Shown piece by piece: positions 1 through 33,669 of a DNA stretch of 33,669 nucleotides. The stretch covers positions 1-33,669 of the forward strand of contig JAMPGZ010000031.1 of the NCBI GenBank assembly GCA_023663655.1, in the 5' to 3' direction. The stretch comes from Lachnospiraceae bacterium. Lineage in GTDB: Bacteria > Bacteroidota > Bacteroidia > Bacteroidales > Muribaculaceae. Under the pieces are notes generated by a model. It saw only the letters and a program-made list of their open reading frames with translations, was not told the origin of the DNA and ran no database searches. Made by a program: the position numbers and the translations under genes. The stretch's first letter is position 1; every line of letters begins with the position of its first letter.

Positions 1-8
1 AATATATG

Positions 9-403
9 GAGTTCCGGAGGAACGATACAATGGTTCGCTCTTACAGAGCTTGATTTTAATTATCGACCAATTTACCCAGCATTTCGCTAACGCTACATAC
101 TGGGCTAAGCTCTTGCGGTCATACTGACCGCCTCTATTACAACACGAACAATGCGGAATAAACTCATAACCCAGTATCAACATAAAACCCGGATTGACTC
201 GGCATTCTTTACCCGGCATTCCGCTGACGCTACATACCGGGCTGGGCTCTTGCGGTCATACTGACCGCCTCTCATACAACACGAACAATGCGGAATAAAC
301 TCATAACCCAGTATCAACATAAAACCCGGATTACACGGCATTCTTTACCCGGCATTCCGCTGGCGCTACATACTGGGACATCTTGCGGTCATACTGACCG
401 ATT
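9..403 (-). repeat. Left A-type hairpin array: leader block plus two and a half 136-137 bp units
   Basis: A leader block (9-70) holds two short hairpins: 11-23 (stem GTTCC, loop GGA) and 37-49 (stem GCTCT, loop TAC, read as GTA on the minus strand). Repeat units follow, starting at 71, 208 and 344; the third is cut off near 403. Each unit has a 30-base hairpin (75-104, 212-241, 348-377) and a second hairpin with stem GCGGTCA and loop TAC/GTA (115-131, 252-268, 385-400). On the minus strand the 30-base hairpins have arms CCCRGTAT and ATGCYGGG and a tetraloop GTTA, GTCA or GCCA. The whole stretch is the reverse complement of 33091-33477, nearly identical over the outer 150 bases and visibly diverged further in. 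Open frames through it follow the repeat and do not look like genes. Confidence 0.9.
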
Positions 404-423
404 TTGTCTTGGGTATTTTTATT

Positions 424-586
424 GGTTGAAATTGGTGGACGTCTTCGACGCCCGTTTGTTTGTGCCCCTTTCTCCGCGCCTCGGCTTCGCCTCGTGGCGG
501 AGCTACGATTGCATTGCCGTTGCACGGCATTTATGGTAGTTTTTTTGTCTGTATTCAGATGATGAATCTGAAAGATTCATTATCTG
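424..586 (-). repeat. B-type hairpin block and a long 14-bp hairpin
   Basis: 437-453 is a hairpin with stem GGACGTC/GACGCCC and loop TTC (GAA on the minus strand). Near 476-506 an imperfect hairpin is centred on GGC-TTC-GCC. 515-529 has stem TGCCGT/ACGGCA and loop TGC (GCA on the minus strand). 556-586 is the longest stem: CAGATGATGAATC pairs with GATTCATTATCTG with one wobble, and the closing T-A leaves a GAA loop on the plus strand. The first three have an inverted, diverged counterpart at 32843-33001. No gene is seen here. Confidence 0.8.
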
Positions 587-669
587 GTTATTTCCTGATT
601 GCAAATCGCCGAATGTATATATAGATGATTCTTTCAGAAACAATTTGTAAACCAACGCTTTCCGTGGGT

Positions 670-779
670 CTCGCTATGCTCGGCCCACGGCTACCCAAAG
701 ATGAATCCTTGCGGATTCGCACACTCGCTATTCTCGGCGTACGGCTACCCAAAGATGAACCCTTGCGGATTCGTATGGG
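670..779 (-). repeat. C-type tandem repeat, two 54-56 bp units
   Basis: Two tandem copies begin at CTCGCTAT (670) and CTCGCTAT (724) and share the segment GGCTACCCAAAGATGAA. The first ends in a perfect hairpin at 703-718, with stem GAATCC/GGATTC and loop TTGC (GCAA on the minus strand). The second carries one stem change (GAACCC). A related hairpin with the same stem and loop GTAA lies at 33063-33078 in the opposite orientation. 587-669, before this block, shows nothing recognisable. Confidence 0.8.
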
Positions 780-789
780 CGAGACTATA

Positions 790-852
790 TAGCTTCTGCG
801 AAGCTAATAGTCAGGCAGAGATAAGCAGCCACACACGAGTGAAGCGAGTGTG
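790..852. repeat. Two further GNA-loop hairpins before the tRNA gene
   Basis: 790-806 is a perfect hairpin with stem TAGCTTC/GAAGCTA and loop TGC (GCA on the minus strand). 832-852 has outer stem CACAC/GTGTG, then two opposed G-A mismatches, then G-C and T-G pairs closing a GAA loop at 841-843. Neither has a T-run, so they do not look like ordinary terminators. The G-run near 860-867 has no assigned role. Confidence 0.7.
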
Positions 853-897
853 GAGTTGACTGCAATCGCGGGGGGGCGCTTCTGCAATTGGGTAATG

Positions 898-927
898 AAA
901 AAGCCGGCAGCGATTGCTGTCGGCTTT
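898..927 (-). terminator. Terminator of tRNA-Leu
   Basis: The stem AAAGCCGGCAGC (900-911) pairs with GCTGTCGGCTTT (916-927) with one wobble and a four-base loop. On the minus strand it follows the tRNA 3' end directly and is followed by five T. It is a standard rho-independent terminator. Confidence 0.85.
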
Positions 928-928
928 G

Positions 929-1010
929 TGCGCACGAAGGGACTCGAACCCCCACGTCGTTAGACACTAGATCCTAAGTCTAGCGCGGCTACCAATTACG
1001 CCACGTGCGC
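929..1010 (-). tRNA. tRNA-Leu (anticodon UAG)
   Basis: On the minus strand the acceptor arms GCGCACG and CGTGCGC pair over seven bases and leave discriminator A. The anticodon stem CTAGA/TCTAG encloses loop CTTAGGA, giving anticodon TAG, which reads CUA leucine codons. The T arm contains GGTTCGAGTCC. The 82-base length and enlarged variable arm fit a class II leucine tRNA. CCA is not encoded, so it must be added after transcription. The gene sits between its own promoter (1025-1055) and terminator (898-927), directly beside the hairpin array. Confidence 0.95.
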
Positions 1011-1024
1011 AAGATTTAGTGCTG

Positions 1025-1055
1025 CAAAGTTACAAACTTTGATTTAAATGAGCAA
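1025..1055 (-). promoter_or_regulatory. Promoter of tRNA-Leu
   Basis: On the minus strand TTG (1053-1055), a 20-base spacer and TAACTTTG (1025-1032) match the Bacteroidetes -33/-7 consensus exactly. The -7 box ends 14 bases before the tRNA 5' end. Confidence 0.8.
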
Positions 1056-1061
1056 AAATAT

Positions 1062-1103
1062 GGAGCAAAATTTCCCGAAAAATTCATCAGGAAATTTTGC
1101 TCC
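1062..1103 (-). terminator. Terminator of the glyS-lemA-FKBP-glmS operon
   Basis: A perfect 14-bp stem (1062-1075 with 1090-1103, arm GGAGCAAAATTTCC) lies just after the glmS stop on the minus strand and is followed by ATATTTTT. Confidence 0.9.
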
Positions 1104-1112
1104 GTATGTAAC

Positions 1113-2957
1113 TTATTCTACAGTAACTGATTTGGCAAGATTGCGTGGCATATCTACATCGCATCCTTTCATTACGGCGATGTGGTAGGCGAGCAATTGC
1201 AGAGGAATCGATACGATAATCGGGGAGATGCACTCGGGCACTTTGGGAATCTCCAAAGTGTGGTCGGCGATTGCCGGGATGGTCGTGTCGCCTTCGGTAA
1301 CGATGGCTATAACTGAACCTCCGCGAGCTTTCACTTGCTGGATGTTGGAGATGATTTTCTCGTGGAGCTCATCGGTTGGGGCGATGAACACTGACGGCAT
1401 CTCGCGGTCGATAAGCGCGATCGGTCCATGTTTCATCTCGGCTGCGGGATAGCCTTCGGCGTGGATGTAGCTTATCTCTTTCAGTTTCAATGCTCCTTCG
1501 AGCGCGCTCGGATAGTTGTAGCCTCGACCCATATAAAGGAAGTTGTGGGCGTAGGTGAATATTGAAGAGAGGCGTTCAATCTGAGGATTCAGTTTGAGTG
1601 TCTGCTTTATCAATTCGGGCAGTTCAATTATTGAATTAGCCACTTCAGCCACTTTCTCGGCTGAGATTGTGCCTCGTAGTTTTCCTATCGCAAGGGCGAG
1701 CATCGCAAGCACGGTCACCTGTCCTGTGAATGCCTTGGTTGATGCCACGCCTATCTCAGGACCTACATGGATATAGGTTCCGGAATCGCTTTCGCGGGCT
1801 ATGGACGAGCTGATCACGTTGCACACTCCATAAACAAACGCTCCTTTTTCCTTGGCGAGTTTTATTGCAGCGAGAGTGTCGGCGGTTTCTCCCGATTGGG
1901 AAATTGCCATCACGATGTCGCGAGGAGTGATTACCGGATTGCTGTAACGGAATTCGCTGGCATATTCCACCTGAGCGGGGATGCGGGCTATCGTCTCAAA
2001 CATTCGCGCGCCTATGAGTCCGGCGTGCCATGAGGTGCCACACGCCACAATAATGATGCGGTCGGCGTTGATGAAACGGTCGGGGTGATCGATGATGCCC
2101 GACAGTTTTACCTCCGAAGCGTTGTTGACAATGCGGCCCCTGATGCAGTCCATGATAGAGTTGGGCTGCTCAAAGATCTCCTTGAGCATGAAGTGGGGAT
2201 AGCCGCCTTTTTCCAGTTGTGACACTGACAGGCGGAGTGTCTGGATGTCGATAGTCGAGTCCTGATTGTCATTTGTGATGACACGCAGCGGCTCGTCGCG
2301 GGTGATTATCGCAATTTCATCATCTCGGAGGTACACTACCCGGTTGGTGTAGTCGATGATGGGTGTAGCATCGGATGCGATGAATGTTTCCCCATCGCCG
2401 ATTCCGATTACAAGCGGCGAGCTTTTGCGGGCTGCAATGATCGTGTCGGGATCGTCGGAGTCGATCACCGCGATAGCGTATGCGCCTATCACCTGGTTGA
2501 GAGCCTCACGCACTGCGTCGATGAGCGAGCATTGGTTGGTCGACTGGATATATTCAATCAACTGCACCACCACTTCAGTGTCGGTTTGGCTGCGGAATTC
2601 GCATCCATGTTCTTCCAATGCCTGTTTGAGCACGCTGTAATTCTCGATAGTTCCGTTATGGACTATCGCGATTTTACCGCTCGGGCTGAATTGAGGGTGT
2701 GCGTTTATGTCGTTTGGCTCTCCGTGGGTTGCCCATCGTGTGTGAGCGATACCCACTGAGCCTGTGGTATCTTTTGATACACAGAATGCTTCAAGGTCAT
2801 TTACTTTTCCCTTGGTTTTGTAGACGTGCAATTCGTCTTTATCATTAATCAGCGCCACTCCCGCGCTGTCATATCCTCGGTACTCTAATCTATGTAATCC
2901 CTTTATAAGGATCGGGTAAGCTTGTTGTGAGCCAATGTATCCTACTATTCCACACAT
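1113..2957 (-). CDS. glmS: Glutamine-fructose-6-phosphate aminotransferase (isomerizing)
   Basis: GlmS makes glucosamine-6-phosphate from fructose-6-phosphate and glutamine, the first step toward UDP-GlcNAc for peptidoglycan and LPS. It is cytosolic. The 614-residue protein has the full family layout. The N-terminal class II glutamine amidotransferase domain starts MCGIVGY, and Cys2 becomes the N-terminal nucleophile after Met removal. RGYDSAG (27-33) and TRWATHG (73-79) are the usual substrate motifs. Two SIS sugar-isomerase domains follow, with CGTSWHAG and SQSGETADT in the first and the second reaching the conserved DMPRNLAKSVTVE end. It is the last gene of a minus-strand operon, 35 bases after the FKBP gene. 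I see no glmS ribozyme in that gap, which is too short for one. Confidence 0.97.
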   Translation of the reverse strand: MCGIVGYIGSQQAYPILIKGLHRLEYRGYDSAGVALINDKDELHVYKTKGKVNDLEAFCVSKDTTGSVGIAHTRWATHGEPNDINAHPQFSPSGKIAIVHNGTIENYSVLKQALEEHGCEFRSQTDTEVVVQLIEYIQSTNQCSLIDAVREALNQVIGAYAIAVIDSDDPDTIIAARKSSPLVIGIGDGETFIASDATPIIDYTNRVVYLRDDEIAIITRDEPLRVITNDNQDSTIDIQTLRLSVSQLEKGGYPHFMLKEIFEQPNSIMDCIRGRIVNNASEVKLSGIIDHPDRFINADRIIIVACGTSWHAGLIGARMFETIARIPAQVEYASEFRYSNPVITPRDIVMAISQSGETADTLAAIKLAKEKGAFVYGVCNVISSSIARESDSGTYIHVGPEIGVASTKAFTGQVTVLAMLALAIGKLRGTISAEKVAEVANSIIELPELIKQTLKLNPQIERLSSIFTYAHNFLYMGRGYNYPSALEGALKLKEISYIHAEGYPAAEMKHGPIALIDREMPSVFIAPTDELHEKIISNIQQVKARGGSVIAIVTEGDTTIPAIADHTLEIPKVPECISPIIVSIPLQLLAYHIAVMKGCDVDMPRNLAKSVTVE

Positions 2958-2992
2958 AAGATAAAAAGGTTAAATGATAAAAATGGGGATGA

Positions 2993-3544
2993 TTATGGTT
3001 TAGCCTCCCAGTAAGGAATGTCGACCAGCTTGATGTTGAACTTCAAGTTGCTGTAAGGGTTGATTATGCCTGACGATGACGCTCCGTAGGCTGATTGGTA
3101 AGGGATGACCACCTCGACGGAATCACCTATGTGCATCTGCTGCAGGACTGCGGTCCATCCGGCTATGACACCGTTGACTTGGGTACGGAATATCGAGTCT
3201 CCGTAGGTGGTGTTGTTGTAGCTGGAGTCAAATGGCTCGTCGTTGTAAAGTCTGCCTATATACTTCACGTCGACAGTCGACGTGTAGTAGGGCTGCCGAT
3301 TGTTCTTGGTCTCTTCACGATCATTGAACCAATGCACAAGGATGTAATTGCCCTTGTCGTAATTGGGGGTGAGCTTTTCGTAGAAGAGCTCGCCGTCCAC
3401 AGTCAGGTTTTCTTGTTCTTTAAGCCACTCGTTGTTTATCTCGCGCCAATCAGCATATTTCTCCCATGTCTCCTCTTCGCTTTTGCAGGAGATGATGGAG
3501 ATGCAGGCAATAACGGCTAATACGAAAAATGGGAATTTCTTCAT
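2993..3544 (-). CDS. FKBP-type peptidyl-prolyl isomerase lipoprotein
   Basis: This 183-residue protein begins with a lipoprotein signal (MKKFPFFVLAVIACISIISC, Cys20), so it is probably anchored in the envelope and faces the periplasm. The C-terminal half (about 85-180) is an FKBP domain. It carries VKYIGRLYNDEPFDSS, then GVIAGWTAVLQQMHIGD, then VVIPYQSAYG, the usual order for this fold, which isomerises prolyl bonds during protein folding. The N-terminal part is charged and unassigned. It lies 13 bases after lemA and 35 bases before glmS. The clients are unknown. Family assignment is firm, while catalytic activity is inferred, since some Bacteroidetes FKBP lipoproteins are divergent. Confidence 0.85.
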   Translation of the reverse strand: MKKFPFFVLAVIACISIISCKSEEETWEKYADWREINNEWLKEQENLTVDGELFYEKLTPNYDKGNYILVHWFNDREETKNNRQPYYTSTVDVKYIGRLYNDEPFDSSYNNTTYGDSIFRTQVNGVIAGWTAVLQQMHIGDSVEVVIPYQSAYGASSSGIINPYSNLKFNIKLVDIPYWEAKP

Positions 3545-3557
3545 CTAAACTTATAGA

Positions 3558-4142
3558 TTAAAATTGTACTACCGGAGCTGTTTCGGCACCGGCAACAGCT
3601 TTGAACTGGGGTTTAGGGGAGAATCCGAACCATCCCGCATATATCATAGTGGGGAATTTTTTGATGGAGGTGTTGTAATCCTTCACCGATTCGGTGTAAC
3701 GTCCACGAGCAGTGGCGATACGGTTTTCCGTGCCCTCAAGTTGTACTTGCAGGTCTTTGAAATTCTCGTTGGCTTTCAAGTCAGGATATGCTTCGGTGAC
3801 TGCAAGAAGAGATTTCAAGGCTCCGGTCAGCTCATTCTGAGCGTTTTGGAATTTTTCCAAAGTCTCTTCATTCAGGTTGTCGGCATCAATGGTCACAGAA
3901 GTGGCTTTTGCGCGGGCTTCGGTCACTTTGGTGAATGTGCCTTCTTCGTGGGCTGCGTATCCTTTTACGGTAGATACAAGGTTGGGGATGAGGTCGGAAC
4001 GACGTTGATACTGGTTTTCCACCTCAGCCCAGCTCTGATCCACGCTCTGCTGTTTTTCTACAAGAGAGTTATAGTTGCATGATGTCAATGAGGATAGCCC
4101 CATGACAGCGACTGCGGCAATTAATAGTTTGCGTAATTTCAT
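3558..4142 (-). CDS. LemA family lipoprotein
   Basis: The 194-residue product starts with MKLRKLLIAAVAVMGLSSLTSC, a lipoprotein signal with Cys22. The LemA core follows: the conserved QQSVDQSWAEVENQYQRR and DLIPNLVSTVKGYAAHE segments, then a long helical region, and near the C-terminus KKFPTMIYAGWFGF, close to the family's usual FP(x)n-GF ending. LemA proteins are helical-bundle membrane-linked proteins of unclear function. It sits 18 bases after glyS and 13 bases before the FKBP lipoprotein, so it is probably co-transcribed with them. The family call is strong; no role can be read from the sequence. Confidence 0.92.
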   Translation of the reverse strand: MKLRKLLIAAVAVMGLSSLTSCNYNSLVEKQQSVDQSWAEVENQYQRRSDLIPNLVSTVKGYAAHEEGTFTKVTEARAKATSVTIDADNLNEETLEKFQNAQNELTGALKSLLAVTEAYPDLKANENFKDLQVQLEGTENRIATARGRYTESVKDYNTSIKKFPTMIYAGWFGFSPKPQFKAVAGAETAPVVQF

Positions 4143-4160
4143 AAATAGTAAAATATGTGT

Positions 4161-5705
4161 TTATCCAAGTTTGCGGAGTAGTGAGTTGATGCTTACCGTG
4201 TCATGGATAAGCTTGTGAAGGTCGGCGATAGCCACTCGCTTCTGCTCCATAGAGTCGCGTTCGCGAAGGGTGACTGTGTTGTCTTCAAGTGTCTGATGGT
4301 CAACGGTCACGCAGAACGGTGTTCCGATGGCATCCTGACGGCGGTAGCGCTTTCCGATAGAATCCTTCTCCTCGTAGTGGGTGGGGAAGTCAAACTTCAG
4401 GTCGTTGACAATCTCACGAGCCTTTTCGGGAAGACCGTCCTTGCGCACAAGCGGCATAACGGCGCATTTCACCGGGGCGAGAGCGGCAGGCAAGTGGAGC
4501 ACCACGCGGGTGTCGCCACCTTCAAGCGCTTGCTCTTCGTAGCTTGAGCAAAGAACCGACAGGAACATACGGTCGACGCCGATTGAGGTCTCGATCACAT
4601 ACGGAGTGTAGCTTTCGTTGAGCTCCGGATCGAAGTATTGTATTTTCTTGCCTGAGAATTTTTCGTGTTGCGACAAGTCGAAATTGGTGCGTGAGTGGAT
4701 ACCCTCCACTTCTTTGAATCCAAACGGCATCTCAAATTCGATATCGGTAGCCGCGTTGGCATAGTGGGCGAGCTTTTCGTGATCGTGGTAACGGTATTTT
4801 TTGTCACCGAGTCCGAGTGCTTTGTGCCATTTCAAACGGGTTTCTTTCCACTTGCTGAACCATTCGAGTTCCTGACCGGGACGCACGAAGAACTGCATTT
4901 CCATCTGCTCGAATTCACGCATACGGAATATGAACTGACGTGCCACGATTTCGTTACGGAATGCCTTTCCGATCTGTGCGATACCGAATGGAATGCGCAT
5001 ACGTCCTGTCTTCTGCACGTTGAGGTAGTTCACAAATATACCCTGTGCGGTTTCGGGACGCAGGTAGACGGTCATTGCGCCGTCGGCGGTAGAACCCATT
5101 TCGGTGCGGAACATGAGGTTGAACTGACGCACTTCTGTCCAGTTCTTTGTGCCTGAGATGGGATCCACGATCTCCTCGTCGATTATTATCTGGCGGAGTT
5201 CGTCGAGGTTGTTGTCGTTCATCGCTTTGGCGAAGCGTTCGTGAAGAGCGTCGCGTTTGGCTTTGTGTTCGCAAACTCGCGGATTGGTTTCGCGGAAGAG
5301 AGCTTCGTCAAAAGACTCACCGAAGCGTTTGCGGGCTTTTTCAACCTCTTTTTCAATCTTATCGTCGATTTTTGCTATAGCGTCTTCGATCAGCACATCG
5401 GCACGATAGCGTTTCTTTGAATCTTTATTGTCAATCAACGGGTCGTTGAATGCGTCCACGTGGCCTGAAGCTTTCCAGATGGTAGGGTGCATGAATATCG
5501 CGGAGTCAATGCCCACGATGTTTTCATGAAGGAGAGTCATTGCGTCCCACCAGTAACGCTTTATGTTGTTCTTGAGCTCGACTCCGTTTTGTCCGTAATC
5601 ATAAACAGCCGATAAACCGTCGTAAATTTCACTTGACGGGAACACGAAGCCATACTCTTTGGCATGAGATACTATTTTCTTGAATTGATCTTCTTGTTGT
5701 GCCAT
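4161..5705 (-). CDS. glyS: Glycyl-tRNA synthetase (dimeric alpha2 type)
   Basis: This class II synthetase charges tRNA-Gly with glycine in the cytosol. At 514 residues it is the single-chain dimeric type, not the alpha2beta2 type of E. coli. The N-terminus (KEYGFVFPSSEIYDGLSAVYDYGQNG) is typical. Motif 2 is visible in FRNEIVARQFIFRMREFEQME, motif 3 in SIGVDRMFLSVL, and RPETAQGIFVNY marks the active-site region. A C-terminal anticodon-binding domain (about 395-514) ends the protein. It is the first gene of the four-gene minus operon and has a consensus promoter at 5746-5776. Confidence 0.97.
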   Translation of the reverse strand: MAQQEDQFKKIVSHAKEYGFVFPSSEIYDGLSAVYDYGQNGVELKNNIKRYWWDAMTLLHENIVGIDSAIFMHPTIWKASGHVDAFNDPLIDNKDSKKRYRADVLIEDAIAKIDDKIEKEVEKARKRFGESFDEALFRETNPRVCEHKAKRDALHERFAKAMNDNNLDELRQIIIDEEIVDPISGTKNWTEVRQFNLMFRTEMGSTADGAMTVYLRPETAQGIFVNYLNVQKTGRMRIPFGIAQIGKAFRNEIVARQFIFRMREFEQMEMQFFVRPGQELEWFSKWKETRLKWHKALGLGDKKYRYHDHEKLAHYANAATDIEFEMPFGFKEVEGIHSRTNFDLSQHEKFSGKKIQYFDPELNESYTPYVIETSIGVDRMFLSVLCSSYEEQALEGGDTRVVLHLPAALAPVKCAVMPLVRKDGLPEKAREIVNDLKFDFPTHYEEKDSIGKRYRRQDAIGTPFCVTVDHQTLEDNTVTLRERDSMEQKRVAIADLHKLIHDTVSINSLLRKLG

Positions 5706-5745
5706 ATTGATGTTGATCTATCTAAAATGGATTATTTAAAGTCCA

Positions 5746-5776
5746 CAAAGATACATAAAAAAGATTATTTGAACAA
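5746..5776 (-). promoter_or_regulatory. Promoter of the glyS operon
   Basis: TTG (minus strand, 5774-5776), a 20-base spacer and TATCTTTG (5746-5753) match the consensus exactly. The -33 element lies inside the last codons of the upstream fucosidase gene. The predicted leader is about 35-40 bases. Confidence 0.8.
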
Positions 5777-8182
5777 AATTTCAGCCCTTTCCCCTTCATT
5801 GAGCGTGAATTCTATGAATTTCGAGGGTTTGAATTCATTGCCGTTGAGCACCGCCGATTTGGCTCCGGAAGGGGTGAGTAGCCGTATTTGACGGGATGGA
5901 CCGCCGGTCAAAATTACTTTTTCCACACGTCCATCGTGCCATGTCATTTCTTCTATGGTCGCCCCGCCGCGCACTTTGAATCCGTGCAATGAGCCTGAGC
6001 CAAGAGCGTCGGGGAGCGCCGGAAGCAGGTTGATGAATCCTTCATGACTCTGCACGAGCATTTCTCCGATGCCTGCGGCCCCTCCCCAGTTGCCATCCAT
6101 CTGAAATGGCGGGTGGGAGCAGAACAGATTGGGGAATGTCCCGGGTCCATGATGCGGCTTTTCGGCAGTGTATGCCGGGGTCAGAAGGGATTTGAACAGC
6201 GAGTATGCGCGGTTTCCGTCGCCGAGACGCGCCCAGAAATTTATTTTCCATGCACGGCTCCATCCGGTGCCTGCATCTCCGCGTGTGTCGAGTGTCTTTC
6301 TTGCAGCCTCGGCAAGCTGTGGTGTCATTGTGGGAGAAATCTCATTTCCGGGATGCAGTGCATATAGGTGGCTCACGTGGCGGTGTCGCGGGTCAACCTC
6401 CTTGTATTCTTCGAGCCATTCCATGATTCTTCCGTCGCTGCCTATCTGTATGGGTGGGAGCAACTTCAAGTCTTCTGAAAGTGAATCGGCAAGCTCTCTG
6501 TCGACCCCCAATGTGGTTGCCGCCTCGATGGTGTTGGAGAATAATTCCCGGATGATCTGTGAGTCCATAGCGGGTCCCATGCACACACTCGTCTCAACGG
6601 AATCCTTTCCGAAGAAGAACGTGTTTTCCGGCGATGATGACGGCGCGGTGACAAGATAGCCGTGCCGTGGCTCCTTTATCATAGTGGAATGGAAAAATTG
6701 TGACGCGCCTTTCAGGATTGGATATATTTCTGAAAGATATTGCTTGTCAAGGCTGTAGAGATAGTGTTCCCATAAGTGGGCGCACAGCCATGCTCCTCCG
6801 GTGTTTGTGGCTCCCCATGACGGGTGCTCCCCCGGTTCGGTGAATTGCCACGGATTGGTCATCATGTGCATCACCCATCCCTGAGCATCGTTGCCGTAAA
6901 ATACTTTCGCGGTGTGCTCTCCGCTTTCGACCGAGCGTTTCACCAGGTCGATGAGGGGGCGGTGGAGCTCATGCAGGTTGCCAGGCTCTACTTGCCAGTG
7001 GTTCATCTGCACGTTTATGTTAGTGTGATAATCGCCGTTCCACGGAGTCCACACTTCATTCGCCCATAACCCTTGCAGGTTGGGAGGGAGTGCTCCCGGC
7101 AGAGTGCTGCATATCAGCAGATACCTGCCATAGTTGTAATACAAAGCGGCGAGCGACGGATCATCCTTGTAGCGGAATTCCTCGATGCGCCTGTTGGTGG
7201 GGAGCCGGGATATGTCGCTCTCTTCAAATTTTACTGTGGCACGGTCAAACAGAGCTTTGTGGTTCTCTTGCCCCTCTTTTTGTATTTGAGCTATTTTGCC
7301 GGATGAAATGGCGCTGTTCACATCATATTCCGCTTTAGTCATGTAGGTTGCCCCATAGAGGTAGCTCGTGGCGGCTCCGATCACTATCCATGCTTCGTCG
7401 GCTCCGGTCACGGTGAGGGTTGAGTCGGTGGATGAGGTTGTGGCATCGCTTCCTGATGCGGTTATCCCGGCGACTGCGGCATATTTCACTCCGTCATGTC
7501 CGTCAATCCCGCTTTCGAGGGTTCCGCTGATCATGATGCGGTCTTTGCCCGCCCCGGCGACTGTGGCGCGTTCCGGACGCGAAAGAGAGGCTGTGAAGGA
7601 GATGGCTCCCGGTGATGAGGCTGAGATGTGATACAGCATTACCTCCTTTCCTCGGGGCACGCTGCACTCTTGGCGGTAGGTGATGTCGCCTATTTTGTAT
7701 TCCGTGTATGCCGTGGCGTCACGCAAGTCAAGATACCTGATGTAATCGGTCGGTTCAGAGGATGGCGACTGATATTTGAAATCGATGTTGAGGTCGGCGA
7801 GTGTCTGATAGGCTCCGTATGTCTTGCCTGATGTGGGAATGTCGGGCACGAAAGTTTTGTACATCAATTGCTGTGCCGAGTCGTTTTTCCCCTCGACAAG
7901 CAGTCGTCTTATTTCAGGCAGGCTTGTGGCTGCTTCGGGATTGTCGTAGTTGGCTTTTGCTCCGCTCCACATACTGATCTCGTTGAGCACGATTTTCTCA
8001 TGCGTCGGATTGCCGTAGGGCATCATTCCCATCCGTCCGTTTCCGGTGGGGAGGGTTTCTTCCCACAGTGATGCGGGAGCTTCATACCATAGATTGTAAT
8101 CCGGCGACATTGTGCCGGCGGCACTCAGCGACATGGCAATGCCGAGGCACGAAATGGAGGATAGAGTGGTGATATGTTTCAT
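5765..8182 (-). CDS. GH95 family glycosidase (alpha-L-fucosidase or related)
   Basis: The 805-residue protein has a signal peptide (about 1-22) and then the GH95 start WYEAPASLWEETLPTGNGRMGMM. GH95 enzymes are inverting exoglycosidases that remove alpha-1,2-linked L-fucose, or L-galactose in plant glycans. The catalytic (alpha/alpha)6 barrel is covered by family landmarks: the paired asparagines in HTNINVQMNHW, the acid in SPENTFF, RGDAGTGWSRAWK, and the Asp in QMDGNWGGAAG. These match the residues known from characterised GH95 fucosidases. The N-terminal (about 25-290) and C-terminal (about 715-805) parts fit the family's beta domains. It is the last gene of a three-gene operon, suggesting host or plant glycan breakdown in the periplasm. 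Whether it acts on fucose or galactose cannot be decided here. Confidence 0.93.
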   Translation of the reverse strand: MKHITTLSSISCLGIAMSLSAAGTMSPDYNLWYEAPASLWEETLPTGNGRMGMMPYGNPTHEKIVLNEISMWSGAKANYDNPEAATSLPEIRRLLVEGKNDSAQQLMYKTFVPDIPTSGKTYGAYQTLADLNIDFKYQSPSSEPTDYIRYLDLRDATAYTEYKIGDITYRQECSVPRGKEVMLYHISASSPGAISFTASLSRPERATVAGAGKDRIMISGTLESGIDGHDGVKYAAVAGITASGSDATTSSTDSTLTVTGADEAWIVIGAATSYLYGATYMTKAEYDVNSAISSGKIAQIQKEGQENHKALFDRATVKFEESDISRLPTNRRIEEFRYKDDPSLAALYYNYGRYLLICSTLPGALPPNLQGLWANEVWTPWNGDYHTNINVQMNHWQVEPGNLHELHRPLIDLVKRSVESGEHTAKVFYGNDAQGWVMHMMTNPWQFTEPGEHPSWGATNTGGAWLCAHLWEHYLYSLDKQYLSEIYPILKGASQFFHSTMIKEPRHGYLVTAPSSSPENTFFFGKDSVETSVCMGPAMDSQIIRELFSNTIEAATTLGVDRELADSLSEDLKLLPPIQIGSDGRIMEWLEEYKEVDPRHRHVSHLYALHPGNEISPTMTPQLAEAARKTLDTRGDAGTGWSRAWKINFWARLGDGNRAYSLFKSLLTPAYTAEKPHHGPGTFPNLFCSHPPFQMDGNWGGAAGIGEMLVQSHEGFINLLPALPDALGSGSLHGFKVRGGATIEEMTWHDGRVEKVILTGGPSRQIRLLTPSGAKSAVLNGNEFKPSKFIEFTLNEGERAEILFK

Positions 8183-8205
8183 GTCGATAGGTTTGGGATA
8201 GGATT

Positions 8206-8712
8206 TTATTTTACTGATGGTTTGGATAATTCTATTACTTCAAGGTCTTTCATGGTACCGTTGTCGATAGTGAGTTTTATGAGGGTGCGTTGTTGTTGCC
8301 AGCCTTGGGTTCCTGCCGCACCGGGATTTATGTGCAGCGTGTCGAGTTCCCGGTCAAACATGACCTTCAGTATGTGGCTGTGTCCGTCGACAAATAGCTT
8401 TATGCCATTGTTCTTTAACATTGGTTTTATGCCGGGGTAATATTTTCCGGGATATCCGCCGATGTGGGTGAGCAGCACTCTTACTCCTTCTATTTCAAAA
8501 ATTTCTATTTCACGGCATTTCCTTCTCACGGTTCCGTGATCGATGTTTCCGGCAACGGCTCTCACCACCGGTGCGAGCTCTTCAAGTTTCTGCAATATCG
8601 AGATGTCGCCAATGTCTCCGGCGTGCCATATCTCATCGCACCCGTCAAAGTGGAGCGCGTATCTTTCATCCCAGCAGCTGTGGGTGTCCGATAATATTCC
8701 TATTCGTTTCAT
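8206..8712 (-). CDS. YfcE/MJ0936-type metallophosphoesterase
   Basis: A 168-residue cytosolic phosphodiesterase of the calcineurin-like superfamily. All metal-binding motifs are present in order: DTH (residues 8-10), GD in HAGDIGD, GNID (about 75), a His in LTHIGG, and GHSH near 120. Small proteins of this type hydrolyse phosphodiester bonds with Mn2+ or Ni2+, but their natural substrates are mostly unknown. Its start overlaps the stop of the upstream glycosidase gene by four bases, indicating translational coupling, and the GH95 gene begins 23 bases after it. A cytosolic phosphodiesterase between two exported glycosidases is an odd pairing; a shared pathway is not evident. Confidence 0.9.
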   Translation of the reverse strand: MKRIGILSDTHSCWDERYALHFDGCDEIWHAGDIGDISILQKLEELAPVVRAVAGNIDHGTVRRKCREIEIFEIEGVRVLLTHIGGYPGKYYPGIKPMLKNNGIKLFVDGHSHILKVMFDRELDTLHINPGAAGTQGWQQQRTLIKLTIDNGTMKDLEVIELSKPSVK

Positions 8713-10880
8713 TGCTTGATAATTCGGGCATATTGGATTAATGCGGTATTAGTCTCGCTGTTCATGTTGTCGAGCGAATACCGCAGGGAAAGATGGTTGG
8801 TGCCTTTGCGTAGTTTCACATGAATCATGTTGCTGAACGCAGGGGTGTCCCACTTGCCGGCTCCCTGCTGAGGCATGACGATGGCTCCGGCTTCGGCTCC
8901 GTCGATGTATAGAAGGCGTAAAGCACACTTGTCGCCGTTTTCCATTTCTCCGTTGCCGTTGCAATATCTCACATCAAGGAGATAGTCGCCGTCATTCTCG
9001 ACGTTCACGTTGAAATGCAGCGCGGTGTTGTAGCGTGTGGTTGTCTCTACGAATTTTCCGGCAAGTTTATGGTCGGCAATAAGGGCAGTGCCGGTCGCGC
9101 TCATTCTGGATGCCGGAATTATAATTGTGTTTTCGGGACATACATATTCATGCGGTTTGCAAGAGAATCCTGTTATCCCCGATTCGGTCACCGGAACGAT
9201 ATCCATCAGTGAATATCCGCCTTGGGGCGTGAATGATACCGAGTCAGATTTTACGGTTTCGATGAGATTGCTGTTCAAGTATGTCATATATTTGACATTG
9301 CCGCTGTCGTTTAAGATGTGTCCACGGCAAGGCTCTGTCCAGTTTATGCAGGGTGTTGGCGGCATAAATTCGCATTCTTGGTTCTCGATTTTCGATTCTT
9401 TTGCCGGGCGGTTGTCCATTGTGATTTCAACCGTCACATCGCCTTTCAGGGTATCGGGCAGGAAATAATCTGTCTGAGGCACTGTGTTTACGCTGAATGT
9501 CTTTATGCTTTCTCCTGTTCCGTAAATCTTCACGGTGAGAGTTGCTTCTTTATATTTTAAACCGGATAATCTCTTTTCTCCCGGGAGCGAACTTGGCACG
9601 ATGGGATTGAAAGATATACCGTCGGTGTTGAAATCCATACCCATTATCACACGCAGCACCATCGCGGCAATACCCGGACTATTCCATACCCGAGATTCCG
9701 GATATCGGGCGGCTCTGCTCGACGAATCATTTAACACGCCTTTCGACGCTGCATAAAAAGCTGCCGTACGCAGGGTTGTGCCCATGCCTTTCTCCACAGC
9801 TTTCATGTTGCGTGCTTTTGCGGAGGCTATATTCCAGAACGCTCCGGTGATGGTGGTTGCGTTTACATCGGGCGAAGATGTTGAATCATTTATGAGTGGA
9901 TATATGGTCGTGATTCCCCACGGAGTTGATGGAGTGCGGCTTATTATCGATTTAGCCATTTCCGGATTGGCGATGTCGAATATTATGGCAAGTGCCTGTG
10001 CGAAGTTGTCGTTGGCTGTCGACAGTATCGGAAAAAAGCCTCCGTAGAGATATTGTCCGTAGACACCGGCATTGGGGATCCACAGGCTTGTGTTGAGGGA
10101 GTTGGAGATCTCTTGGTCCACACCCACCCACATGGGGCTGAAATCTCGGTCGGGTAGCTCTGCGAGCATCATGTCGCGCACCTTGAATGCGTGGGCGAAC
10201 ATTACGTTTGTTCCGAGGCTCATTGATTCATATATGTCTGTCGCGTCCATCCATGCCGGGTAGTGTGACATGGCATTTCCCGGTGTTGTCACGGCTCCGC
10301 GCATCAGTTTGTGGGTGTCATCCCATGCGGCTCTCATGTCGTTGTCAAGGGTGTTCTCGATTGCCTGTAGAGCTTGAGTGAGAATGCTCTTGTCGCCGGT
10401 GGTTTTATATATCTCCCATATCGCCATAGCCCATGCGATTCTGTCGGTTGCCACCGGCCATGAGCCGCCTATTCCTGAAGGTTGTATTATTTCCGGACCG
10501 GCATGAGTGTCTTTTATTTGTTTTTTCAGCAGCCGCAACGCCTTGTCGGGGGCAAGAGCCGCCAATGACAGATAGGTGGAATAGCAGATGTTGTCGCTGT
10601 GGATGGAATCGTATATTTCCTTTATGGCAAGAGAAAATAACCGGTCGATTATAGGCTGGTCGGAATGGTATTCCGGAAGAAGGGCAGTGCGTGAAGATTC
10701 TTCTGTTGTTTCTTGCGGCAAGGGCATGGCGATTATGCTTAGTCCGTCCTGTTCCACGCGGTCAGTATAGACGGTGAATTCGTCGGAAGAATAGATTGCG
10801 CCGATGTGTGAGGAGCCTTCTTTGGTGCATGACATCAAAGCGAATATAGCTATAATAGGGCACAAGAAGACTGATTTCAT
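8709..10880 (-). CDS. Putative exported glycosidase, (alpha/alpha)6-toroid type (MGH1-like)
   Basis: The 723-residue product starts with a lipoprotein signal (KSVFLCPIIAIFALMSC). The middle part (about 75-440) has the helical-repeat character of six-hairpin glycosidases, with landmarks RIAWAMAIWEIYKTTGD, SHYPAWMDATDIYESMSLGTN and GGFFPILSTANDNF. The WMDATDIYE segment is a candidate for the catalytic acid. After a beta linker, the last 150 residues look like a carbohydrate-binding jelly roll (DYLLDVRYCNGNG, then a C-terminal NHLSLRYSLDN). I do not recognise a characterised CAZy family. I start at the ATG at 10880; a GTG one codon upstream is also open. It is the first gene of the glycan operon. 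Confidence 0.7.
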   Translation of the reverse strand: MKSVFLCPIIAIFALMSCTKEGSSHIGAIYSSDEFTVYTDRVEQDGLSIIAMPLPQETTEESSRTALLPEYHSDQPIIDRLFSLAIKEIYDSIHSDNICYSTYLSLAALAPDKALRLLKKQIKDTHAGPEIIQPSGIGGSWPVATDRIAWAMAIWEIYKTTGDKSILTQALQAIENTLDNDMRAAWDDTHKLMRGAVTTPGNAMSHYPAWMDATDIYESMSLGTNVMFAHAFKVRDMMLAELPDRDFSPMWVGVDQEISNSLNTSLWIPNAGVYGQYLYGGFFPILSTANDNFAQALAIIFDIANPEMAKSIISRTPSTPWGITTIYPLINDSTSSPDVNATTITGAFWNIASAKARNMKAVEKGMGTTLRTAAFYAASKGVLNDSSSRAARYPESRVWNSPGIAAMVLRVIMGMDFNTDGISFNPIVPSSLPGEKRLSGLKYKEATLTVKIYGTGESIKTFSVNTVPQTDYFLPDTLKGDVTVEITMDNRPAKESKIENQECEFMPPTPCINWTEPCRGHILNDSGNVKYMTYLNSNLIETVKSDSVSFTPQGGYSLMDIVPVTESGITGFSCKPHEYVCPENTIIIPASRMSATGTALIADHKLAGKFVETTTRYNTALHFNVNVENDGDYLLDVRYCNGNGEMENGDKCALRLLYIDGAEAGAIVMPQQGAGKWDTPAFSNMIHVKLRKGTNHLSLRYSLDNMNSETNTALIQYARIIKQ

Positions 10881-10958
10881 CACTGAGGTTAGCTGTTAAC
10901 AGGTTACGAATATAATACTTTTCAGAGTAAAAACAGGAAAAAATTACTGAGAAATTGT

Positions 10959-10966
10959 TAATTTTG
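10959..10966 (+). promoter_or_regulatory. Possible -7 box upstream of obg
   Basis: TAATTTTG fits TAnnTTTG, but I see no clear TTG 19-21 bases before it. It would give an 80-base leader. On the minus strand of the same gap, only a weak TATATTCG (near 10910) could serve the glycosidase operon. Confidence 0.35.
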
Positions 10967-11053
10967 TAATCTTTAAATCGGATTGACTGCGTGAACCCTA
11001 TTGCCGGGCACGGTGTTAATTCAATGTTAAAACAAGCACTTATATTCTCGGTT

Positions 11054-12247
11054 ATGGCTGAATCCAATTTCATAGACTACGTAAAAATATTGTGCCGTTC
11101 AGGAAAGGGCGGTGCCGGTTCGCGTCACTTCTATCGTGCAAAATATATCCCAAAAGGAGGTCCTGACGGTGGCGACGGTGGTCGTGGCGGTCACATCATT
11201 CTGAAAGGTAATAAGAATATGTGGACGTTGTTGCCGCTTAAATTCCAACGTCATGTGTTTGCCGGTGACGGACAGAGCGGATCGGGCAACCGTAGTTTTG
11301 GAAAGGATGGAGAGGACCGCATCATAGAAGTGCCGTGTGGCACAGTGGTGTTTGACTCTGAAACCGGAGAATATTTATGCGAGGTGACGCAGGACGGCGA
11401 GGAGGTGAAGCTCCTCCGTGGCGGCCGTGGCGGTCTCGGCAACTGGCATTTCAAAAGTGCCACCAACCGCACTCCTCGTTATGCCCAGCCGGGTGAGCCC
11501 GCTATCGAAAAGTCGGTGATTCTTGAATTGAAACTTCTTGCCGATGTCGGTCTGGTAGGTTTCCCTAATGCGGGTAAGTCTACGTTGCTGTCCTCGATAT
11601 CGGCGGCACGTCCCAAGATTGCCGACTATCCGTTCACGACTATGGAGCCGCAGCTCGGCATTGTCAGCTACCGTGACAACCGCTCGTTTGTCATGGCTGA
11701 TATTCCCGGTATTATTGAGGGGGCAAGTGAAGGCAAAGGACTCGGACTTCGCTTCCTTCGCCATATAGAGCGAAATGCCGTTCTTCTGTTCATGGTGCCG
11801 GCCGATGCCGTCGACATAAGGAAAGAGTATGAGATACTTCTCAATGAGCTGACTAAGTTCAATCCTGAGTTGGTCGACAAGCAGCGTGTGCTTGCTATCA
11901 GCAAGAGCGATATGCTCGATGACGAACTTATTGCCGAGATAGAGAAGGATCTTCCTGAGGATGTGCCTCACGTGTTTATCTCAGCCGTGTCAGGATTCGG
12001 AATACAGGAATTAAAAGACCTGCTCTGGAAAGCTATCAATGATGAAGCTAACCGTGCCGAGCCGATGACCATAACTCACCGTCGCCTTGACGGTCACCAC
12101 CGTGTGCGTGAGGAGGATGAGTTCATATTTGAGAATCCGGCAATGCCTGAGCCTACCGAAGAGGAACTTGCCGATGACGGTGATTGGGATGAGGATTGGG
12201 ACGATGCTGACTGGGAATATCTCGGAGATGACCCCAAGGTGGATTGA
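11054..12247 (+). CDS. obg: Obg family GTPase
   Basis: Obg is a ribosome-associated GTPase needed for late 50S assembly and stress control. From the ATG at 11054 the protein has 397 residues. The glycine-rich OBG fold comes first ([30 protein letters not shown]). The G domain follows with G1 [10 protein letters not shown]3 DIPGIIEG and a G4-like SKSD. The acidic Trp/Asp-rich tail ([19 protein letters not shown]) is usual in this phylum. The frame is open upstream to a GTG at 10991 and an ATG at 11024, but [10 protein letters not shown] is the normal Obg start. The gene overlaps pgeF by 20 bases, so the two are probably co-translated. Confidence 0.95.
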
Positions 12248-12968
12248 GCCGATAGATCTTGACCCTGAGGTAAGGGCATACGTGACCGGTCGTGGTGAGG
12301 CGCATGAGTCGCCTTACAGCGGATTCAATCCGTGTCACTACACCGGCGATGATGAGGCTCATGTCGCTGAATCACGCAAGGATCTCGCCGATTACCTCGG
12401 AATTGCGGAAAATCAGATTGTTTTGCCCAGACAGACACATTCGACAGAGTGCCGGGTGATTACCGAAGTGCCTGTCGACGCATCGGTGCTTGAGGGGGTG
12501 GATGCTCTTGTCACGCGGGTGCCGGGTGTTGCGATTGGAGTGTCGACTGCCGATTGTGTGCCGGTGCTTCTTGTTGATCCTGATGCAAAAATTATAGGTG
12601 CCGCTCATGCCGGATGGCGTGGTGCGATTGGCGGTGTGATTGAAAATTGCGTCAGCCGTATGATTGAGCTTGGAGCAAACCCCGCAGTGATAAAAGCGGC
12701 GATAGGTCCCTGTATTTGTGCTGATTGTTTTGAGGTAGGCGAGGAGGTTGCCTGCCGTTTTCCGGAATCATGTGTGGTGAGAGGTGGAGCGAAACCCCAT
12801 GTCGACCTTCCGCTTTATGTCAAGCAGACGCTGATGAAATGCGGGCTTGCTGAGGATGCTGTGGCGATGCCGCAATCATGCACCCGTTGCCACCCCGACC
12901 GTTATTTCTCGGCAAGGGCGACGGGCGTGAATTCCGGTCGTAACTTCACCTTTATAATCCTGAAATAG
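12228..12968 (+). CDS. pgeF: Peptidoglycan editing factor PgeF (YfiH/YlmD, polyphenol oxidase family)
   Basis: The 246-residue protein belongs to the DUF152/YfiH family. E. coli YfiH removes wrongly built L-Ser-containing peptidoglycan precursors, and other members act on purine nucleosides. The metal and active-site pattern is visible: His in [10 protein letters not shown], Cys in [10 protein letters not shown], His in AAHAGWRG, and [13 protein letters not shown] start at the ATG at 12228 ([15 protein letters not shown]). The frame is open further upstream, but that part is obg sequence read in another frame and has no family similarity. It overlaps the obg end by 20 bases. The stop lies four bases from that of the convergent MATE gene, with no terminator between. 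Confidence 0.9.
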
Positions 12969-12972
12969 CAGT

Positions 12973-14343
12973 TTATATCGGCATTACCTTGCGGGAGAAC
13001 ACTTTCTTTTGGACGATGAAATATGCGGTCATCACTGCGGCTCCGGTGAACACCCATGAGATAGGGTAGATATACAGCAGATGGGCGAAGCTGAACGCCT
13101 TGGTCGCTGCCATGTAAACCCATCCGAGCCTAAGCACGCAAGTTCCGAATATGGTGATAAGCGTAGGAGTCATAGAGTAGCCAAGACCTCGCATACAGGC
13201 TCCGCTCACTTCGTAGGTCGCTGCGATCCATTGGAAAAGCAGCACGCACTGGAGGCGTATTATGGCGTAATGCAGCACCTCTGGGTCGGAAGTGAATACA
13301 CTCAGACAGAAATCTTTTTGCCATACAATAAGAACATTCATGGCACCGGTGCCCACGATTGCGGCTGCAAGGCATAGCCAGAAGACGCGTTTGCATCGGT
13401 CATATTGTCCGGCTCCGTAGTTCTGGCTCAGGAAAGCGACTGCCGCCTGGCAGAACGCGCTCACGATGTAGTAGCAGTAGACCTCGTAGGATAGAGCCGC
13501 TGCCGATCCGGCTACGGCATAGGAGCCGAATTTGTTGATGGAGCTTTGGATGAAAATGTTGGCAAGCGAGAACACCATGCCCTGAATTCCCGCCGGTACG
13601 CCTATCTGGAGTATCTTTTTCAGCTCATTGCGGTTTATCGTAGTATCTTTAATGTTGAGGCGATAAGGCTCGGGCTCGCGTGTGAGCCAATAGACCATGA
13701 GCGCCGCATTCACCACGTTGGAGAGCACGGTGGCGAGCGCCACCCCGTCGACATCCATGTCAAAGAACATCACGAATACAAGATCGAGTATGATGTTAAG
13801 CACACTCGCTATGGCAAGGCTGTAGAACGGTCGCTTCGTGTCGCCCATGCTTCGCATTATAGCTGAAGCGAAGTTGTAGATCATCATGAACGGCATCCCG
13901 AAGAAATATACCTTTAGATATACGGTGGCGAGGTCAATGACATCCTCGGGCACACTCATCAGCTCCAGAATAGGCTTGGCAAACAGTTCGCCTATTAAGA
14001 GGAGTATTATGCCGCTTGCCACCGCCACGAATGAGACAGTCGAGACAGCACGTTTGATTCCTGCTGTATTGTGTTGTCCTATATAGTTGGCTATAACGAT
14101 GTTGGCTCCGATTGATATTCCCAAAAATAGGCTTACCATGATGCTTATCAAGGAGCCGTTGCTGCCCACTGCTGCCATTGCCTGGCTTGAAGCAAACCGC
14201 CCTACGATGCTTACATCCACAGCATTAAATGACTGTTGCAGTATGCCGCTTGCCAGCAACGGCATGGCGAAAACGATAATTTTCCGGAACAGTGCTCCGT
14301 GAAGCATATCTATTCCGGACGATTTTTTAATTTTACTGTCCAT
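12973..14343 (-). CDS. MATE family efflux transporter
   Basis: A 456-residue inner-membrane protein with about 12 hydrophobic segments in two similar halves, as in the MATE (NorM/DinF-like) family of Na+ or H+ driven multidrug exporters. The N-terminus (IDMLHGALFRKIIVFAMPLLASGILQQSF) and VDVSIVGRF segment are characteristic. The length is normal. It is a single minus-strand gene, divergent from the ECF sigma gene and convergent with pgeF. The substrate cannot be inferred. A near-consensus -7 box on the minus strand (TATCTTTT, 14428-14435) could drive it, with a leader of roughly 80 bases. Confidence 0.93.
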   Translation of the reverse strand: MDSKIKKSSGIDMLHGALFRKIIVFAMPLLASGILQQSFNAVDVSIVGRFASSQAMAAVGSNGSLISIMVSLFLGISIGANIVIANYIGQHNTAGIKRAVSTVSFVAVASGIILLLIGELFAKPILELMSVPEDVIDLATVYLKVYFFGMPFMMIYNFASAIMRSMGDTKRPFYSLAIASVLNIILDLVFVMFFDMDVDGVALATVLSNVVNAALMVYWLTREPEPYRLNIKDTTINRNELKKILQIGVPAGIQGMVFSLANIFIQSSINKFGSYAVAGSAAALSYEVYCYYIVSAFCQAAVAFLSQNYGAGQYDRCKRVFWLCLAAAIVGTGAMNVLIVWQKDFCLSVFTSDPEVLHYAIIRLQCVLLFQWIAATYEVSGACMRGLGYSMTPTLITIFGTCVLRLGWVYMAATKAFSFAHLLYIYPISWVFTGAAVMTAYFIVQKKVFSRKVMPI

Positions 14344-14351
14344 CGTTATTA

Positions 14352-14382
14352 TTGTACCATTGAACCCTATTGGCTATCTTTG
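14352..14382 (+). promoter_or_regulatory. Promoter of the ECF sigma operon
   Basis: TTG (14352-14354), 20 bases and TATCTTTG (14375-14382) match the consensus and would give a leader of about 140 bases. The -7 box lies in the left arm of a perfect 10-bp inverted repeat (GGCTATCTTT at 14372-14381, AAAGATAGCC at 14429-14438). Confidence 0.55.
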
Positions 14383-14529
14383 CCAATTCAGGCGCAAAGT
14401 TCGGCATTTTATTCTGAAAAAGCTACAAAAAGATAGCCACTTATGCAACTATTTGCTGTCGATCTTCGACTAACGGAGTGTTCAAACATTGAGATGATAG
14501 GAATTGATTTTACTCAGATTCATTAAAAA

Positions 14530-15021
14530 ATGATTCAAAACGAAGATAAAGAACGGGAATTTTCAGAAATGATCACCACCTATGGTCAAGTGATAGCCAA
14601 GGTGTGCTATTTTTATGCCGAGGATATGGACGACTTCAATGATCTGCGTCAGGAATCATTGATTAATCTGTGGAGAGGATTTGATTCCTTCAGGGGGTCA
14701 TCCCAACGGTCGACATGGATCTACCGTGTGTGCCTTAACAGCTGCGTGTCATTTTTCCGAAAGAACAGGCGAAAGCGGGACTCTGTGTCTATAGATAAGC
14801 TCCCCGAACTTATAGCTCCCGATGAGGACCGTGCCGAGCTGATGAGAGAGATGTATGCATTGATCAACCGTCTTTCCAAATCGGAAAAAGCTCTTGTCCT
14901 TCTATGGCTGGATCAATGCAGCTACGATGAGATTGCCGATGTGATGGGCTTGCCGCGCAACACGGTGGCATCAAGATTGAGGAGAATAAAAGAAAAATTG
15001 GTTAAATACTCTAATGAATAA
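14530..15021 (+). CDS. ECF-type RNA polymerase sigma factor
   Basis: The 163-residue protein has only the sigma2 and sigma4 domains, as expected for an extracytoplasmic-function sigma factor. Region 2 is visible around DDFNDLRQESLINLWRGFDSF and STWIYRVCLNSCVSFFRK. Region 4 has the helix-turn-helix SYDEIADVMGLPRNTVASRLRRIKEKL. The next gene, five bases downstream, encodes a membrane protein and not a FecR-type anti-sigma. There is no SusC/SusD pair nearby, so this is not the usual polysaccharide-utilisation sigma. The target regulon and signal are unknown. Confidence 0.93.
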   Translation: MIQNEDKEREFSEMITTYGQVIAKVCYFYAEDMDDFNDLRQESLINLWRGFDSFRGSSQRSTWIYRVCLNSCVSFFRKNRRKRDSVSIDKLPELIAPDEDRAELMREMYALINRLSKSEKALVLLWLDQCSYDEIADVMGLPRNTVASRLRRIKEKLVKYSNE

Positions 15022-15026
15022 GGGCT

Positions 15027-15557
15027 ATGAATACTGAGGATATTGAAAACAAATGGAGCAGACTTGATCTGAACTTAAATAAATTGGATGATAAAAACCA
15101 AAAGACTATGGATGCCTTGAAATTGAATAAGCTTAAATCGGCACAGCAACGTCTCGCCGACACATACCGCCGCTTCAGCCTCGTCGCTCTTTTATTGGCG
15201 CCTACGCTGCTTTTGGGGCAGCTTCGTTTCCTTGATTGGAAGCTTTTGCTGGGCTTTGCCGTGTACTTTTTAGTTGCGTCATGCATGGACTTTTATCTTT
15301 ACCGGGGCATAAAAGGGATGGATCTGAACGAGATGGGCGTGGATGAAGTAGCTGAAAAAGCACGTCATTATAAGAAGGTGCATCATTGCTGCCAGATTGT
15401 GTTGATTTCCATGTGTGTCCCGCTGCTTGCCGGGATGTTCATGTCGCAAACCGAAGAATATTTCCGTTGGGGTATGCTGTGCGGTCTGGTGATAGGGTTG
15501 GCTATCGGATTGTCGCTCTACGTAAAAATGATGAAGAATTATAAGGAGTTGATTTAG
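15027..15557 (+). CDS. Four-helix membrane protein paired with the ECF sigma factor
   Basis: I do not recognise a named function. The 176-residue protein has a charged, helical, probably cytosolic N-terminus (1-50) rich in Leu, Lys and Asn. Four hydrophobic segments follow at about 51-67, 72-92, 121-139 and 148-168, with a basic and acidic loop (about 93-120) between the second and third. The start lies five bases after the sigma gene, so the two are co-expressed. That position is where an anti-sigma factor is expected, and the N-terminal helix could bind the sigma factor, but I see no zinc-binding HxxxCxxC motif. The anti-sigma role is an inference from position only. Confidence 0.8.
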   Translation: MNTEDIENKWSRLDLNLNKLDDKNQKTMDALKLNKLKSAQQRLADTYRRFSLVALLLAPTLLLGQLRFLDWKLLLGFAVYFLVASCMDFYLYRGIKGMDLNEMGVDEVAEKARHYKKVHHCCQIVLISMCVPLLAGMFMSQTEEYFRWGMLCGLVIGLAIGLSLYVKMMKNYKELI

Positions 15558-15587
15558 CTCTTAAAGTGAACTGAGCGAGGGACTATG

Positions 15588-15618
15588 TTGCGGAATTGGC
15601 GTAAAATAAGTATTTTTG
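15588..15618 (+). promoter_or_regulatory. Promoter of the glycine-lipid/envelope operon
   Basis: TTG (15588-15590), 20 bases and TATTTTTG (15611-15618) match the consensus exactly. Only four bases separate the -7 box from the ATG at 15623, so the transcript is predicted to be leaderless or nearly so. Confidence 0.75.
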
Positions 15619-15622
15619 CGCC

Positions 15623-16459
15623 ATGTTCGCAAAGAAGGACGATGACATATTGAAAATAGATGTTGACGCGGTGCTTAAAAGCCGTGTTCCCGATTATTAC
15701 CGCTTTATACCCAAGGGGCTTGTGCGTTGGCTCGAACGCACTATATGCCAGGATGGTCTCAACGGGCTGCTTGAACGTAACCGAGGAAAGAGTGGCGCCG
15801 CATTCTGCCATGCCGTGCTCAAAGATCTTGGCGTGACCTACGATGTGAGCGGCGAGGGGTTTCTACCAAAGAATAAGCGTGTCATTATAGTGTCCAATCA
15901 TCCGCTTGGCGCATTGGACGGTATCGCCATGATCGACTGGGTGGCAAAGGTGTATGGCAAGAATGTGAAATTTGTTGTCAACGATTTGCTGATGAATGTG
16001 AAGCCGTTGCGCGACGTGTTTCTTCCAGTCAACAAGCATGGTCGCCAAAAGAGGGAGGACTCCTCGGCTATTGATGACTATATGGCTGGCGATGACCCTA
16101 TTATCATATTCCCCGCAGGGTTGGTGTCACGTAAGCAGTCGGGTGGAATTGAGGATCTGCGATGGCAGAAAATGTTCATAAATAAAGCCGTTGAATATAA
16201 GCGCGATATAATTCCGGTGTTTTTTGACGCAAAGAATTCATCCTTTTTTTATAACTTTGCGAAAATGCGTACGCTTGCCGGCTTGAAATTCAATATAGAG
16301 ATGATTTATCTTCCGCGAGAGATATTCCGAAGCTGCGGCTCCAAGTTTCATATAAGGGTTGGCGCTCCTTTGAGCTACACCATATTTGAAGGTGGATCCA
16401 AAGCGCTTGAAGAGGCGAAGCGGGTGAAGCATATTGTTTATAATTTAAAGAAAAGTTGA
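15623..16459 (+). CDS. glsA: GlsA-like O-acyltransferase (PlsC/LPLAT superfamily)
   Basis: The 278-residue protein has the acyltransferase motifs of the PlsC superfamily: NHPLGALDG (the HX4D equivalent, with His and Asp), then IIIFPAGLVSRK and PVFFDAKNSSF. No long membrane segment is evident, so it is probably peripheral on the inner membrane. In Bacteroides thetaiotaomicron an acyltransferase of this type, GlsA, adds the second (ester-linked) acyl chain to N-acyl-glycine made by its neighbour GlsB. The GNAT-type gene directly downstream fits that pair. The assignment rests on family plus context; a phospholipid acyltransferase role cannot be excluded. No other in-frame Met lies near the start, which supports the ATG at 15623. 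Confidence 0.8.
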   Translation: MFAKKDDDILKIDVDAVLKSRVPDYYRFIPKGLVRWLERTICQDGLNGLLERNRGKSGAAFCHAVLKDLGVTYDVSGEGFLPKNKRVIIVSNHPLGALDGIAMIDWVAKVYGKNVKFVVNDLLMNVKPLRDVFLPVNKHGRQKREDSSAIDDYMAGDDPIIIFPAGLVSRKQSGGIEDLRWQKMFINKAVEYKRDIIPVFFDAKNSSFFYNFAKMRTLAGLKFNIEMIYLPREIFRSCGSKFHIRVGAPLSYTIFEGGSKALEEAKRVKHIVYNLKKS

Positions 16460-16476
16460 ATAGCAAGAGTCCGATT

Positions 16477-17424
16477 ATGGAACAGCCAATCATAGAACCG
16501 GTACCTACCGATATATTGAAAAGTGAACTGACTCACGATAAACTTTTGAGGGAAACCAATAAGGGAGGAAACCTGATATATATAATCGATGCCCATACAT
16601 CGCCCAATGTGATGCGTGAGATCGGTCGATTGCGTGAGATAGCGTTCCGCAATGCCGGCGGTGGCACCGGCAAGGAGTGTGACATCGATGAGTTTGACTT
16701 GATGGATCCTCCGTGCAGGCAGTTGATAGTGTGGGATCCGGAAGCGGAGATGATTCTCGGCGGATACCGTTTCATAATAGGCGAGGATGTGGTAATACAG
16801 CCTGATGGTTCTCCACGCATAGCCACTGGACACATGTTTAAGTTTTCCGACCGCTTCCTCACGGAATTCATGCCCAACACTCTTGAGCTGGGACGCTCGT
16901 TTGTGAGACTCGAATATCAATCTTCGAAAGCGGGTGCGAAAGCGCTGTATGCCCTTGATAATTTGTGGGACGGTTTAGGTGCTCTGACAGTGGTGTATCC
17001 GCAGGTCAAGTATCTGTTTGGAAAAGTTACGATGTATCCGAGCTATATACGCGAGTGCCGCAACATGATACTGTATTTCTTGAACAAGCATTTTCCCGAT
17101 CCTGACCATTTGGTGTATCCTATAGTGCCGCTGCCCACCGGTATTGACGAGCAGGAGATGAGCCGCATATTTGTAGGTGATTCTTTTAAGGAGGATTACA
17201 AGATATTGAATAAGGCTATCCGTGACCACGGCATCAATATTCCGCCGCTGGTTAACGCTTATATGAGTCTGTCGCCATCGATGAAGATGTTTGGCACTGC
17301 TATCAATTATGAATTCGGCGATGTTGAGGAGACCGGCATTTTCTTTGCTATTTCCGATATATTTGAGGAGAAGAAGGACCGCCACATCGGCACTTATCAT
17401 GCCGTTAATCAGAATATATGCTGA
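16477..17424 (+). CDS. glsB: GlsB-like N-acyltransferase (GNAT/hemolysin-like, glycine lipid synthesis)
   Basis: The 315-residue product (ATG at 16477; the frame is also open to a TTG at 16456) belongs to the hemolysin-like GNAT acyltransferases related to OlsB. Recognisable segments are REIGRLREIAFRNAGGGTG, CRQLIVWDPEAEMILGGYRF and NTLELGRSFVRLEYQ, the last being the usual acyl-transfer core. In Bacteroides, GlsB uses acyl-ACP to N-acylate glycine, giving N-acyl-glycine and, with GlsA, glycine lipids. It follows glsA by 17 bases and overlaps the Wzi-family gene by seven. Product chemistry (glycine versus ornithine or serine) cannot be read from the sequence. Confidence 0.82.
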   Translation: MEQPIIEPVPTDILKSELTHDKLLRETNKGGNLIYIIDAHTSPNVMREIGRLREIAFRNAGGGTGKECDIDEFDLMDPPCRQLIVWDPEAEMILGGYRFIIGEDVVIQPDGSPRIATGHMFKFSDRFLTEFMPNTLELGRSFVRLEYQSSKAGAKALYALDNLWDGLGALTVVYPQVKYLFGKVTMYPSYIRECRNMILYFLNKHFPDPDHLVYPIVPLPTGIDEQEMSRIFVGDSFKEDYKILNKAIRDHGINIPPLVNAYMSLSPSMKMFGTAINYEFGDVEETGIFFAISDIFEEKKDRHIGTYHAVNQNIC

Positions 17425-18938
17425 GGGCTTTTATTATAAGCGCCATTCTGCTTGTCGCGAGTGCGTCGGGATTGCAGGCGGAGCTGCCTGTCAACGTGGA
17501 AGGCTCCATTAGCGCTAATGCCGGTTCGGGGCAGTTTGCCCCTTATTACTTTATGTCAAATAATTTCGGCGTTTTCACTCAGCCCTATTCTGTTCTTGCC
17601 AGAGTGTCGGCAACCAAGACTGTTGATTTTAAGCAGCGTTTCAGCTTTGGCTTCGGTGTGGATGTGATAGGAGGATATTTCTCGTCGAGAAAATATGAGC
17701 GTTATTCAGTCGGAGAAGGGGGCATGGTGATGATTGCCCGTCGTCCGTCGGCAGCGAGAATCCAGCAGCTTTACGGCGAGGTGAAATATCGCTCGTTGTT
17801 CCTTATGGCAGGCGTGAAAGAGGTTGGGTCGGCAATGCTCAATGACCGTCTTTCAAGCGGCGACCTTACATGGAGTGCTAACAGCCGTCCTATGCCGGGC
17901 ATAAGAGCCGGATTTCACGGATTTGAGGACATTCCGTTTACAAATGGCTGGGTTCAGGTCAACGGCGAACTCTTTTACGGCAGACCTGCTGACAATCATT
18001 GGCTTGAAGACCACTATAACTATGAGAATTATTATGTGACCACCGGAAGGTGGATTAATTATAAACGCATATATTTCCGCACCAATCCGCAACAGCCGTT
18101 TCATGTGACTGTAGGTATGCAGGCGGCAGCGCAATTCGGCGGCACGCAGCACAATTATAACGATGGAGTGCTGGTCGATGAATCAAAGGCATCGTTGGAT
18201 TTTATGGATTTCGTGGATATGCTCATCCCGCGGCAGGGCGACGATTTCTGGACCGGCAACCATCTCGGCAGTTGGGACCTGAAGGCTACAGTGAGGCTCA
18301 AAGATGGCTCAACGCTGATGGCATATTTGCAGTCGCCGTGGGAGGACGGCTCAGGTATCGGGAAAATGAACGGTTTCGACGGGCTGTGGGGAGTGGAATA
18401 CCGCCGTCCCGGACGCGGCATAGTTACAGGAGCCGTAGTGGAGTATCTTGATTTCACCAATCAGTCCGGTCCGCTTCATTGGGATCCGGATGATTTTCCC
18501 GGCACCACCATAACCGACTGGGCTACCGGTGCCGATGATTACTATAACCATTACTTTTATAACGGATATGCCTGTTACGGACTCTCGCAAGGGTCTCCGT
18601 TCATGACCTCGCCCATCTACAACCGAGATGGCTATATGCGATTTGTTGACAACAAAGTGCGTGGATTTCATGTGGCAGTCGAGGGGGCGGTGACACGAGA
18701 TGTCGATTACCGGGCAATGTTCTCCTACCGCGAGGCATGGGGTTCCGGTTATATTCCGCGGGTCGATAAGGTTCATGACTTCTCGGCTATGGTTGAGGCA
18801 TCGTGGCTTGTGCCGACAATAAAGGGGCTTTCAATGAAAGGCTCGGCGGCGATTGACCGTGGAAATATATTCGGGAATAATTTCGGAGTTTCACTAACAT
18901 TGTCTTATAAAGGAGAACTGACACTATGGAAACGATAA
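17418..18938 (+). CDS. Wzi-family outer-membrane protein (capsule assembly)
   Basis: A 506-residue exported protein with a signal peptide (about 1-21, ending GLQA). The rest alternates short beta strands rich in aromatic and glycine residues, as expected for an outer-membrane beta barrel. The N-terminal part (VEGSISANAGSGQFAPYYFMSNNFG) and LYGEVKYRSLFLMAGVKE fit the capsule assembly Wzi family, whose E. coli member is an outer-membrane lectin that holds capsule at the cell surface. No capsule cluster lies nearby, so it may serve another surface polysaccharide. It overlaps glsB by seven bases and the next gene by 13, so the envelope genes form one operon. Confidence 0.85.
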   Translation: MLRAFIISAILLVASASGLQAELPVNVEGSISANAGSGQFAPYYFMSNNFGVFTQPYSVLARVSATKTVDFKQRFSFGFGVDVIGGYFSSRKYERYSVGEGGMVMIARRPSAARIQQLYGEVKYRSLFLMAGVKEVGSAMLNDRLSSGDLTWSANSRPMPGIRAGFHGFEDIPFTNGWVQVNGELFYGRPADNHWLEDHYNYENYYVTTGRWINYKRIYFRTNPQQPFHVTVGMQAAAQFGGTQHNYNDGVLVDESKASLDFMDFVDMLIPRQGDDFWTGNHLGSWDLKATVRLKDGSTLMAYLQSPWEDGSGIGKMNGFDGLWGVEYRRPGRGIVTGAVVEYLDFTNQSGPLHWDPDDFPGTTITDWATGADDYYNHYFYNGYACYGLSQGSPFMTSPIYNRDGYMRFVDNKVRGFHVAVEGAVTRDVDYRAMFSYREAWGSGYIPRVDKVHDFSAMVEASWLVPTIKGLSMKGSAAIDRGNIFGNNFGVSLTLSYKGELTLWKR

Positions 18939-19381
18939 AACCTGTCATATTGCTGCTTGTAGCCGGGATATCAGCCGTGTTGATCGGATGTACGCACAAT
19001 GATGGCGATATAGGTCATTATTTCGGAACATGGAAACTTGAAGAGATCTCAGTCGACGGGATTGAGGATGCCGGATATGGAAAAGATATATTCTGGCAAT
19101 TCCAGTCTACGGTGTTCTGTATGCGGAGAGTATATGAAAACCACAGTCAGGAAAACCGCTGGGGCACATGGTATCAGGACTCCGGCTCGCTATATGTGGA
19201 TTTCAGCCACAGAGAGGATGGAGAGGATGATTCGGGAAAGTATTCACCCTTTTCAGGGACGCGTCTGGAGGCGGGATTGAACCGGCTTGAGATAATGCAT
19301 CTTTCCAAGAGGAGCATGATGCTTGAATTTGTGGATGAAACAGGTGCGGTGTGCCGCTATAAGCTGAAAAAATGGAAATGA
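18926..19381 (+). CDS. Lipocalin-like lipoprotein (DUF4847-type)
   Basis: The 151-residue protein has a lipoprotein signal with Cys22 (LLLVAGISAVLIGC). The remaining 130 residues begin YFGTWKLEEISVDG, the typical G-x-W of lipocalin-like domains, and continue as beta strands to the end. The family is common in Bacteroidales and has no proven function. Small-ligand or lipid binding would suit its place in an operon that makes lipids and an outer-membrane barrel, but that is speculation. The start overlaps the Wzi-family gene by 13 bases. A short terminator hairpin follows. Confidence 0.8.
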   Translation: METIKPVILLLVAGISAVLIGCTHNDGDIGHYFGTWKLEEISVDGIEDAGYGKDIFWQFQSTVFCMRRVYENHSQENRWGTWYQDSGSLYVDFSHREDGEDDSGKYSPFSGTRLEAGLNRLEIMHLSKRSMMLEFVDETGAVCRYKLKKWK

Positions 19382-19401
19382 GGGGGAGCACTCCCGTTTT
19401 G
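19382..19401 (+). terminator. Probable terminator of the glycine-lipid/envelope operon
   Basis: A short hairpin (GGGA, loop GCAC, TCCC; extendable to GGGAG/CTCCC) lies just after the stop codon and is followed by GTTTT and, 10 bases later, a second T-run. Confidence 0.55.
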
Positions 19402-19414
19402 GACTCTTTTTAAC

Positions 19415-19445
19415 TTGGATTACTACGGATAATTGTTTATTTTTG
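19415..19445 (+). promoter_or_regulatory. Promoter of the rpoN operon
   Basis: TTG (19415-19417), 20 bases and TATTTTTG (19438-19445) match the consensus exactly, 20 bases before the rpoN ATG. Confidence 0.8.
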
Positions 19446-19465
19446 TAGTAAATATAACTTGTTAA

Positions 19466-20881
19466 ATGGAGGATTCGTTAAAATTATCGATTGAGCAGAA
19501 ATTACAGCAACGTCTTTCTCCGCTTCAGGTCAGGTTTGGTAAAATGCTTGAAATGAATGGACCGGAAGTGGAGGATGAGGTGCAACGGGCTCTTGATGAC
19601 AATCCGGCTCTTGAGGCGGTGGATTCCTCTTTGGAGCAGCAGGATGAACCCTTTAGCGAGACAGCGGCGCAGATTCAGGATGCCGATTACCGGAATGAGG
19701 AGGAAATGCCTTTCTATCAGCCGGGAAATAACCGTGGAAGCGGCTCGGCTAATCCTATCGAGGTGATGACAGCCGATACTTCCGCCTCTATTTACGACCT
19801 CCTTTCCGAGCAGCTTGCCGGATACGATTTGTCGGACCGTCAGAAGCTGATAGCACGTTATATCATCGGGAATCTTGACGATAACGGTTACCTTACCCGG
19901 AGTGCGGCATCGATGGGATATGACATAGAGGAGCACACGGGAGAATATGTGAGTGTCGACGAGGTGAGAACTGTGATAGATATCATACGCTCGCTGGAGC
20001 CTGCAGGAATCGCTGCCGTTGATCTTCGTGACTGCCTGTTGTTGCAGCTTCATCGGAAAAAAAAGACAGTTGCCGTGCTGACAGCGATAGAGATAATAAC
20101 CCACTATTTTGACTATTTTTCACGAAAGCATTACGACAGGCTTGCTGCAGCTCTCGGCATAACCGATGTCGAGCTGAAGGATGCGATGGCAATGATAACT
20201 TCGTTGAACCCAAAACCGGCTGCTGCTTTGATAGGGGATGTCGCTGACGATCGCACACGTCACATTGTCCCTGATTTTACGGTAGAAGTTGAGGAGGGGA
20301 TGATCACGCTTACACTTGTCAACAATATTCCTGAATTGCAGATTGAAAGTAGTTTCAGTGAAGCTGACTCCGGCGTGGATAAAGACAATGCCGCCGAGCT
20401 GTTCATTAAGCAGAAGCGTGATGAGGCGACTGAATTTATCAAGGTGCTCAGGATGCGGCAGGAGACTCTTTACAATGTGATGAGAGCGATAGTAGGAATC
20501 CAGCACGATTTTTTTGCGAACGGTGATGACGAGACTCTTATTCATCCGATGATATTGAAGGATATAGCGAAAGTCACCGGTTATGATCTGTCGGTCATCT
20601 CTCGGGCAACTGCCGGGAAGTATGTCGCCACATCCTACGGGATATATCCGCTGAAACATTTTTTCAACGAGCGCCCCAAGGATGATGATGATGCTTCGAC
20701 CCACGAGATAGTGGGGGTGCTTAAAGAGATAATCGCATCAGAGGACAAGCGTAAACCGCTGAGTGATGAGGCTCTTACCGCACACATAGCCGGTCGTGGA
20801 TATGATATAGCCCGCCGAACCGTGGCTAAATATCGGGAGAAACTCGGTATTCCGGTGGCGAGATTGAGGAGAGAAATATAA
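19466..20881 (+). CDS. rpoN: RNA polymerase sigma-54 factor
   Basis: RpoN directs RNA polymerase to -24/-12 promoters and needs AAA+ activators to open them. The 471-residue protein has all three regions. Region I (about 1-50) is Gln/Leu rich (LKLSIEQKLQQRLSPLQVRFGKMLEMN). An acidic linker follows, then the core-binding domain. The C-terminal part has the helix-turn-helix and the exact RpoN box ARRTVAKYRE at about 449-458. It is the first gene of an operon with a PAP2-like gene, purE and ispG. No sigma-54 activator gene is in the window, so its targets are elsewhere. Confidence 0.97.
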   Translation: MEDSLKLSIEQKLQQRLSPLQVRFGKMLEMNGPEVEDEVQRALDDNPALEAVDSSLEQQDEPFSETAAQIQDADYRNEEEMPFYQPGNNRGSGSANPIEVMTADTSASIYDLLSEQLAGYDLSDRQKLIARYIIGNLDDNGYLTRSAASMGYDIEEHTGEYVSVDEVRTVIDIIRSLEPAGIAAVDLRDCLLLQLHRKKKTVAVLTAIEIITHYFDYFSRKHYDRLAAALGITDVELKDAMAMITSLNPKPAAALIGDVADDRTRHIVPDFTVEVEEGMITLTLVNNIPELQIESSFSEADSGVDKDNAAELFIKQKRDEATEFIKVLRMRQETLYNVMRAIVGIQHDFFANGDDETLIHPMILKDIAKVTGYDLSVISRATAGKYVATSYGIYPLKHFFNERPKDDDDASTHEIVGVLKEIIASEDKRKPLSDEALTAHIAGRGYDIARRTVAKYREKLGIPVARLRREI

Positions 20882-20914
20882 ACAATTGAATTTACACGCC
20901 GTTTTAATATAGAT

Positions 20915-21514
20915 ATGAATAAAGCTGCCCATATATTTTCGTGGATCTTGAGTCCGATTTTAGTGCCTACCTATGGGGTGATTCTCTCGTTGTGGGTTAC
21001 GGTGCTTGCCGTGCTTCCTCTCGGAGTGAGATGGAATGTTGTGCTTATGACGGCGCTGATCACCGCATTTCTGCCGGCATTGGCTATCTACTTGCTCTAC
21101 AAGTTCAAGGTGATAAGCGATCCCGGGTTGAACAACCGTGGAGAGCGCTATGTGCCTTATGGTATAACGTGTGTGTGCTATCTATTGGCGGCATGGTATT
21201 TGGCACGCATCCATGCCCCTCACTGGATGTGGATGTTTATGGTGAGTGCTTCTGCCGCCACTTTGGTGTGTGTCACAGTCAATATATGGTGGAAGATCAG
21301 TGCCCACATGGCGGCTCTCGGCGGCATGGTGGGACTGATGTTCAGAATAATGTACGACGGGCTCGGCATAGTGCCTATGTGGGGTGTCGTGACTTGCGGA
21401 ATTTTACTCCTTGGAATTTTAGGAACTTCACGACTGCTGCTTGAACGTCACACCTTCTGGCAGGTCATTGCCGGAACCGCAGTGGGATTTGCGGCAGTAT
21501 GTTTGCTTACATAA
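20915..21514 (+). CDS. PAP2-like integral membrane protein
   Basis: The 199-residue protein has about six hydrophobic segments and resembles the type 2 phosphatidic acid phosphatase fold. Weak forms of the catalytic motifs are present in order: K...R in the KVISDPGLNNRGERY loop, SAH in place of SGH, and SRLLLERHTFWQ for SRx5Hx3D. In the last motif the Asp that supports the nucleophilic His is Gln. Activity is therefore uncertain; it may be a divergent lipid phosphatase or a non-catalytic relative. It lies 33 bases after rpoN and 23 bases before purE, in the same operon. I see no functional link to either neighbour. Confidence 0.7.
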   Translation: MNKAAHIFSWILSPILVPTYGVILSLWVTVLAVLPLGVRWNVVLMTALITAFLPALAIYLLYKFKVISDPGLNNRGERYVPYGITCVCYLLAAWYLARIHAPHWMWMFMVSASAATLVCVTVNIWWKISAHMAALGGMVGLMFRIMYDGLGIVPMWGVVTCGILLLGILGTSRLLLERHTFWQVIAGTAVGFAAVCLLT

Positions 21515-21537
21515 TATTATAAATTCAATAATACGAA

Positions 21538-22044
21538 ATGAAACCAATCGTCAGCATTATCATGGGCAGCACTTCCGATATGCCCGTCATGGGCAAGGCA
21601 GCCCAGCTTCTTGATGATTTCGAGATCCCGTTTGAGATAAACGCTCTTTCGGCTCACCGCACACCTTCGCAGGTGGAGGAGTTTGCCAAAGGAGCATCGG
21701 CTCGTGGACTCAAGGTGATAATCGCAGCCGCCGGAATGGCAGCCGCGTTGCCGGGCGTGATTGCCGCCAATACTACTCTTCCGGTGATCGGTGTGCCCAT
21801 TGCCTCTACGCTTCAAGGTGTGGACGCGCTGTTGTCAATTGTGCAGATGCCTCCGGGCATACCTGTCGCGACAGTAGGAATCAACGGTGGTATGAACGCG
21901 GCTATGCTTGCGGTGGAGATGCTCGCGTTGAGCGATGAGAAAGTGGCTGGAAAGCTCGCCGACTATAAGTCTTCGCTTGCAGGAAAGATCGTGAAGGCTA
22001 ATGCCGAGCTTGCCGAGATAAAATATAAGTTTAAAACTAATTAG
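21538..22044 (+). CDS. purE: N5-carboxyaminoimidazole ribonucleotide mutase (PurE)
   Basis: PurE class I moves the carboxyl group of N5-CAIR to make CAIR in purine synthesis. It works with PurK, which is not in the window. The 168-residue length is normal. The conserved start VSIIMGSTSDMPVM carries the Ser-Asp of the active site, SAHRTP (about 40-45) the catalytic His, and AAAGMAAALPGVIAANT the phosphate-binding loop. It sits 23 bases after the PAP2-like gene and 14 bases before ispG. Confidence 0.96.
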   Translation: MKPIVSIIMGSTSDMPVMGKAAQLLDDFEIPFEINALSAHRTPSQVEEFAKGASARGLKVIIAAAGMAAALPGVIAANTTLPVIGVPIASTLQGVDALLSIVQMPPGIPVATVGINGGMNAAMLAVEMLALSDEKVAGKLADYKSSLAGKIVKANAELAEIKYKFKTN

Positions 22045-22058
22045 AAAGAGTGGACGTA

Positions 22059-23720
22059 ATGTCTGTGTTTGATTATGCTCGCCGTGCTTCAAGGGCGGTG
22101 AATGTCGGAGGTGTGCCGTTGGGAGGCGATAATCCCATTCGCCTCCAGTCGATGACCAATACGTCGACTCTCGACACTGCCGCCTCGGTGGAGCAGACTA
22201 TCCGCATCGCTGATGCCGGAGCCGATTATGTGAGGCTCACGGCACAGGGTGTGCGCGAAGCCGAGAATATAGGCTTGATAAGGCAGGAGCTGCGACGCCG
22301 TGGTGTCACGGTGCCGCTTGTGGCTGATATCCATTTCAACCCTAAAGCGGCATTTGCCGCTGCCGAGGTGACCGACAAGGTGCGCATAAATCCCGGAAAT
22401 TTTGTTGATCCGGGGCGCACGTTCAAGAAACTTGAATACACCGATGAGGAGTATGCCGCCGAGTTGAATAGGATTGAAGAGGCCTTTGCTCCATTCCTCC
22501 AACTCTGCAAGGATCATGGAACATCGATACGCATAGGGGTGAATCACGGTTCGCTCAGCGACCGTATTATGAGCCGGTATGGTGATACTCCTGCCGGAAT
22601 GGTGGAGAGCGCCATGGAGTTCCTGCGCGTAGCCGTGAAACATGGATTTTTCGATATCGTCATATCTATCAAGGCGAGCAATGTGACTGTGATGGTGGAG
22701 ACTGTGCGTCGTCTTGTGGCGGCGATGGAATCGGAAAATATGGATTTTCCGTTGCATCTCGGTGTCACTGAGGCTGGCGATGGCGAGGACGGCAGGATCA
22801 AGAGTGCCGTGGGAATAGGAGCCTTGTTGTCGCAGGGTATTGGCGATACCATCAGGGTGTCACTTAGCGAAGACCCGGAAAATGAGATTCCGGTGGCGAA
22901 AGCTTTGGTGGAATATATATCACGTCGTGCCGGAGCTCCGTCTATTCCGGGTGAATATTATCCGGGATTTGATCCGGTGAGCCCTCAGGCTCGCAAGTCA
23001 GTCAAGGTGGGAGCCATAGGAGGCGGTCAGCTTCCGGTGGTAATCGCTCCCGGAGAAATGACGCTCTCCGACTATATTGAGGTTGATGCCATGCAGCCGG
23101 TTGAGGATGTAATGAAGCAGCTTGATGAAAATCCCAGAAAGGTGATTGTGGTTACCACATCTCATGAAAATCGTTCCGGAGCGATCATGGCTATGATTCA
23201 TGCGTTGACTGCCGCCGGAGTGGATAATCCGGTGATACCGTGCATTGATTATGGCGATGCCGATTTTGATGCTGTGGCTTTGATGGCTGCCGTTGATTTC
23301 GGAGCGATACTTCTCAACGGTTTCCGTGACGGTATATGGATAAAAGCATCGGGGTTGACCGGCGAAGAGTTGTCGCGGCTGAGCCTTGGCATTCTTCAGG
23401 CGGCTCGATTGAGAATCAGCAAAACTGAATATATCGCTTGCCCAGGTTGCGGACGCACGCTCTTTGACTTGCAATCCACCCTTAAAGCAGTCAAAGAGGC
23501 TACCTCTCATCTTAAAGGGCTTAAAATAGGCGTGATGGGGTGTATAGTCAATGGACCGGGCGAGATGGCTGACGCTGACTACGGCTATGTAGGTGCGGCG
23601 GCAGGAAATATCAGTCTGTATAAAGGCAAGGTGTGTGTGGAGAAGAACATTCCTCAGGCTGAGGCAATTCCGCATCTTGTGAAACTGATAAAGGATTCAG
23701 GCGACTGGCAGGAACCGTAG
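22059..23720 (+). CDS. ispG: (E)-4-hydroxy-3-methylbut-2-enyl-diphosphate synthase (IspG, long form)
   Basis: IspG reduces MEcPP to HMBPP in the non-mevalonate isoprenoid pathway, using a [4Fe-4S] cluster. The N-terminal TIM barrel is clear (GDNPIRLQSMTNTSTLDTAA, GADYVRLTAQG, LVADIHFNP, VRINPGN). The C-terminal domain carries the cluster cysteines at about 461, 464 and 495 (ACPGCGR, GVMGCIVNGPGE). At 553 residues it is the long type with a middle insert (about 270-410), as in Bacteroidetes and plants, not the 370-residue E. coli type. I start at the ATG at 22059; a GTG three codons upstream is also open. It ends the rpoN operon. Confidence 0.96.
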   Translation: MSVFDYARRASRAVNVGGVPLGGDNPIRLQSMTNTSTLDTAASVEQTIRIADAGADYVRLTAQGVREAENIGLIRQELRRRGVTVPLVADIHFNPKAAFAAAEVTDKVRINPGNFVDPGRTFKKLEYTDEEYAAELNRIEEAFAPFLQLCKDHGTSIRIGVNHGSLSDRIMSRYGDTPAGMVESAMEFLRVAVKHGFFDIVISIKASNVTVMVETVRRLVAAMESENMDFPLHLGVTEAGDGEDGRIKSAVGIGALLSQGIGDTIRVSLSEDPENEIPVAKALVEYISRRAGAPSIPGEYYPGFDPVSPQARKSVKVGAIGGGQLPVVIAPGEMTLSDYIEVDAMQPVEDVMKQLDENPRKVIVVTTSHENRSGAIMAMIHALTAAGVDNPVIPCIDYGDADFDAVALMAAVDFGAILLNGFRDGIWIKASGLTGEELSRLSLGILQAARLRISKTEYIACPGCGRTLFDLQSTLKAVKEATSHLKGLKIGVMGCIVNGPGEMADADYGYVGAAAGNISLYKGKVCVEKNIPQAEAIPHLVKLIKDSGDWQEP

Positions 23721-23748
23721 AGCAGGTTAAAAATTCTGCTACATATAT

Positions 23749-23791
23749 AACAGGACCGGACAGGCTATTTAGCCGCGACGGTCCTGTTTTT
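23749..23791 (+). terminator. Terminator of the rpoN-purE-ispG operon
   Basis: AACAGGACCG (23749-23758) pairs perfectly with CGGTCCTGTT (23779-23788), followed by T-rich sequence. The 20-base loop can form an inner stem (GGCT/AGCC). The 3' arm lies in the last codons of the convergent CPBP gene. Confidence 0.85.
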
Positions 23792-24640
23792 CCATATTGC
23801 CCATATAACTCCGGCAGAAGCGGCGAGGCTTATGATGCAGATTATGATGCTTCCTGCGGTGTTGCCGTCTCCAAGATGGTTGAGGTCAGTTCCGCAGTTG
23901 AGATTGCGGTTTACGAGCCAAAAATTGAGCACTACAAGCGAGTTGTTGAGAGCATGGGCAAACATTGAGAGGCGCAGTGAGCCGCTCCACACTACAAGGT
24001 AGCCGAAATATGCACCCATCAGCAGCCGAGGGAAGAAGCCGAAGAATTGCAGGTGGACGGCGCTGAAGATGAATGCCGCCGACCATATAGCGAGATGTTT
24101 GTTGCCGAATTTTGATAGCAACAGCCGTTGCAGTCCTCCACGGAAGAAAAGTTCCTCGGCGATGCCGGTCAATACTCCCACAATCAGGATGGCAGCTATG
24201 AGATCCCACACAGTGCTTCCTCCCATGATCTGCTGAACCATAGCTTGTGCGGCGTTCTCGCTGTCGCGAAGCATGCTCTCAAGTCCCGACCATGACGCGG
24301 GAAGGTGGATTGACTCATTCCAGGCGACAAGGCGGTTCATAGCAGGAATCGATATTATTGCAGTAAGTGTCGTCAAGCCCGTGAGCCGTAGTGTCGGCAC
24401 AGTGTCGATACCTATGTATTTCCACGGGTGAGAACTCACGATGAGCATGGTAAGAACTACCGGCAGAATGAATACTGCGAGATCCTGCACCAGAATCATC
24501 CAGCGTAATGAAGCTGTGGAGTCCGAGCCTATGGCACCCATGACGAGCGATCCGGCGACAGTGAGCAGCACCCACCAGCATACGAGCAGAAACAATCCTT
24601 TGCCCGCGCTGACTCTGAGGTTGGGATCAAGCATGGTCAA
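23765..24640 (-). CDS. CPBP family intramembrane glutamic endopeptidase
   Basis: The 291-residue protein has about eight hydrophobic segments. The CPBP (Abi) motifs are present: EELFFRG (the EExxxR motif, about residue 165), then HLQFFGFF, and FAHALNN near 235 as the FxxxN/HxxxN motif. Members cut substrates in the membrane, such as prenylated CaaX proteins in eukaryotes; bacterial roles include bacteriocin immunity and sigma-factor release, but most are unknown. It overlaps lptB by four bases, so it is part of the udk-lptB operon. Confidence 0.88.
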
Positions 24641-25455
24641 TTAAATTTTTTGCGATGGAATGTGAAGCCGCGACCTAGATATTTCTCTCTCACGGTAGGA
24701 TTCTCGGCAAGTTCTTCCGAAGTACCTTGGAATAGGATTTTTCCTTCGAAAAGCAGATATGCGCGGTCGGTGATAGAGAGTGTTTCAGGGGCGTTGTGGT
24801 CGGTGATGAGGATGCCGATGTTCTTTTCTTTAAGTCGGTACACCACCTCTTGAATATCCTCCACGGCTATAGGGTCGACTCCGGCAAACGGTTCATCGAG
24901 CATGATGAACTTGGGGTTGATGGCAAGGCATCGGGCTATCTCGGTGCGTCGACGCTCTCCTCCCGACAGGCGGTCGCCAAGGTTTTTCCTCACTTTGTGT
25001 AGGTTGAACTCGGAGATAAGGCTTTCGAGCTTCTCTTTTTGATATTCGCGTGAGGTGTTGGTCATCTCAAGCACGGCGCGGATATTGTCTTCCACGCTTA
25101 GCTTGCGGAACACCGAGGCTTCCTGTGCAAGGTAGCCGATTCCGTTTTGGGCTCGTTTATATACGGGATATTTCGTGATATTCAAGTCGTTGAGGAATAT
25201 TTCACCCTCATTGGGCGTGATAAGCCCCACGGTCATGTAGAAAGTGGTGGTTTTTCCGGCTCCGTTAGGTCCTAACAAACCCACTATCTCTCCTTGCTTC
25301 ACATTGATTGACACATGGTTGACAACGGTGCGTTTGCCATATTTCTTCACGAGATTTTCCGTGCGCAGCACCATGCTCTCATCCATGTGAGCTTCATTTT
25401 CAGCAGTCATTGCCGCTGATGGTTCCGGAGTCAAGTTATCTTCGGTATGTTCCAT
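24637..25455 (-). CDS. lptB: LPS export ABC transporter ATP-binding protein LptB
   Basis: LptB is the cytosolic ATPase of the LptB2FGC complex that pulls LPS from the inner membrane. The 272-residue protein has Walker [11 protein letters not shown]-loop [16 protein letters not shown], signature [16 protein letters not shown] and Walker [14 protein letters not shown], all closely LptB-like. It has about 27 extra N-terminal residues ([16 protein letters not shown]), rich in Glu, Thr and Ala. Later starts at residue 24 or 28 ([14 protein letters not shown], 25374) would give the usual length. It follows udk by one base and overlaps the CPBP gene by four. The lptFGC genes are not in the window. 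Confidence 0.94.
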
Positions 25456-25456
25456 T

Positions 25457-26080
25457 TTACAATTGTTTCGCTTTTCGCAGACGTGCTTCTATGTAGTCGG
25501 TCAACAGGTTTATAGCTACAATGTTATTGCCCCCTTGCGGCACTATCAGGTCGGCAAATCGCTTGGATGGCTCGATATACTGCTGGTGCATGGGCTTCAG
25601 TATCGACTCGTAACGGTCGATCACCATCTGTGCGGTTCTTCCGCGTTCGATTATGTCGCGTGAGATGACTCTGATAAGTCGGTCGTCGGCATCTGCATCT
25701 ACAAAAACCTTAACGTCCATGATGTTGCGCATCTCGGGCTGTGTCAGCACGAGAATACCCTCGACAATCACCACGTCACGTGGCTCCACGAGCACGGTTT
25801 CTTTCTGGCGTGTGCAGGTCAGATAGCTGTAGGTGGGCATCTCGATGCTTCGTCCCTCTTTCAGCTCCTCAAGGTGCTTGCGCAGCAATGTCCATTCGAT
25901 AGCTGCAGGCTCGTCGAAGTTAATATTGCACCGCTCCTCGACCGGAACGTGGCTTGAATCTTTATAGTAGGAATCCTGGGGCAGGATTGCCACTTCTCCG
26001 GCAGGGAGGCTGTTGATAATCTTGTTTACAACAGTGGTTTTTCCTGATCCGGTTCCTCCGGCAATACCGATAATTAACAT
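25457..26080 (-). CDS. udk: Uridine kinase
   Basis: Uridine kinase phosphorylates uridine and cytidine to UMP and CMP in pyrimidine salvage. The 207-residue length is normal. The P-loop GGTGSGKTT is at about 9-17. [28 protein letters not shown] and VIVEGILVL follow in the usual order, and RDIIERGRT covers the lid. It leads the udk-lptB-CPBP operon and is divergent from mlaE. Confidence 0.95.
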
Positions 26081-26124
26081 ATAGCAGTCAATGTTTATTT
26101 CGCTTAAGAGTTACTTATAACACA

Positions 26125-26155
26125 CAAAGTAAGTAAAAAAAGATTTTACTACAAA
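26125..26155 (-). promoter_or_regulatory. Promoter of the udk operon
   Basis: On the minus strand TTTG (26152-26155), a 19-base spacer and TTACTTTG (26125-26132, one mismatch) give a leader of about 40 bases. Confidence 0.6.
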
Positions 26156-26165
26156 GAAAAATCCT

Positions 26166-26173
26166 TAACTTTG
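26166..26173 (+). promoter_or_regulatory. -7 box of the mlaE-mlaF operon
   Basis: TAACTTTG matches TAnnTTTG and lies 18 bases before the ATG at 26192. The -33 region is T-rich but has no clear TTG. The box covers the alternative TTG start at 26171, which rules that start out. Confidence 0.65.
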
Positions 26174-26191
26174 CGTCATAAAGAATGCTAT

Positions 26192-26941
26192 ATGATCATA
26201 CAATCGTCTTTGACTACTTTCGGGCGTTATTGCCTGTTTATGAAACGGGTGTTCTCCATGCCATTGAAATGGGGAGTATTCGGGCGGAAATTTTTGATGG
26301 AGATCGGTAAGCTTGGCATTGACTCAATACCGCTGACGATTGTGATATCCGTGTTCATCGGTGCGGTGATATGCATCCAGATGCAGCTCAATATGACATC
26401 GCCGATGATGCCTGCTTATTCTACCGGACTTGCTACCCGCGATATCCTGCTGCTGGAATTCAGCTCGGCGGTGCTGTGTCTGATATTATCGGGAAAAGTC
26501 GGCTCCAATATTGCGTCGGAGATAGGAACAATGCGTGTCACCGAGCAGATTGACGCGCTTGAGATAATGGGTATAAACTCGGCTCAGTTCCTGGTGTTGC
26601 CCAAGATTCTCGCCTTCATGTTCTTCATTCCGGTGCTTGTGGTGTTTTCTATCGCAACCGGTCTTTTGGGCGGATGGTTTATTGCCGCTTTCACCGATAT
26701 GATTCCGGTGTCGAGGTATATCTACGGTATTCAGACCATGTTTGTCGAGTGGTATGTGTGGTACACCATAATCAAGGCGTTGGTGTTTTCGGTCATAATC
26801 ACTTCAGTTGCCTCTTTCTTCGGCTATTATGTGAAAGGCGGCGCGCTTGAAGTGGGCAAGGCTTCCACCGATGCCGTGGTAGCGAGTTCCATCCTTATCC
26901 TGTTGTTTGACGTGATTCTCACAAAACTGTTGATGCAATGA
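26192..26941 (+). CDS. mlaE: MlaE-type ABC transporter permease
   Basis: MlaE is the inner-membrane permease of the Mla phospholipid transport system. The 249-residue protein has the family's membrane segments and its motif VGSNIASEIGTMRVTEQIDALEIMG, with FGYYVKGGALEVGKASTDAVV near the end. I start at 26192 (MIIQSSLTTFGRYC). The frame extends upstream to a TTG at 26171, but that lies within the promoter box. The stop overlaps the mlaF ATG by four bases. The MlaD-type substrate-binding protein usually linked to this pair is not next to it. Confidence 0.93.
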   Translation: MIIQSSLTTFGRYCLFMKRVFSMPLKWGVFGRKFLMEIGKLGIDSIPLTIVISVFIGAVICIQMQLNMTSPMMPAYSTGLATRDILLLEFSSAVLCLILSGKVGSNIASEIGTMRVTEQIDALEIMGINSAQFLVLPKILAFMFFIPVLVVFSIATGLLGGWFIAAFTDMIPVSRYIYGIQTMFVEWYVWYTIIKALVFSVIITSVASFFGYYVKGGALEVGKASTDAVVASSILILLFDVILTKLLMQ

Positions 26942-27708
26942 TCGAGGTTAAAGATATTGAGAAATCCTTTGACGGAGTAAAGGTGCTCAAAGGGGTGAGC
27001 GCGGTGTTTGAAACCGGCAAGACCAATCTTATAATAGGTCAGAGCGGTTCAGGAAAAACAGTGTTGATGAAGTCGCTTGTGGGACTCGTGCATCCTGAAA
27101 AGGGCGAGATACTTTACGATGGCAGAAACTTGATGGAGATGGACCGCAATCAGGTTCAGGAGCTGCGCACCGAGATAGGAATGCTTTTTCAGGGATCGGC
27201 GTTGTTTGACTCTGAGACAGTGCTCGGCAATGTGGAGTTTCCGTTGATGATGTACACCAACATGAGTGTCGCGGAGCGTCGCGAACGAGCTCAGTTCTGT
27301 CTTGAACGAGTGGGGCTGAAAGGTGCCGATGAAAAATATCCCAGCGAGATATCGGGAGGTATGCAGAAACGTGTGGCTATCGCCCGTGCAATAGCGCTCA
27401 ACCCTAAATATCTGTTTTGCGATGAGCCCAATTCGGGTCTTGACCCAAAGACATCGATCCTTATCGACGAGCTTCTGAGCGATATCACTCACGAGTATAA
27501 GATGACAACGGTCATCAACACTCATGATATGAACTCGGTGCTCGGAATCGGTGAAAATATCGTCTTTATCAACAAGGGCTACCGTGAATGGGTGGGAAAC
27601 AAGGAACTGATTTACGAGACTACCAATGAAGCGTTGTCCAATTTCGTATTTGCCACCGACCTCTTTCAGAAAGTGAAAGAATACGTGCTGCACAACGGGC
27701 ATCGTTGA
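26938..27708 (+). CDS. mlaF: MlaF-type ABC transporter ATP-binding protein
   Basis: The 256-residue ATPase partners MlaE. Walker A is GQSGSGKT (34-41), the signature is ISGGMQKRVAIARA, and Walker B is YLFCDEPNSGLDP, with the switch His in NTHDMNSV. The ISGGMQKR form is typical of the MlaF branch. It starts within the mlaE stop and ends 18 bases before a strong terminator. Confidence 0.94.
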   Translation: MIEVKDIEKSFDGVKVLKGVSAVFETGKTNLIIGQSGSGKTVLMKSLVGLVHPEKGEILYDGRNLMEMDRNQVQELRTEIGMLFQGSALFDSETVLGNVEFPLMMYTNMSVAERRERAQFCLERVGLKGADEKYPSEISGGMQKRVAIARAIALNPKYLFCDEPNSGLDPKTSILIDELLSDITHEYKMTTVINTHDMNSVLGIGENIVFINKGYREWVGNKELIYETTNEALSNFVFATDLFQKVKEYVLHNGHR

Positions 27709-27726
27709 TTTTTCATGGTCAAATAA

Positions 27727-27762
27727 AAGATAGATGGGACGCAATTGCGTCCCATCTATCTT
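27727..27762. terminator. Bidirectional terminator between mlaF and the CNNM gene
   Basis: A perfect 36-base palindrome centred at GCAATTGC (27741-27748), with A-rich sequence upstream and T after it. It serves mlaF on the plus strand and the CNNM gene on the minus strand. Confidence 0.88.
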
Positions 27763-27770
27763 GATGTATC

Positions 27771-28796
27771 TTATTCAGATGAAGGAGTGAATTTTTCACG
27801 AGCGAGCACTTGCAGATCCTCGGTGGTGTCGCATTCATCCACAATCTCAACTCCGAGCATGGTTTCAATGACATCCTCCATTGTGACGATGCCGCGCATA
27901 CATCCATATTCATCGGTTATGACCGAGATGTGCTCTTTGTGTTCAAGCATCTTTTGCCATATATCCGACACCTTGTCGGTCTCCTTGAAGTATAGTATTG
28001 GACGCAGAATCTCGTTCACGATAGAGGAGAACTGGTCTTGTGACAGTTTTTCAAGTACGGTCATTCTTCTTACATATCCAATTATGAACTCTCGTTGATC
28101 GTCATAAACGGGGATGCGTGAATACGGCATGAGGCTCTTGTCGTCGTAGAATTCTTTAAGTGTCATGTCCTTCGGGACTGATGAGACTACCACAAACGGG
28201 GTCATGATCTCCTTGGCGCTCACGTTGACAAGCTTAAGGAAATTTTGGATGGTTTTATTTTCCGATATGTTGAATACACCCTCGTTGGCTCCCACATTGA
28301 CCATGGCGGCGACCTCTTCGCGGCTCACAGTTAGAGGCTGTATTTTAGGAGAGAAGCACTTTGTGAGCAGTTCCGAGAGCCACACCAGCGGATAGGTTAT
28401 GACAATAAGCACTTTTATGGTTTTTGCTGATGGCATCGCCAGCGCCCTCCAGTAGGAAGCGCCGATTGTCTTGGGGATTATTTCAGAGAGGACGAGAATA
28501 AGGAGTGTAAGTATCGCCGAGATTATGCCGAAATAGGCTTCGCCAAACACTTTCACGGATTCCGAGCCTACACCGGCGGCGCCGATTGTGTGTGCCACGG
28601 TATTTAGCGTGAGGATCGCCGCTACGGGGCGGTCTACATTGGTTTTGTATTTCATCATCAACGGGGCGGTTTTATTCCCCTTTTCCTCCATCATTGATAT
28701 GAAGGACACCGGAGTGGATAGAAGCACGGCTTCAAGCACTGAACACATAAAGGAGATTGCGAGAGCTCCGAAAAGATATAATAATATTATTGTCAT
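27771..28796 (-). CDS. CNNM/CBS-domain membrane protein (CorC/HlyC-like, possible metal-ion transporter)
   Basis: The 341-residue protein has an N-terminal CNNM (DUF21) membrane domain (about 1-165) with four hydrophobic segments and the SEIIPKTIGA motif. Two CBS domains (about 195-315) follow, seen in IMTPFVVVSSVP, YSRIPVYDDQREFIIGYV and ISVITDEYGCMRGIVTMEDVIE. It stops after the CBS pair, so the C-terminal CorC_HlyC domain of longer family members is missing. CNNM proteins take part in Mg2+ or Co2+ transport; Bacteroidetes GldE is a longer relative. The shortness argues against calling it GldE. Confidence 0.9.
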   Translation of the reverse strand: MTIILLYLFGALAISFMCSVLEAVLLSTPVSFISMMEEKGNKTAPLMMKYKTNVDRPVAAILTLNTVAHTIGAAGVGSESVKVFGEAYFGIISAILTLLILVLSEIIPKTIGASYWRALAMPSAKTIKVLIVITYPLVWLSELLTKCFSPKIQPLTVSREEVAAMVNVGANEGVFNISENKTIQNFLKLVNVSAKEIMTPFVVVSSVPKDMTLKEFYDDKSLMPYSRIPVYDDQREFIIGYVRRMTVLEKLSQDQFSSIVNEILRPILYFKETDKVSDIWQKMLEHKEHISVITDEYGCMRGIVTMEDVIETMLGVEIVDECDTTEDLQVLAREKFTPSSE

Positions 28797-28900
28797 AAAT
28801 TAGGGTATAGGTGAAAACTGCCGACTGTGGCGATGCGAGTATATTTCGCTTTCGTCTTGTCGGTTGATTGAATAGGGGAGAGATGGATGGGCAGAGTGTG

Positions 28901-29182
28901 CTATTCGATGATTGTGAGGAATTTAATCCATAGATGTGCTGTCAATACATTTGAAAGCGGATTCCGGCAAGGCTGCGACCGGTTTATGATGTGCTGCGTC
29001 GCGGTGAAGGTTTTGCTTTTGCTTTCTGTGACTTTGAAGCTGACAGTCTCTTGTGTGGAGGTTTCGACGCATTCTATCTCAGCTTCCTGTTCAAATTCAG
29101 ATATTTCTGAACAGTCACCATGTATCGGGACAAGAAGCAGTGCGGCTAATAAGCATAATATGAATTCAATGTGTCGAGCCAT
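28901..29182 (-). CDS. Small secreted protein of unknown function
   Basis: The 93-residue frame starts MARHIEFILCLLAALLLVPIHG, a good signal peptide. The mature part has an acidic first half (EISEFEQEAEIECVETS) and a basic, polar second half ending in a hydrophobic WIKFLTIIE. Two Cys remain after the signal, plus one near the cleavage site. I do not recognise a family. A consensus -7 box lies five bases before the ATG (29188-29195). It is the only plausible gene in the 735 bases between the CNNM gene and metK. Confidence 0.5.
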   Translation of the reverse strand: MARHIEFILCLLAALLLVPIHGDCSEISEFEQEAEIECVETSTQETVSFKVTESKSKTFTATQHIINRSQPCRNPLSNVLTAHLWIKFLTIIE

Positions 29183-29187
29183 TTTTG

Positions 29188-29217
29188 CAAATATAGTTAA
29201 AATTCATATAAAAACAG
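29188..29217 (-). promoter_or_regulatory. Promoter of the small secreted protein
   Basis: TATATTTG (29188-29195, minus strand) matches TAnnTTTG. CTG (29215-29217), one mismatch from TTG, lies 19 bases upstream. The leader would be about two bases. Confidence 0.5.
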
Positions 29218-29332
29218 TGGGCTTTCTACATTATCCAACAAATTATTATAGCCTATTGTTTCCCTGTCTCTTAAGTGGCTCACGGGCACAATATTGAAAC
29301 AGTCGGTTAATTGAATAGTTAAAAGAGAAAAA

Positions 29333-29367
29333 TTTGTTCGCGGTGTCAGAATTATTTGCTAATTTTG
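29333..29367 (+). promoter_or_regulatory. Promoter of metK
   Basis: TTTG (29333-29336), 23 bases and TAATTTTG (29360-29367). Transcription would start near 29372, just before the riboswitch, giving a leader of about 160 bases. Confidence 0.65.
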
Positions 29368-29377
29368 CATCCTGAAT

Positions 29378-29440
29378 CGGATATTGCATCCGGGTGGAGA
29401 AATTTGGCTGCTTGCAACCACTGAAAAAAATGCTAAAACC
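29378..29440 (+). ncRNA. SAM-II riboswitch in the metK leader
   Basis: The layout matches the SAM-II (SAM/alpha) aptamer. P1 is GGTGG (29393-29397) with CCACT (29418-29422). In the loop, TTTGGC (29403-29408) can form the P2 pseudoknot with GCTAAA (29432-29437), six pairs including one G-U. The conserved TTGCAA before the 3' arm of P1, the A-rich linker (TGAAAAAAA) and GCTAAAA are all in place. A small hairpin CGGAT/ATCCG (29378-29392) precedes it. SAM-II binds S-adenosylmethionine, the product of MetK, and the usual logic is that bound SAM turns the gene off. I recognised it by motif and pairing, without a covariance search. Confidence 0.85.
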
Positions 29441-29465
29441 GCGTTTGGTTTTCCTGTTTTTTTCG

Positions 29466-29506
29466 CTCCGTCCGTGATAGAATTGCGGTTCGGAGATTTT
29501 TATTTT
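29466..29506 (+). terminator. Possible attenuator hairpin between the riboswitch and metK
   Basis: CTCCG (29466-29470) pairs with CGGAG (29491-29495), and CCG (29472-29474) with CGG (29486-29488). ATTTTTATTTT follows. It lies between the aptamer and the ATG, where an expression platform is expected. The pairing is good but the loop is long. Confidence 0.5.
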
Positions 29507-29531
29507 AGGACAATTAAAAAACACAGGGTTT

Positions 29532-30815
29532 ATGAAAAATTATCTTTTTACATCCGAGTCAGTTTCTGAAGGACATCCTGATAAAGTGGCTGACCAGATT
29601 TCTGATGCCGTTCTTGATGAATTTCTTGCCTATGATCCATCATCGAAGGTGGCTTGCGAAACTCTTGTGACCACAGGTCAGGTGGTGATTGCCGGAGAAG
29701 TTAAGAGTAACGCTTACGTTGACCTCATGGAGGTGACCCGTGGAGTGATCAATAGAATAGGCTATAACCGCAGCGAGTTGATGTTTGACGGCAATGCTTG
29801 CGGTGTTTTCTCCGCTCTGCATGAACAGAGCGCCGATATAAACCGTGGTGTTGAACGCGAAAATGCCGAGGAGCAGGGTGCCGGCGACCAGGGTATGATG
29901 TTTGGTTATGCTTGCGACGAGACTCCCAATTATATGCCGCTTGCGATTGATCTTAGCCATCTTCTGCTCAGAGAGCTTTCTGAGGTGCGTCGTGAAGGCA
30001 AGGTGATGACCTACTTGCGTCCTGATGCCAAGAGCCAGGTGACAATTGAATATACTCCGCAAGGTGAGCCTGTGCGTGTGCACACCATCGTTATTTCCAC
30101 TCAGCACGACGATTTCATTTCGCCTGAGGAAGCCGGTTCGGTGGAAGAGGCTGACCGCAGGATGCTTGCCAAGATTAAGCAGGATGTGGAGGAGATTTTG
30201 CTTCCGAGAGTTAAGGCGAAGTTGTCGGATGGTGTAAAGGCTATGTTTGACGAAAATCTTATACTTCATGTCAACCCCACCGGCAAATTTGTGATCGGAG
30301 GCCCTCATGGCGACACCGGTCTCACCGGTCGCAAGATTGTAGTCGACACTTACGGTGGTAAGGGTGCTCACGGCGGTGGCGCGTTCTCAGGCAAGGATCC
30401 GTCGAAAGTTGACCGCTCGGCGGCATACGCTGCTCGTCATATAGCCAAGAATCTCGTGGCTGCCGGAGTGGCTCGTGAAGCTCTTGTGCAGGTGGCTTAC
30501 GCTATCGGTGTGGCTGAGCCTGTGAGCCTGTATGTGAACACTCGCGGCTCGGCGAAGGTGAACATGAGCGACGGGGAGATTTCTGAACGCGTGAAAAAGC
30601 TGTTTGATATGCGTCCCTACGCTATCGAGAAGCGTTTGAAGCTGCGTGCCCCCATCTATCAGGAGACAGCCGCTTACGGTCATGTGGGACGCGAGCCGAT
30701 GACTGTGACAAAAGTGTTCAATTCCAAGTATGAGGGCAAGAAAGAGATTGAAGTCGAACTCTTCACTTGGGAAAAACTCGATATGGTCGACGCGATAAAG
30801 AAAGAATTTGCATAA
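29532..30815 (+). CDS. metK: S-adenosylmethionine synthetase
   Basis: MetK makes S-adenosylmethionine from methionine and ATP, supplying methyl groups to the cell. The 427-residue protein has the expected signatures: [20 protein letters not shown] near the N-terminus, [12 protein letters not shown] as the first family signature, and [19 protein letters not shown] as the second (P-loop). Slightly longer than the 380-400 residues of E. coli-type enzymes, it is in the usual range for Bacteroidetes. The gene stands alone, with its own promoter, a SAM-II riboswitch in the leader and two terminators behind it. Confidence 0.98.
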
Positions 30816-30834
30816 ATCACGTGATTAAGATAAA

Positions 30835-30875
30835 AGGGGGGGGATGATGTGCCATCGACGCATCATCCCCCTTTC
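30835..30875. terminator. First terminator after metK, also serving the ABC-F gene
   Basis: GGGGGATGATG (30839-30849) pairs with CATCATCCCCC (30861-30871), flanked by AAAA upstream and TTTCTT downstream. It therefore works in both directions. Confidence 0.85.
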
Positions 30876-30882
30876 TTGTAGT

Positions 30883-30909
30883 GTCGCCACCTGTGGCGGC
30901 CATTTTTTT
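30883..30909 (+). terminator. Second terminator after metK
   Basis: GTCGCCAC (30883-30890) pairs with GTGGCGGC (30893-30900) with one wobble and is followed by seven T at 30903-30909. Two terminators in tandem follow metK. Confidence 0.75.
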
Positions 30910-30980
30910 GACTCCACCCCAAGTGACTGTCGTGTTGATATGTCGCCATGAATGGACGACCCTACTGTGTATTCGTGTTG

Positions 30981-32759
30981 TTAGATTTCCGACAACTCCA
31001 GCCAACGCATCTCTTTCTCGTCAAGCAGGCTCTTCACCTCTTCATATCGGGCCGATTTAGCCACGATATCATCGACTTCTCCGCTGTTGAAAGCAGCTTC
31101 CAGCTCCTCCTTTTCAGCGGTGAGCTTTTCGATTTCATCCATGAGGCTGTCAAATTCACGCTGTTCTTTAAACGATAATTTGCGTTTGCGGTTCACCTCT
31201 TTTTCAGCGGTTGATGTTGATGATGCTTTTGTATCGGTAGCTGTGGACTGCTGGGCTTGCAAAGCCGCCCATTCACGGTAATCGCTGTATCCTCCCGGGA
31301 AATCTTTTATTTTGCCGTCGCCTTCAAATACAAACAGATGGTCGACTATGCTGTCGAGGAAGAAGCGGTCATGGCTTATGACGATAAGGCAACCGTTGAA
31401 TGACCGCAGATAGTCCTCAAGTATTCCGAGGGTCACAATATCGAGGTCGTTGGTGGGCTCGTCGAGAATCAGGAAGTTGGGCGAGCGCATCAGTACCGTG
31501 GCGAGATGCAGGCGTGCCCTTTCGCCGCCGCTCAGTGTGTGGATATACTTTTGCTGGTCGGCAGGGGAGAAGAGGAAGTGCGACAGGAACTGCATCGGCG
31601 AGTAGCGCACGTCGCCGTTCACCACAATGTCATCGGCGAGCTCAGTCACAGCGTCGATCACTTTCTTATTTTCGTCAAACGCGATCCCCTCCTGGCTGTA
31701 GTAGCCGAATTTCACGGTCTCTCCCACATTCCACTCGCCGGAGTCGGGAGCGATGAGTCCTTGCAGCATTTTGATGAATGTGGACTTTCCCACTCCGTTG
31801 TGTCCTATGATACCGAGTTTCTCGTATCGGGCAAATGTGTAGGTGAAGTCATCGAGAATCACTGTATCGCCGAAACGCTTGTTCACCCCGACAGCTTCAA
31901 ATATCTTCGACCCTATGTAGGATGACTTCACGTTGAGGCTTATGTTATCTTCCTGAAGATTCACCTGCGACCGTTTTTTCAGGTCATAGAATGCGTCTAT
32001 ACGGTATTTTGCTTTTCCGGCACGGGCTTGCGGCTGCCGGCGCATCCATTCCTGCTCTTTACGCAGGGTGTTTTTTACTTTGGCAAGTTCCGATGACATG
32101 GCATCGATGCGCTCCTGACGGCGGCGCAGATAGTAGTCATAGTTGCCGGCGTAGGTGAATATCTGCTGACGGTCGATCTCGATTATCTTGTTGGTCACAC
32201 GGTCGAGGAAATAGCGGTCGTGGGTCACCATCAGCAGTGTGACGCGTGATTTTTTCAGATAGCCCTCGATCCATTCTATTGACTCAATGTCGAGGTGGTT
32301 GGTAGGCTCGTCTAGAATAATAAGCTCAGGATTGCCGAGTATCACTTTGGCAAGAGCCACACGCTTGCGTTGTCCCCCCGATAGGGTAGATATCAATGCC
32401 TGTGCGTCGGTTATGCCGAGCTGCGACAATTGCCTCACGGCACGGTCGGCATAGTCGGTGTCATGCTCGGTAGTGGCGGTGTGCCCCTCCATCATATACT
32501 CCATAATGGTTCCTGCCGAACCGAAATCGGGATTTTGGTCAAGGATGCCCGTGCGAAGACCGTTGCGGAACACTATGTTGCCTGAATCTGGGCTCTCTTT
32601 GCCGGCGATGATATTAAGCAGAGTGGACTTCCCGGTGCCATTTTTAGCGATTACACCGATTTTATCACCCTCATACACGCCAAAAGTCACATCGGAAAAC
32701 AGGATTCTGTCACCGTAGCTTTTGGTAAGATTGTCAACTTGTAGAAAACTCGTAGCCAT
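30981..32759 (-). CDS. ABC-F family ATPase (Uup-like)
   Basis: ABC-F proteins have two fused ATPase domains, no membrane part, and bind the ribosome. Uup-like members act in translation and ribosome assembly; others protect from antibiotics. The 592-residue protein has Walker A in AKNGTGKST (about 38-46) and GHNGVGKST (about 318). Signatures are LSGGQRKRVALAK and LSGGERARLHLAT, and both Walker B motifs read LDEPTN. The inter-domain linker around 210-270 is rich in Arg, Lys and Gln. A C-terminal coiled coil (about 515-592, KEVNRKRKLSFKEQREFDSLMDE) fits Uup. Length and order are normal. Resistance function is possible but not suggested by context. Confidence 0.92.
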   Translation of the reverse strand: MATSFLQVDNLTKSYGDRILFSDVTFGVYEGDKIGVIAKNGTGKSTLLNIIAGKESPDSGNIVFRNGLRTGILDQNPDFGSAGTIMEYMMEGHTATTEHDTDYADRAVRQLSQLGITDAQALISTLSGGQRKRVALAKVILGNPELIILDEPTNHLDIESIEWIEGYLKKSRVTLLMVTHDRYFLDRVTNKIIEIDRQQIFTYAGNYDYYLRRRQERIDAMSSELAKVKNTLRKEQEWMRRQPQARAGKAKYRIDAFYDLKKRSQVNLQEDNISLNVKSSYIGSKIFEAVGVNKRFGDTVILDDFTYTFARYEKLGIIGHNGVGKSTFIKMLQGLIAPDSGEWNVGETVKFGYYSQEGIAFDENKKVIDAVTELADDIVVNGDVRYSPMQFLSHFLFSPADQQKYIHTLSGGERARLHLATVLMRSPNFLILDEPTNDLDIVTLGILEDYLRSFNGCLIVISHDRFFLDSIVDHLFVFEGDGKIKDFPGGYSDYREWAALQAQQSTATDTKASSTSTAEKEVNRKRKLSFKEQREFDSLMDEIEKLTAEKEELEAAFNSGEVDDIVAKSARYEEVKSLLDEKEMRWLELSEI

Positions 32760-32763
32760 ACTG

Positions 32764-32794
32764 CAAAGTTAACACTTTTCCAGCCAAAGCCCGA
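32764..32794 (-). promoter_or_regulatory. Promoter of the ABC-F gene
   Basis: TAACTTTG (minus strand, 32764-32771) matches the -7 consensus. TCG, one mismatch from TTG, lies 20 bases upstream (32792-32794). Four bases separate the box from the ATG. Confidence 0.6.
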
Positions 32795-32842
32795 TGTTAA
32801 CGCCAAAAATAATCACACACCCCACGCCACCCACATACCCAC

Positions 32843-33001
32843 CCCACGAAGCGATAGCCGAGGCGCAGAGAAAGCCCCACCACGAAAGGGCGTCGAAAAG
32901 AAAGCCGTGAAGCGGCAAAATAATTTAAGCTCCGCCACGAGGCGAAGCCGAGGCGCGGTGAAAGCCACACCCCAAAACGGGCGTCGAAGACGTCCACCAA
33001 C
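32843..33001 (+). repeat. Right B-type hairpin block, two diverged copies
   Basis: Two related segments (about 32850-32900 and 32934-33001) share GCCGAGGCGC, AAAGCC and GGGCGTCGAA. The second is the inverted counterpart of 432-512 and keeps the hairpin GGGCGTC-GAA-GACGTCC. Between them, 32904-32916 is a hairpin with stem GCCGT/GCGGC (one wobble) and loop GAA. 32795-32842 is C-rich with no visible signal. Confidence 0.75.
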
Positions 33002-33062
33002 CAAATATCCCCCAACCACCTCTTCAAAAAACGAATCCGAAGGTCATCGGCTTACCACAAGC

Positions 33063-33078
33063 GAATCCGTAAGGATTC
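33063..33078 (+). repeat. Right C-type hairpin
   Basis: Perfect stem GAATCC/GGATTC with loop GTAA. The left copy (703-718) has the same stem and loop GCAA on the opposite strand. A degenerate relative (GAATCCGAAGG) lies about 30 bases upstream. Confidence 0.75.
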
Positions 33079-33090
33079 ATCCATTGGTAT

Positions 33091-33477
33091 TTCCCGGTAT
33101 GTAGCGCCAGCGAAATGCCGGGTAAAGAATACCGAGTCAATCCGGGTTGTATGTTGATACCGTGTTGTGAGTCGATTCCGTATTGTGAGTCGATTCCGTA
33201 TTGTTTGTGTTGTAATAGAGGCGGTCAGTATGACCGCGAGATTTCCCGGTATGTAGCGCCAGCGAAATGCCGGGTAAAGAATACCGAGTCAATCCGGGTT
33301 GTATGTTGATACCGTGTTGTGAGTCGATTCCGTATTGTTTGTGTTGTAATAGAGGCGGTCAGTATGACCGCAAGAGCTTAGCCCAGTATGTAGCGTTAGC
33401 GAAATGCTGGGTAAATTGGTCGATAATTAAAATTAAGCTCTGTAAGAGCGAACCATTGTATCGTTCCTACGGAACTC
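33091..33477 (+). repeat. Right A-type hairpin array, inverted relative to 9-403
   Basis: 30-base hairpins lie at 33093-33122, 33245-33274 and 33382-33411, with loops GCCA, GCCA and GTTA. Companion hairpins with stem GCGGTCA and loop GTA lie at 33221-33237 and 33355-33371. The leader-block hairpins follow at 33437-33449 (stem GCTCT) and 33463-33475 (stem GTTCC). 33165-33200 is a perfect tandem duplication of an 18-base segment. From 33477 inward the sequence is the reverse complement of 9 onward. Open frames across this stretch follow the repeat. Confidence 0.9.
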
Positions 33478-33500
33478 AAAAAACTGTGTGCTCACGATTA

Positions 33501-33556
33501 CCCGGCATTTCGCTGGCGCTACATGTCGGGCTAAGCTCTCACGGTCCTGCAGACCG
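33501..33556 (-). repeat. Extra A-type copy in the opposite orientation
   Basis: 33501-33530 is another 30-base hairpin (GCCA loop on the minus strand), here facing the neighbouring array. Its companion at 33542-33556 keeps the CGGTC/GACCG stem, but the loop region is CTGCA in place of the usual TAC. Confidence 0.8.
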
Positions 33557-33627
33557 CATCCCACAATCCCGTCAAAAAAATCACCCAAGTGGGACAAAAA
33601 GTGGGTAAATCCCCTCAATCCATACAC

Positions 33628-33635
33628 TACCTTTG
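33628..33635 (+). promoter_or_regulatory. Probable -7 box of the gene at the right edge
   Basis: TACCTTTG matches TAnnTTTG and lies 23 bases before an ATG at 33659. I see no clear TTG at the right distance upstream. Confidence 0.5.
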
Positions 33636-33658
33636 TGACAAAACAAATTATCACGAGA

Positions 33659-33669
33659 ATGAAAACCCG
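33659..33669 (+). CDS. Start of a gene cut off by the window edge
   Basis: An ATG followed by AAA ACC (Met-Lys-Thr) comes 23 bases after a consensus -7 box. A Lys residue right after Met suits an exported protein, but nothing more can be said from three codons. Confidence 0.35.

Follow-up and report, generated by a model that had tools for sequence, protein, structure and literature searches.

The window analysed here, a stretch of 33,669 nucleotides, is the entire contig C24 of a draft assembly (45 contigs, 2.90 Mb in total), and its left end poses the question of why hairpins with different stems should share one kind of loop. The initial annotation had read at least nine unrelated stems in this part, each capped by a GNA or GNNA loop on one strand, and had suggested selection for folding as single-stranded DNA. 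No convincing gene was found in positions 1-900, ahead of the tRNA-Leu; the open reading frame at 288-539 is a mechanical frame within repeats and was not taken as a gene. A scan of 1-852 for perfect hairpins (stem of at least 5, loop of 3-4) gave hairpins at 11-23, 37-49, 115-131, 252-268, 386-400, 515-529, 562-580 (inside the 556-586 listed before), 703-718 and 790-806, and all nine carry a GNA or GNNA loop on one strand. The count of nine thus stood, but the earlier list itself did so only in part: at 832-852 CACAC/GTGTG closes over a larger loop and is not GNA-capped, and the stem at 437-453 contains a G.T pair. When the span was widened to 1-1110, the share was nine of ten.

The nine perfect hairpins comprise seven distinct stems, as those at 115-131, 252-268 and 386-400 are copies of one stem. 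At a chance of about 1/8 for a GNA/GNNA loop, seven out of seven corresponds to p = 5e-7, a post hoc figure because the region 1-852 had been chosen for its loops. Folding as single-stranded DNA, in comparison with shuffled sequences, gave z scores of −5.6 for the 14-bp hairpin at 556-586, −4.9 for the long hairpin of family A with its neighbour (70-135), −3.2 for family C, −2.9 for 786-856 and −2.3 for 9-55. The fold of the family B end is not convincing (z −1.5; 19 of 200 shuffles equally good).

Most of these hairpins fall in three repeat families rather than being nine independent elements, so that 'unrelated stems' remains a fair description of the families and not of the hairpins one by one. 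The full unit of family A lies at 9-155 (minus strand) and matches a 127-bp unit (window 9-135; 67 matches in the genome) at 98%. It contains the hairpins GTTCC-GGA-GGAAC (A-H1; 11-23, plus strand), GCTCT-GTA-AGAGC (A-H2; 37-49, minus strand) and GCGGTCA-GTA-TGACCGC (A-H4; 115-131, minus strand, with the further copies at 252-268 and 386-400), same-stem hairpins being of GNA type in 12/14, 19/21 and 25/26 cases, respectively, in an 816-kb sample of the genome. Between the second and the third of these stands a long bulged hairpin (75-104; 75-108 on the minus strand with its foot TTAG at 105-108). Two partial copies follow at 181-292 and 318-403, and the inner loops of the long hairpin in the three copies are GTTA, GTCA and GCCA. 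A family B end occupies 431-538 (minus strand), with GGGCGTC-GAA at 437-453 (one G.T), a long hairpin with a GTAG foot and the inner loop GAA at 472-506, and TGCCGT-GCA-ACGGCA at 515-529. A family C end occupies 611-720 (minus strand), with a long hairpin and GTAG foot at 662-694 and GAATCC-GCAA-GGATTC at 703-718, and a second, partial copy is found at 724-776 (minus strand; direct repeat D4). The inner loop of the family C copy at 662-690 is ATA, an exception to the loop rule.

Two hairpins stand apart from these units. The 14-bp hairpin with a GAA loop at 556-586 (plus strand) has the core ATGAATCT-GAA, which is also the stem beside the Y1 gene at C11:147432. The 816-kb sample contains no second copy of the hairpin TAGCTTC-GCA-GAAGCTA at 790-806 (minus strand; perfect-hairpin scan), and a cognate Y1 gene was not found; the hairpin is perhaps a remnant of another family. 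At the opposite end of the window, 32901-33560, all three families recur in the opposite direction and in the order B, C fragment, A, as a family B copy (32901-32995, plus strand), a family C fragment with the hairpin GAATCC-GTAA-GGATTC at 33063-33078 (33060-33125, plus strand) and a family A array reversed with respect to 9-155 (33094-33560, plus strand). Part of a multicopy sequence of about 400 bp, which occurs at 88-97% identity in several contigs beside family A arrays at several sites (e.g. L028:2302-2703), is present at 33560-33635. The contig starts in a family A array (1-155) and ends soon after another (33094-33669), which makes an assembly break at the repeats probable. Apart from tRNA, a search of the window against Rfam returned only an ordinary SAM-II riboswitch (RF01726; 29388-29446) upstream of an open reading frame at 29532, which, named by eye, reads like S-adenosylmethionine synthetase.

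The identity of the families becomes apparent from their matches elsewhere in the genome. Nine Y1_Tnp (HUH) genes are present. Three types of them, all located outside this contig, have flanks that recur here at 9-403, 431-538 and 611-776. The 127-bp unit forms a dense array around the Y1 gene at C40:1404-1739; the full element at 9-155 matches the flank of this gene at 91% over 147 bp, and the partial copies at 181-292 and 318-403 match its flanks at 87% and 87-88%, respectively. The family B end matches at 76-93% the flanks of the Y1 genes C27:9117-9455 and C11:267575-267910. Block 611-776 matches the flanks of C18:744-1082, C27:20102-20440 and C11:147432-147773, at 75-86% for the family C end itself. 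The copies at 724-776 and at the right end were likewise recognised from matches to Y1 flanks, with repeat matches in addition for the family A array. The earlier suggestion of Y1/HUH targets of REP/RAYT type is therefore supported by the repeat families matching the flanks of Y1 genes, and a Y1 gene surrounded by the same stems, as had been proposed for checking, is that of C40. The first reading, which had inferred one common enzyme, is refined to several enzymes of one subclass, each with its own stems. Positions 1-776 and 32901-33560 are thus probably made up of elements from three dispersed families, each of which would have its own cognate Y1 enzyme of subclass 1.2. A count of flank-like places in the 816-kb sample gave family A 23, B 20, C 35, D 4 and E 14, about half or more of them lying outside mechanical open reading frames.

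Other enzymes of the HUH class, such as replication initiators, relaxases and phage types, likewise use hairpins, and the repeats might be targets of one of these. Such an origin is extremely unlikely, since it is Y1 genes that are flanked by the same stems, and comparison with phages returned matches to the tRNA only (best 5 of 170 records).

Inspection by eye of seven Y1 loci of this genome (C40 and C3 being outside that set) revealed mirror-image ends at six, namely both on C27, that on C18 and three on C11; such ends were not seen in the flanks of the C21 gene. At C11:245807, for example, GCACTCT-GCAA at −90 is mirrored at +8, and TGCCT-GAA at −170 at +94. Going towards the gene in families B, C and E, one meets a GNA/GNNA hairpin, then a foot with a bulged long hairpin, and then a GNA hairpin. 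Family A departs from this arrangement: its full units to the left and right of the C40 gene share one orientation, and mirroring is confined to the partial units closest to the gene. The foot is GTAG in families B and C, TTAG in A, and TAG or TAA in E. Beside these genes, too, some loops depart from the rule: TGCCGT-AAA upstream of C27:9117, and GAATCC with GAAT or ATTC at C18 and C11:147432.

Family E, whose Y1 gene is C11:245801-246238 (L024:2799-3245), has about 105 bp in common between both gene ends and 13 copies that lie apart from all Y1 matches. Its layout is TGCCT-GAA-AGGCA, a spacer with TAG or TAA at its end, a long hairpin with bulges and an inner loop that is mostly GCA, and GCACTCT-GCAA-AGAGTGC. 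Pairing is retained in 97.7% of the cells of this structure, and covariation is seen at one pair only, C-G to T-A on both sides, in 4 rows. At the position of the family E gene, four syntenic congeners (G037, G138, G144 and G146) hold an open reading frame of 178-195 amino acids between the same neighbours. The site L028 was also tried as an empty-site test and rejected, its flanks not being syntenic; no clean empty site was found at L028 or at the family E locus in the four congeners. The 127-bp unit of family A matches only one of 14 genomes of the genus, that of the window itself, while a longer query gave a weak A-like match in G140 (74% over about 100 bp), and relatives of the C40 enzyme in other genomes of the genus are distant (27-37% identity among the matches listed). 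The near restriction of the unit to its own genome, together with the distance of these relatives, fits a joint arrival and spread of enzyme and repeat.

As to the enzymes, HUH and a Y...Q..HH motif are present in eight of the nine genes; the ninth frame (L001, at C27:20102) stops directly behind the Q of the tyrosine motif, so that the gene looks truncated. The tyrosine motifs read YIKGQKEHH, YIQNQRIHH and similar, the nearest to that of IS200/IS605 being YIETQ, and Y...Q..HH is found in all 55 genes recognised in relatives. By motif, the enzymes of this genome belong to TnpAY1 subclass 1.2. Of the eight proteins scanned, seven exceed the cut-off of the NCBIfam model NF033573 (IS200/IS605), the C40 protein remaining below it (43.6 vs 55), and all eight are below the cut-off of NF047646 (REP transposase); among solved structures, the ISHp608 transposase matches best (2a6m, E 1.6e-15). 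Alignment matches at E 1e-10 occur in 19 of 39 genomes of a family sample and 44 of 99 of a phylum sample, both of which include the own genome, a few of the weakest matches being other Y1 proteins (the only match of G094, L158, is devoid of HH, and those of G126 are unconfirmed). Other positive genomes of the family sample hold 1 to 5 Y1 genes each. One relative (L271) lies on a contig labelled Verrucomicrobiota, and GNA triloops are absent from its flanks.

The initial annotation had proposed that loop counts over the genome be set against controls. The 816-kb sample covers 28% of the genome; with a stem of at least 6, triloops in it are of GNA type in 37/88 intergenic hairpins as compared to 45/260 coding and 31/314 shuffled ones, and tetraloops are of GNNA type in 24/81, 24/219 and 23/299, respectively. 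The excess becomes small once copies are collapsed (triloops 9/57 vs 34/245 coding; tetraloops 18/73 vs 21/216), which indicates that in this genome it is carried by the repeat families. Comparison of flanks across species is a stronger test than counts within this genome. In the flanks of Y1 genes at 52 loci of relatives (250 bp on each side, stem of at least 6), GNA-type triloops make up 67/88, against 13/156 in shuffled flanks (Fisher p 5e-28, treating the hairpins as independent, which they are not fully). The set derives from 58 loci (L077-L134), from which L124, L126 and L131 (no recognised Y1), L095 and L103 (own genome) and L102 (same recognised gene as L080) were removed. Among the 67 GNA hairpins, the inner stem takes 39 different sequences, and 51 of the 67 close with a C-G pair. 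The GNA reading lies on the coding strand rather than the other in 25 vs 6 upstream hairpins and in 8 vs 28 downstream ones; the loops thus tend to point in mirrored directions on the two sides of the gene.

A second set, 28 loci collected along a different route (29 before the identical protein L252 was skipped; L276 and L277 are without a complete Y motif), gave the same picture, with 51/63 GNA-type triloops against 8/89 in shuffled flanks, the GNA reading on the coding strand rather than the other in 18 vs 4 upstream hairpins and 8 vs 21 downstream ones, and closing pairs C-G in 39 and T-A in 12. At least one GNA triloop with a stem of at least 6 is present at only 27/52 loci of the first set and 19/28 of the second. 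No excess of GNNA tetraloops was found in the first set (13/57 vs 27/190 shuffled), while a group of TNNA tetraloops in one subclade stands out in the relatives. Hairpins located 400-1400 bp from the genes of relatives are intermediate (23/66 of GNA type). A TAG foot precedes GC-rich long hairpins 9 times against 0.6 expected, in 6/52 loci only; this result comes from a stricter scan, the first foot scan having yielded noise.

Twenty random stretches of 20 kb from five genomes without these Y1 genes showed no excess (9/57 GNA-type triloops), and neither did twenty from four genomes with them (7/36), which rules out the loop excess as a general trait of intergenic hairpins. The rule therefore applies to the Y1 ends and their copies and not to intergenic hairpins in general; where a genome does not have many copies, it cannot be seen away from the Y1 loci. 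Among 30 loci taken as a control with Y1 genes of other classes, nine were without the motif and only L156 and L158 were recognised as such, two loci being too few.

The loop bases were also compared within families of this genome. Besides the three family A hairpins given above, GNA/GNNA loops account for 13/14 of B-H, 4/5 of C-H1, 8/8 of C-H2, 11/11 of E-H1 and 5/7 of E-H2. Core loops of family A are GCCA (14), GTCA (11), GTTA (9) and one each of GCTA, GTAA and TGAT, and those of family B are GAA (9), GATA (6), GACA (2) and GGA (2). Departures from the commonest base by loop position number 1, 16, 12 and 1 in 37 copies of the A core, 1, 5 and 0 in 13 of A-H1, 2, 6 and 0 in 21 of A-H2, and 1, 4 and 0 in 14 of B-H; A-H4, when counted with shorter arms, lacks this pattern (3, 2 and 3 of 28). 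Within families, the loop middle varies while G and A are mostly kept.

These observations bear on the possibility of passive inheritance, by which old Y1 flanks would have been spread by recombination or by other mobile elements and the GNA loops, now unread, simply inherited with them. Family A arrays do adjoin the 400-bp multicopy sequence at several sites, and Y1 genes and their flanks are inherited together. Inheritance alone is nevertheless unlikely, as the loops agree while the stems differ between loci (39 distinct inner stems for 67 hairpins), and as the middle of the loop varies within families with its ends mostly constant.

Loop type was further compared with the enzyme tree, which has 71 rows (8 own, 52 of relatives and 11 more). 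The 45 rows labelled as mainly GNA/GNNA and the 11 labelled as mainly TNNA are separated by a single change, 15 rows without a clear label lying outside this two-label count. All 11 TNNA rows fall in one clade of 14 rows with a support of 97, which contains no GNA row; the loops concerned are TTCA, TTTA and TAAA (L121, L122, L128-L130, L132-L134, L168, L183 and L184). Labels rest on stems of at least 5 in 300-bp flanks with thresholds set by the authors, and the tree is a quick one with four long branches and near-identical proteins retained. Since copies and relatives are not independent, both the retention of loop bases and the result on the tree are arguments from pattern.

The hairpins could also act at the RNA level, as terminators or stabilisers of mRNA whose loops are stable in RNA, as GNRA tetraloops are. 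GCAA and GTAA belong to the GNRA loops as well, and window 1-1110 contains five terminator-like sites against 1.2 expected, four of which are GNA/GNNA hairpins on the plus strand. A role in transcripts is nonetheless distinctly unlikely: it is GNA triloops that are in excess, on either strand and with a polarity mirrored around the Y1 gene, a feature for which a transcript would have no need; the excess is missing from random intergenic stretches of other genomes; and the loop type tracks the enzyme tree.

Recognition by the Y1 enzymes remains the preferred explanation. The same kind of loop on unrelated stems suggests that loop shape contributes to recognition by these enzymes, which have been little studied, and the best argument for recognition of the loop is the subclade with another loop type. 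On this sequence evidence, the GNA loop is likely to be a recognition feature of the Y1 enzymes of subclass 1.2. According to PMC6479982, the strand turns compactly in a GNA loop, with G and A joined in a sheared pair, and among the TnpAREP enzymes compared in PMC8266576 certain loop letters are required by two of three tested, the E. coli enzyme not needing them. Most of the Y1 genes are flanked by mirror-image ends, in which, as a rule, the hairpin farthest from the gene has a GNA/GNNA loop, a longer bulged one with a TAG-type foot comes next, and the one closest to the gene has a GNA loop; gene-less copies of these ends have spread through the genome like REPs or TIRs. In the mechanism envisaged, the ends would fold where the strand is single, e.g. 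on the lagging-strand template. The enzyme would then recognise the capped hairpins together with the family-specific stem and foot and, by analogy with known systems, might cut and join one strand at a site set by the foot, so that copies spread. Taken together, this would amount to a REP/TIR system that is common in Bacteroidota and driven by Y1 enzymes of subclass 1.2, with a loop shape (the sheared G.A turn of GNA) as the shared mark on several hairpins per end, stem and foot as a private address, independent families coexisting in one genome and one subclade having switched its loop, the loop code thus changing with the enzyme, a scheme for which the chances stand about even.

Several known systems come close to these elements. 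The TnpAY1 enzymes of subclass 1.2, as described by Quentin et al. 2018 (PMC6006769), are small proteins of Bacteroidetes with Y...Q..HH, HUH and WQ or similar, as are those found here; the tables of that paper enter the subclass without associated secondary structures and at an average copy number of 1.7, whereas hairpin-bearing flanks, dispersed ends and nine genes in one genome are found here, so that its description as generally lacking typical terminal structures is amended by the present data. Subclass 2.6 of the same paper is also from Bacteroidetes and has 'atypical secondary structures' in its flanks with copies in the genome, but its tyrosine motif is YIH[QN]NP and not Y...Q..HH. In TIRtrons (TIRYT), as described by Di Nocera et al. 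2013 (PMC3733652), a tyrosine transposase gene likewise lies between inverted repeats, copies of which are dispersed singly, as dimers or in groups. Some TIRs are partly self-complementary and only some share a GGGGWSAS motif in that account, which ties Bacteroidetes to CGTC repeats that have no transposase, and the GNA loop rule is not stated in the sections of it that deal with these repeats.

REP/RAYT systems (TnpAREP, class 2; REPtrons) resemble the present one in having dispersed hairpins cognate to a Y1 gene and several families per genome, each with its gene; the importance of loop letters in two studied cases (PMC8266576) is a further likeness. The GTAG foot of families B and C may be another, the GT[AG]G foot of REP hairpins being set here against TTAG in family A and TAG or TAA in E as well. 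They differ in their class 2 motif (Y..NP) as compared to Y...Q..HH, in the several hairpins per end found here, and in the loops, which are TY or CMA for many GTAG repeats according to the repeat descriptions of PMC3733652. IS200/IS605 (class 1.1) is nearest by sequence, as evident from NF033573 and the ISHp608 transposase 2a6m, but its Y[IV]ENQ motif is absent from the genes of this genome, and here gene-less copies exist and the ends are mostly mirror images with several hairpins.

A search of the open-access literature, with subscription journals and preprints outside its scope, found no description of GNA-loop repeats with subclass 1.2. As far as that literature shows, it is new that subclass 1.2 is linked to hairpin ends dispersed in the genome, that unrelated stems share a GNA cap, and that one subclade has another loop in its place. 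Hairpins of this kind can break assemblies and give rise to spurious open reading frames and terminator calls, and both ends of the present contig lie in or next to them. With these ends, subclass 1.2 gains a likely DNA partner, along with the prediction that the G and A of the loop matter and its middle does not. If true, the proposed system would account for a class of intergenic hairpins that is common in Bacteroidota.
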